Shown here piece by piece: positions 1-64,000 of a DNA stretch of 64,000 nt (positions are counted from its first letter, which is position 1; each line of letters begins with the position of its first letter). Location of the stretch: contig NBAZ01000009.1 of NCBI GenBank assembly GCA_002794735.1, forward strand, positions 1,116,001 to 1,180,000, written 5' to 3'. The stretch is from Pyrrhoderma lamaoense (taxonomy: Eukaryota > Basidiomycota > Agaricomycetes > Hymenochaetales > Hymenochaetaceae). Below the pieces are notes generated by a model. The model saw nothing but the letters and a program-made list of their open reading frames with translations. It did not search any database and was not told where the DNA came from. The translations under genes and the position numbers were made by a program.

Positions 1-178
1 CTCTGTATATTATTGTACAAAAAAACCGACCTTACCGTATAGTAGAAGCAGAAGTATGAGTACTCAAATGATGACGAGAACTTAGGTACCAGGCGGACAT
101 AGTGGATGAAACACATTGAAGTGTGATCGATGGAAAAAAAGAATTAATTACTAATGAAAGTACGGACAACCTCCACCC

Positions 179-1626
179 TCAGTCATCCACTCGCTCAATG
201 GCTACACACCAGAATACTTTCCCATCAAGGACCACATTTTCCCCATTCTGTGGCCTCTCACAACAAACAAATCTAACTGGTTGACCGTCCCACCACTTCT
301 CCAAGTCGAAGCTCAACCCTCCAGGGAGACGCAGAGCAAGTTGCGGATAGAATCCCAGAAATCCATAACAGAAATCTGTTGTTAGCACATCACTGGGTCC
401 AAAAGTGACACTCTGACGTGCGGGGCGGAAGCGAAGTGCGACCGTCGTGCCTTTGCCGACTTTGTAGCTTTCTCCTTCCTTGAAGAGATGGAAGAAAGAG
501 AAGAACGGGATGAAGAAGAATTGGATGAGAAAACCGAAAAAATTGAGTCATGGCCAGATCCAGAAGTGCTTGAAGAAGTAGCACTACCATTTGATGTTTG
601 AGAGGAACTCCGTCCTCTTTTCGGAATGGAGCGTTCGAGGACCAGATCATCTCGTATACTTTGTTTAGGGGGAAAGGCTCCGGTAAAGGCTGCTCTGGAT
701 CATGCAGCGTGTGAATGAGATGCGGCATTGTTGATACAAGTGGTGAGAGAGCCCAAGGATGAGCACCGTAAAGATCATGTTCCAGTGTCGGATCCACCAG
801 ACTGTTATAGGGAAGCGAGTTATTATAAATTTTGAGAAGCTATACAAACATGGTACAAGTAGTACTTACTGCATAAACTTTAGCGCCGCACTGGTTCCCC
901 ATGGTAATTTGAGTGGACGGTCAAAAGTGTTTCCGAACAATATGTCATCGGCCAAGTAATTCTTTAGAAAACGTCCTGAAACGCAACATATATCAGTAAG
1001 TAAACTAGAAAGATTGAAAGATTGACTGAGAAGTGCTCAATACAACAAGTAAAAGCTTAAATGGCGGTTTCCAGCTCATGTATATAATCAATGAAGGCAA
1101 CCCTTCTGTTAGCCATTGTTGTCACGAAGGACTTTATCTTATAGCGCCTCAAGAAATGATGATAAAACATCAAAGTTAAAATGATGAACTCTCCATTATT
1201 CATTAGAATTTTCCAAAAGCGGATATCGACGCGTATTTAGTGGCTATAGCTCCTCGTGAGCATGTGTGATTTAATGATGAAGTAGCAAAAGTATCAGCTG
1301 CTCCAAGAAGTCATTCATCGAAGTCAATGGGTCACTCTTCTAATACAATTTTCAAGGACAGAGGACAGAGACGGAGTTAACTCTAAGATATTGTTATTAT
1401 CGCTACCAACCTTGAACTTGGATACTCCATGTGATTCCTTGACGGTCTGGCCTCGAGAAATAATCGCTATCTAAGACATTACCGTTTTCATCCGGAAAAC
1501 CCTTTATGTGAACGACAACACGCCCTTCAAAGAGACTAGACTTGATCGTGTGGGGGTTTCTGTATTTGCTGTGATGGGGGTGAGAGAGTCTGGAGAAGGA
1601 CCGGCAAGAACACGAAGACGAGGCAT
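179..1626 (-). CDS. UPF0590/DUF1769 family protein (frame-broken)
   Basis: Fungal protein family of unknown function, recognised from conserved blocks. Exon 1 (1626-1411) starts MPRLRVLAGPSPDSL and continues FEGRVVVHIKGFPDENG. Exon 2 (975-870) encodes ADDILFGNTFDRPLKLPWG. Exon 3 (801-179) encodes DPTLEHDLYGAHPWALSP, a Ser-rich linker, then GFLGFYPQLALRLPGGLSFD and ends FWCVAIERVDD. The exon 1/exon 2 joint rebuilds the family's QGRF block, which supports a roughly 435-base intron with a GTTGGT donor. Three breaks each need one extra base in a homopolymer: G5 at 1552-1556, G5 at 668-672 and G4 at 422-425 (plus strand). With those the blocks join in the usual order and length. The biochemical role is not known; family assignment is from memory of S. 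pombe UPF0590-type proteins. Confidence 0.8.
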
Positions 1627-2954
1627 TAAGTGTTAGGTACGTCGTAAGAAACTTTGCAAGATAGAGTTGTCTTTTTCGCGTTGTTGTTGTCGTGAGATAG
1701 TCGTCGGAGCGCAGTGAGAGCTGTAGAGTGCAGTGTTGTGGACACTGATTATAAAGTACTAGTGCGTGAGAGTATTAATTATATGTCTCGGTAAATGTAG
1801 GCCAAAAAAGGATAAGGAATGAGTAGACCCGCTACTCGATGCTGCGCACGTCGGGATGGTGGGAGTATCAAGAGGCGCTGTCCGCCTTTTTTGTGCATGC
1901 TAAGGCTGGGAGCTCACAACAACCGAAACGAGTCAATACTCCCAGGGTAACCAAGTCGGTGGCTAATTCGGAAGTTTTTAGAATGATTATCTAAGGCAAC
2001 CCAAAAGAGCGGGATCTGGGCATCATCTCTACTCACTTTGGCTACTCTGGCTGGATCGACGCACGCGAGAGACACGCGAAATAGAGAGCTTTGTTTCATG
2101 CTCGAGGAAGCTTGAGTTGCCAGTAATGATGTCTGGATCTCATCAAACATAATTTTCGTTGCTTTTATTCTCTGTTGTCGAGTTATTCTTACAAGCCAAG
2201 AAGGCTGGTTTGGAGTTCTAAAAGTTCGTAAAATTTAAAAGCATAACGTCTTTTCACACTTTGAATCTTTGTCTTTTAGGAATAGTAGGATGGAGCGACG
2301 AGCCTCGGAGACTGTTGTCATTCCGATAAACATATTAATTTCGTCTATGTTCCATTCGGAAATATAAATGAGTTCCAGTAGAAAATTCTGAGCCATCCAT
2401 CAGGGCACAACGAATCGGCTAAACGACCATATTTCAGTATTAATGGAGAATATCAACCAGATGGGTTGTGTTGACCGATGTTGTCATAATTGAGGACAAA
2501 GGGCATTAATTGACCACGTGGTTGCGTGTGAAATAGCTTCCATACGAGAGCTAACCTTAGTTTCCCAGAAACGTTAGAACAGGGCACAAGTCAAGTTCAT
2601 TTTGTCCAACTTTCACATTGACCAGCTGTTTTCACAGTTTCTTGTGTCTGAACAATCGTAACAAATCTCAATTGGTGGTCTTTGTGCGATATATATATAT
2701 ATACTTGATTTGCATTCTGGATTTGCGATTCTTGATTTTGGGCACGCAACACGCACGCGGCGTCCACGAGCTTCCTACCTGACTGGGTCGTCCGACCAAT
2801 TCATTACTAGCTCCATTCCCCACGAGCAACCTGCTTGTCTTCGCGTATCCATCCATCAAGCAGCCGGCATTGCGTCCGACTTAGTATTGCTTCGTATCTT
2901 TACTATAATCACCAACAAGACCAACCAGTAAAAGATCTTTAGTGTATCGTTAAA
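1627..2954. other. Intergenic region
   Basis: Divergent spacer between the UPF0590 gene (-) and the phosphodiesterase (+), so it should hold both promoters. It contains a short TA repeat near 2690-2702. I see no coding exon; the open frames here have no family signature. Confidence 0.5.
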
Positions 2955-5634
2955 ATGTGTCATAGACACGGTATCACACACTCGAGTGGCGAAGCTATGG
3001 GATGTGATAGAGATATCACTAAAGATGCTGGTGATGATAGCAAGCTTGCAAGTACATCTAAGTTCTCTTCGTCAACGCTTAAGCCACCTATGCGCGATCC
3101 AAATTCAGATTGGCGAAGGCGCAGCGTGGATGTTGGCGGCTCGCATTAGCTTTGAAAACTGCATCCCTTGGCGATGAACAGATTGAAACCGGAATGGGGT
3201 GGGGTAGCTGGGGGGGATACTCTGAACAAGAAGAATCGGAGCCTAGTGGAACAATGTATGTTTTCCTAGGGATAAAACCAATATACATGACACTTAACGA
3301 ATTCTTAGGTATGCAGAGTTATTGAGTGATATGTATACTCAAACTCAGACCTCAGTGAATCAGCCTATCCTGTCGTGAGTCCCATTCACTGATTTTTGTT
3401 CTCGAGTAATGACTCTTCGTCACATGAACTGAATATCAATACCTGTCGGAACTTTTTTTCTCATTCCAGCCCGCCTCCAGAAATATCGCCGGAAACTCGG
3501 ACCAGGCTCATTGATATCTTAGATAGATGGCACTTTGAACCTCACAAGCTGCCTGACGCCGAACTACTAGCCTGTACATTACTCTTATTTGAAGCTCTTT
3601 TTCGTATAAAGGGAATGGAAGATACCGTTGGGATTTCTTTGGGTTCGTAATTTTATTGCTTATACTAATTTCATTGTATGCTAATCTCTGGAGTTAAATT
3701 ATAAATAATCATACTTAACCTCTAGACCAACTTTCACATTTTCTAGCACATCTTCGCCAGGCCTATCGTGCTGCAAATAGCTATCACAATTTTCAGCATG
3801 CATTAGATGTTTTCCAAGCTACATACATATACCTTCGCTCGGCCGGAGCTGTTCCATCTGTTTCTATCTTGCATACACCAAAGTCAGAAACTCAGGGTCA
3901 GTGGTGTCCAAGTGATGCTATAAGGTCGTCGTGGGCTGGAATTTTACGAAAAGAAGATATCTTTGCTCTCTGTGTTGCAGCTGTAGGGCATGATGTAGGA
4001 CATCCGGGGTTCAACAACATGTTCATGGTATGTCGTCATCTATGTCTCTTGCGTAACCATTGTAACGCTTACCAAACACAGAAAAATGCTCAAGCACCTT
4101 TATCGCAAGTTTATGATCACAAGTCTGCGCTAGAACAAATGCATTGTGCCTTCCTTCTTCCCCTCATGAAGCGCCATGGGTTTGGTCATTTACTCGGACA
4201 ATCTTCCATCAGTATATCCTTCAAACGTCTACTGCTCGATACAGTATTAGCGACAGATATGGGTGTACATGCGAACTTCATGCAGCGATTCTCTCATCTT
4301 ATGGAGGACCCACAGAAATTTGATGTCACTCAAGCCCGCACACTAATTTGTCAAGCGTTGATCAAATGCGCTGACATTAGTAATCCGGTTTGTGCTATTG
4401 TTAACGGCTTGTCTGCTTTACTCATCCCATTTTTGTCGTTATTAGAGTCGGCCACACATGGTCTCTCAGCACTGGTCCTCGGCTCTCGCGGCAGAATGGG
4501 CAAGTCAGGCACTGCTAGAAAGACAGCTTTGTTTGCCTGTATCTGTACAAGACTCCAGTGACCCTATGGTTGAAGCAAATGGCCAAATATCGTTTATTAC
4601 AATATTTGTACTTCCATTACTTGAAATCACCGTGTTGGCTATTCCTGGTGATTATCTATGCTCATTCAAACCTAACACACTGATTGACACCCAATATTAC
4701 AATTAATAGAAATGATGTGTTTCGCGGAACAATGCGCCAAGAATCGTCAGCTTTGGCGTGCTCGGATTGTTGATCTTCAGAAAGATCCAGATGAATCACA
4801 GAAAATCACAACCGAGGGGTGTGACTCGGCTGAGGTGAATGACCCCAACGATCCTTATGCTCAATCATCGGATCAGACACTTCTTCCAAAAAACCAGAAG
4901 CAAGACCTACACACTATTTTCCCTTTATCACTACCACCTCACTTCTTCCCCCGCGTGAACGAACTACCTCGGGTTGTGGTAGTGTTGTTGGGGAGGCTAT
5001 TGAGTTGGAACGGCATCAATATAACGAGGTTTACATTGATGACGTTGAGTTAGAGAAAGGAGACAATTCAAATAGCATCAAAATTCATGCTGCAGTGTTA
5101 GGGCTTAATGAAGTGTCTTCGCGTCCGACGTCTCCATCGCCTTATCAATTTTCCTCATATGAATTCCCGTCCGGGACTACAATATCTGACTTCAGATCTA
5201 AAATTGAAAGACCTCCTTGTCCGCTGAGTGGCTCACCACACTTCTCGCCCCAGGAACAGAAGCATACACTCCCATCCATTACAACTCGTGGTTCTGTTTT
5301 GTCCCCAGAATGCTCACCTACAACTTCAGTGACAGAGGTTTCTTCCCCACGAACACCTCACTCTCATACAAGCAGCGTCGCGAGTGCCCCAGGTTCCGCA
5401 TATACTCCATCTATATCATCAGGCCTTTCTGTGCATGTGGCAGATACTCCAAGTATACGTTCTGCATACAAACTGAGTGTACGAAAGAAGAAAAGCTTTC
5501 ACCGGAACTCATGGACGCCAAGCCTCACTGGAGGATCATCCACACCTGTTCCGTCAATACCGTTAGCGGCGGGACCCACACGGAGCCCTCTGGTCTCTTC
5601 GTCTTTATCAAAGCCTCCTGATACTGCTGGTTGA
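2955..5634 (+). CDS. Class I 3',5'-cyclic nucleotide phosphodiesterase
   Basis: Hydrolyses cyclic AMP (possibly cGMP) to the 5' nucleotide and so limits PKA signalling. The PDEase_I catalytic core is clear in ordered exons: YHNFQHALDV (about 3790), HDVGHPGFNN (about 3988) and ADISNP (about 4370). The last joins across an intron to SRPHMVSQHW (about 4446) and then to MMCFAEQCAKNRQLW (4712). These supply the metal-binding His and Asp residues of the family. The C-terminal tail (about 5040-5634) is long, Ser/Pro-rich and disordered. The N-terminal part (about 2955-3460) reads poorly: frames change and the true start is unsure. A missing C in the run 4948-4952 separates catalytic core from tail. 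The family is certain; the exact gene model is not. Confidence 0.88.
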
Positions 5635-7729
5635 TTAGGATTATAATATAGAAAATTCATTTTTTTCTCTTCGGCGCATCACTTTTGTTTATGTATTCGA
5701 ACTGCTTTCTTCATGTGACCTTTCCCCTTTATTGATTTTTTTGATTTTTATTCAATCTCATTCAAACAATAATCTTCGTTACTTCTATTGTTGTTGGTCC
5801 CCCTTGGTCATAACTCACGCATATACTGTATCAATTATCCCATTTATCTCAGACCCTTCAGAAATGCGCTGACTATTTGAAACGTATCGTTTCATGACTT
5901 GTTTCCTCTCATACTCAACCAATCATAGATTGAAACATTACATATACTCATCAAGAAATTTGTTGTACACCGCATGTACGTACATGTATCGACTGAGACA
6001 AAAAATATCTTTGCTTTTTTTCTGCTCCTCGATGGCATCTAGTATCATAGAATCAGAACTTATTATCATTATAATTGTATATTGAATTAGGTCAGATAGG
6101 GTGACGTCATAGTCATACATCGACGACTGACTATTTTAGTAGGCTGCACTGTTAATATGACTTTTGGCATTTGATATTTGGAGTGCCATGAACTGTAACG
6201 CCTTTGTTTATCCGTCTCCGGTTCAAAGCTTAACTGCTATGTCATAATTTCAGAGCAATTAGTGCGATCATACAGCTCAGCTGTTGATCTTACGGTTGGT
6301 AAAATTCTTGACGAAGACCTGAAGGTCTTGAAAACAACTTTCTTTCAATTCAAATCACGGTGAAATATCATATATCGGTCTCAACTTACCTGCATATAGC
6401 TAATATATAAAAAAGAGCTCGAGATGAGTTTGTAACTCAGTGTTCTTGTGATATAAATGAAGAAAAAAGTAGATTCTGTGACGATATCAGTATTAGTAAG
6501 TAAGTCAGATTCAGGTGTACGGTAAATACAGATGATGTGGCTGGATCCCTTAATTTCAGAGCTAGGGTATTCTACAACACGACATAAATACAGTTCAAGA
6601 CACTTAAGAGATACTCCAAGCCCTCTAATGTCCATCAGTATTGTCTAACAATTTTACACTACTGAGACAATTTCGGGTGATGCTCAGATCGGAGTACCAG
6701 CACATAATTGAGAGATAACTACCCCGTGCTCATTCGAGGCTTCCATTTCACTGGATACAGCTATGCAACGGAGACTTAGTGTACGTATCCCCTTTTTCTA
6801 TCTCTACTTCTTTCTCGTAGAGAAACTAGAATCGAAAACGGACTAGTCTACTCTTTCGTATGAGCCACCTCCCTCTGAAATGACTTATGAACGTTGACTT
6901 TTCCATTCTTAAATAACAATACCCGTTGAAAGCACCCATTTATCGGATGTTTCATACTCAATGTGTGTGTGTGTTGTAGAGTTCCGATGATGACGCTGAC
7001 AGTAGATGGATTGCGAGATATTGTACAGTGTAAAAGATAGTAAGCTAAGGTAAGCTCCGACTCTAAAAATATTCTGATTATAATTTATATTTTTCCAAAT
7101 TCGATATTATTGTAGTGATATTTTATATCAAATATAAGCAGAAATATCTACTTTATTGCTACTATTAGTAAATCGTTTTTAAGGATAATATAAAGGTTTA
7201 TTATCGGATTTATGATACACTTTCCATGCCCTGTGGCGTGAGAACAGCCGAGTAAGTAATAGTCAACATAATGATCTCTAAGGGCAGATGAGAGATTTCG
7301 CAGATCCCTTGTCCTTCTTTTTGCGCCCATCTACATTAATATGTTGTAAATATCTCTTTTTTACTTCCGTCTGTCCTGCTCTCAAGAACTTGAACGGTGA
7401 CACTAGAACGTGTGAAGCACGAAGTTCATTTTCTCTTCATATGTTGCTATGTTTTCATTGTTGATCCCAAACATTAGTCCAAAATCTCTGCGTGGTGATG
7501 GTAGTACACACCCCTTCATCATAGCCACGCAGTCATAAAAAAAGTTTAAGGGAGGGTACGGGTCCAAAATTAAATGTCGCCGAGGCAGGGTTAGGATACT
7601 TGTATCCTGCTGGTGAGAATATAAATTTGGAGCGAAACAATGCTTTTAAGGAGCAGTGCAATTCCCCTCAACTCCCCTTCTCACTACTCTCTAATTCCCT
7701 CTGGAATCTTGTGTGTAGACTTGTGAGCT
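5635..7729. other. Intergenic region
   Basis: About 2.1 kb, AT-rich, with a short GT repeat near 6963-6974. No exon with a recognisable family signature on either strand. Confidence 0.5.
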
Positions 7730-10089
7730 ATGGAACTGTTGCTCTCAGACTTCTTTGCCATAGGCGTCTGTCTTACGTGGATGCTTATTTCGAAGGCATG
7801 TTTGAAGCCTTATCCCCCTGGACCCAAGGGTCTCCCTTTAATAGGGAATATGTTAGATATGCCAACTTCCCATGAATGGTTGAAGGCCACTGAATGGAAG
7901 AAAATGTATGGTATGTAGCTCTGTTGGCCCTCCCCGTAGGATATTGAATTGAACATTGTGAGGGAAGGTGATATCGTGTTTTTAAAAGTACTCGGAAAAT
8001 CTGTTGTTTTCTTGAATTCCTATAAAGCGGCCACGGATCTAATGGAGAAACATTCAAGTGCTTGCTCTTCAAGACCTCATTCTCATATGGGCGATCTGTA
8101 TGCTCTCTCGGCTTGATTGTTCGAGTAATCCCTGAACTAAGTACTTATCGGTAATTCAGAATAAAATGGGACTGGTTTATGGCTGTTATGCCGTATGGCG
8201 AGACATGGCGCAAGCACAGGACATGTACTCAGAAAGTACTCGATCCGGTTGCAGTTGCTGATGTTGCCGAACAGCAAGTCACGGAAGCTGCTAAGCTACT
8301 GAATAACTTGGTAAGAACACCGAAGGATTTCCTTCGCCATATCCGTGGGTGAGTCTAAGCTTTTATGCACATTACCATACTCTATTCATGATAATCTTTT
8401 CTGATCCGTGTATAAGCTCGGTAACTTCCACAATCATGCTCATTACCTATGGGCACGAAGGTATCCTTATTTGTCAATCAATATACTACGTCTAACCTTC
8501 TTATATATACATCACAGTAAAATCTGGGAACGATCCATACGTGATACTTGCTGAGAAGACTTCTGCCATATTCTCGGATGCGGCCAGACCCGGGCTTTCT
8601 TGTCGAGGTTATTCCATGGTGTATGTGTTGACGGTCACTGTCTTAGAATTCTTGAACTCAAGCTTGGATATTCTATTACCTAGTAAAAGTCGTCCCAGTT
8701 TGGTTCCCTGGGGCTTATTTCCGAAGGCTCGCCGAACGTGGTTTTGAGCTTTCCCAGGAGATGAAGTTTCGACCCTATAGAGATATGAAAGAGAAAGTAG
8801 TTGAGTTCTGAGTCTAATTCGACTAGATATTGTGTATTTGAGTAAATGTTATTAACTTATTTGCCAGCTGAACGGGACAGCACGGCCCTCTGTGATCAGC
8901 AGGCTCATCGAGGAAAGTATGGCTATTGGTAATATGATTGAAGATGAAGAGAAGATTGCAAACGTTGCCGGAATGCTGTATGCTGCGGGAGCAGATGCTG
9001 TAAGAATTGGAATTACCTAGACTCTTCTCCTTTGGCCACTGACTAGCTTATTTAAATTTTAACTGCCAGCTTACTTCCGTCGTAGAAACTTTCTTTCTGG
9101 CTATGGTACTACACCCGGAAGTACAATATCTTGCTCAAAAGGAAATTGACAGGGTCGTAGGGAATGATCGTCTCCCAAATTTACAGGACAGAGAGAATCT
9201 TCCTTATGTTAATGCTATCTGCTCCGAATGTTTAAGGTATAATGTTACTGTTCATGGTTGAGTGAGTTAGATACTAAAGAGATCTGTTGAAAGATGGGAA
9301 CCTGTTACACCTATTGGTTCGTTCGTTACAGTGCCTGTCTGCAGGAGTGTATGCATGTTGATAGTGATTCGCCAGGTGTCCCCCACGCTTTATCAGATGA
9401 AGTCGAGTATAAAGGATATGCTATCCCGAAAGGCTCAACGATCATTGCTAATCAATGGTAAGTAACAATTTCTCTGAGTCTTTATGGGCGTTCACTTCAA
9501 CATGCATCTCCCTAGGTTGATTCTCAATGACCCTAAGGAGTATCCCATCCGGAGATCTTCAACCCAGAACGATTCCTATCTCAAGGAGATGTGGGATCTA
9601 AATTACCTAGAGATCCAATGAAGGTGGCCTTTGGATTTGGAAGGAGGTGAGCAACAGTTTCCACCTCATACTTTTACCACATATACGTAACAGATTGGTA
9701 ATTATGCGCCGTCTATCCATAATTAATAAATCGGTAAAGAATCTGTCCAGGGAGGTTCATGGCTATGAATACAGTACGTCGTATATCATATGACGGGGAC
9801 TTGACGGGAATACATCTGATGTTATTTATCTAAGATATTTATCACCATCTCTTCCATTCTTACCACACTTGATATCAAGAAGAAGGTTGGAGTGGATAGG
9901 GTACCGATAATTCCGAAGGGGGACTATATACCTGGCTTTACTCGGTACGTTCTTTAATGTGGTTATGGAGTTTATTGAAGCCATTCGGACTGACGATAAG
10001 TACTTAGTCATCCCAAGCCATTTGACTGCGACATAAAACTGCGTTCACAAAAGTGCGGGGATTTGATACAACAATATCTCGATAATTAG
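7730..10089 (+). CDS. Cytochrome P450 monooxygenase (microsomal type)
   Basis: Heme-thiolate monooxygenase anchored in the ER. The start at 7730 gives a hydrophobic N-terminal anchor followed by the proline hinge [12 protein letters not shown]. Later landmarks in order: C-helix WRKHR (about 8208), [12 protein letters not shown] (about 8690), I-helix AGADALTS (about 8990, across an intron), K-helix ExxR as ECLR (about 9225), [12 protein letters not shown] (about 9430), NPERF (about 9560) and the heme loop FGFGRR/ICPGRF split by an intron (about 9640/9735). The end [11 protein letters not shown] then TAG fixes the stop. At least ten introns. Two frame breaks: CCCGGG at 8589-8594 and CCC at 9544-9546. 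The usual I-helix Thr is replaced (see findings). Substrate unknown; it resembles the large Agaricomycete families often labelled O-methylsterigmatocystin oxidoreductase-like. Confidence 0.92.
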
Positions 10090-10655
10090 ATGGATCTCCA
10101 TCATATGATATCGTGATGCCATATAAGAGGTACCATGATATAATAGCTTCTTCACTCCGCTACAAGTTTCAAATTATAAATAGTATTGTAGATGTCCCGT
10201 GCACAACCACTTAATTAGACTTGGGGAAAATGATTTTCTCTTATAATACAAATATCAGATGTCTCACTTGATTTAGATCAATAATTTAAGCTGCTTGGCC
10301 GTGAGCCTACAACATTTTTCATCTTAGACTTCATTGTGACTTGAGGCAGAACGCAGCGATGTTATGTAAATTACAGAAATAACAAAAACGGGACACAAAA
10401 GGTCCGCGGGCTTATGTTTAAAAATAGAATCCAAGAATATAAAACATGAGGTACACTATAATGCCATTCCAAATGGAAATTTTCATTGATGCAGAGACAT
10501 ATTTTCAATCATCGTCTTGTTATAAAAGGGTTTAAAAAGTGAGCATTCATGAACCTTCATATCTCCGATAATTCCATACTAAAGGCTAGAAGAATTCCAT
10601 CTCTATTATAAATCTTGAATGAGATAGTCCAGTGCAACCTTTTGATTGCTGTGTA
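10090..10655. other. Intergenic region
   Basis: Convergent spacer downstream of the P450 and of the minus-strand membrane protein. AT-rich; presumably both 3' UTRs. Nothing else seen. Confidence 0.5.
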
Positions 10656-11665
10656 TTATGCATGCGTTGCCGAAGAATGCTGATCCGTTTTGAAACTATA
10701 CTCACTTAAAGATTGAGCTTGAAGGTACCGAGGAAGAATTAAGTCCGCGTAGGCAGGAGTATCTCGAGTACAGGTTACTTTCTTAGGAGATGGAATAAGT
10801 GTTGCTTCGTGGATAAAGCTAGGCTGAGAGTAGTAACTTTGACTTGTATCCATACTTGTTTCTAACTCCGAGGTTGAGGGTGCATCGTCATTGGCTAGCA
10901 AAAGCTTAGTTACAGGTACCTGTGGTTTTGTAAGCAGTGCATTGAGAGAGCTAGAACGAGGAGGTATTGAGCTACAGATGACGTAGGAGTCAACAGCAGG
11001 GCCTTGTTTCCGAAGGTCCGCGGAGTATGGTATGAAGGATAGAATTGTTGATCATCCAAATTTCCTGGAGGCGGGGTAGGGAACGAAGACAGGAATGGAT
11101 CAAGATCTATTGTCGGTAGAGTTTCTCTTGCTACTGCTGCTGTTCGTGCCGCCACTGTTGAAGTAACAAAAACATCTTGACGCGTATGAGACCCTTGATT
11201 TGTCCTACCTGGAAAGCTAATGAGATCGCGGTGTATGACGCGATCAGGGGGCTCCCAAACTAACGACTTTTCTCTATCAACGGCAGTCGAGCTGCCTTCA
11301 GACCCGGTATCCGAAGAGGGAGAGGATGAAGGAGCAAAAATTAGAGGTCGAAAATTATCTCGTCTCCTTTTCAAACTAGGTGAGCGTCGGCGCGCCCGGA
11401 AGAGTGGTGTACAATAAAACCATATGAATATCGTGAACCCGATGACTCCGAAAGCAATAGATGAGTCTAGAGGAGGAGAACTCAGTACAATGAAGTCCGG
11501 CAGAGAATCAGAGGAAAATAAAAGCGTACAACCAACAATCTTATCTTGAACACTAGGTGCTAGCTTAATGGAATGTCCGTTGTCACTGGCACCATCAGTG
11601 TTTGAGTCCGTATAGATACTATCCTCATCTTTTAAGGAGCGGAATATGAAAGAGTGGACGTGCAT
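10656..11665 (-). CDS. Putative single-pass membrane protein, unrecognised
   Basis: An open frame from 11665 encodes about 250 residues. It has an acidic, Ser/Asp-rich N-terminus, one hydrophobic segment (SSIAFGVIGFTIFIWFY, about residues 68-84), then a basic stretch RARRRSPSLKRRR and a Ser/Pro/Thr-rich tail. A basic flank after the membrane segment suggests N-out/C-in topology, by the positive-inside rule. The frame stops at 10910, but a compatible Ser/Thr-rich frame continues to 10656 (PQVPVTKLLLANDDAPSTS). One indel between about 10925 and 10990 would join them. No family recognised. It could be a shorter protein ending at 10910. Confidence 0.5.
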
Positions 11666-12854
11666 AGTTTTGTACAGATAATGAGAAAAAGAGAAAAAGG
11701 AGTTGATTATTGGGAAATGGCTGGCTGTCTAGGATATCGTATAGAGTACTTGTCAGCCGTCAAAGTTACAATTCGGTCTGATATAATCAACCCACTCATC
11801 ACAATCCCACATCTTATTTCATATCGCAGTTTATTGTATTCGTTTAAATCAGTTAAAGTTGACCCAGTGAGGAAGCTCAAGAAGTAAGTGTCCAATATCC
11901 AGTATGATAGGTACTATTTGAAAATCCTCGTCAAAACACGTGTATCCGTTCCGAGTCAATTGTTGTGCTTTATTTGGTACGTAGTGTGGCGGAATAAATT
12001 GATTGTGACACTAGTCGTGCCCTTTGTCCTAAGACAACTTCTCTTCTGAGAAATCTTCAAAGAAGAACGCTTGTAAGGAACCTCATATAATGGATAATAA
12101 GAGTTAACATGACAAAAGCGAAAGTTTATTATGTGACGGACGATGTATTAAGATTAGCCGACAAACAATAGTCTCGGTGGGCTTCTTCAAAGGTTAGATT
12201 GACTTCGCCGTGCAAAAATATCTCACGCAAAATGGTTCCAATACAAAGAGCATATTTTGAATCCGGCATCTTGGCAACGGAAGTGTAAGAACGTCTATTG
12301 TGTACGTATCATCAGGAATACACATGCACGTCAACTATCAAACATAACATTGAATACATAAGATTCGTTAAAGGAACGTATACATAAGGAGCATCTCCTG
12401 ATCAATAAGAATCAAGGACATATAAGACAAAAACCCAAAAAAGAGATAGAGAATAATAATGTTTAAGAGAAACTTACAGAAAGAGGAATGAAAGAAGTGA
12501 AATAATGGTTTAGAATGTGAGACTAATAAGTAGTCCTATGTGTTATAAAATTTAGGAAAGAAGATAACAGAATAGTATAGTGGTAAAAGGGGAGAAGGAA
12601 AAGAGATACAAGTAGTATTGCAGGGATAATGATAATGATGTTACTGCTGTATGTACATATTTGCGCATGATGAGAGTAAGAAGAGATAAAGCGATATTAT
12701 ATAGCTTGAATATGATGGAAGAGAATACGACCCCTGGATAAGTTCCAGATATCCTCTATGCAAACCAGTGCTGTAGGACACTCCAGATCCAGAGACATGT
12801 AAGTATGTACAATATGTCAGAATCAAGAACCAAAGTATAGGAGGTGGACAACAT
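11666..12854. other. Intergenic region
   Basis: Between two minus-strand genes; should hold the promoter of the membrane-protein gene and the 3' UTR of the next. No supported exon. Confidence 0.45.
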
Positions 12855-13515
12855 TCATTCAGACCCGGTTTCCCAGTAGATGACCTGACCGGATTTGCGT
12901 ACTGCTGCAGCGGTCTCTGGGGTATATGGTAGGATATGAGGAGCAGAAACATGTTTTTGTCCACGTAGGGTCCTGAAAGCACAAAAACGAGGGGGATAGG
13001 GTCTGAGCGGCGGCTCTGTAAAGAATAACCATACAAGTAAGTTTAAAGGAAAATATGTTCGCAGATAACGGCTATGCATACCTCGACAATAGCAAGAGAC
13101 CAAGTAGGCGTCATGGTTCCATCCGCATTGGCAACGTCCACACGAGCAAAAACCTTTTTCTGTATCATCGCAAAGAATAAGTCAAGAATTTCCTAAAAAT
13201 GTCATGATAAAATCCAACACTTACCATATCAGCGATGCGATTATACATATCTCTTGCGTCATCACTAGGACAGAAAACGTTTCCATCTCTCAATTCACCC
13301 ACATATGGGATGTATGTCTCGATCCAAGTTCCGACTCGTTGGCAGCTAGCTTGGACATCGTACATCTCAACCTCAAGCCCGACATGGAAGCGCTCGTATC
13401 GGCGCGCTACCACGACTCCAGGAGTCCACGGCATCCAAGTTTGGGAACGCAGATTGAAACGACGGACCTCAACATGAGTCCCGGGCGAGTATGGGGGTCG
13501 TTTTGGAAGGTCCAT
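12855..13515 (-). CDS. Small conserved-looking hypothetical protein
   Basis: Three exons read cleanly. The first (13515 to about 13227) begins MDLPKRPPYSPGTHVEVRRF and contains WMPWTPGVVVARRYERFHVG. The second (about 13153-13085) encodes KKVFARVDVANADGTM and TPTWSLAIVE. The third (about 13021-12855) begins EPPLRPYPPRF and ends VIYWETGSE. Product about 185 residues, no signal peptide or membrane segment. The first exon has the look of a small beta-barrel (SH3/Tudor-like spacing of aromatic and Gly residues), but this is only an impression. An in-frame upstream ATG near 13699 is separated by a TAG just before 13515. A spliced leader exon ending at that TAG is possible, so the start could lie further upstream. 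Confidence 0.6.
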
Positions 13516-14853
13516 TTTTAGAGCCTACATTAGGAGGGGAAGCACACGTGGAGTGGTCCCAGGCGGAGGAAGCATGCGAGAGGGGAAATGAGAGAGTGGT
13601 GTCAATAGTTGGGCATGTCTATCTGAACTAGTTCGTTGATGAGTCAGAGTCACGGGTGATCTAGGGGAAGCAACTGGTGTCTCATAGACCTGCATCATTG
13701 TCGAGAAAATGAAGAGGGATCAAAGTGAAGATACTCGACTTTGAGAGAATTTCGAAGGAAAGAATTATTTCGAGGAAATATCGTCTCTGGATGAAGGGGA
13801 GAGATGTGTGGATCTTCAAGTGATAGAGCAGTTATATTTATATAATTTGGGAATGATTGTCCTTCATTAGAGACGAGTCAATAAGGGTGTACTGGTTGAG
13901 CAGTGATAATAGAACCAATACGGAAGAAAGACTTTCGATCAAGCTTCTCGGCCATAATCCAGCAAATTGTTTCCGTAGATATTACGCATCATAAGGAGTT
14001 TTAGTATGTAAACGCTATTAGAATGCTGGACAGGCCCATGCAGGTCATTGTTTCATGCCAGGTGAACCAAAATTACAGTAATGATCAGACAAAAGAATTG
14101 GGTACAAAGGATCGCTAGATCGGGGGTAAGGAAGTTGTTGAAAATACCGCCAGAAGAAGTGTACGCATACGACTGACTTGGTGACACGGAAGACCGTAAC
14201 AAAGTTCTGAGATCTGAGTAGATAGAGATAATAAGTGCTTGAAGCGATGCGGAACAATTGAGTGTGCGAAGGACCCAGGGAGGCGCCCGAATGCTTCGGT
14301 AGCACACCGCGCGTGCCTGCTGTAGATGCATTCCTACGAGCTTAGTAAGCAACATCTCTCTATTGTCTGATCACCAAGGCGGAAATGTAAGTGAAGTGAT
14401 CATGAAGTTTTTTTTCTGAATTTTCAAATCGATACTTTCCCTTAGAAGGCCATAAGCACCCTAACATCTAGTCCAATTTCAGAGCACCACTTGGCCACAA
14501 TACCTAGGAGCAATGCCACCAGACCCCTAACTACTTTGACCTTCCTTTTTAGGTACTTACTGCATCACTGTTTGTATATTAGTGTTGAAAAGTCACTGTG
14601 AACTGCATAATGGTTATCCATCTGTATAATTTAATCACGCAGATGATAATAAATAAACGTCCCATATTCTACCTTGAAATAATTAGTGTCAAGGCAATAA
14701 TTGCGTTAACACATTCAATAAGATTTCTTGACTCAGTGTGACCTGTTTCTCGCTTACTTCATACGCTCATTGATGGGCAATGGATTACACCCATATCGGG
14801 AAAGGGGTACCGTCTAGGTAGACTTCTCTCATCTTCTTCTGAGCCTATTCACG
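13516..14853. other. Intergenic region
   Basis: Divergent spacer holding the promoters of the minus-strand hypothetical gene and of ARL8. A Ser/Thr-rich reading frame (about 13700-13530, minus) could be a leader exon of the hypothetical gene. A minus-strand open frame at 14053-14355 has no supporting signature. Confidence 0.4.
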
Positions 14854-16677
14854 ATGTCATTCTTTGTCAACATCTTTCAATGGCTTGCTAGCTTTTTCTT
14901 TTCGAAAAATGCTGAAATCTGCGTTGTAGGCCTCCAAGTGCGTTCCTCTTCTAACTCGGAGAAGTGTTATCATTGTCTAGCCTAGACGCATCTAAATCAT
15001 TCCCCTGCGCAGGCTTCTGGAAAGACATCATTCGTCAATGTACTCGGTTCAGGACAGGTTCATCATCCTTTGCCACACGTTATTCTGAATATTATTGTAA
15101 TTTACGCTTCCTTAGTGGTCAGAAGACGTTATCCCGACTGTGGCATTCAACCTGAGAAAGGTTCGCAAAGGAAATGTTACAATGCGTATATGGGACGTAG
15201 CAGGTATGTACGAATGCTCCGCTTAATAACTTGAGGGAAGTGTTAACAGATTTTGAACGTCTGTGACGTCTTTGTTGGTGTGATCAAGGCCAGCCGAAAT
15301 TTCGCTCAATGTGGGAACGGTACTGCAAAGGAAATGATGCTATCGTGTACGCGATGTCCTAGTCTTTTTGTTTTCATATTCTCAATCTTAGTGTGTCTGA
15401 CTGCTCTCGGCAACGTTACACACCACAGATTTGTGGTTGACTCGACCGATGTACGCAACGTTTCCGTCCTTCTGACATACGACATCTCATCACTACTTAC
15501 TTCCTTTGATTTCCTCTTTCTGATTATATTCGTCTTGGTTTCTTATTGTCAATCACCTCTGATGGCGTCAAATATCTTACGATGAGGAAATTTCCACTAA
15601 CCCTCGGATGAACATCGACATTTGACATTTGTACTGCGGTGCATTTGTTATTGACAGAAGGATACATTTGATGTTGCTAGGTTTGAACTACACACACTCC
15701 TCTCAAGCACCCAACTCCAAGGGGTTCCCCTCCTCGTGGTACGTGTCAGACCCGGAAATTCCTCTCTTGAAGAGGCTCTGGTTATCTTATACACAGCCTC
15801 TCACTGAGATACTCCATACTCCGATGATTTTTTCACTAGCTCGGAAACAAAAGTGATCTCAAGCATCTCTCACCTGCATCGGTGCAAGAACTTATCGCCG
15901 CTCTGTATGTGCTCCTATTCACATATTTTGACTGTTCGCCTGGGCACTCACGGATCTTTTCCCTGACCACATCGTTTGATCTGAGACAGACAACTAGACA
16001 AAATCCAGGATCGTACCGTCTCAGTATGTTTACTTTCCACTCGTTCATTTGCTGAGTTTCTTACGTGCTAACTCCTCGGTTCTAGTGTTATTCAGTAAGT
16101 GTTTATTATGGAATGTACCTTATTACAAGTCTAAATTCCACTTCAAGTGCTCAATGAAGGAACAGCATAACCTGTGCGTCTTCCTTTTCACCCTTCCTAA
16201 ATTTGTATGACCCAAAGCGATGTTTTCTGACATCTTTCTCATTAATTTTGTTTGTTTGTTCTCTGCGATCTCCTGTGGAAAATGGTATGGAATGGAACAC
16301 GATAACACCCTTTTCCGTGATCCATCACCTTTATTTGACTGCCGCCTATGGCGTTGTGGTTGATGCTTCCGGCATTGCCTATGTTTTCGACTTGGTGGGG
16401 TATTCGGGTTGTGTTTGTACCGGATCGGACCGGATCCGACGATGCGTGTTTTTTGCTCCGGAATTTGTGTGCCGCGTTTTTCGACACCGACACATCCGCT
16501 TTGATTTATTGCCACATATCATCTGGGTTTGGCTCCATTCAATGCATGACTCTGCTCCACAATTATGACTCGTACATTCATATATTGAACTTGCCTTTTT
16601 CTGATCACTGTCTCTGCTCCGTTGCACTGTCTCACAGGGATATCATTATCCAATGGTTGTCAGAGCGCGGGCACTGA
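14854..16677 (+). CDS. ARL8: ARL8-type ADP-ribosylation factor-like GTPase
   Basis: Small GTPase; ARL8 family members act on lysosome/vacuole membranes in trafficking. Exons in order encode [16 protein letters not shown] with EICVVGLQ; then [15 protein letters not shown] (P-loop GxxxxGKT, about 15012); then [20 protein letters not shown] with [70 protein letters not shown] (NKxD motif, about 15842); RTVS; CYS; and [12 protein letters not shown] ending in TGA. The order and spacing match ARL8 throughout. The amphipathic N-terminus, instead of an Arf Gly2, is also an ARL8 trait. About ten introns. The short exon for the usual ISxK stretch between CYS and DIIIQW (16098-16635) was not located. 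No frame break seen. Confidence 0.9.
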
Positions 16678-18356
16678 TCCATTACCATGAACCCTTCATC
16701 CCTTGTTTCCCGGTCTCCACCCTGCTTTACGAATTCACCTTTAATCTAGAATTTTCAACATGTTTCCCATGATTTATTATCTGCAACTGCCTTTTTGTAC
16801 TCATGTATTTTACTTCCTACTTTACGTGGTCTCTTCAGAATTCATCTACAACGTACATGTAAAAAGCAATTCAATTTCAGTTGTTATCTTTATTACACTT
16901 TTTTTGGAAGTGAATAATAGAAACTTCAATCTACCTTTAATGAGATCTATGGTTTATAATGATATGTACTTTTATAACCCGGGTACAGTTACTGAATTGT
17001 ATCTGGCTGGGAAGGTAGTTGATGAGTTGCTTGTTGATATTAAACTATAAAAGATTGGGTGGGCATGTTCTGGCTTAACAACCCAGATAGAAGTCCACTA
17101 TCCAAATATTGTATTACGCAAAGAGTCACAGTTCTTGTAGTTGAGAATAGCGATAATAAGCTTGCGCCGCATAGCATGCGAGTTAACAACCACATCAAAG
17201 CGTGGCTCAAAGTTATTCACAAATGAACGAAGAAAAAAGTGAGAGCTGGCAGGGTTTTCTTCGCTAGTATCTATACAGCCATGCGGAACCCAGTTTGTAC
17301 ATAAAAAACTCGTGGACTTTTTTGTCCTCATGCCTTTACTCATTTTCATCAATAAATTGAAATCGGGATTGAGAAGCCAAAGAGATGAGTATTTCCCACG
17401 CCATCGTGCATCATTAGTCAATTAACAACTAGAACTAAAGTTAAATTGATAAATATGCTCAGGTGGGTATACGAAAGGATACCAGGTACTAGTACATGAG
17501 TATGCTTCCTCATTCTCAGGCTAGAAATTTTTGAAAAAGCGCATGTCGCTTATGGTTCCTGGCGTCCTTTCGTATACCCACTTGCTTTACTCGGTGTTGA
17601 ACAAAAGATAATTAGGACTGTATATGTGTATGTCACAGGGTTCTGTAAGAACACTCATTTACCCCAAACCCATACGCAGCACAAGAAGTAGCTTAACTTA
17701 TAGTGATAACAGAGGAAGATTAACTACGATCTCTGAAAAAAAGACAAGAAGCCTCCTCACAAAACAAGTGATATCCGGTGTAGTTTTCAAAGACGTCTGA
17801 GTTTCGTCTGTTAGCTAAAGAATTTTTGACTCGCTGTCTATCACTTGTGTTGCACATAAGCCAGCTGATCACACTCTCCTAGTATCAAGCCTAAATTGAT
17901 GCTACTGCCTTATTAATGAGAAGTTTACTGACTATTAAATTAATTCATGTATCCCTTTAAGTCTGTCCCGCCTATCATATACGAGAAATACAATCATATT
18001 CTTCAAGGGTAATGTACTCATCACCATCCGTGTAGGTATCTGAAGGGTATTGGATACAATGAAAAGAGTTGTGGCTGTGAGAAAGATGGTCCAATATTAA
18101 TGAATTTTGGTTTTGCAAGTCTTAGCCTGTTGGGGAGCCACAAATTTTTGGAACGATCATGTGATGAACGCGAAACAAAGTTGAAGTTGAGATTGGGTGG
18201 CCAAACAGAGACCAAACAAGGCTAGCCATTGTACAGTGCTGTTGCCTCGTGTCTCCTCTTTCTATTTGAACATCCACAAGCGACAAGGTTAGGCACGGCG
18301 TTAGGCCAAGCCTTCAATTCTCTCTTTCCCGTCTTCGAGACTCTCATTTACCACAA
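16678..18356. other. Intergenic region with one hairpin
   Basis: AT-rich spacer between ARL8 and the Polo kinase. The only structure seen is the inverted repeat at 17461-17583, listed separately. Confidence 0.5.
17461..17583. repeat. Short inverted repeat / hairpin element
   Basis: Arms 17461-17486 and 17558-17583 are reverse complements at 23 of 26 positions; both contain the core GGGTATACGAAAGGA or its complement. The loop is about 71 bases. No clear target-site duplication. Compatible with a small MITE remnant or a hairpin transcript. Confidence 0.7.
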
Positions 18357-21080
18357 ATGGCTGCTCACGTTCAGTATCAGCAAATGCGCGATGCCCTCCC
18401 TCAAGTCGCCTCTCGTCGACCGTTCTCAAATACAGGAAACCAATTGCCTTCAGCGCAGGCCGCTCCAAGCTCGCCACCGAAACCTCAAAAACAAGGAACG
18501 TCCCCGCCTCTCCCAAGACAGAACACTAAAACGGCCCCACCTTCACCACCACAAGTCATTCGAGACAATTTGCACTCAGTATCTTACAAGCGAGTAGGAT
18601 TTTTGGGCGAGGTGCGGTACTCTGTATAACTCATACTGAGCTATGTGTGGCTCACTATTTTTACTCTTACCTAAGGGGGGTTTTGCTCGAGTCTATGAGG
18701 TTGCGGATCGTGCAGGCGTTCGCCAAGCTATCAAGGTAGTTACTAAGGATTCTCTGAAAACGAAGAAAGCTAAAACAAAGGCTCGTGGCTCATTCTATTA
18801 TGTCATTCCTCGGCGCTAAGACTAACTAACTACTGTACAGTTGTATGCAGAAATCAAAATCCATCGTTCGCTGGAACACCCTAACATTGTTCGATTTGGA
18901 GATTGTTTTGAAGACACTGAGAATGTATACATGACTCTCGAATTGTGTGAAGCCGGCTCGCTCATGGACATGCTCCGACGCCGAAAACGCTTTACAGAGC
19001 CAGAGTCTCGCTTTTTTATGATCCAGCTTATCGGTGCTTGCCATTACATGCACTCACACCAAGTCATCCACAGGGATCTCAAATTGGGTAATTTATTCCT
19101 TGACCATGATATGAATGTTAAAGTGGGGGACTTTGGGCTTGCAGCACTAATTGAAAATCCTGGGGAGAGGAAGAAAACTATCTGTGGTACTCCAAATTAT
19201 ATTGCCCCAGAGGTGTTGTTTGATACTGCGAATGGACACAGTTTTGAGGTCGACACATGGTCAATTGGAGTTATTCTATACACTCTTGTCGTTGGCCGGC
19301 CTCCATTCCAAACCAAAGAGGTTAAGACCATATACAAGTAAGTCTCACTTTAAGGTGATCCAATTCAACCCAAATCTAACATATTGATAGTCGTATTCGA
19401 AACAACGAATACGATTTTCCCCAAGAACGCCCGGTGTCTGTAGACGTCCAAGATTTGATCTCTCAAATACTAACTCGCGATCCCTCTGCTCGCCCTTCAT
19501 TACATGAAATTGTTGATCATGAATTTTTCACGGAAGGCATTGTTCCGGGTTACATTCCTAGAACGGCTCAAGATCGTGCTCCTGACTTCAAGCATGTATC
19601 CCGTGCTACTTCCAAATTAAATCTTGAGCGCCTTCGGAGACGGGCGATGCTTGATGACGAAGATGAAGTAGCTGATGGACCAAACGTCACTGCAAACATG
19701 AGCAGAAACAAATCTATCGTTGGTAACACTACTGCCGGTATGAACGCTTTGGCTTCAAGTGCAACGCTTGCACAACAGGAGAGAGAATTCCAACGTGCTG
19801 TTCAGCCAGGCTCCCCCATCTCTGCACTGCTCGGGGCTGCTCGTCAACCTCTTATGATGGCGTCCGCTAATGCCAGTGGCAGAGAGCGAGAACAACCACT
19901 TATTCGCAAGTTGCAAGCTGTGGCAAAGGAAGGGAGATCATTAAACGAGAACCGAGCCTCGGCGTTAGGTAAGGCCACTACAGGACATGGTCGTGGATAC
20001 GACCTTCAAGACATCGAGGAAGAGGGAGACGAGCCCGAAACTAAAGAGGAAGCGTTCATGCGCCGTAAAGAACTCGAGGCTCAGAAGGCACGCATCGTTG
20101 CACAAATGACATGTGAACCCTCTGCGAATGCTTTGAGACAAGCTGCCGAAATGGATGAGATGGAAAATATACCTCCTCCATCAAAAAGGCAGGACAAAGC
20201 AAAGAGAGGTACAGACCTGACAAAGGAGATGCGCACCTCGACACTCTCGTCTTCCTCATCTACAAAAATGCAAGGCTTTGATGCTGTTGCACACACTCTA
20301 GGACTTGCGTTTGATGCGAGGGCCCGAGGGAAGCTTTTTAGAGATCCCAAGTCAGATGTCAACCTACCAGATGCTAAGGTTTTTATTGTGTCTTGGGTGG
20401 ATTACTGTAACAAGTACGGAATGGGGTACGCACTTACTGATGGTACGGTTGGGGTGCACTTCAATGATAGCACTTCGATCATCCTTTCCCCCGATAAAGA
20501 GTAGGCTTCCTTACTTTTTCATATCACAACTCAAGAGTTTATTAATTTCTTATTTAGTCATGTTGACTATATCACTTCAAAACATGGTGGTTCTGGGTAT
20601 GCTCGTCGGAGTTTCCTCGTCAAAGAATACGAGTCAGACGTTAAAAGCAAGGTATACTTACTGAAGCATTTCGAACGTTACATCATGGATAGACTATACG
20701 GTGAATACACCTTCACTTTCGAGGATCTCGATCGCACGCGTGGTATGGACTTTGTGCAGAAGTATCTTCGCATGAAGCACGTTATTGTTTTCAAGCTAAG
20801 CAACGACAACCTACAGTTTAACTTCTACGACCATACGAAAGTCATTTTATCAAGTCAAGGCCTACTAGTGACTCATATCAACAAGGACTATGAGTTGACC
20901 CGCTGGAGCTTATCAGAGTTGATGATGCGATCTTTAAGGCCATCAGATGACCCTGTAGAAGCCAAGTTTGTACACAAGTTGGTGGACAAACTGAAGTACT
21001 GCAAGGAAGTATTGTGTTCAATCAAGAATGCCGCTTCCAATGGCGAGCCTTCCTCTCCAGCGGGGAGTGGAAGCGACTGA
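18357..21080 (+). CDS. Polo-like kinase (Cdc5/Plo1 family)
   Basis: Mitotic Ser/Thr kinase for mitotic entry, spindle function and cytokinesis. Five exons (18357-18611, 18676-18780, 18841-19337, 19391-20500, 20558-21080) join without frame error to about 829 codons. A Pro/Ser-rich N-terminus precedes the Gly loop, split by intron 1 ([13 protein letters not shown]). Then come the catalytic Lys in [13 protein letters not shown] (about 197), DFG (217-219) and the T-loop Thr in [12 protein letters not shown] (about 233), the Polo activation site. The C-terminal half carries two polo boxes: [20 protein letters not shown] in the first, and [10 protein letters not shown] in the second, whose His and Lys match the phosphopeptide-pincer residues. 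Intron 2 (18781-18840) uses a GC donor. Upstream ATGs are possible, but this start gives a typical length. Confidence 0.97.
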
Positions 21081-21792
21081 ACCATAGTCTTCTTTATCCT
21101 ATCCATTTCGGAGACTTTCGTTTTCCTCTTTTTCTTTCTTTCTTTCTTTGTGTCATTTCCCTGTACTTGTTTCATGATCTTTCCCCTTGCTACTTGGTAT
21201 GGTGTCCAGCGTTAGGCTGTTCATCATCTCTTTCCATTGCTATAGCATATCAGCATTTATCAATTCCCCTTGTGTTCTGAGTTATCTGTCACGAACTGTC
21301 TTCATCATAGCCGAGCTGCTGTAAACTGTACACGAGGTACATATAGTGTTTATTTCTTCTCTGTCGTCTACTTTTCATTTATTCACCTTTTCCTAAACTT
21401 CACTGTGTTTTATTCTTCGTCCTCCTGCGTTGGATCAACGTCATCTGTAACGATAAGCTCACGTACTACCGCTTTTTATTTATCTCTTTCACTGCCTTCT
21501 TTTTTCCTCTGATATCGGTTATTGGTTGGAACGGCATCAGGCTCTTCCGTCTTGTCCTGGTTTACTAGTAATAGATTGTGACTACGCACTCACTCTATAA
21601 ATGATTAATTCAATTACAAGATTTGCAAGGGTCTTTGATCCTTAGATCAGTCACGTGAGATACTCCACTTTGATCCGTACCCACAACTAGACCTCTGCAA
21701 TATAAACCGATATTCATGGTGCCATATACGCATCACATTCGAGTCCACAGGTCACCATATGTTCAAGTTGTTTACAAAAAGTATACAATGTA
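21081..21792. other. Intergenic region, CT-rich
   Basis: Starts with a strongly pyrimidine-rich stretch (about 21095-21500), likely the Polo kinase 3' UTR/terminator area and then the promoter of the RING gene. No exon seen. Confidence 0.5.
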
Positions 21793-24700
21793 ATGGCTAG
21801 TTCTTCACATTCAAAACTCTACAACGGTCGAGTCGTAAGATCTGCCTCCCCTAATGGATCAATGTCAACCAATTCGAGAGTAGCGGAATCAGTACAGGTC
21901 GCTCCATACTTGACGCATATAATAAGGCACCACGGTAAGAACGACTCATGAAGTTAGATATGTAAAGGTTTTCTGAATTCAATATGATTTAGGGCAAGTT
22001 ACTTTGATACCCCCAGAGAACTCTGGAAGGATTCGGAAGCCGAAGTCAAGGAAAAACTTGAAGCAGTTTGAGTCTTTTCGAGCGAGTGGTTCGGGCCTTT
22101 CTTCTGGGTCATCTAATGGTGGATCGAGAACAAGGGATACAGGGGATGTGAGACCGAGGCCTGCATCGTCATTGGGTACTGTTAGAGTTACAGGGAGTGC
22201 AGAAGGTGGTAGGATTGGGGAGAATGGGCGTATCAGAAATAATGAAATGAGACAACGTTCTCAGGTACGGGTTAGACCGATTTCTTCATCTGGTGAAGTG
22301 TTTGTACCTTTGGAACGTATGAGGGCGTACCATGAAGGTTTGTTTCTTATTTCTCTAGACCTAAACCCTTGATATCTTCTGTATAAATTTGAGGGGCTGT
22401 CAAACTGACAATTATGGATCTTAGATAGTATTCCAGATTTCCCACCACCTTCTTTTGAAGAGGCCGTCAATACAGGCAACTCTTCTGTTCCTTCCGAAGG
22501 ACGATTGGTCTCGGAGAATGTAATATCGAGGCCGGGTAATATTCGTTCGGATTCGAGTCCTGCTTGTTTAGAACAACAAATATCGAACGGATGGACAGTA
22601 ATGCTGCGTCTCCACCTGCGAACCCTGTAGATACAATCAACACGTCCCAGACATCCACAGTGTAGAAGAAATAGGCATTGAACACAGGGAAAGAGAGGTT
22701 AGATCCCCGGTCTCTACTTGTTCATCACATTCGTCAGTTGAGTATCACGGGACTCCAAATCATCCGGGACAATTTCAGTGGGAGGAAGATCGTAAAGCCG
22801 GTCTAAGCTTGGAGGAGAGAGTCAGGCGTGAATTGGAAAGGAGAAGGCTCTCTGAGAGTCTACCTCAAGCCCCACCACTTCAGCTCACTCGAGCCCGAAA
22901 CCGAGTTCGGAATGGAGTTTCTTCTTCGGATAATGACTCGGAGGCTGAAGATAACGAAGACTCCCGATCAGATTTGGGAGGTGAATCCGAGAGTGCTGAT
23001 CATGGAGGCAATAACTCAAGGGATATGAGGGATGTTACTACAGATACGGAGCAATGCAGGAATGATAATAAGAACAATGTTGAAAGTAACCATGAAGTAG
23101 CTTCAGAGGTTCTTGAAGTTACCCCAGGTGGCATATCAGACTCCATGAAGGCCGTCCCGGAGAATATTTCTTCTTCCGAATCCTCAACTGTCTGTCAAAG
23201 ACATGAGGGCGTTCCATCAGACAATGTTGAATCGACTGAGGCAAATACTTCGACTACAGTCATATCAGTTAGCTCAAGGAAGGGGAAGGAAAGAGCCCAC
23301 TCAATATCTACAATAGAGAATGATGTCGGTCCATCGTTTTCAGTGGACAAGTTTATCACACAGCCACCTCAGATATCTCCTGATACGGTATCCATAAGAG
23401 AAGAAAACACTACACGACTCGAAGAACGTGGTGTCTCCTTCTTTGATGAATCGTCTCTCTCGGGTTCATCTTGCGAAAACGACCTCAAATATGAACAAGG
23501 GCTTCGAACACTTAAAGTCCCAGAACAAGCGCAAAAGAACATCTCACAGACCTCAAGTGTATCACGAAGCAATGCGTCTCATATTGTTCCTTGTTCTTCA
23601 ACAATTCAGTCGCATACAAATACCTCAGATATTCCTTTATTCCCAAATAATCGACTGTCCGTCCGCGATCGTATTCTTGCATATGAATCATCAATGAACC
23701 GACCGGTCCCTCCAAAAGATCTTGTTAGACGACCTCCTCCACCTATCCCATCGTCTCACTTGTCACAGATGCCCGCATGGAGCTCAAGTATTGCAGGAAG
23801 AGGCTCTAATATAGATTTTAATACTAATAATTCATCTACACCTTCTTCCGCTACTCGTCGAAGCCTCCGCCACCGCCACCTCCCCGAAGGAAACCTGTGT
23901 TCAGTTCGGAATCCACGAGCGCTTCTTCATTGACACAAACACATATAGACTTGCTGTGACTCGAGAGGAACTTCTACTCCCTGCACGGAGTTTCCTGAAC
24001 CAGAAGCTGTACAACGCAATAATACAGATTCAGAGGACCATTCTACTAATGGCATCCAAATAGATCACATAGAAATGCCGAGTGCCACGTCTCTAATCAT
24101 TTCAGATCAAGACAATCCTGATGTTTTTGATATTCGCGCCGTATCGGGCACCAGGGTAGAAACTCACGAAACAGCAATTGCGTCAGGAAGCTGTCCTGGA
24201 GATGTAGTTGAACCTGGGTCACATCTGCCCCCCGTTGGACAGACGAACCTCTCAGAAAGAATACAAAGACCCGATGTCGTAGAAAGGGGACCTGAAAGAC
24301 AAGAGGATAGAGGCAATGAGGAAGATAGTGGTTCCCATTTCCCTCTTCGAATAAATAGACATCTAAATGTAGATATGTCCATCCCCTCAGTAGTTGATAC
24401 TACTCCGGCCATCCAGAACGAGGATCAATCAGCCAGGCGAGAAGACTCTCCGCCAATCTTAGTTGACAATCCAGTGCCGACGGACCGTCCGCTCGCCCCT
24501 CTATTTACTGGTCCAACTGATCTAGACCTTCTCCTTGCTCGTCTTGAAGATCCTGATTTTACATTTAGTGGTCGGTCATATGATGATCTCTTACTACTCG
24601 AAGAGATAATCGGGCCTGCCATCCGCACCGATATACCAGGTGGTCCTGAGGATATTCTTGATTTACCCCTTGGAAGAGTGGAGGTATTAAGAAGACGAGT

Positions 24701-24978
24701 AACCAAGGATGGAAGGACGAAGCTCAAACTAGGGCTTATGGGGGTTGCTGTTGATAAGTGCGGTATTTGTCTGAGCCAGTTCAAAGAGAATTCAAGTGCT
24801 TGTTTAACACCTTGTCAACATGCGTGAGTATTTATTTTGTGATGAACTATATAATTACTGAATCTGATCTTTCAAATTATATTACAGCTTTCATGGAAGC
24901 TGCATGAAAAGCTGGCTACGGCAGAGCGGAACCTGTCCGTTGTGTAGAACTCGATTACAAGAAGAACTATTAATATAA
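21793..24978 (+). CDS. RING-H2 finger protein, likely E3 ubiquitin ligase (frame-broken)
   Basis: Start ATG at 21793; exon 1 ends HIIRHHG and splices to QVTLIPPENSGRIRKPKSRK (about 21994). A long, Ser/Asn/Glu-rich disordered middle follows, with a charged helix LEERVRRELERRR near 22811 and a polyproline patch near 23875. The last two exons (to 24823, and 24888-24978) form a RING-H2: CGIC, then CQHAFHGSC across the intron, then CPLC, i.e. C-x2-C, C-x-H, H-x2-C, C-x2-C, ending LQEELLI. Such proteins recruit E2 enzymes. No membrane segment. The middle is broken at about 22590, 22662, 23870 and 23950; one added base fixes the first three, and the last is ambiguous. Cellular substrate unknown. Confidence 0.82.
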
Positions 24979-25306
24979 GTTATATGATATCTGGATCCAT
25001 CAATTTCGCATCTGAAAGGGGATGTGTATCTTTTAGAAATGGCACGTCTGTATACCTGTTAAGCGTTAGATAGCCTGAGTGTATCAATCACCTAATCCGC
25101 GACATTATGCATGAAGATAATGGTTCGATAATCTTATGCTTCTGTTATACTTCTGTTTAACTGTTAGTCGAGAAGACTACGCTGAGTATCATTTCATGAC
25201 GTCACTATATAGTCCTTCGCATTTTTTCCCCTTTATATTATTCACAAATGGGCCATGAGAACGCTCAGACCCAGCTCTCTTTCACTCATCAACCATCGTT
25301 GTCATC

Positions 25307-26220
25307 ATGCCTCTATCATTAACGTCTTCGCTGTCCATGTACTCAATTCCACTAGCCTGGTATACCTCCTTTTACCCTATGAATGTCAAGGTTTGAACTT
25401 ATCAAACTTGATACGATTAAAATTCTAATTTCGACTTTTTGTGGCATCACCGTAGTTCGCCCTTATAGACAAAACTATAGGTTATAACAAGTAATGTCTG
25501 CAAATTGATGCCTAGAAGAGACTTCCACTTAAATTACGTGCCATACTAAAGTGTTCAACCTCGTTCGAATACGGCCCGATTGAGAGAGGATCCCTCTGTA
25601 CCAAAGGAAGTCGCAGAAAGAGCAGAAAGACTTGAGGGTGCTCATCTGGTATGATCAGAGCGTTCAAGTTCCTCCGATGATAACTCTCTCACAGTGGGAA
25701 CTATAATGCAGAATGGGAATGAGATACTTCCCTTGTGGATAGGTGCTATCGTAAGAAGTGCCACCTTTTTATATGTTTGACTAATGCAGACCAGTATGAG
25801 TGTACTGTTTCAGTTGGCTGGAAACCAAGCAGGTATAGATAATGAGACCATGAACGTTGCTTCTATTGGCTTGTGCGTTCTGCCGTTCCCTTTTTGACCT
25901 TTTAAGAGGATTTTCATTTTGCATTAATGTGTGCCTACCTTCCCTTAGTATTGTTACGCGTATGCTATATAACTACGTCTATATCAATCAAAAGACTATG
26001 GGAATTAGTTGGATTCGGTATGTACCCTTGTATAACTTTCAGGTGAGGTATTTATAAGAATTATTCATGTGTTTTCAGGACGGCATTATTCTTTACCAGT
26101 CTCTGTGAGTTTGTGTTTTTAGTGTCTATTGCTGACAAATGCTTGGTCACATGAATTTACTTATAGCAAATATTTTCAGCCTTTCCTATGTACCTTTATG
26201 TGAAAGCAGGAATATTCTAA
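25307..26220 (+). CDS. MAPEG-family membrane protein
   Basis: Membrane-associated proteins in eicosanoid and glutathione metabolism (MAPEG) family, small multi-span proteins. Exons encode MPLSLTSSLSMYSIPLAWYT; FALIDKTIGYNN joined to VQPRSNTARLREDPSVPKEV (the N-x-P-R region typical of the family) and AERAERLEGAHL; NYNAEWGNEILPLWIGAI; LAGNQAGIDNETMNVASI; YNYVYINQKTMGISWIR; TALFFTSL; and FPMYLYVKAGIF then TAA at 26218-26220. The ending resembles the family's terminal KAG motif. Splice phases are consistent across the introns checked. Product about 150-160 residues. Fungal MAPEG proteins often lack a proven enzymatic role, so no reaction is assigned. Confidence 0.75.
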
Positions 26221-26460
26221 GGAAAACCAGGATTTAGATACACTTAATGATAAGTTAGTTACATACAAGTACATGCACATATGTATCACAATCACTTTGA
26301 TAAAGAGACATAAACAGGGATACTGCTACAACATATTATGAAGTTAGATGTCTGTCGTAGTATATATTAAGAGATGAGATATTGACATCATTTCAAAGAA
26401 AGGATACTGAACCCATGAAATAAAAGAAGAATCCCTGTATAACCCGTTAACCAAGAATAT

Positions 26461-29400
26461 TCAGGAGCGAATCGAACGATGTATAGCTCGCGGCCGTTGC
26501 CTGGCTGTTGGTATAGATGAATCTGACTGAACCGAGTCTTCCGAGTCTTCATCTTCACTTGCGTGAGATACCATATCAATGTCATCGTCTTCATCATCCG
26601 GCTCACTCGGGGTGGGAGCAGGTGATCGATACTTTGGCGGACGCCCATTCCTCGCAATTGGATTTCCTGCTGTCGCCTTGAGGGGACCACCTTTATCGTT
26701 TCCACTACCCTTTTTACTACCATCCTTTGCTCTATTATTTGTAGCATTCTTTAAAGGCTTTGGTTCTGGTATCTGAGGTCTACTATCAACACTATTAGCA
26801 TCTATCTTGTAAACAAAGGTGACAATTTGGGGTTCAGGGTTTATGGGTGTTAGGTACATACCTATTCTTTGAGGAAACCTTTCCCCGGTTATGGCGCTTT
26901 GGGCAGGGGAACGCATAGTAGGTGTCTTGGTGGGTGTATGTAAGCGTCTAAACGTGTGAGCAAGAGAAAAGATGCTTGATCAGCACTTCATCCCAAGGAA
27001 TGATATAGAGTGAACCAGACATACTTAGTTCTCGTCTTCATTGGTGGAGTTGAAGGGACGGGGTATTTTCCTTCTCATTTTCTTCCTCTTGAGCACTAGA
27101 CCGATTTGAAATATAATGAGAAAAAGAAAGCTCTGTGTTGTTGGTGGGGAACCTTACGTTTCTGGTTCCGACTCAGATGTATTTTCTACTTCCGATGCAC
27201 TGCTATCATCTTCTATATCCCTCCGCCGCGCGCCCCTTGAGTTGGATGGAACGGGGGTCTCGTCTCTCTCGGACTCAGATGCGGAAGTTACAGGGTCTGG
27301 ATTCCCCCTCTTATCAGACTTCGTCCTTGAAATTTTTATACTCTCAAGTCAAAAACTACAAACATTCTTGAATTGGTCTATAAGTAGCTTACCTAGAGCT
27401 GTTTGATCTGCCACTGTCAGCCGGCTGTTCCTCGGCGTCGATATCAAGTTTGGCTTCCGACTCTGCATCGGAGTTTGCTAGACGGGAGTTCTGAGTAGGT
27501 ACTGTGCCTTCAAACCGACGCTTTTTTGGCCGAGTCACGCCGATGTATTCAAACACCTCGGAATATACCTCATCGTGGAAACAAGCCTGCTCGTCATAAT
27601 CGTGTAGCAAGATGGAAAAGTGCTTTTCAAGCTTGGTCTTGAAACGTAGAAAGGCTTTGTCTGTGACTGGATCGTCAAATGGACATAACTGGTAATGTAG
27701 ATTATGATGAGACTGAAACCAGGATACTCATTCAGTGGTTAAGTTCATACCTCAGTGAGATTAGCTACCAGAATATAGAGGGTGTACAGGAGCTGTTGGT
27801 CTGCTTTGGGAGGCAGTATCAGCTTACTAAGAAGTTGACAGAGGGTCTTGCGTTCTTCAGCTACAACAGGAAACTATCAGATATAAACTCGTTCATACTG
27901 AGTTATGCCTCCCACCTGCTTTATTATTATCATAGAGTGCACGAAGAATATCAACAGCCAGATTTACATGCACGGCGAAGTTTCTGTATTGTCTGCCCGA
28001 TCACTTTTGTTGGATCAGTCCAGTCAATCAGCTGCTGTCCGAACTGAAGTGTTGAGATCATCTCTTGATCTTCATCTAGGTCGTCTATCAGCTGGACTAC
28101 CATGTTGAATGCTGTTACAAATATCTATGTGATTTTAGAGCTATACGAGTATGGATTTGTCAAACCACACTCACAGATTGCATTCTGTTTTGATTTGTAG
28201 CTGAAGAATAACAGTATACGGGAAGAAATATGCAAGACATTGTCGAAGTTCTTGGTTATCACTTGATGCGGGTGATACATATGCAAGAACAAGACTAGTT
28301 AGTACCTGATCAAGAAACCGTTAGTACTTCATCAACCGTAGCATATAATGTTTAATTACCCTTTCATCTTGAATAAGCCCAAAAAGCATCAGTTTAGCGA
28401 GTCCCAAACAAATCAGAGCTTGTACAGGTTTGGAATCCTCTACATTAAGAACTTGTAACAAAAATGCAACCACTCGCTCATCCTATGCATAGTTTATCAA
28501 CGATGTTCTGCAGTACGATTATCTATACTCACTATTGCCTCAGCAGGACCATATAAACCCTTATCATACGTCATCAGTATATCAAAAACAACCTGGAGGG
28601 CCTTGAGGCGGATAGATTCAGGAGCGCTTTGAACCTGACCAAGAAATAATTTGAACGATCCTACAGCCATGTTCTGTATGCTTGGGTCAACAGATGATCA
28701 ATGTCTCCGATTGTCTCACATACTTTTGCAAGTAGACAGCATAAACCAAGGCTGACAAGCCCCTTTCCCGGAGTAGAAACTCCTTTCTTCTGACAGAAGG
28801 AACTATGAGGTCAGCAAGGATGCCTTCAAGAGTTGAATTATCTTCAAAGCTCTGTCAAAAGGTTGAGTGTATGTAAAACTAAGCAGTACAGATGAACTTA
28901 CACCATGGGCACGCTCTAGAACTGCAATGCACATGTTTAAGCAATGTAGATCTGTCAGATCCGCTTGCTCTCTTTCTTCAGCAGTCATTTCGGTTGCTTC
29001 TCGGCGGATACGGCTTCGTGCTGTGATACTCCCAGGTCTTGCGGTACCTGTTGTAGAGTCTCCATCCATTGTTTCATTGCCTATGGACTATTCTATGGTC
29101 AGGAAGGGATCGAAGTTTTCGGGAATGCAACATTACCATATCTTCTTCCGTGATAGGGTCTCTGAGCTCATTAATCACCTCAACCACGATTCGAACAAGA
29201 TCTCGTTCATTAGGGGACATAACACTCAGAACACCCACTGCCGGCTCAATAAGGGACTCTGGGAGTTCTGGGTGAGCAAGCATATTTCCTAAAGGTGAAG
29301 TAAATCGAATCAGAGAAATAGCTATCAGTGTGATGTACAATACATACTAACGACTCCAAACATTTTCCGACGTCCAATCTCATCAGAATAATCCAGATGG

Positions 29401-30901
29401 ACAGCAAGACGCAGAAGCTCGCCCAGAGTAAATTCGGATGCGGACTGCCTTCTCCTCACGGGCATCATCTTCTGTGTCATTATCTTCTTGTTTTGTTTCT
29501 ATGTATATATTATACAATGTTTGAAGCCGAAATGCTAAGGCTGTTACAACGGGTAATGCTGTCTCCAATTTAGACTCGTCCTTTTTTTCAATACAGTACT
29601 CTACAAATGTACGAGCTAGAAGTGCGGTTTCTGGTTTGAGTTTTGCCCAGAAGTTATCTAAAAGGTGATCAGCTCGGCGTTATTAAAAGATATGCTTTTA
29701 ACTTGCCATCAAATTCAAGCTCATTCACGACCTCAGCTCGTGTAACAAAAACACTTTTCAAGGCATCACATGCTACATCTGGCGTTTGCACATCAAATAG
29801 TTGTATAAACGCTGAGAGATCGCCTTCACAAGCATCAACCCAAGTTCCAAGTAAGCGGCCAGCTGTCACCCTTACAGAGTCTACGCGATCGCCGAGACCT
29901 TGCTTTACAACCTGCTCTCTCTGTGAGATTGTGAGTTGGCGAGGATGAGATAAACGTGGGAGCACAGATGCGAAGACTAATTTGCGAGCGAGTGTATCTG
30001 TATCACGCATTCGAGAGAGTAATGCGGGTAATGTCGAGGGTGTAAACGGTATATGAGTAAGAGCAGCACGCCTCACCTCTCTGTGATTGGAACGATATCA
30101 ACAATTATGCCTAGGGTTACAGAATAGATACCTACGGAGCTGGGTCATAGTATAAGGACGTCAGCAGCGAAGTGACGATTGGTGGCTCGTCATCCTCAAG
30201 CTCATATGGATCTTCACTAGCAGCAAGCCTTGACAGAGCAACAACACTATATGCTCTTACCATCGCTTCCTTGTCAGTAAGACGTTCGACTAAAGCTGAT
30301 TTAAGCTCCGCGTATAGGTCTTGACTGAAACTATTTAAAATCTGTTTGCTATTGTTACAAGCATATACTCACTCTAGCTCCCCAGGTTCCCGATTACTTC
30401 AGAGGCAAACTGTAGACATCGGCTCCTCACGTCTTTACTCTTCGCCTGGAATCCTTTCAGAAAGAATTTGAGGAGTCGGGTGACGAACCTAGACGAAGGA
30501 GTCTCGTCTTCTTCCGTTTCTGAAGCTACAAGGACTTTCATATTAGTTTACATTCAGACTCAATATATATATATATATCATACCTTTTCCCCGAGAAACT
30601 TCACATAGCTGGCAACAAATTTCACTATCCTATCACCAGCGGCAACACCCTTTTTTATAACAAGCACACGATTCAACATGTCCATAAAGATTTCAGCAAA
30701 TAGTTTTTCTCCAATTAGTCTTATTTCTGGGTTTCCTCTACCCCTGTCTACAGATTCCGTTATTTTTGCTGAAGCCGCCTGAATCTTGAATAGGGTAACA
30801 CAGTTCTTCTTATGAGTTGCCGCAGACGTTTGGACCTGATCGAAAACAGATGGTATCGCTGAAGAAAGAGAGTCCGGATCGAATGCTGGCTTGGGCGCCA
30901 T
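26461..30901 (-). CDS. Condensin subunit, CAP-G/Ycg1/Cnd3 type, copy 1
   Basis: HEAT-repeat subunit of condensin, which binds the kleisin and DNA during mitotic chromosome condensation. The first exon starts MAPKPAFDPDSLSSAIPSVF and carries the family block LIGEKLFAEIFMDMLNRV and GDRIVKFVASYVKFLGEK. Later minus-strand exons encode HEAT-type helices: AEVRRAALTHIPFTPSTL would be typical and VRRAALTHIPFTPSTLPALL is seen at about 30075; DRVDSVRVTAGRLLGTWVDA (about 29870); LPVVTALAFRLQTLY (about 29550). The C-terminal exon (26916-26461) is basic/acidic and disordered, ending HRSIRS. More than ten introns. One apparent frame break near 29450, before the block GELLRLAVHLDYSDEIGRRK. The gene is divergent from copy 2, roughly half identical in the clearest exons. 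Confidence 0.9.
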
Positions 30902-31138
30902 GCTCGATGACTACCAATATATGTCCTATGCTTGTAGTATTCTATGTAAGTTTAGAGCACCTGTAGAAAAATAGGTCTTGTCACTTGAGTCGAGGAAGAG
31001 TCACGGTGTTGAATACAACCGCGTGACATCAACATATGGACGCGTCGCGTTACTTTGTGACCAAGTCGCGTTGACTGCCTCTTGAACTCAACTTACAGGC
31101 GTGTCGGCCTGATCACCGTGCCACTTTATTCACGAAAA
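30902..31138. promoter_or_regulatory. Ancestral bidirectional condensin promoter, left copy
   Basis: 237 bases between the start codon of condensin copy 1 (30901, minus) and a stranded start codon of copy 2 (ATG at 31139-31141, plus). Contains ACGCGT at 31040-31045, the core of an MCB element recognised by the MBF G1/S factor in other fungi, plus nearby CGCG-rich words. The regulatory role is inferred from motif and position. Confidence 0.55.
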
Positions 31139-31144
31139 ATGCCG
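30944..31144 (+). repeat. Direct repeat, left copy (about 201 bp)
   Basis: Near-identical, same orientation, to 40500-40702. Only scattered one- or two-base differences. Ends with ATGCCG, the first two codons of condensin copy 2. The two copies bracket the whole palindromic block, like a very long target-site duplication. Confidence 0.92.
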
Positions 31145-31563
31145 TCGCGTTACTTTTGTGAGCTCGAAGCGAGCAGAAGGGGTCCAATCTATTTTGCATT
31201 ATGAACAAGTCGTAAAGTACAGTGGTATGGCAAAAGTTTTTGCACGTCTATTTTTTGATGTATTTCGCGATTTCCGTACTCAATTTTAATTTTCAACTCT
31301 TCAAAAATTTCAAGCAACCTTATAATACATTAAAAGATGTTCATGTAAAAAATTAGACCAGTTTATTAAGTGAGAAGTCGAGAACTCGAAAAATGGGGGT
31401 CTCACTATATGCGCAAAAAATGAGCACTTTTTCGACACATTTTGGACTATAGAAATTCAACAACTCATTTTTACAATACAAAAATTTGGTATAATATAGA
31501 TATCTACGCAAGAAAGTTTGAAAATGTAAAAAACAGTGTTTTTTCTGAAAAAATACTAGTAAA
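31144..31563. mobile_element. Left junction segment with Tc1/mariner-like end
   Basis: AT-rich, non-duplicated segment between the direct repeat and the left palindrome arm. It opens (31144-31161) with an 18-base word copied from inside the direct repeat. At 31218 the sequence TACAGTGGTATGGCAAAAGT resembles the terminal repeat of Tc1/mariner elements next to their TA target. No partner end or transposase frame was found, so at most a remnant. Confidence 0.35.
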
Positions 31564-34500
31564 TAAAAGGGCAAAGTAGATTACCTTAGTATAGTAAAAG
31601 AAAACCTGTGTGAAAAAGTCCGATAAAGTATTTCCAGGTCTATCAAGATCCTCTATGTTGATCTATGAAATGATGCTGAATATCTCGCGGGGTAGGTAAC
31701 TCTGAAACTCAGTTTATCGTATTAGAGAAGCCACGGTCTATTTTAGACTACTTACGGAATAAGTCTTGCATAGGCATGACCAAAGTAGAGTGAATGAGTA
31801 CTTAGTTAAAGTTCTAATATCCTTTGTATCTTACAATCCACAACACCAAATTTTTTTATGATCTTCCGATGAGCCCAATTATGCTCTTGACTAAATTAAT
31901 CTAAACTACAAACTATCTAATGCAACAGAAATGCAATGCTATAAGTACATCTGTGATGATTGCTGGTAAATACAAATGCAGGGTGAGTAGTGAAAAAAAA
32001 TGCAACTCCAATGGTATAAATGTAAGTGCAGAGAGAAAATCGAGAAAAAAATAAGGGATCTGTCGAGTATCCCTTCTGTTTGACAATCAAGGTCATCTTG
32101 GATCCGAAGGAAACGCTTTTTGCCAGATTAACCCTGCCTGCAGTTATATTAGATACTAGAATGAAGAGGGATTTTGTGGACATACCTGCTCCTCTTCCAA
32201 CTTTGTGAAGGCAAAGGTAACTCTTCTTCTGCTGGTCTCTTATTGACCTTGCTATCCTTTCTCTTAAGGACAGAAGTGACTTCGATCTCTGGCAAGTCTA
32301 TCTTCAGTAAGGCCCGTAAAATCGCATTGTGCACGTATTTGGGTCCAGTAAGACGAGCCGGCTTAGTCGTATCTTGCTCCACGGAATAGAAGAAAGCAAT
32401 CAGGGCCGTGCGGAAGGCTCTGACCAATGTGAGTTGCCATGTAAAGGAAGCAGGAACTTGCAAGATGAATTCCTCGAATAGGTTATCGTCTTTTAGGAAT
32501 GCCACGCGCCTGCCCATAGACATGTCACCAGGGAAAAGTTGACAGAAATGCTCCTTTTGCTTAAGAGATCTCTCCAGGGTTTCATCATCAACTGCAGCGG
32601 GTGAGCTCTCATATATGAAAGCAGTCCAGACGATTATCCACCACAATGATTCCAAATCATGAAGGTAGTTATGGTATATTCCACCTTTGGCATTCCCTGA
32701 TCTCCTGTTCCCTTCGTCTTGGGTATCGTCTTCCATCACTTCGTCAACCGTAAGCTGTGACGGGAGGAAGTAATGGCTTGGCTAGCAATCTCTATGGACA
32801 TGAAATTTGGTGTTCCCTTTTAATGAATACCATCAGAGAAAATACATAAAATCAACTGCAGAAACACATACCGTTCGAATGTCATGTTTACCCCCCCATC
32901 CAACCTCCTTAGCGTACTCGAAGTCTCCGATCAGGCCCCGTGTCTCTTCAGTCACTGGATCTTTATAAAGATACAGGTTACCAACACTGATATCTCTATG
33001 CACCCAACCGGCCTCGTGCATAACTAGTAAGGCTATTGGCATTTCGTCAGTTTCTTGGGCTTTGTATATTCATCTATAAAGACCACTTACTCATCAAAAC
33101 ATCAATCAAAACAGTATACATATCCCTCGTATTCCTCAGCTTATAGTAAGGGACAGCAACCTCTTTATAAACAATCCTGTAATGATATCGGTGGTAGTAT
33201 TGCGACCTCCGGTTTTTCTCGAGTGCAGCGATAAATTGCCGATACTGCTTTCTTGTTTCAGACGAGTTACGGGACTTGACGGATTTGCTATTAACAGTGG
33301 TTCTAAACGAACCTTGACTGGGTGGAACAGGGAACTCAAATGGAGAAGAAAGGTCAGGAGATTGACCACGGAGAATTGTGTTCCTTGTATGGTCCTCAGT
33401 ATCAAAGGCCTTCACCCTTCCCCAAGCTATTGGGCTCAGAGTATGAGTTCTGAAGTATTCTCTCTTCTCGGGATCACTGATATCATTGCAGATCATGTCG
33501 TGTATCCTATCCTCCGTCTGCCGCTCCTCTCCATGCCAGTAGTCCTTGATCACCACTTCCTCTCCGTACTCTCTTGAGCCTTTTCGAGCACGCCATATCC
33601 GGGTGCCGGAGCTCACAATACCTTCCGCCTTCTCTTTTGAGATTAAATCTTCTTCGCTCGTATAGTAGTACTCGCCATCGATCTCGAACCTATATAAGCG
33701 ATTGCCATCTTCGAGCTTTGTATTCACTGTCATATCCCATCCCAGCTCCTCTTTACTAGCGAACGCTAAGGAAAGAAACATCCATATAAGCTCTTTATAT
33801 TGCTTTAGGTATATGTATCAGGATGTGTAAGAATTCTCGAAGTTTATGTTACGATACTTACAGTCCGAAGATCAAAAGTATCACAAGCCACAAGCATAGC
33901 CCGTGTAGCGGTCCATATCCTCAAATTAGTGCCTTCAATATCGATCCCATAAACATGTCTACGACTCGGGTCAACTGCTAGAATATGTTGCATGCTGTGG
34001 ATGGTTTGTTCGATATTCTGTGTAAACAGTCAACATTGATTTCGTTTTAGTAGGAGGTAGTCACGTATTGACTTACTTGAAAGACATGTTCGGCGCCGGT
34101 GCCCGTTTTGAATTCTAATGCAACGGCTATGTTATACCAAAGTACCTTGTCCCCCATCGATTCTTCTGGATTTTGCAATACTAGATATCCGTCCGGTCTT
34201 GTAATGCTATCCCTTATTGACCAAGGTATTGTGTTTCCGTCATTGATGAGAGTTACGGTCGGCTCAGCACTAGTCGAACTTGTCTTTTGAGCAGCTCGAA
34301 TAATGGCATCGAAGATGTTCTTCAGAGGCTTGTTATAGACGACATTCTCACGGGTATTCTTGTATCTCAAATGCTGAAATTCCCTCCATACATAGGAGCC
34401 TTCATACTCCTCTACAAGGTGACCACTATCGATCAGAGAGTCTACGATGCTTTCAATGTCAAATCCGTGCCGAAGTGGAGGCATGATCGACGAAAAGAGC

Positions 34501-35489
34501 TCGAATGTTCCCCTTGGAACGGTTTTGCCCAGATCTTGCAGGATAGCACTTCTCTGGTGCTCTGAGTACCCCGAGCAGTATTCCCCAGTTGATCCAAGTG
34601 GTGCTTTTACAGGGGAATCTCTGGCTTGTTCAAGAGAGGCTGTCCTTTGTCTCCTTGGTGTCTCAACCAACTGCGAACGTGCTTTAGCGTTTGGAGGGGT
34701 GGTTGGCCTCTTAAATGGCGACGATTGATGTGATCCAGCATTACTCCCTACACGTGATACTGGCCTGATTGATGGGGCGCTGTGTTTTTCAGTTTGTTTT
34801 GGGTATATTGGTCCACTTGACGAAGTAGTCGCCGCAAGTACTGCCTCCGTTTTTCGGGGAGATGATGTAGAGGGCACTGGATGATCTGATTGCGAGGTAT
34901 AATGGGATGCGATTGATAGCTCATGAGAGCTGTGCGAGGATGTTCCCTCAGAATTGGAATTAAGTACCATCTCAAAGATGTTGTGAGATACTTGTTGTGT
35001 TGATAGGTAAGAGAATAGACGCGCAGACGCGCCGTAGTCACATATGATCGTGTTCCGTGACACGCTTAAGAGTCCTTGATCGACACTACTACAATTTGGG
35101 CTATAAATGCATTAATCAGCAATATCTGTAATCAACAAACTATTGAAAGATACAATTATTCTCTCTCAATTTTCAAGGATATTATGAGCTGAAGTGCTTG
35201 TAAGATATTCTACTTTTAAGTAATATACTAGAGGATATTATCACTTTACTGGAAGAAAAAATAATCAATTTTTGACAGCAACTGTATGGATCCAAAGGAT
35301 TTACGCGCTTTAAGTGGAGAAGATTACTACATATGTACCAGCTGATTGTGGACCCTGGCGTCCTTGAAATTATACCCAGCGCTATATTTCTACAAGTGAC
35401 CCTAGATCTGACTAAGTCACTTAGTAGACTCTTATACTACTCTACCTTAGGACCTAGAAAGCGCTGACACGCGGTGATGCATACCTTTT
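31564..35489 (-). repeat. Palindrome, left arm (about 3.93 kb)
   Basis: Reverse complement of 36290-40224. Over the longest shared open frame (235 residues) only three amino acids differ, so identity is very high. The arm contains a complete FunK1 gene with its flanks. The outer edge is set where homology stops (CCTTTTA shared, then unrelated); the inner edge where the word near ACCTTTT at 35489 stops matching. Confidence 0.93.
32149..34970 (-). CDS. FunK1 fungal-type protein kinase, left copy (apparently intact)
   Basis: Fungal-specific kinase family (FunK1). Five exons, mirrored from the right copy, join to about 863 codons; the first in-frame ATG is at 34970, within EMVLNSN. Domain order: Ser/Pro-rich disordered start; a conserved N-terminal region ending TRPDGYLVL and then VALEFKTGTG (a possible PD-(D/E)xK arrangement, about residues 252-290); then the kinase with GEEVVIKDYWHGEE (catalytic Lys), HRDISVGNLYLYKDP, GDFEYA (DFE in place of DFG), GTPNFMS and the FunK1 block HDLESLWWIIVW. 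Ends PLHSSI. FunK1 genes are expanded in mushrooms; substrates are unknown. An upstream leader exon cannot be excluded because the frame is open to 35063. Confidence 0.9.
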
Positions 35490-36289
35490 GCGTTTATAAA
35501 ATCCCGAAATAAATATACTGATAATCCCTAGGTGTGATTGAGTAAATCAGTTCGAAATATTCAACTACGATGGAGCTTTCTTATTTTGTATCTAACTATA
35601 CAAGACAAAAAATACAGGCTTTGTTACTTCTTTCACTAGTTATATCTGGAATCCTCGTGAAAATACGTCCACTCGTCATGACTATATACATATACAAACA
35701 TGAACCTCATCACCGTCATTATTTCCGCACATCGGCACCTTTTTCTCCTATAAGACTCGTGTCTGAATCTCTAGATTATTTACAGTGCACCGTTATCCAA
35801 AGAGCGTAAAGCACGAGATGCGCATCCTCCTCTTCCAAATCAAGATTCTATTCTGCGTTCAAGTGCCACACAAGGTTCCATCGCATGCCCAGCAGACAGT
35901 AGGCTCCACAATATCTCTGTGTGCCCTGGCTTGCAACTCATCAACCATGTCCTGCGATAAACCTCGTGAGTAAGGAAATTCTGTATACAAAGTATCAAAA
36001 GAAGGTAACAGGAAGAAAAAAAAAGGGGGGGGGATAAAACGTGTGTTAGGAGAGTAATACCACCGAGAGAGATAGAGAAAGTAAAAGACAAAAGAAGCGC
36101 ACAAGCATATTTCTCTCAGTAAGGACAGATAACTCTGCGCGTTCTGCTTCCGAATTCTGCTTCGCTCGTATTGGATATAATATGCTCTCCAACGCGATAT
36201 TCGAGCGCGATTCATCAGAGACAATCGCTCAAATCCACATGGTCAGGATCGAGCGTTGTATCATTACTTTACGATTGTTCAAATAAGCA
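35490..36289. other. Loop (spacer) of the palindrome
   Basis: About 800 non-duplicated bases between the two arms, upstream of both divergent kinase genes. Contains a purine run with A9 followed by about nine G (near 36015-36031). A minus-strand open frame (36224-35859) starts with a very basic stretch MSLMNRARISRWRAYYIQYE and ends HRDIVEPTVCWACDGTLCGT. It looks partly coding but matches no family I know. Confidence 0.6.
35859..36224 (-). CDS. Possible small gene in the palindrome loop
   Basis: 121 codons. Basic N-terminus rich in Arg/Tyr, a hydrophobic middle (ICLCASFVFYFLYLS) that may instead be an intron, and a C-terminal stretch QDMVDELQARAHRDIVEP with a CxxC (CWAC). No family recognised; it may be a chance frame. 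Confidence 0.25.
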   Translation of the reverse strand: MSLMNRARISRWRAYYIQYERSRIRKQNAQSYLSLLREICLCASFVFYFLYLSRWYYSPNTRFIPPPFFFFLLPSFDTLYTEFPYSRGLSQDMVDELQARAHRDIVEPTVCWACDGTLCGT

Positions 36290-39200
36290 AAAAGGACATG
36301 CATCACCGCGTGTCAGCGCTTTCTAGGTCCTAAGGTAGAGTAGTATAAGAGTCTACTAAGTGACTTAGTCAGATCTAGGGTCACTTGTAGAAATATAGCG
36401 CTGGGTATAATTTCAAGGACGCCAGGGTCCACAATCAGCTGGTACATATGTAGTAATCTTCTCCACTTAAAGCGCGTAAATCCTTTGGATCCATACAGTT
36501 GCTGTCAAAAATTGATTATTTTTTCTTCCAGTAAAGTGATAATATCCTCTAGTATATTACTTAAAAGTAGAATATCTTACAAGCACTTCAGGCTCATAAT
36601 ATCCTTGAAAATTGAGAGAGAATAATTGTATCTTTCAATAGTTTGTTGATTACAGATATTGCTGATTAATGCATTTATAGCCCAAATTGTAGTAGTGTCG
36701 ATCAAGGACTCTTAAGCGTGTCACGGAACACGATCATATGTGACTACGGCGCGTCTGCGCGTCTATTCTCTTGCCTATCAACACAACAAGTATCTCACAA
36801 CATCTTTGAGATGGTACTTAATTCCAATTCTGAGGGAACATCCTCGCACAGCTCTCATGAGCTATCAATCGCATCCCATTATACCTCGCAATCAGATCAT
36901 CCAGTGCCCTCTACATCATCTCCCCGAAAAACGGAGGCAGTACTTGCGGCGACTACTTCGTCAAGTGGACCAATATACCCAAAACAAACTGAAAAACACA
37001 GCGCCCCATCAATCAGGCCAGTATCACGTGTAGGGAGTAATGCTGGATCACATCAATCGTCGCCATTTAAGAGGCCAACCACCCCTCCAAACGCTAAAGC
37101 ACGTTCGCAGTTGGTTGAGACACCAAGGAGACAAAGGACAGCCTCTCTTGAACAAGCCAGAGATTCCCCTGTAAAAGCACCACTTGGATCAACTGGGGAA
37201 TACTGCTCGGGTACTCAGAGCACCAGAGAAGTGCTATCCTGCAAGATCTGGGCAAAACCGTTCCAAGGGGAACATTCGAGCTCTTTTCGTCTATCATGCC
37301 TCCACTTCGGCACGGATTTGACATTGAAAGCATCGTAGACTCTCTGATCGATAGTGGTCACCTTGTAGAGGAGTATGAAGGCTCCTATGTATGGAGGGAA
37401 TTTCAGCATTGAGATACAAAAATGCCCGTGAGAATGTCGTCTATAACAAGCCTCTGAAGAACATCTTCGATGCCATTATTCGAGCTGCTCAAAAGACAAG
37501 TTCGACTAGTGCTGAGCCGACCGTAACTCTCATCAATGACGGAAACACAATACCTTGGTCAATAAGGGATAGCATTACAAGACCGGACGGATATCTAGTA
37601 TTGCAAAATCCAGAAGAATCGATGGGGGACAAGGTACTTTGGTATAACATAGCCGTTGCATTAGAATTCAAAACGGGCACCGGCGCCGAACATGTCTTTC
37701 AAGTAAGTCAATACGTGGCTACCTCCTACTAAAACGAAATCAATGTTGACTGTTTACACAGAATATCGAACAAACCATCCACAGCATGCAACATATTCTA
37801 GCAGTTGACCCGAGTCGTAGACATGTTTATGGGATCGATATTGAAGGCACTAATTTGAGGATATGGACCGCTACACGGGCTATGCTTGTGGCTTGTGATA
37901 CTTTTGATCTTCGGACTGTAAGTATCGTAACATAAACTTCGAGAATTCTTACACATCCTGATACATATACCTAAAGCAATATAAAGAGCTTATATGGATG
38001 TTCCTTTCCTTAGCGTTCGCTAGTAAAGAGGAGCTGGGATGGGATATGACAGTGAATACAAAGCTCGAAGATGGCAATCGCTTATATAGGTTTGAGATCG
38101 ATGGCGAGTACTACTATTCGAGCGAAGAAGATTTAATCTCAAAAGAGAAGGCAGAAGGCATTGTGAGCTCTGGCACCCGGATATGGCGTGCTCGAAAAGG
38201 CTCAAGAGAGTACGGAGAGGAAGTGGTGATCAAGGACTACTGGCATGGAGAGGAGCGGCAGACGGAGGATAGGATACACGACATGATCTGCAATGATGTC
38301 AGTGATCCCGAGAAGAGAGAATACTTCAGAACTCATACTCTGAGCCCAATAGCTTGGGGAAGGGTGAAGGCCTTTGATACTGAGGACCATACAAGGAACA
38401 CGATTCTCCGTGGTCAATCTCCTGAGCTTTCTTCTCCATTTGAGTTCCCTGTTCCACCCAGTCAAGGTTCGTTTAGAACCACTGTCAATAGCAAATCCGT
38501 CAAGTCCCGTAATTCGTCTGAAACAAGAAAGCAGTATCGGCAATTTATCGCTGCACTCGAGAAAAACCGGAGGTCGCAATACTACCACCGATATCATTAC
38601 AGGATTGTTTATAAAGAGGTTGCTGTCCCTTACTATAAGCTGAGGAATACGAGGGATATGTATACTGTTTTGATTGATGTTTTGATGAGTAAGTGGTCTT
38701 TATAGATGAATATACAAAGCCCAAGAAACTGACGAAATGCCAATAGCCTTACTAGTTATGCACGAGGCCGGTTGGGTGCATAGAGATATCAGTGTTGGTA
38801 ACCTGTATCTTTATAAAGATCCAGTGACTGAAGAGACACGGGGCCTGATCGGAGACTTCGAGTACGCTAAGGAGGTTGGATGGGGGGGTAAACATGACAT
38901 TCGAACGGTATGTGTTTCTGCAGTTGATTTTATGTATTTTCACTGATGGTATTCATTAAAAGGGAACACCAAATTTCATGTCCATAGAGATTGCTAGCCA
39001 AAGCCATTACTTCCTCCCGTCACAGCTTACGGTTGACGAAGTGATGGAAGACGATACCCAAGACGAAGGGAACAGGAGATCAGGGAATGCCAAAGGTGGA
39101 ATATACCATAACTACCTTCATGATTTGGAATCATTGTGGTGGATAATCGTCTGGACTGCTTTCATATATGAGAAGTCACCCGCTGCAGTTGATGATGAAA

Positions 39201-40224
39201 CCCTGGAGAGATCTCTTAAGCAAAAGGAGCATTTCTGTCAACTTTTCCCTGGTGACATGTCTATGGGCAGGCGCGTGGCATTCCTAAAAGACGTTAACCT
39301 ATTCGAGGAATTCATCTTGCAAGTTCCTGCTTCTTTTACATGGCAACTCACATTGGTCAGAGCCTTCCGCACGGCCCTGATTGCTTTCTTCTATTCCGTG
39401 GAGCAAGATACGACTAAACCGGCTCGTCTTACTGGACCCAAATACGTGCACAATGCGATTTTACGGGCCTTATTGAAGATAGACTTACCAGAGATCGAAG
39501 TTACACCTGTCCTTAAGAGAAGGATAGCAAGGTCAATAAGAGACCAGCAGAAGAAGAGATACCTTCGCCTTCACAAAGTTGGAAGAGGAGCAGGTATGTC
39601 CACAAAATCCCTCTTCATTCTAGTATCTAATATAGCTGCAGGCAGGAATAATCTGGCAAAAAGCGTTTCCTTCGGATCCAAGATGACCTTGATTGTCAAA
39701 CAGAAGGGATACTCGACAGATCCCTTTTTTTTTCTCGATTTTCTCTCTGCACTTACATTTATACCATTGGAGTTGCATTTGTTGCATTTTTTCACTACTC
39801 ACCCTGCATTTGTATTTACCAGCAATCATCACAGATGTACTTATAGCATTGCATTTCTGTTGCATTAGATAGTTTGTAGTTTAGATTAATTTAGTCAAGA
39901 GCATAATTGGGCTCATCGGAAGATCATAAAAAAATTTGGTGTTGTGAATTGTAAGATACAAAGGATATTAGAACTGTATCATTCACTCTACTTCAACTTG
40001 TAATTTGGTCATGCTATGCAAGACTTATCCGTAAGTAGTCTAAAATAGACCGTGGCTTCTTCTTATACGATAAACTGAGTTTCAGAGTTACCTACCCCGC
40101 GAGATATTCAGCATCATTTCACAGATCAACATAGAGGATCTTGATAGACCTGGAAATACTTTATCGGACTTTTTCACACAGGTTATCTTTTTACTATACT
40201 AAGGTAATCTACTTTGTCCTTTTA
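36290..40224 (+). repeat. Palindrome, right arm (about 3.94 kb)
   Basis: Reverse complement of the left arm (31564-35489). It differs by scattered substitutions and by one-base deletions in the kinase gene, listed with that gene. Beyond 40224 (CCTTTTAGGGG) homology with the left side stops until the direct repeat at 40500. Confidence 0.93.
36811..39630 (+). pseudogene. FunK1 fungal-type protein kinase, right copy (three frame breaks)
   Basis: Mirror copy of the left kinase gene. Exons: 36811-37702, 37762-37917, 37977-38688, 38747-38907, 38963-39630. Compared with the left arm it lacks one G in a G4 run (37209-37211), one T in a T3 run (37409-37410) and one A in an A3 run (about 39530-39531). 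The first two break exon 1, upstream of the kinase domain; the third changes the last residues. The kinase motifs HRDISVGN, GDFEYA and HDLESLWW are unchanged. Given the window-wide homopolymer breaks, it may be an intact gene with base-calling errors. If the deletions are real, only the left copy is complete. Confidence 0.75.
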
Positions 40225-40499
40225 GGGGTTAAAATCAATAATCTAGCTACGGTCGGCTAAGTAATTGCTGACACGCCGTGCATGTCTCTGTGGCTTGGTC
40301 GGACATTTTCTGTGTGCACGTCATTACGCGTTTTGATTTCCTGATTTGAATCAGAATTTTGAAATTGACGTTCGTAGAGTCACTAGAGAGACTACCTGGT
40401 GCGCCAAAGCGTGATTAAAGCCCGAGTAGTGAAGATCTCTGGCTAGAATTGACTACTCGCCTCTGAGACATACAACAATGTTACCAAGAAAAGTATTTC
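40225..40499. other. Right junction segment
   Basis: 275 bases between the right palindrome arm and the right direct repeat, unrelated to the left junction segment. Contains a short perfect stem (CGAGTAGT / ACTACTCG near 40424-40460). No coding signature. Confidence 0.5.
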
Positions 40500-40702
40500 A
40501 TGTAAGTTTAGAGCACCTGTAGTAAAATAGGTCTTGTCACTTGAGTCCAGGAAGAGTCACGGTGTTGAATACAACCGCGTGACATCAAACATATGGACGC
40601 GTCGCGTTACTTTTGTGACCAAGTCGCGTTGACTGCCTCTTGAACTCAACTTACAGGCGTGTCGGCCTGATCACCGTGCCACTTTATTCACGAAAAATGC
40701 CG
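40500..40702 (+). repeat. Direct repeat, right copy, and promoter of condensin copy 2
   Basis: Same-orientation copy of 30944-31144. It ends at the true start codon of condensin copy 2 (ATG 40697-40699). It carries ACGCGT at 40597-40602, about 95 bases before the start codon, and further CGCG words; a G1/S (MBF-type) element is inferred. Confidence 0.9.
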
Positions 40703-43700
40703 CTGAAAAGAACAGCGACCTCCGTCTCAACTTTAACTCCAGAAAGCATACCGCGGATATTCGAACAGGCACAAGTAACGACAGCAAACCATCAAAAGAA
40801 CTTTGTTGCTTTAAGCAAGTTACATATAGCTGCAGCTGACCTCGATGTACCAACACGAAATGGTGTCAATGAATCAATTTGCAGGGGAAAAGGCTTTTGA
40901 GGACATGTTCATCTCTATGGTCACCCGCCTTCTGCCTCTAAGAAAGGATCCGTGGTTGTTGACCGCGTAGTTAAATTTATAGCTGGATACGTTAAGTTCC
41001 TTAATGAGAAAGGTATGTGTATCAAAGATTAGGTCGGCGGTATGTTTGATGTATTCTTGAAGTAGAGAGGCAAATATCCGGAAATAGAAGTGAGCAGGGC
41101 GATGAAAACCCGGCATACCGCTTTGTACTTCGATTAGCTAGTTTTCTACTAAGAGGTTTTGAAGCCAAGGACAAGAATGTACGATATCGCGTTACCCAAA
41201 TCGTTACAGAGATTATCAAATCCAAGAGCCAGATCGAGTGAGTCCCATGTCATTTTCTTATGAAGACACCCTAAAGAGACTTGTAGCGAGGAAATCTTCA
41301 AATTAGTTCATTCCGCCCTCATCGACCGTGCTCATGATAAAGAACCCATCATTCGCGCTCAGGCTATCATGGCCCTTGGAAAACTGCTGAGCCCGAATAT
41401 CGGAATTGATGATCAGGAAGAGATCCTCAATATCCTTATAGATACTCTTCTTCATGACACCGCAGTGTATGTGTTAGGCGGTCCATTAAACTTTTGTCTC
41501 TAAATCTTACATTGCAATTTTCAGAGAGGTACGGAAAGCTGCTCTTACATATATCCCGATCACATCCGCTACGCTTTCTGCTATCATCTCACGAACACGA
41601 GACGTTGAACCAGTAATCAGAAAACTCGCATATAGCCCGGTACTCGAGCAACTGGAAAGTCCAAGACAACTAACTATTGCTCAACGGGAATTTATCGTAA
41701 AGGCAGGCCTTAGGGACAGAGAAGAAAGTGTTGTCACAGCAGCATCAAAGCTGGTCGCGTCTTGGGCTGATGAAGATGCGGACGTCCTGAAGTTTATTGA
41801 GCTCTTCGACCTTGATGCCGAAAAAGGGAGATATGATGGTCCAGCGCACATGGCGCTTATGTCTCTCTTTAAAACTCGCAAAGATATATTTGACAATCTA
41901 GAGTTTACGAGTACGTACAGGTATAACAAGTCTTGCATGCATGTCTAATATGACCACCAGACGATTTCTGGGATAATCTAACCCCAACAAGGGCTTTCCT
42001 TGCCCGCGCATATGTTGACTTCTGTGCTAGTACAAAAGATGATGCTCGCATCGAGGCAAATATGCCCGTCATGACCGCACTTGCTTTCAGAATACAGTCA
42101 CTTTATAACGAGCTAATAAGCCGAGCTCAAGCAGAGGAAGAAGCGAGGACATTTGGCGGTGGATATGAGAACTCCGAAGCTGTCCTTCCGGAGATCGCAG
42201 ACAAACAATTTGTACTGGGCGAGCTCATGAGAATAGCTGTACATCTAGACTTCGCTGACGAGATTGGACGAAGGAAAATATCAGCTCTTATAAGTATGTC
42301 ACAGGCAATTTCCATAACATGATATTAACAAGTCGTCTAGCAAATCTATTATCACAGGAGGTCCTACCAGATCCACTAGTTCCACGATGTCTTGATATAC
42401 TATGCAAATTGAACAGGACGAAAAGGATCTAATACGTATAGTCGTTGAAATAATTCATGAGCTTCGCGACGCGGATTCAGATGACGAATACATGGTTGGA
42501 TCCCACATATTTTCATCTTTTGTTTAACTAACATTTTGATTTCAGAGAGCAAAAAGCGTCGACTCAACTTTAGACATAGAAGATACCCCAATGCCCACAC
42601 GTACACCCGGCCGACCTCGTAAACCACAGACAGAGATGACTCCCGAAGAGTGTGAACGGGCAAACTTAATTGATATCCGTTGCTTGACGCTATGTGTAGG
42701 CATGCTGGAACGCGTTGAAAGTGTAAGTTTGGAATCCCCTATATGTTAACTACTTCTCAATCCGGTTCAGTCATTCGAAGATAACTCTACTTTGGAGGGA
42801 GTGCTGGGAGAATTGATACTCCCTTCAATAGGCAATACAGAACCGAGCGTGCGTAAACTAGCTCTAACAGCCTTGGGGTTATGTTGTTTGATTACATGGG
42901 TATGTCTACTACTCGCACTCAAAACAAATGATTATTCTTCAACTACAACTATCAGCATATGGCAAAAAACTCGTTCAGTAACTTCGTGAATGAGGTTTTA
43001 TCACCTAGTGTTTCCGAGTCCCATAAAGTACAAGCTCTGCAAGTCGCTTTCGATATTATTTTAGCATATGGAGGTGATCCTCTTCACGACGTAGCTCGTC
43101 ACGTAAGGATCTTTTATTTCCTGACGGCTCATCTGACCATATCCATAGGGTGATAAAGTAATCGGTTTTTTGTTACGACAATTCGAAGTTTGCGAATCGC
43201 CTGAACTACAAGCCATATACTGCAAAGGACTGGCGAAACTAATGCTACACAGGTTGATAGAAGATGAAAACGTAGGTGGTTGAGAACGTGAGATCATATC
43301 TTTACTAACGTGCCTTTATCAAGGTGCTTAAAAGCCTAGTAGTAGCCTATATGTCCCCAGATTATGCAGAAAACCAAGAGGTCCGACAAGCTCTGTCGTA
43401 CTTCCTGCCCGTTTACTGCTATTCTCATCCCTCAAACCAAAGGTTGATGCAAAAAGTATGTCCTATTTTCTGTCACTTCGTAGGCAAAATTTAATGACTT
43501 TATCAGATATTTGTGCCTGTGTATGAAGAACTCTCACGAATCCATAGTGACTTGGAAGAAGGCGAGGAAATGGTTAGCCCGCTTCAAGTTGGCTCTCTTC
43601 TTGTTGACTGGACCGATCCTCAGAAGATTGCGTGAGTATACTTGCTTAGTTTAGTGTGGTTTCTTCGACTGACGCCACACCGCTGATTAGAAAATTGTCT

Positions 43701-44919
43701 GGTCTGGATGCGGACGAAACTGTACATTTTGACTTAGCAATCGAAATAGTCAGATGGCTAGCTAACAAGGATATAAGAAGTACGCTTTTTTCATTATAAT
43801 AATTTTAATGATTATCTGATGTATGATTATAGGGGAGGATAAGAAAATCCTTTGCCAACTAGTTAATAGGTTATACATGCCTGAAACGATTGATGAGGGC
43901 AAAATCCGTACCTTAAAGCTGCTCGTGAACGGGGTTCGTACTGTATGTCTCTTGTTCCTCTTTATTATTATAAATTGTTTCCTCACGTAACTATAGCGCC
44001 GGCCTCCCAAGGACGCAATCAGCTTGAATGCACTCACACGCTTTGATAATTCTCTTTCGAAAAAGTATGAAACTCATCTCACTAATTTCAATGAAGAGGA
44101 GTTCCGCAAGATTGAAGAACTGAAGGAATTGTTCGAATTCCTTGATGAAATTATACCAGAAGACAACGAAGAGGATGAGAAACCTAAGCGTACTACTCGT
44201 AAAAGGTATAGTGCTTATTCAATTGTCTCATGAGGTGTTATCAGTAACAGAAATGATAGGCGGTCCGAAAGTATCATCAGCACCTCAAGCGCGGACAGCT
44301 CAGAGGCCGGATATAGAGGTAGTTCAGAGCCTAAGTCCAGGGGAAAGGGGAAAGGGAGAGCGAAGTAAGTTTAAGTGATACACTAGCTTATATAACATCT
44401 GATCATTTGTGTCATCAGAAAGCGGCGTGTGTCGAACTCGGATGATGAATCAGATGGAGGAGCTACGTCTGTACCTACTCGTACTTTACCTACTCGGTCT
44501 GCGTAAGTCCATGCTTATCCATGTGTCAGTTAATCTATTAACGTCTCACTTTTGTAGGAGGAGAGCCCCAATAGTTATTGCTCCTCCAGCTCTCTCAGAT
44601 GAGGAAGAAGAAATAATAACCACCTCCGAAGAGCCAACTGATACGGAGAGCGAAGAAGAGGAATCAACACCCCCAGCACCACCTAAACCTAAAGGGCTGG
44701 CAAGACGAAGGTTAGTTCGCCTTCATTATTATCCTTATTAGTTTTCTTCCGGCCTTTTAATTGAACAATTCCAAAAGGTCCCGATATAACAAATCAGCCG
44801 AAGATGATTTGCCTGATGACCCAACGCTGATATTCGACTCGATTATGGTTAGCCTCGCGAATGTTGATGATGCAGAGGATGATGACGACGAAGTTGATAA
44901 CTTGCTTGATGGGTTGTAA
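40697..44919 (+). CDS. Condensin subunit, CAP-G/Ycg1/Cnd3 type, copy 2
   Basis: Paralogue of copy 1, oppositely oriented. Starts MPLKRTATSVSTLTPESIPR; shares the block EKAFEDMFISMVTRLLPLRK and VVVDRVVKFIAGYVKFLNEK. HEAT-type exons follow: EVRKAALTYIPITSATLSAI (about 41525), REESVVTAASKLVASWADE (about 41720), MPVMTALAFRIQSLYNEL (42062) and LGELMRIAVHLDFADEIGRR (about 42215). It ends in a low-complexity acidic tail finishing DDDDEVDNLLDGL. About fifteen short introns. Two frame breaks in exon 1: G4 at 40884-40887 and A3 at 40943-40945 each want one more base. Copy 2's tail is acidic while copy 1's is mixed, so roles may differ. Which one is the housekeeping condensin subunit cannot be told from sequence. 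Confidence 0.9.
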
Positions 44920-46057
44920 GACAGTACATAATCAGTTGTAGGACAAGATCTTCCTCGTCATTCTTATGGCTTTATTTGTTTGCTCTCTTTTGTACTAACA
45001 TTATTATGGATGCGCATTTTATGTAACATTTCAGCTCTAAATATTTTTTCATGATGATGACTTGATTACTAGTAATTCTAGGTTTGTATGGTAGTGTATG
45101 CTTTCTTTTAGAATCAATTTTTGATTATGATATCAAATATCCTCTATCACTTAATACACACACTCGTGACTCAGTTGATAGTTTTGCTTCTAAAGGGGGG
45201 AAGCAGTCAACTGAACAATAGTTTCAGGAAAGTTGATGATTTATGATACTATCCAATATCCTCCAACTACAATGGGCGTCTAACCCCAAGATGTACGGAT
45301 GGATCTAAATATGCGAGCATGTGTTATTTATCACTGGCATACGGATAAAAAGGGGACCTCGTGAGTCAGGCATGGAGTAGATACAAAGGACGAAGGATCT
45401 ATGGGCCATTATTTCCAAAATAAGGATGGTATGATATTAGGAATTCTGTCTCGTTCCGGTTAATTCGCCTTCAAGACATTTGGCGCTCGAGTTACCTCGA
45501 GATGTATGATTGTGCGCATACCTTTCATTATGATATGATGTACTGGCGTTTGTAGATGTATAAAGAGAGCTGCATGCCAGAACGATGTATTTTTATGAAG
45601 TGTAGATGATAAGTAAAACCGTGGGAGAAGGGGGAGAGCTTCTATTTGATGGCGGATTTTGGGCTGGAAATGTCGAGTCCGTGTCTAGGTTCCCGAAAAC
45701 TTTCAAAAGCAAAGGGTCCCAACGGCATCGACAAAAAGGATATCACCATCACATAATCTTATGTTTATATGCATATTTAAGAAGCCTCAACCTCGAGGTC
45801 GTTTGAGCCTTGTTGGAGCGTTTCAACTATCCTCTTTACCATCATTTTGTTCCTCATACAAGCCATTCTCCTACTTGTCTAAAAAGGTGACTCTATTAGT
45901 GTGAAGAGAGTGTGTGTAGGCGAGAATTGAATTCTGAAGTTTGAAAGACGGAAACTGAAAGGTGAGTTGTGCGTCATTCCTTCAATACCCTAATTAAGAA
46001 TGTGTTCCTGATTACGGGACGTATTACATACTTTAGTGAAATCAATAGAGACGAGCA
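44920..46057. other. Intergenic region
   Basis: 3' UTR of condensin copy 2 and promoter of the next gene. AT-rich; no exon with a family signature seen. Confidence 0.5.
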
Positions 46058-47602
46058 ATGTCCATCGCGAATTTGTTTCTCTCTTCACCGTCGATTGTTG
46101 ATGCTGACTTCAGGAGTTCTCCGACGAATGGTCTTGAAAACTATACCTGTGACTTCTCTGAGGGGGAGGCTAATTTGGACTTTGACCAACTTTTTAATAC
46201 AAGTGTTGATTTTACGAGTGGATTTGATTCCTCGACTTCTTCATTTCCCGGGATACCTTTCCCTCAGACCTAGTCTACGTTGGAGAGGACAATAGTCCCG
46301 AGACTACATCTACTTTGGTGCTCAACTCCAATAATAGCCACGATGATCACTTTCGATTCGACTTCAGTGTCGACTCAAGTCCAAACTTCAGTGAAAATAT
46401 ATCTCAAAGCCCAAGAACAGAGTTATTATCTGAGCAGTTTGATACACTAAACTTGGTTTTTGGGAGAGCCGATAGCTCCTCCATAGATGGACATGGGATT
46501 CAGGGTAGACAAGATACTACTATTAATCAGTTATCCTTGCCTCTTCTCCCGCCGCCCCAAATAACTCTGAGGAAACTCCTTTAGATTTACAAAGTCTACT
46601 GCTGATTCTTAGCGAAAATGGGATCATGGACCCGAATAGTGATAGCAATGTATCTTTACCCACTTACCCAACTCTCCCAGCTCTTCCTAGTCCATTGGAT
46701 TCTCAGTACTCTGACTATGGAAATCCTTGGGCTATGTTGAATGGTCTTCCTTCTGTGGATGGTCCGGGTGGGGGCGAGATGTTAGGAAACTTCTCTGGAG
46801 ATTTGCAAGGTCATAACAGCATCATCCCCGAATTTGGTATTAGCCCTCAACGCGAAGTATTACCAAGCTCAGCCCCTTCCCAGGCATCTCTGTCGTTCCC
46901 TGATATAGATGTAACGGATCTTGGGTGTGCAGCCTCAGACCCGCCCTTTGTTCTACCTCCCGAGTCAGAGCTTCAAAAGCTTCCTGTTCGAGCCCGGAGG
47001 CTCCTTAAAGCCAAATACAAAGCTCAAATGCTTAAGCCGTCCAGGAGGTCCGAACGTATTGCAGTGCGAGTTGTACCAAACAAGGAGGAAAATCTCAGTA
47101 TCGAGGAAGTAAGAGAAAGGAACAAAAAACGTAAGTTGGAAGAAGAGGAACGGAGGAGAGCAAAGAGGGAGGAAAGAGAAGGAAACGGGAAGAGAAGAAT
47201 GTACTGGCTCAGACCCAGGCTGCGAACCGGTGGATAAAACATACTAGAATGACGAAGTTCGATCCAAGCCATGCTGAGCTAGAGAAGAAGGCGGATCTTG
47301 TGACTATCCCTGAGATCTTCGCAAGTTTGAATGATGATGTAAAGTATAAACAAGATAGGTTTTACGATAAGCCACCTTCGAGACGACATATAATGGGTCG
47401 GTATGATTTACTTGATAAGCCGTTGGTGGATGGTATGTCGACGAGATTCATCGAAGAAATATATTATATAGAAAAGAGAAGACTTTGGATGCAGAAGAAA
47501 GAGGAAGCGAAGAAGAAGAAGCTATTAGAAGAAAGTACAAAAAAAGATAGAGCAACGGACAGTAAGGAGGAAGAAAGCAACTTGCAAGTTGCCTCCACAT
47601 AA
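46058..47602 (+). CDS. Unrecognised, probably nuclear protein (frame-broken)
   Basis: An apparently intronless frame of about 515 codons interrupted by three breaks, each fixed by one added base: CCC at 46261-46263, CCCC at 46555-46558 and GGG at 47187-47189. The N-terminal two thirds are acidic and Ser/Pro/Asn-rich. A basic segment follows (RARRLLKAKYKAQMLKPSRR, about 47000), then a strongly charged coiled-coil-like helix (NKKRKLEEEERRRAKREER), then AELEKKADLVTIPEIFASL and a Lys/Glu-rich end. Acidic activator-like N-terminus plus basic region suggests a nuclear or DNA-associated role, but no domain is recognised and none is claimed. Confidence 0.65.
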
Positions 47603-48200
47603 ACTTTGATTGAGTCTGGGTGCAATGTATAGAATTTTGGACATATTCTTTATTGTCGATGCGGGTTTTTACACCTTGGATTCTTTTTCTCTTTCATCTT
47701 TTTTCCTTCCTCCTCTACTTCTTTCTTTCACTACTATTAATTGGAGTCATTGTACTGAATTGTTTCTGCGCTATTATTGTTGTAAAAGGTATACAATATT
47801 ATAAATTTACATGTTTGTAATCAATTGAGAGCTTCTTCTGACGACGCGTGACACACATTTCTTGGCCCTTTCTAAGTCGATGAAGACTCGGTGTCTATTG
47901 ATGTTTGAATCTTACCTCGACTCCACTGGTCATTTAACTGTTTCTTGTCTACATTTGCTACAAAAAGATATATATATAAACTAAGTTCAACAATTCAGTG
48001 GACTGAATCAGATAACAGCAATATTTGTTCCAGAGAAATTCTCTGTTCTCGCCCTGCTTTGAGAAATTTACTTGTTTTGCGCATACTAAATACCCGACTA
48101 ACATCTTTGCGGTTTCTGATCTCCATACTGAAGAGGCCACCAATCTCGTCTAAAAAACAAGCAGATTTGAACTAGAGGGAGTTCTTGTGGTGTTGAAGAC
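47603..48200. other. Intergenic region
   Basis: Pyrimidine-rich 3' flank of the preceding gene, then the promoter of the Sds23-like gene. No exon seen. Confidence 0.45.
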
Positions 48201-50646
48201 ATGGAATCTGGTTCTGTGGACGCAACTAGTGAAATTCAGTTTACAAACCCGTTTCCAAGTTCACCGCCGTTATCTTGTCAAGTTAATTCCACAATATCAG
48301 AATTTGGTGGGCGAGATTCTCCGGTGGTATTTGCTCCTAATAGCGAATCTGAGGAGTGGCTGCGTGAATGGCAGTCGGTGAATGTGAAAGGTAAGATCAA
48401 CTTCTTTCCCTCTTTCTTATCTCCGCTCGAACATGGGAAAACTATAACTTAAAAATACACCACGTACGTGTATAATAAAACATACTCTCGTGATATCATG
48501 ATGCAATTTCGTCTCTTTTTTTCCATTGCTACTTTTGGAATGTATGTTGGATGTCGAATTATTTGATTTATCATTTGTCCCTACAGAGCTTATTGACTGC
48601 CCGATAGTCCCCATTGACGCTAATACGACTGTTGAGTATGCTTGCGAGGTAAGCTATCACTACTGTAAAAGTTACCTCCTTTTTTCGACAGTTTTGAGCC
48701 CACTGACCCTAATGGCTTTTCATCTGAAATGAATAGACACTCCTCTCTAAGGACATAGCATGTTTAGCTATCAAAAGTAGCACCGACCAATCAATCTCTT
48801 CAACAGAAGTAACTTCGCTTCTCGGGTTATTTGATGTATGTCACTCAGCTACTAGTTTCGACTCGTCATTGTACCTCATATTTGGTTTATCAATTTGCGT
48901 ATATGCCGGTTGTGATATTAGTTCGCAGACGTCAATGCTTTCCTTGTCCTCGCTGCCACACAACATAAGCTTACCCCAGAACAACTGAGTGAAAACTCTC
49001 GACTCTCACAAATAGTGGATGCTGCTAAGGCAGGTCATGTACCAGTGTCACTTGTTAGCAGTCCGTAGTATTCGCTTCTCGAGTCTCAATTGCTTAATAA
49101 GTATTTGGTTCTCTTTACAGACTTATCAGAGAAGAACCCGCTGGAGATATTACCAGAGGATAGTACTATCGTCGAGCTTCTTGGTGTTTTCGCATCTGGA
49201 ACTCACCGTGGTGAGTGACGCATCCTGGTTTTCCGAAATTTCAATGTCTCAATGACGTATCAAAACTTATCTTTCAGCTCTCATACGTTCTTCAAGGACT
49301 TCGTCTTGTTCCCTTGAAGAAGAATATCTAGGATTTGTAACCGATCGTGCACTTTTGTCCTATTTTGCCTTCTCAGCTCGCAGGCCCCCATCATTCACGT
49401 CTGTATCCAATTCTCCGGAGGCATTATCCTCATCTCCAAACGCTCCTCTTACTACACCATTGTCCGCTTCTTTCGCTACCCGTCCTCATGCCCGTTTTCT
49501 CCAAAATGCTCTGGCTACACTTGCCCTTCCGGGAATGAACCTTCGTTCGGCCGTTGTTGCTGCTCCTGCAAGTGCAACAGTTTTGGATGCAATGGCAAAG
49601 ATGAATAGCATGGGGTGAGTAGTGTTGCTGTTATTGAAGACCAGACGCTCGGTGAGGGTAGAGTGGGAGGGATGAAGTTGTTGAGTGCGGTTAGTGTGAC
49701 TGATATAGGGAAAGTAGGTCCAATTTATTCTCTTCTTGGCGTGAGCTAGTAGTAATCATATACTGGTTATGGCCCAATAGAAAGTTGTACCTTCTCAGAG
49801 TAAGCAAATACTGCAGATGCCGCTTTTGCAGTTTGTTTCTATGATTAAGGCAAGAAGTTATTTAGCGTAGTCAAACGAAGTCTGACAAATGACAAATGAG
49901 TTCCCATTTTTAGGAGCATGCTGGTTCTATGGATGGAGAAGATCGCTACCCTGGTACATTTTATATCTTTATCATATTCTTGTATAAATCATCTTACATG
50001 GTATTTGTATTTCTTTCTATCAGTGTATAGTGTGTCTGCTGCGTCAACACTCCGGTATACGATAGAGAAGATCCTTGCTAGTACGTGTGTCACTTCCTCA
50101 GGAACAAATCAATGATATTGATATATTATTCTTGCTCACAGCAAATGCGCACAGAGTGTTTATTTCCGAAGAAACTGGGTCGCGACGTGAATCAATCTCG
50201 AGTGGATCCGGAGGCTCGTCGCCTATTGTGACGGGTACATGTGTACCCCAGACTTCCGACAGAGATCCAACTAGTAATACCAGTAGCCCTCAACTTAGAG
50301 GTGTTGTTTCTGTAATAGACAGTAAGTATCAATGTCTTCTTTCCCCTTTCTTTCTTCGGTCTGTCTCGGGACAGTAGAAGTCTCAGCTCATCTTCTTGTA
50401 TTGAACACCGATATGTCCCCATTTTCAACTTACTTCTACACGTTTGCCATCATTTAAATGGAATGATGATGAAATTGAATATCCGATTAACTGACTAATT
50501 CGGAACCTTCAGTTCTTGCATTATTCGCTCGCTTAGCTGGTCTTCCTGATGTAGATCCTGCTCGTATGCAAAAACATCGACGAGCTTCATCTGTGGGAGC
50601 GACTAGTACTAGTCCTAGCTCTAGTCTACTTCATCCTCCACCTTGA
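48201..50646 (+). CDS. Sds23/Moc1-like CBS-domain protein
   Basis: CBS-repeat proteins of the Sds23 family regulate PP2A-type phosphatases and cell-cycle progression under nutrient stress in yeasts. About eleven exons: start MESGSVDATSEIQFTNPFPS; ELIDCPIVPIDANTTVEYAC and TLLSKDIACLAIKSS (first CBS unit); FADVNAFLVLAATQHKL; EKNPLEILPEDSTIVELLGV; FVTDRALLSYFAFSARRPPS; NLRSAVVAAPASATVLDAMA, then VSSVAV in the next frame; VVPSQSKQILQMPLLQFVSM; VYSVSAASTLRYTIEKILA; NAHRVFI; RGVVSVID; and ILALFARLAGLPDVDPARMQ. It ends in a Ser/Pro tail. The break at 49612-49615 (G4) needs one G. The intron 49850-49913 uses a GC donor (AAG/GCAAGA). Confidence 0.85.
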
Positions 50647-51527
50647 TCAATATTCACAGATAATGCAACATTAATTTGGAATGGTGATCGGAGTGCTGAG
50701 ACTCCATCCTATAAATCATATAAAGGAAAGCAAATTATTTCAGACAACAGACACTGAGCGAAAACTCGGTCAAATGGATTCTACTACTCAATGTGTTATA
50801 GTGTTGAATGAACGGACACACTGTATGAAAGTTTGGATTTATCTTCCTTCTCTTTCTCTTACTTTTCCCATGCTACTTAATGATCATCTTTATTATCCCT
50901 AAAACGTCTATCTTGGGTACCCTGCTTCATGCATCCTGTCCATAAATATGCCTATTGTCTAGCTCTAGACTTGTCTTTCTCTCTTTTCCCCTTTTCTCCT
51001 TTTCATTTTCTACTTACCTAGTACTCTTAGTGGCGATCTGATTTTCCTTTTGTCTAGCGTATAAGGAGTTGTGCTTAATAAAAAAACTATTCTTTAAAAG
51101 GACTGTCTGAGTAACTAAGTTGGTGAGTAGTCACGAAGAAATTCAGTGTTACCCGCTTCCGTCTGCCGCTAAGTTACTCGTATTTGTTCTTAGTTCTCAC
51201 GCCGCCGCGTGTCTTCCCTCAGACGCGTGTCGTCACCACCACTAGGTTATAATATAAGTACATGTAATAATATCCGTGCTAAACGGTCTTTGCTCCCGTC
51301 TCTTCCTCTTCATCTCCTCATCAAAAAAGTGGACTAGCTCTCCTACCCCTTCTCCACTACTCTCCGCCCCCTCGAATTTTATCCTAAAAAGCTACTCTAG
51401 CCATAGCCTGGTTTCCTGGGTAATCATCTCATATCATACGACGACCGAGCCTAGTGATTCAGAACTTTAAAAGTATTTTGTACATACCTCCTCAAAAAAA
51501 TCAAGAATCTCTTGAGCAAATCGCTTC
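50647..51527. other. Intergenic region
   Basis: 3' UTR of the Sds23-like gene and promoter/5' UTR of the BTB gene. No supported exon. Confidence 0.45.
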
Positions 51528-53837
51528 ATGGCCCGTGCGACTTGTAATAGTAATACGAATTTAGGTCCGCAACAAACATCGAAAGGTGGTAAAAGTATAT
51601 ATCTTCCCAGTGCTGCTACATCTGCATCTACTACTACTATGAATTCTACTACAAATACCACTTCAAAATCAAAGTCTATTTCTGCAGGAAGCAGAAGTAA
51701 GGAGAGCAAGAACGTGCATAGCAATATGGGGCATCAGGGTGGGACAGGAACGAGAACGAGGAGAGGGAGGCAGATAGAGAAAAAACATGGAACGCTTTGG
51801 TTCAAGGATGGGACACTTGTTATCCGTGCTAGGTCTATGTGTACATGTACAAATTACTCAGAGGGAGAAAAGACACGTACCAGACAGAATTATCAACAAC
51901 TTAAAACGAGGAAGAGCCGGACGAACACGAGCGGGAAAACGGAAGGTAATGGGTGTTGTTCCAAGAGTCATAACAACGAGTACGTACTATTCAAAGTGCA
52001 CCAGTCGACATTGGAGATGCATTCCCCGGTGTTTTGTAATATATTTGGGCTGTCATCTTCGTTGTGTGGTACAGGTGGTAATGAAAATGATGGTTCGACC
52101 AAGGACAGTAGTAGGAGTGATGAGGGAGGGGATGATTTGAGCTTGGCCACTTCTGTTCTTAGCCTGGAGGAGGGCTTGGATGGGATACCTACCGCGCGTG
52201 GTGCCGGTTTGGACGAAAAGGGGGGCGAGGAATTCGGAGACAGCGAGGAGGAGGAAGAGTGGACAAGCGTACACGAGATGTACGATGGATCGCCGATAGT
52301 AGATGTCCTAGAATCAGCAGAGGATTGGGCAGAGGTTCTGAAATTGTTATATGGTGATTGTTTGTAAGTCCCACTTTCTTTACAGTGTCACTTCTAGTCC
52401 AGTATTACTTATTATTCATCTATGCTCGTGCGTTTTATCTACAATTCCTTTACTTGTTTTGGTAAAACTATCTTTGTACTGCCTTTGGGGCACGACAATG
52501 ACTCTCCTGCTTAACTATTGAAATCAATGCGGTAGCCTTATCTCCACGGAATCCTCTAGTCCGAACCCAAATCTCGAGCTGACACTCCTTCGCCCAATGA
52601 GACTTGCAAAGAAATACCTTATGCATAAAATAATATACCAGTTATCTGCGGCCGTACTTGCTCAATGGCCGCGATCACTTCTAGCGTATCAGAATTACGT
52701 CTCAGGGATTTCTGCTGCTATAGTTGCAAATTCCACCCAGAATCCTGTTGTTAGCTCGAAACATAATGCAAGCGGGAAAATCAATGGGTTGCAGACCACT
52801 ACTTCTTGTAGCGATCCTCCACCACATTTAGAACCTGCAGCAGCGATCACACTTGCCAACGAACATGAAACTCTTAAATCAATACTCCCTATAGCATTTT
52901 ATATGCTTTCTCTACGCTCACCTTTCGTTGACTATCCTTCGTCCTCTTCAGCTGGTAACGTCGACTCCCCTTGGCTAAGGTTTACTTAGAAGGAGCACGA
53001 TGGGATCTACTCTCTTCATCTGATATGCGTCGATTGTATGCTGGTCAAGCGAATCTGCGCTCCTTCGTTTGGGAACGGCTTGTTCGCTGTTCACCCTCTG
53101 CGTCAGAAGTGGTAGAAGTGGGAACAGGAGGTATTGTACCTGATCCTCCATACATGTTCCTCCTTCCCCTCTTCCAAGCTTCAAATCCTATTCCTTCTGG
53201 AGTTGTTGATACTTATGAAAGAGATGCTCATGCGGGGGTTACTACTGGTAGTGAGATCCAAGCGGAACATGAAAGTGGGGAAGAGAGGGATGCTCAGAAG
53301 GAACTAGATGAGCATGAACAACGGAAGATTGCACGAGAGCATGAGTGTAAGCTGATGAGCTATGTAGATTGCAGGGATCCAAACTGTGCGGAAGGGAGGA
53401 GGATGATTAGAGAGAGGATCTTCATAGGTTATCTAAACTTCCAAAACAGAGATTTCACGAGTACCGGACCTCTGTCGAACTCCGAATTTGGCTCGGGAGA
53501 GAGGGTCTGTAGAAAAGGTGAACTTGTAGACCTCTTAGTCAGTGGAGGAGGCGTCAGGAGGAAAACAAATATAGACGAAGGTGAGGATGTGGATATGGAT
53601 GTGGAACGGGCTTTACAGCTATTATCCGGCCAACGCAATGGGATAAAGCTATGCGACGTGTGTGTACTGGCAATTCGGACTTGGGGTAGTAGCGGAAATG
53701 GTGCTAGAGGGCGTGGAAGTGGTGGTGGAAGAAGTGAAAGGAGTGGGAGGAAGTCCGGGATGAGGGAGCCGTTGAGAAAGGGGAAGAGGGAGGAGGTTGT
53801 GTGGAGTGAGCTGGGGAAGGTGTTTGGGTTTGAGTGA
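51528..53837 (+). CDS. BTB/POZ domain protein
   Basis: Agaricomycete-type BTB protein. The N-terminal about 85 residues are Ser/Thr/Asn-rich and basic. The BTB fold starts at GTLWFKDGTLVIRARSM and includes VLFKVHQSTLEMHSPVFCNI. A long acidic insertion precedes DGSPIVDVLESAEDWAEVLK and LLYGDC. Exon 1 ends about 52362. The second part (from about 52535) begins SSPNPNLELTLLRPMRLAKK, the helical segment after BTB in this family. It is separated from the C-terminal part (AKVYLEGARWDLLSSSDMRR onward, to 53837) by a break needing one C at CCCC 52967-52970. Late region has CRDPNCAEGRR and a Gly/Arg-rich end. Such proteins often mediate dimerisation or Cul3 binding; the actual role is unknown. Confidence 0.82.
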
Positions 53838-54797
53838 TAAATTGAAGCGGGCTGGATTTCCCTGGGTTTCTTGAGCTTTAGTGACGCTTTCTTTTTGTGT
53901 TGTTAGATTTCTCTTACTATCTCTGTGTTTTTGGACTTTTACCTTCCAACCTCGTGCTTTATTTGGTGTTATGTTCGTACTCCTGGCTTTCTTTTGGTCT
54001 TCTTGCCTTGATGGATTATTTTTCTCATATTATAATTTTGGTATCGTATAATAGTTTTAAAAGTTTGATTACTCTGAGTCCGACTACCGGACAACTTCAG
54101 TGCTGATACTGATATGTGGATTCAACGGTCTCCATCAAAACTTTGATTGAGACATGCATGTGTACGTTAAGAGTCGATCATATGCCTAATTTAGTAATTA
54201 CTATCGTAGAAAAACCTTTTTGTACTTGCACTCACACTCACAACATGTAATCGAGCTCAGGATCCATTCCTCGAAATAGCAGAGGGGCAGAATATTTGGG
54301 GTTTCGCACTGGCCTAGTCTGGCTACTATACTCTACCGTTAATCAAAATAGTAAAAACAAGACGACTCCTATATCAGTACACATACGTGCTAGATGATAT
54401 TCAGATCCAGATATCACCAGTGGTAGGAATCAAAGATAGTAAAAATCATACATGCACTAGATAGATGTCTCACCTTTGAACTAACTCGTAATAATCAGTG
54501 ACTCTAAATTGCTCCATCGGTACGGGAGAAATGGAATGGAAGACAAACTGAATCTAAAAATCCAATAATTCTTGCAGCCCTTGTGGTTTCATCCCTTTAA
54601 GCTTTTGTTAGGCGCGATTGAATTGTTGGGCTTACCTAGACTAATTATGGATTTGTTATTGTCTTTAACAAATATATTTCTTCGCGAATACCAGACCACT
54701 GACATATTTGCACAACTCCTTTTTTCCCTTTTCAAACACTAAGGCTAACAATAACATATCCTACGGTTTGGTCTCACTTAGGGAAAGATGAAAACTA

Positions 54798-55995
54798 CTA
54801 TAAAAGCCCGGCCTGTTAGTTCCTTGGAACCCATCACTTCATACCTCCCACTTTCATCCAGACCCAGTCATCTTTACTACAAAATTTCGTGTAGCGAGAT
54901 AAATCAGATCACACTGTGATATGGCGCTCGTCACGAGCGGCAGCTCTCCACGACAACGTATATCCAAGTCGAACCACTACAAACATCAACTCGAGTCCTC
55001 TTTATCTTGTTCTTTCGGCGTGGGTCTATACCCAAGCTATATAAAGAGGCTTAACACAGACCACATCATGGTAAGAGATCATACTATTTTATATTATATC
55101 ACTCTTCACTTCGAATTATTGACCTTAGGTTTACTTGTCATTACTACCATTTAGAGTGAGCTCCGACAAGGTAGTACAAAGAAAACAAGAAATAGAAATA
55201 CATGTAAACCTTGTTAGGACCAGCTAACTGGGAGGCAGCGTGTACGTCCTAACTATCACTTTCTGGGAGCTTATATACTTACATTTTCTAGTGTGTCACA
55301 CACCCTGGCGAACAACATGTGAACCATGCAAGAAGAATAAGAACAACTGTGTTCCAAAAACGCTAGGTTAGCGAAACTGTCCAGAGGCCAACAAAGGAGT
55401 CTTATAGTCACGAAGGCAATGTAACATCGGTCTGATTGTGGAGAATGATGGTCCTATACTGCCCATTCTTTGCTTCACTCTCTATGATATAACTCGGTAT
55501 TACTTCTACAGTAGACGCCAGACACTAGAACACAGGTGGTCGTTATAAGAAGTTGAGGCGGGAAAATAATCAAAAGCGTATGTCGTTACGGTTTCTGACA
55601 TCCCGTCAAATACCCACCTATAGGTTTTATGATATCCAATCGTGTTGCCGCGACATCGCTTCCTTCTCATTCGTCATGGTCTATTATACTGTAGATAAAG
55701 TATGTTTGCATACATGTAATAGGGCTCCTGTAATCACCACTCCATGCCCAATACGATTATCCGAGCATCTGTCCCAGGCAGTCCACAATGACGCTTAAGG
55801 ATAGCATTGAGGATAGAGGATATAAAGGTGTTTTAGCAAGCCCAGCGGGAGACCACGGATATCCTTCAGCGAGAAAATATAGTTCTAGCTATCAAACTCA
55901 TATAAGGATATCAATGGCTCGTTAGGCTTGTCTAAACCACCTTCTAGATCCAGTTCTCTTTGCTTTCTTTGGTGCATTTGGCTAGCTGCGGCGAG
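54798..55995 (+). repeat. Diverged direct repeat, copy A (gene relic)
   Basis: Matches copy B (about 60030-60965) in ordered blocks: a TATA-containing start region, AAGTCGAACCACTACAA (about 54967), CTGTAATCACCACTCCA (about 55728) and the hairpin block 55831-55985. The frame from 54921 encodes MALVTSGSSPRQRISKSNHY and more, then a GTAAGA donor. A possible later exon (about 55301-55370) reads WRTTCEPCKKNKNNCVP, which resembles the first half of a Zn2Cys6 cluster (C-x2-C-x6-C). No intact product can be built, so this looks like a decayed gene. Confidence 0.5.
55831..55936. repeat. Hairpin element, copy A
   Basis: Imperfect inverted repeat of about 30-base arms: TTTTAGCAAGCCCAGCGGG through GATATCCTT on the left, and the complement of TTTAGACAAGCCTAACGAG through GATATCCTT on the right. 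Closely related to 60786-60892. Confidence 0.75.
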
Positions 55996-57404
55996 GAAGA
56001 GGATCCTATTTACATTATTTTTGTCGTACGATATAAACCTACATTAACTTCTGCTAGTATTGACTCTTGTTTATGAGCCTCTTAATGATGAAAATTGACG
56101 TCATAGTGAGTATTTGCAAACACAAGCAAGTGATACAATTTATACTGTCTGGATCTTTCATATTAATCAATCAGTATCTACATTTGATAACACAACATTA
56201 AGGGGCCATTGTATCTATTTATAAATACTTTTGCTTGATAATTCTGTTTCACAGGAGTAACATGCCCGTTCCAAAGTACTCTAAAGTAAAATAACGTATT
56301 GAACTCCCTTTGCACGGAAACTCGGGTCTCAAATTTTGTTTTAACAAATATTGAAAGGTAAATCAATTATGATTCTAAGAGATAGTAGAAAGATTGACCT
56401 ATCACTTGCATCAAGAGTCTAATCAAATATATGTGTGTGTTCTATCAATGATTATGTCGTTTTCTAAAAGACCTTTGTGTTTTTGTTTCGTTTTGGCGCT
56501 TAGCATCGGATCAATAAATGTGCATGTTTAAATTATGCTATTTCAAAATCACACTTCCAACACTATTTGTAAAATATCAAGATACGGTAATCAAGGAAGA
56601 AGAGCTAACTCAATCTTACTAATCGGAGAGGAGCTATAACTTTTCATCCTCTTGACTCGGGGTTTTGATAAGTAATGGCCTACAAGGAACAACAACGAAG
56701 GTACCGCATTGGTCATCATTGTTTCTTTTATCAGGTTCTGACTCTCCATCCTTTGTTTCAGATGTGATCGAGCAGAAAGGTATTTCTTGTTAATAAAATT
56801 AAGTTTTAGAGATTAAGTATTGATAGTAAGAGGGGAAAAAAATTCAGTGTGGTTGCCAAGCAACGGCATGGTACTCACCACAAAGGTTTTGAGGTTATGA
56901 CGATTGCTATAGTAGTAAGTTGTTTTTACTATCACATACTTACATGTATGCCAGAACACGAGATTCACTACATCAAGCTCCGAAAGGGCTCTCTTCTAAA
57001 ATTAAAGATTGAAAAACTGAGTGGTGACTCATGAATCCCTAAACATATCTTTTACTGCCATATCTGATACTTTTGAGCGGTGAATAACACTGATTTCACT
57101 AGTATTCCGGCCTATTCACTCCTCCGGCGTCTCAGAAGTCAGTAGGCGACAAGAAATTCAAAAAGCTGTGACCAGCTGCCTGGGGTTCACGGGGACAACC
57201 TGACATTCTTTATGGTTTTCGGATGAAACTTTGAACTGCATCTCCACTTAGTCCGGCGCTCATTCAGATGAGGAGCTTATAGCATGGAACAGTAGTCATA
57301 CCCTCAAGGAGCATATAAGTAGGGGCCCATGGCTGCAATATGTGACAGTCTACAACTTCTTTCACTTGATACAATCTAACAGCTTGAGTATCTAACATTT
57401 GAAC

Positions 57405-58169
57405 ATGGCTGCTAACATCGTTCTCCCACCTCTCAAGTCCTGGGCAACCTCCCGCCTGACTGCACTCATCACAGCTGCCCCAACCAAAGAGGCTTTTGAC
57501 ACTGCGTTTGACGCGTTCGTAGCCAAAGAAGCTAAGATCACATTTAATGGTGTTCATCAGACTCGTGAACAGTATAAGGAACAACTGAGAAAGGAGCAAG
57601 CTTTGGAACAGAATGCCACGATCAGTATCAGGGATGTGGTTGTTGCTCCGAAACTTGGCTCTGAAGAGTCGTTGGTAAGCCTTTTTTTCACAATTTTTTG
57701 GATGTTGCTGTGGCTGGGGTTCTTGGTCAATGTTGATCATTACTTCAATCCTTTCTCGGTTCTTTTTTTCAGTTTTTTTCTTTCCATTGTTTGTCCGTGG
57801 CCTTGTATCTAGGTATTTTGCTGATGCGGTTGTGAAAAAAGACATCTGGTTTAGTAGGCATATTCTACGATGCAACTTACTTTGAGAAAATCAAAGTTCA
57901 CGCAGCATCAGTCACACACTTCGTTAATTCCTCTATAAATATTCAGTAAGTAATAGTGTCTCTTTCCGAATCTCATCACGGATACTGACGATACTTTCTT
58001 TCTGAAAACATCGGATAATAATTAAAGGGTCAAAGAAGACGAATCTATCCCTTCTCCTCCACCTCACCATGGACTTGTTGAGAAACGGCGAGCATTCCAG
58101 ATTGATCAGGTTTCACTAGATTTCCGCGGAACGCTTCAACCTGCCAGTGAAGCTCAAGCCAGTAACTAG
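57405..58169 (+). CDS. NTF2-like (SnoaL-like fold) fungal protein
   Basis: Small cytosolic alpha-beta protein of a family common in Agaricomycetes; no enzymatic role established. Exon 1 starts MAANIVLPPLKSWATSRLTA and includes AFDTAFDAFVAKEAKITFNG and ISIRDVVVAPKLGSEESL. Exon 2 (about 57813-57952) encodes ADAVVKK and then GLVGIFYDATYFEKIKVHAA. Exon 3 (about 58028-58169) encodes VKEDESIPSPPPHHGLVEKR, RAFQIDQVSLDFRG and ends EAQASN. Exon 2 needs one A fewer in the A6 run 57835-57840 to join its halves. The exon 1/2 splice phase is also off by one, so that acceptor is uncertain. Length about 180 residues, normal for the fold. Confidence 0.72.
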
Positions 58170-58955
58170 TGAATACCAGTAGCTTTAGACACTATTAATC
58201 ACTGTATAGCGATGCAAATTGTTGTTGTTGATCTCGGATGATACGTGTATATGACAGGCTACCGTATATGTATGATTGTGTAATATTGATACTATTTGAT
58301 AACCTTTTTTTCTCATCTAAACAGATAATAATAACATTGGTGACTCACATTCGAATTCTTATCCGTATTTGTTAATGTGCTGTTCATGCAATAAACCACA
58401 ATTTTGTTTACAAGTTATACAGAACCGTGAAGACATAAGAGACAATGAGGCAGACAGATGGGTAATTGAAATAGTAAGATCTAGTCGTCGAAGGCGGAGT
58501 CAACAGGGGCGGATAAGGCTTATGATTTATGATTACAATCAGATATTTGTCCCACTGGTCACTAGTCAATATTAGCTTGATATCGTGAATTATTTATCTT
58601 AGAATAGTAGGTCGAGTAATGCCGACCCTCAAAAGTAGAGTATATACATGTCATGGCTCATGGTACCTGTACGGTGATGCACGTTATGTACTATGTATGA
58701 TTATGATTATGACCATGAACCCTGCTTACAATTTTTTGTGTTTATATAAACTTCGTATTATATATATAATCGCGAATTATGACTTGTGATTCATCATTGC
58801 ATGCGATATCCGTTGTAGTTAGCTACAAACCCTGATACAAGTTAGGCAGGCTTTGAAGATGGTCATGGTTTCAAGAAATGAGGTTACAAGTTACAAGTAG
58901 AGTAATAATGAAATTTCGAGAGAGGATTGGAGAAGCAAGATGATTTCGCATATCC

Positions 58956-59210
58956 TCAATAAGCCTCATCCACCTCGTTCGCCATTGAAGCACCATTAGC
59001 AGTCTCATCTACATACTTGTGATCATTTACAGCTCCAGAATCGGCCTGGATTCGGCCCTGGCAGCTTCGGAAGAGAGGGATACACTGCCTTCGGCAACTT
59101 TTCTAATCTTCGAGAATAGGTACACCCTTAGCCAACACAACATCTCTGACCTCTTCCAAAAAAGTTCCGAGCCTCTTTTATAATAGTCCCAGATACACAA
59201 CCACAGTACT
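58956..59210 (-). pseudogene. Possible gene relic
   Basis: Reading minus strand, fragments with protein-like composition occur in different frames: GTFLEEVRDVVLAKGVPIL (about 59150-59105) and DHKYVDETANGASMANEVDE followed by AY and TGA at 58956. They cannot be joined into one frame. No family recognised. Confidence 0.25.
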
Positions 59211-60029
59211 TCTCAGTATCTCTCGCTTACTCCTTAACAACTACAGGGAACTAGATGTTGGAGTATGAATTCAGCAAAGAAATTACACACACTTATTTCC
59301 GACTTTCGAGACGGAGATATCAACCTCGAGCTTTCTTCAATATCTGCCTTTTATATGATGTAGTGAACAGAAATTTAATCCGGATTACATGGAAGACTAT
59401 TCAGAGTTATGGATAATGCTTAGGTAGAGGGAACCACCTGCTCATTTACTCATACCACCAAATTCATCATTCAATGCCTTTGATCGAGTACTCCAACTCT
59501 CATAACCAACATGTGACAGGTTAAGCAATCCTAGATTGAGACTGTCTCGTTGATGTGACCACGTTGTGCAATCCTTTTTCACTCATTGAAATACTTAAAA
59601 CAAGACAACTCCGGAATCATCGTACTTATACACGTGTATATTTCTGATCCGGGGATCAGAACATTTTATAATAGAGATATGAGTTCTATTATATGTGACT
59701 CTACTCCAACTTCGGCCACTTTCGGTATCATATCAAGTCTTCGGATGTCTCAGATGTTACTTCTAGGTTTGGAGCCACACTATGATCGGTTTTCAAAAGG
59801 ACACAAAGGATGATTTATTTTTCTTTTCTTCTCGGTAGATTTGCATTCTATGGACCTGATCTAGAAGGGTGGGTATACTTGAAAACAAACAAAGGGATCA
59901 TTTCTTCGGATTCTTTTTCGGAGCTTACAATAAACTACGGTGTATATCACAAGGTAAACTCCCATTTCTTGTAAGTTGTATGGTCGGAAAAAAACATAAG
60001 TAGCACAGCCTCCCTTGATACGAGAAATC

Positions 60030-60965
60030 TATAAAAACCCCCTGCTATCCATACCTCTCTTGCTCCCCAACAAATATCATCTCCCTACATCTCGCAACAG
60101 AACTCTTAATTTCATCTTTACCTACTTCGCAACCACCCCCACTTATATCAACAAACAATCTCCAAGCTTCGCCTCACACTAGTGGGCATTGATTTTTGAT
60201 TCCAAGCGATGAACCTCGGAACTTGTGGGACGGCACACTCAAAGCCTCCAAGTCGAACCACTACAACTTGCTCTACGTTAACAGAGAATTTACCAACTTT
60301 TTTGTAAGTGTATTCGCTTCATTGCTCCATTATCAATATTTTCCTGGGGTCTGATACTTAAGAGAATAGTGTACTTTGTACATGTACGTCAGGCTTGTAA
60401 GGAGGGGAGAGACCACCCCCTCGTGGGCTTGGTCTTCATACAGAGCCTCCTCTGAAGGTCAATGTAGGCCTACTGCAACACCTACTTTTTGCTGGTACAG
60501 AAGACGATGATTCTCGACTTGTAATGGGAGAATAGGTACCCCTCTGTTCGTTTCCCCCACCGTTTTCTCGATGTCTGCATTTTGTAATTTCATTATGGCC
60601 TATGACTTATGACCCTATGACCCCTATGTACGATATAATAATAGAGGACCTGTAATCACCACTCCAGACCCCCCTCCTCCTCAATATGTATCACCCGCCT
60701 TCCGACAAAATTCACCACAATAGCCAATAGCCAGTATCGCTACTAGGGGATAAGCATTGAGGTACAAGTAGGGGTCCGAAGGTTTCTTTAGCGAGCCTAG
60801 CGGGAGACCCACGGGTATCCTTCAACGAGAAAATATAGTTCTAGCTATTGATCTCATATAAGGATACCAATGGCTCGCTAGGCTTGTCTAAATCACCTTC
60901 TAGGCCCGATCCCTGTCTTCAAAGCTTCCTCTTTTGGCGCTTATGACTAGCTGTGGTGTGGAATG
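60030..60965 (+). repeat. Diverged direct repeat, copy B (gene relic)
   Basis: Partner of copy A about 5 kb upstream. It starts with TATAAAAACC, then a frame reading RNLWDGTLKASKSNHYNLLY, the SKSNHY word being shared with copy A, ending at a GTAAGTG donor (60303). The blocks CTGTAATCACCACTCCA (about 60650) and the hairpin region follow. No intact product seen. Confidence 0.5.
60786..60892. repeat. Hairpin element, copy B
   Basis: Imperfect inverted repeat with arms of about 30 bases (AGCCTAGCGGG...GGTATCCTT and complement of AAGCCTAGCGAG...GGTATCCTT). Where copy A has GATATCC in both arms, copy B has GGTATCC in both arms: a paired change. Confidence 0.75.
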
Positions 60966-62138
60966 GATTGATTTGTATTTCATAATATAGTTTCTATTTT
61001 CTATTTTTTTTTTCGCTATATACGTGGTTTGCAACATCCTGTGTTCAGAGTATTGTGTGCAAAATCTTGAGTCTATTGAAAACTTGACTTTTGGTCAGGG
61101 TTGGGCCTTTTAGTTGTATTTAGTGGCGAGGACTTGGGGTTTAGAGTCTGTCTACACTAGACACAATGCTCTGGCTCAGTTTTGTTGGCTTAAAAAGCAA
61201 GGAACTCGACTTCGACCAGAGTCGGAGCATAGAGAAAGATAGAGACCAAGTGAATGAGCAGAGACTTCACAGACCAGTAAAAGCAATAGAAATGTATGGC
61301 TTAACCGCGTCGACTCTCGACTTCGGTTTTGCGCTATACATGTACTTTGTAATAATAACAATAACATTAACAGTAATAGCAATAGTAACAGTATAATCCT
61401 AAAGAGTTTACCCTCGTTCCCCCTTCCTTCGAGTACCCAGGCTTCTAGCTTTTAAGCTTTCAAACTTTCGGTCTTTCGGGTCCTTTCAACTCCCTGGCCC
61501 TCGTTTCCCGGATTTTCTCACCTTCAGTTTCACATTATAATTATAATATAGCTCTTTATCTCGTGGTCTCTTACTCATTCTCTCAGAGGGGGGGGGTTAA
61601 AGTGATATGTTTTTGTTTTACGCATTTGTATAACGTATTGGGATGTAATTGGCATTTGGTTTGTATTTCCAAAAAAGAAAAGAAAGGAAGAAGGGGGAAA
61701 GGAGTAAGGAATAAGAGGTGAGGTGGTGACTATGAGCTAGGAACTGCGACTGGTGTTTATGGACAATTATACGAAACGAAACGAATATGTGGGTGATATG
61801 CTGATTGTAATTGGGAGTAGGAAATAGGAAGGAGAGGAAGAGAGGGCGATGCCAAGCCTGTGAACCCAAAGAGAAAGAGGAGGAAGGAAGTGTATGGGAG
61901 AGAAATGAGGTGAGATGAGATACAAATATAATCAAATCGCAAAAAAAACGCAAGAAGCAAATACAAAAAAAAAGGAAAACCGGGGTAAGAATATTTAAAA
62001 TGCAAGACTGAAGATAGCGTATAGCGTATTGAGGTATTGGGGTGATTAAGATGAAGGAGGAAGAGGGTGTAAAGATTCTGGAAGAAAGAAACCAAAAAAA
62101 AAAAGAAATCAAAATAAACAAAAGAAGAGAGAGTAGAA

Positions 62139-62168
62139 AGGAAGGAAGGAAGGAAGGAAGGAAGGAAA
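62139..62168. repeat. GGAA microsatellite
   Basis: About seven GGAA units in a purine-rich stretch, in the presumed 3' flank of VPS39. Confidence 0.9.
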
Positions 62169-62515
62169 GTCGTCTTGAGTGCCGAGCGACTTGAATGTCG
62201 TTCTTATTTTGAGGGAAATGAAAAGAGTTGGGGGTAGGGGTCAGGGGTTGGAATGGAGTGAGAGGAGAAGATGAGATGGTGGGTTGATGGAAGAATGGGT
62301 GATGGATGATGGATGAAAATAAGATTACGGGAATGAGGGATGGAGAAATTGTTACGTATGTACGCATCTCCGAAACTTGAGGAGGAAGAAGAAGGAAAAT
62401 CGTAATATGCAAGATTCAAGACGCAAGATGCCAGAGAAAAGAAGTAAAGGGGGAGGGGGGAATGGGAAACGAAGAGTCGAAAGTAGATGTAGATGATAAA
62501 AGTTGAAAGATATCT

Positions 62516-64000
62516 CTACAACCTAACGGGGAAAAAAAGAATAAAAGGACACACAATTCTTTTCTCTTCATCCAAACCTAATCTCATCAACCTCTTCGTC
62601 CCCTTCGCCCCCCTCTCCCTCTCCCTAATCGAAGCTTTTTCATCCAAAGACATAGGTAACCCCTTCTTCTCATCCACATCCACATCCACCTCCGCCCCTT
62701 TCTCAAACCCTCCACCACCGCCATCAGCACCATATTCCCCATACTCACCCCCTTCATACCCCTCATCCCCATCCCCTCGACCTCGACTTCCTCCTCAACA
62801 ACAGCCCCTTGCTCCCTAATCACCTCCCAAGTCCTCTCGACCACTTCCCGATTTTGAGACGCGCTAAGGGACTTGACGATCATACCTTCATGTCGGATGT
62901 GTAACGCGCGTCGGAGGGAACGGGCGAGGAAGGAGGAGGTCGTTTGCAGTGGCCAGGTTGGAGGGAGGTGGTTGATTACCTGTTTGTTGTGTTGCGTTGT
63001 TGCGTTGTATTTGTGTGTGCGTTTGTGTATTGTCCAAGAGCGAGGGAAGGGGATAGAGATGTATGAATTAGTACAAGTAATGGCAACGATACGGGAAGAA
63101 GGAAAAACAATTTTTTGGACGGGAAGACTTACGTCAACGACATCAAACTTTCCTGCTTGGGAGTTCAACAGCCTCGCTGTCGCCGTTCGTTCTACCATCT
63201 CCGTACCTGGACCTGCGACACTACTCTCTGAACCAGAGCTAGTCATATATACCCCTAATAAGACCTTCAGCAGATCCCTTTTCGTCTCCTCGTCCACCGA
63301 CTTGGGAGCCCCGGAAGTGATGAGAGCCGCCCATCTGTCTATTCCCATCACGATCTGAGCTCCACCAGTAGTGCTAGAAACTGAAACAGACGTAGACATA
63401 GGTACAGCAGCACCTGGTCCGCCAGACAAAGATGCAGATCCAAGCGCAGAGCTAGGTACGGCATTGAGGCTAGTGGATCCACATCGCTCAGCGATTGCCG
63501 AAGCGACCTTTGCGGAGACGACTATTCCGCCTCCGAGAGTACAGTATGCTTCGGCAGATGTTGAGTCGTGGACTTCGCGAACGAGTGTTGTCAATGCGTC
63601 TACGTGTCTTCCGAGCTGATTGGGCGTAATATGAGCAGGAGGTACGACCGGTAGATGTGTAAAGAGATAAGGATTAGAAACAGGAAAAGGACTCACTTTC
63701 CCGAATAGGATGGCTTTCTCCACCTTTAAAACTTTTTCATAAGGTTCTAATTTTCGTATTACGCTCTCAGCATCGTACGATCTGGAGCCTTGGAGTAGTA
63801 ATACTGTTTTTAAACGTGCGTCCCGGCTCTCGGATTCGGGTGTTGAAGTTGCGAAGTAGAGAAGGAATGGTGTGGAGGACGTCGTGGATGAGGAGGATGC
63901 GTATGAAGAAGCTTTTTTGTTAGAGAGAGATAATTTGTTAGTAAATATAGTTTTTTTTAAATTTCTTATTACGTGGATAGGGTAGAAAAAAGAACGAGTA
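62516..64000 (-). CDS. VPS39: Vam6/VPS39 homologue, 3' part (runs off window)
   Basis: HOPS-complex subunit for vacuole tethering and fusion. On the minus strand, the first exon in the window (to 63697) contains LKTVLLLQGSRSYDAESVIR and VEKAILFGK. After a GTGAGT intron, exon 2 (63615-63133) reads LGRHVDALTTLVREVHDSTS and AEAYCTLGG, the Vps39 domain 1 pattern, and DLLKVLLGVYMTS. Exon 3 (from 62979) reads VINHLPPTWPLQTTSSFLAR and SLRRALHIRHEGMIVKSLSA, the Vps39 domain 2 start. Splice phases are consistent. Near 62767-62776 one added G (C on plus) moves the frame to an acidic, Gly-rich end. The C-terminal Cys motif usual in the family was not found, so the stop (possibly 62516) is unsure. The 5' part lies beyond 64000. 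Confidence 0.82.

Follow-up and report, generated by a model that had tools for sequence, protein, structure and literature searches.

Within a 64,000-base stretch of Pyrrhoderma lamaoense DNA (the window), a palindromic block carrying two FunK1 kinase genes lies inserted between two divergent condensin genes, at the second codon of the right-hand one. We consider this block probably to be a segmental duplication made by break repair with duplication of the target, rather than a mobile element.

A palindromic kinase block between divergent condensin genes

Both flanking genes carry the Cnd3 domain (PF12719) above cut-off, at 27920-28854 on the minus strand and 42678-43632 on the plus strand, in keeping with an earlier note on this DNA that had taken them for divergent condensin genes. 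The left gene (27920..30902, minus strand) is CAP-G/Ycg1-like, and its coordinates cover the parts that were located, namely the domain-bearing part and a start codon read from the sequence at 30900-30902; its PF12719 match on the contig, C9:1143920-1144854, corresponds to window 27920-28854. The right gene (40697..44303, plus strand) is bounded at its 3′ end by the limit of similarity with its copies on contig C42 and, as assembled, contains single-base indels and an interrupted exon 1 frame.

When the block was compared with the window by BLAST, it recovered the two inverted arms that had been described, at 31564-35489 and 36290-40224 (98.2% identity with gaps, 3942 columns), together with the direct repeats said to surround them, at 30936-31144 and 40492-40702 (97.2%, 211 columns). 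Each repeat, read on the plus strand, consists of condensin spacer followed by ATGCCG, the first two codons of the right gene: the left copy (31139-31144) is stranded, as the note had observed, and the right copy (40697-40702) is in register with the gene. A whole-window self-comparison at E 1e-6 listed no further inverted repeats.

The proposal of one FunK1 gene per arm also held. Exon ORFs in the left arm (minus strand) lie at 35111-34047, 33817-33074 and 32781-32149, and the main exon (33074-33817) matches FunK1 (PF17667, Pkinase_fungal) with an E-value of 1.6e-19 and 70.4 bits, above the cut-off of 24.1. The right arm (plus strand) carries a near-identical copy that, as assembled, shows single-base gaps when aligned with the left one; the C-terminal kinase exon matches PF17667 at E 0.005 (left) and 5.6e-4 (right), both below the curated cut-off. 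We searched eight ORFs against Pfam, five of them from the block, and saw no transposase; some matched Pkinase_fungal, a single weak HEAT match lay outside the block, and the remainder gave no match. The loop between the arms (35490..36289, no strand assigned) has a sole other genome match among those found, at C9:229200-230106 (88%). On the right side only, a flank at 40225..40491 (plus strand) aligns with the kinase copies near 231 kb on contig C9 (C9:231 kb) and on contigs C42 and C12; because it is part of the kinase unit, the insert extends beyond the right arm to 40491. The extent given in the note stands for arms and repeats, with its insert end shifted to 40491 and further pieces added on the left.

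The arms differ from each other by 40 unevenly spread substitutions (29 transitions and 11 transversions). Both kinase copies as assembled contain single-base indels, mostly in short runs, which, like those in the right condensin gene, may be sequencing errors. Gaps of this kind, lying in runs, suggest long reads that were left uncorrected, and the inner arms of a second palindrome, on C42, differ by single-base gaps only, as might be expected if the block were an assembly artefact, either a fold-back chimera or misjoined alleles. Against this, the window arms carry their 40 substitutions, the outer flank and the left stub each occur on one side only, and a fold-back would not yield a direct repeat with filler, so that we regard an artefact as very unlikely.

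The empty site and the joins

Contig C42 holds a condensin pair with one spacer copy and without the insert. There, 241 bases separate the two start codons, as measured on the right arm of the C42 palindrome, the left arm having the same sequence in the alignment. Single spacer copies lie at C42:85335-85547 and C42:67407-67619, and since this palindrome is free of substitutions over its inner 12,000 columns, the two count once. The note had predicted an empty site of about 240 bases, and one is present within the same genome, at a paralogous locus rather than in a sister strain. This single-copy site supports the view that the block entered the right condensin gene at codon 2 and that the shared spacer, presumably the promoter, was duplicated in the process.

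Several pieces lie in order between the left target copy (30936..31144) and the left arm. A templated filler of 19 bases (31143..31161, plus strand), overlapping ATGCCG by 2 bases, is identical to 40600-40618 in the right repeat, its source having been sought by exact search of the window and 10 kb on each side. It is followed by a fragment of about 55 bases (31160..31221, plus strand) that is 91% identical to C9:229168-229234, within an ORF flanking the kinase unit there. A truncated fold-back transposon, presumably Tc1-like, then occupies 31217..31564 (plus strand); it shows TA and a CAGTGG terminus, its second half is absent at the join with the left arm, and it is 96% and 98% identical to parts of C1:1336562-1337351, a sequence self-complementary over about 790 bases. 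Three joins show 2-base overlaps when inspected by eye; a simple simulation with equal base frequencies put the chance of three at about 0.004.

The kinase unit at other loci and a break-repair model

Four other loci carry the kinase unit, and its end points vary among them. Expressed in C9:231-kb coordinates, the limits of similarity are 229168-234866 for the window block, 230820-236187 for C42, 231446-235109 for C12 and 231117-234508 for C19, the last taken at 86% identity and thus possibly not the true breakpoints. Single units occur at C9:231 kb, C12 and C19, and palindromic ones in the window and on C42. Loop and neighbour ORF were found, collinear, at the window block and C9:231 kb only. 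In a tree, the C42 arms pair together, apart from the window block and C9:231 kb; as the inner joins of the two palindromes also differ, these look to be separate. A protein search with one kinase exon returned five relatives, of which the top one, 98% identical, lies on a 2.6-kb contig.

These observations bear on the suggestion in the note that the palindromic FunK1 block is an unnamed mobile element, moving as a unit and making a 200-base target duplication. The kinase core is present in seven close copies (88% or more) spread over five loci, and one insertion with target duplication has been demonstrated, as would be expected of such an element. Set against them are limits and neighbours that vary among copies, the coexistence of single and palindromic forms, two palindromes with unlike inner joins that are separate in the tree, and an insert that includes a piece of neighbour ORF and half a transposon. 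Given the differing end points relative to C9:231 kb, an element with fixed ends was rejected. As the kinase unit has four differing sets of limits and the joins resemble break repair, the suggestion is unsupported, and we give a discrete mobile element next to no credence.

The single-spacer site on C42, the 19-base filler and the 2-base joins suggest instead that the right condensin gene was broken at codon 2 and repaired by template switching, the palindrome arising from a fold-back. Repair of such a break would have copied DNA from a FunK1 neighbourhood resembling C9:229-235 kb. Synthesis may have exited the target at ATGCC|G, recopied 19 bases of the spacer, moved to the kinase neighbourhood and re-entered the target upstream of its exit point, at a distance of about 209 bases, thereby duplicating the spacer and the right gene's first two codons. 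The palindrome would stem from a fold-back switch between template points separated by about 0.85 kb, leaving the 800-base loop, in the same event or later; this switch would have linked the arm to the fold-back transposon already present in the copied neighbour ORF. The enzymology was presumably template switching or polymerase-theta-like joining, and the 209-base duplication could equally have come from two filled-in nicks, without long-range template switching. With spacer and two codons duplicated, each condensin gene has a spacer of its own, and the insertion presumably survived because both spacers were kept. This suggests how a core chromosome gene in a head-to-head pair can tolerate an insertion into its start codon.

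Whether the block arose at once can be approached through divergence. The arms (40/3911) and the direct repeats (4/209) do not differ in divergence (p 0.28), and may therefore be of one age. The alternative is a stepwise origin, in which the spacer duplication or one kinase unit came first and the palindrome later, via an inverted copy placed inside. In its favour, the left stub (neighbour ORF and half transposon) and the right arm can be read as opposite ends of a single unit, the inverted copy lying between them; that copy extends across the transposon site but lacks the transposon, which requires the involvement of at least two source copies. The indistinguishable divergences count against it, as does the filler, which ties the duplication to the insert's own join, but a later palindrome is still compatible with both; overall we judge the stepwise route unlikely.

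For the break-repair event itself, C9:231 kb is a doubtful direct donor on grounds of age, as the repeats are too alike: the loop differs from that locus at 48/833 positions, and the repeats diverge less than this (4/209; p 0.02). Either another copy was the donor, or the repeats have been converted, or the spacer is constrained; the immediate donor was presumably a copy we have not seen. Overall, the arms differ by 1.0%, against 5.9% or more to other copies. In FunK1 exon 2, however, they differ from each other at 11/744 positions and from C9:231 kb at 11 and 10, so the arms are not closest relatives everywhere and their history is mosaic. Gene conversion between the arms is a possible source of their likeness, and a recent origin would likewise make them alike.

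FunK1 duplications and known repair systems

The search for other palindromic FunK1 pairs called for in the note yielded three, on C42, on C7 near 1.058 Mb and at C9:87 kb. Among 98 merged FunK1 genes we counted 49 neighbouring pairs closer than 10 kb, 27 on opposite strands and 22 on the same strand; this count used 109 of 117 rows (the 8 weakest dropped), with 107 of 490 candidates scored and the window's own kinases outside the list. As ten of the 27 form one strictly alternating array on C37, there is no clear orientation bias, and the idea that FunK1 genes generally stand in inverted pairs was rejected. Two families served as controls. For P450, with 92 of 205 candidates scored, coordinates and bit scores alone pointed to a single mirror-like pair, near 92.1 kb on C26; for MFS, the scored candidates (9 of 157) were too few to be informative.

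Only two loci with Cnd3 genes were found, and both adjoin one FunK1 subfamily: in the window the kinase is inserted into the condensin pair, and on C42 a condensin fragment lies against a kinase. This subfamily might be a 'core duplicon' spreading by its own instability, repeatedly through the condensin locus, which we think unlikely. If so, palindromic copies would provoke breaks, and repair would move the kinase and adjoining DNA to new places.

In Paracoccidioides, FunK1 is reported to have undergone lineage-specific expansion, with duplicated genes enriched in non-syntenic regions (PMC3203195); its main text lacks the word 'inverted', and the two occurrences of 'palindrom' concern other matters. 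In the literature searched, no paper was found that joined FunK1 with 'gene conversion', and the single one found to combine FunK1 with 'palindrom' in a fungal context gives the latter word another meaning. Should FunK1 palindromes prove to be linked with repeated duplication in related species, what drives FunK1 expansion would become testable.

Read as break repair, the block shows a known process in well-preserved form. Vaughn and Bennetzen reportedly described in 2014 a 'patch-mediated' double-strand break repair that leaves insertions with tandem target duplication. Like its products, the block is an insert between direct repeats of the target for which a transposase is unnecessary; unlike them, it consists of duplicated genes arranged as a 9.3-kb palindrome, with a repeat that covers the spacer of head-to-head genes. 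Tandem duplications are reported to arise when breaks with protruding ends are repaired by end joining, whether polymerase theta takes part or not (PMC5730883, PMC8355091); most of those made by polymerase-theta joining are described as showing microhomology, with cis-templated inserts occurring occasionally (PMC5730883). Those duplications followed Cas9-induced breaks in mammalian cells. In yeast, fold-back at a break is reported to prime an inverted duplication (PMC10622511); there the outcome is dicentric chromosomes, here a small interstitial block. Human Y-chromosome palindromes are described as holding genes in near-identical inverted arms with arm-to-arm conversion (PMC6790999), whereas the present arms are of about 4 kb and lie on another kind of chromosome. 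With the empty site, a related source neighbourhood, the filler and the fold-back point all identifiable within one genome, the block is a legible record of the way in which a gene family may expand without transposition of its own.

Structure of the block and its single-spacer counterpart

The window corresponds to positions 1116001-1180000 of contig C9 in an assembly of 30.65 Mb in 72 contigs, and its exon structure together with the FunK1 and condensin genes suggests a fungal source. Self-comparison of the window recovered both the inverted arms (31564-35489 and 36290-40224, around an 800-base loop) and the flanking direct repeats (30936-31144 and 40492-40702) claimed in the earlier note, and listed no further inverted repeats. 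A shorter direct repeat of about 125 bases (55825-55947 and 60779-60903; 90% identical) has its copies 5 kb apart in the same stretch. The genes flanking the block both match Cnd3 (PF12719) and lie head to head, with the direct repeat starting 33 bases past the start codon of the left condensin gene and ending with ATGCCG of the right one. The CAP-G-like condensin gene is usually single-copy in fungi; here the window has a divergent pair (27920-44303) and contig C42 carries further copies.

On C42, an uninterrupted stretch linking the right gene to the start of the left one through a single spacer occurs twice (63847-68056 and 84898-89107), within a palindrome with 15-kb arms (58004-73072 and 79881-94911) that ends exactly at the contig end. 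The start-to-start spacer is 241 bases, measured on the right arm of this palindrome, and by alignment its left arm carries the same spacer sequence with the repeat in single copy. The inner 12,000 columns of the arms contain no substitutions, only single-base gaps, and we therefore count the two copies as one empty site; the outer 2 kb are several percent diverged. The C42 palindrome may be of very recent origin, or assembly may account for part of it. C42 is a paralogous locus rather than a sister strain, since its similarity with the window ends close to where the genes do. The predicted empty site of about 240 bases thus has a paralogous counterpart, and the proposed insertion with spacer duplication is borne out by the single spacer on C42 against two copies in the window.

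The two arms differ in exon 2 of the FunK1 kinase gene (PF17667) by 8 silent and 3 coding changes; in the absence of selection, more coding changes would be expected (p = 3e-4). As assembled, the putative coding sequence has three single-base gaps in the right kinase copy and one in the left, and exon 1 of the right condensin gene has single-base frame breaks, the C42 copy being interrupted there too. Most of these gaps fall in short base runs, which are prone to sequencing error, and we therefore do not call these genes pseudogenes.

Source and joins of the kinase insert

A DNA search of the assembly found seven copies of the kinase core at at least 88% identity, at five loci: the window pair, a single-copy locus at 231 kb of contig C9, a pair on C42, C12 near the contig start, and C19. 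At C9:231 kb the order is collinear (neighbour ORF, sequence matching the window loop, kinase, second ORF), and neither ORF had a Pfam match. A 2131-base query from the second-ORF side shared 1.3 kb with C42 (twice) and 240 bases with C12, with no other match among those listed. Since the limits of similarity vary from copy to copy on both sides, the kinase unit shows no termini of its own, and the suggestion of an unnamed mobile element is not upheld. About 655 A+T-rich bases in the C9:231-kb copy (C9:230106-230761), with similar short sequences at the two ends, are missing from the window copy.

At the left join, ATGCCG is followed by a 19-base filler that matches 40600-40618 in the right repeat exactly, then by the neighbour ORF from about C9:229168, a transposon terminus at TA, and half of a fold-back element that stops at 31564, where the left arm starts. 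Read by eye, the left arm and loop traverse the C9:231-kb order in reverse to about 229219, with a turn-round at about C9 230066 into the right arm. The insert ends 267 bases past the palindrome, where the target is rejoined at AGTATT with two bases shared. The transposon is absent where the inverted copy spans its site, so at least two source copies contributed. The fold-back element, whose terminus we take to be Tc1-like, is about 790 bases and TA-flanked at C1:1336562-1337351 and C6:555126-555897, and is truncated in the window (31217-31564).

Divergence and the donor

The arms differ at 40 of 3911 bases aligned with MAFFT (47 mismatches by BLAST) and the direct repeats at 4 of 209, all four being changes on the right copy with C42 as reference. 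These divergences are not distinguishable (p = 0.28), so insertion and palindrome may be of one age. The loop differs from C9:231 kb at 48 of 833 positions, more than the repeats from each other (p = 0.02), which makes this locus doubtful as direct donor; it is more likely the donor's nearest relative. Kinase exon 2 has 11 differences in 744 positions between the arms, and 11 and 10 between the respective arms and C9:231 kb; the divergence profile along the arms is a mosaic between C9:231 kb and C42. Both observations count against a simple history. Conversion between loci is likely.

Condensin association, other palindromes and overall reading

The Cnd3 genes found lie at two loci, both adjoining the same FunK1 subfamily. 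The kinase sits between the condensin genes in the window, and on C42 the left condensin gene is cut short at the position corresponding to window 30510, where it is joined to the second-ORF/kinase segment. A rough sum (five loci, 14 kb each, 30.65 Mb) puts the chance of this association at about 0.2%, for a question posed post hoc. A possible explanation is an initial repair of the window break against a C42-like condensin copy, which would have placed the repair machinery beside the kinase.

Other palindromic FunK1 pairs, for which the earlier note had suggested a search, do occur by DNA similarity on C7, C9 and C42. The gene pair on C7 (1053501-1057686 and 1059207-1063357; 97% alike) points inward and that on C9 (77552-81500 and 92256-96214, FunK1 by DNA similarity; 99% alike) outward, as inferred from DNA matches; the arms were measured within the queried stretch and may extend further. 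The window and C42 palindromes differ in their inner joins and stand apart in a tree with one of four inner branches unsupported. On C37 (639-15938), eleven FunK1 stretches in 15 kb alternate strictly in strand. Among the FunK1 genes listed, neighbours share orientation in 22 cases and have opposite orientation in 27, and at C26:86488-97742 two cytochrome P450 stretches per side are mirror-like around about 92.1 kb, judged from coordinates. Given these near-even orientations and the mirrored P450 pair, palindromes may be a habit of the genome or assembly rather than of the FunK1 family.

Taken together, both the block and the insertion with spacer duplication are real. The best reading is break repair by template switching, in which part of a FunK1 neighbourhood was moved and a palindrome formed by fold-back; this adds one more case to an already known kind of event.
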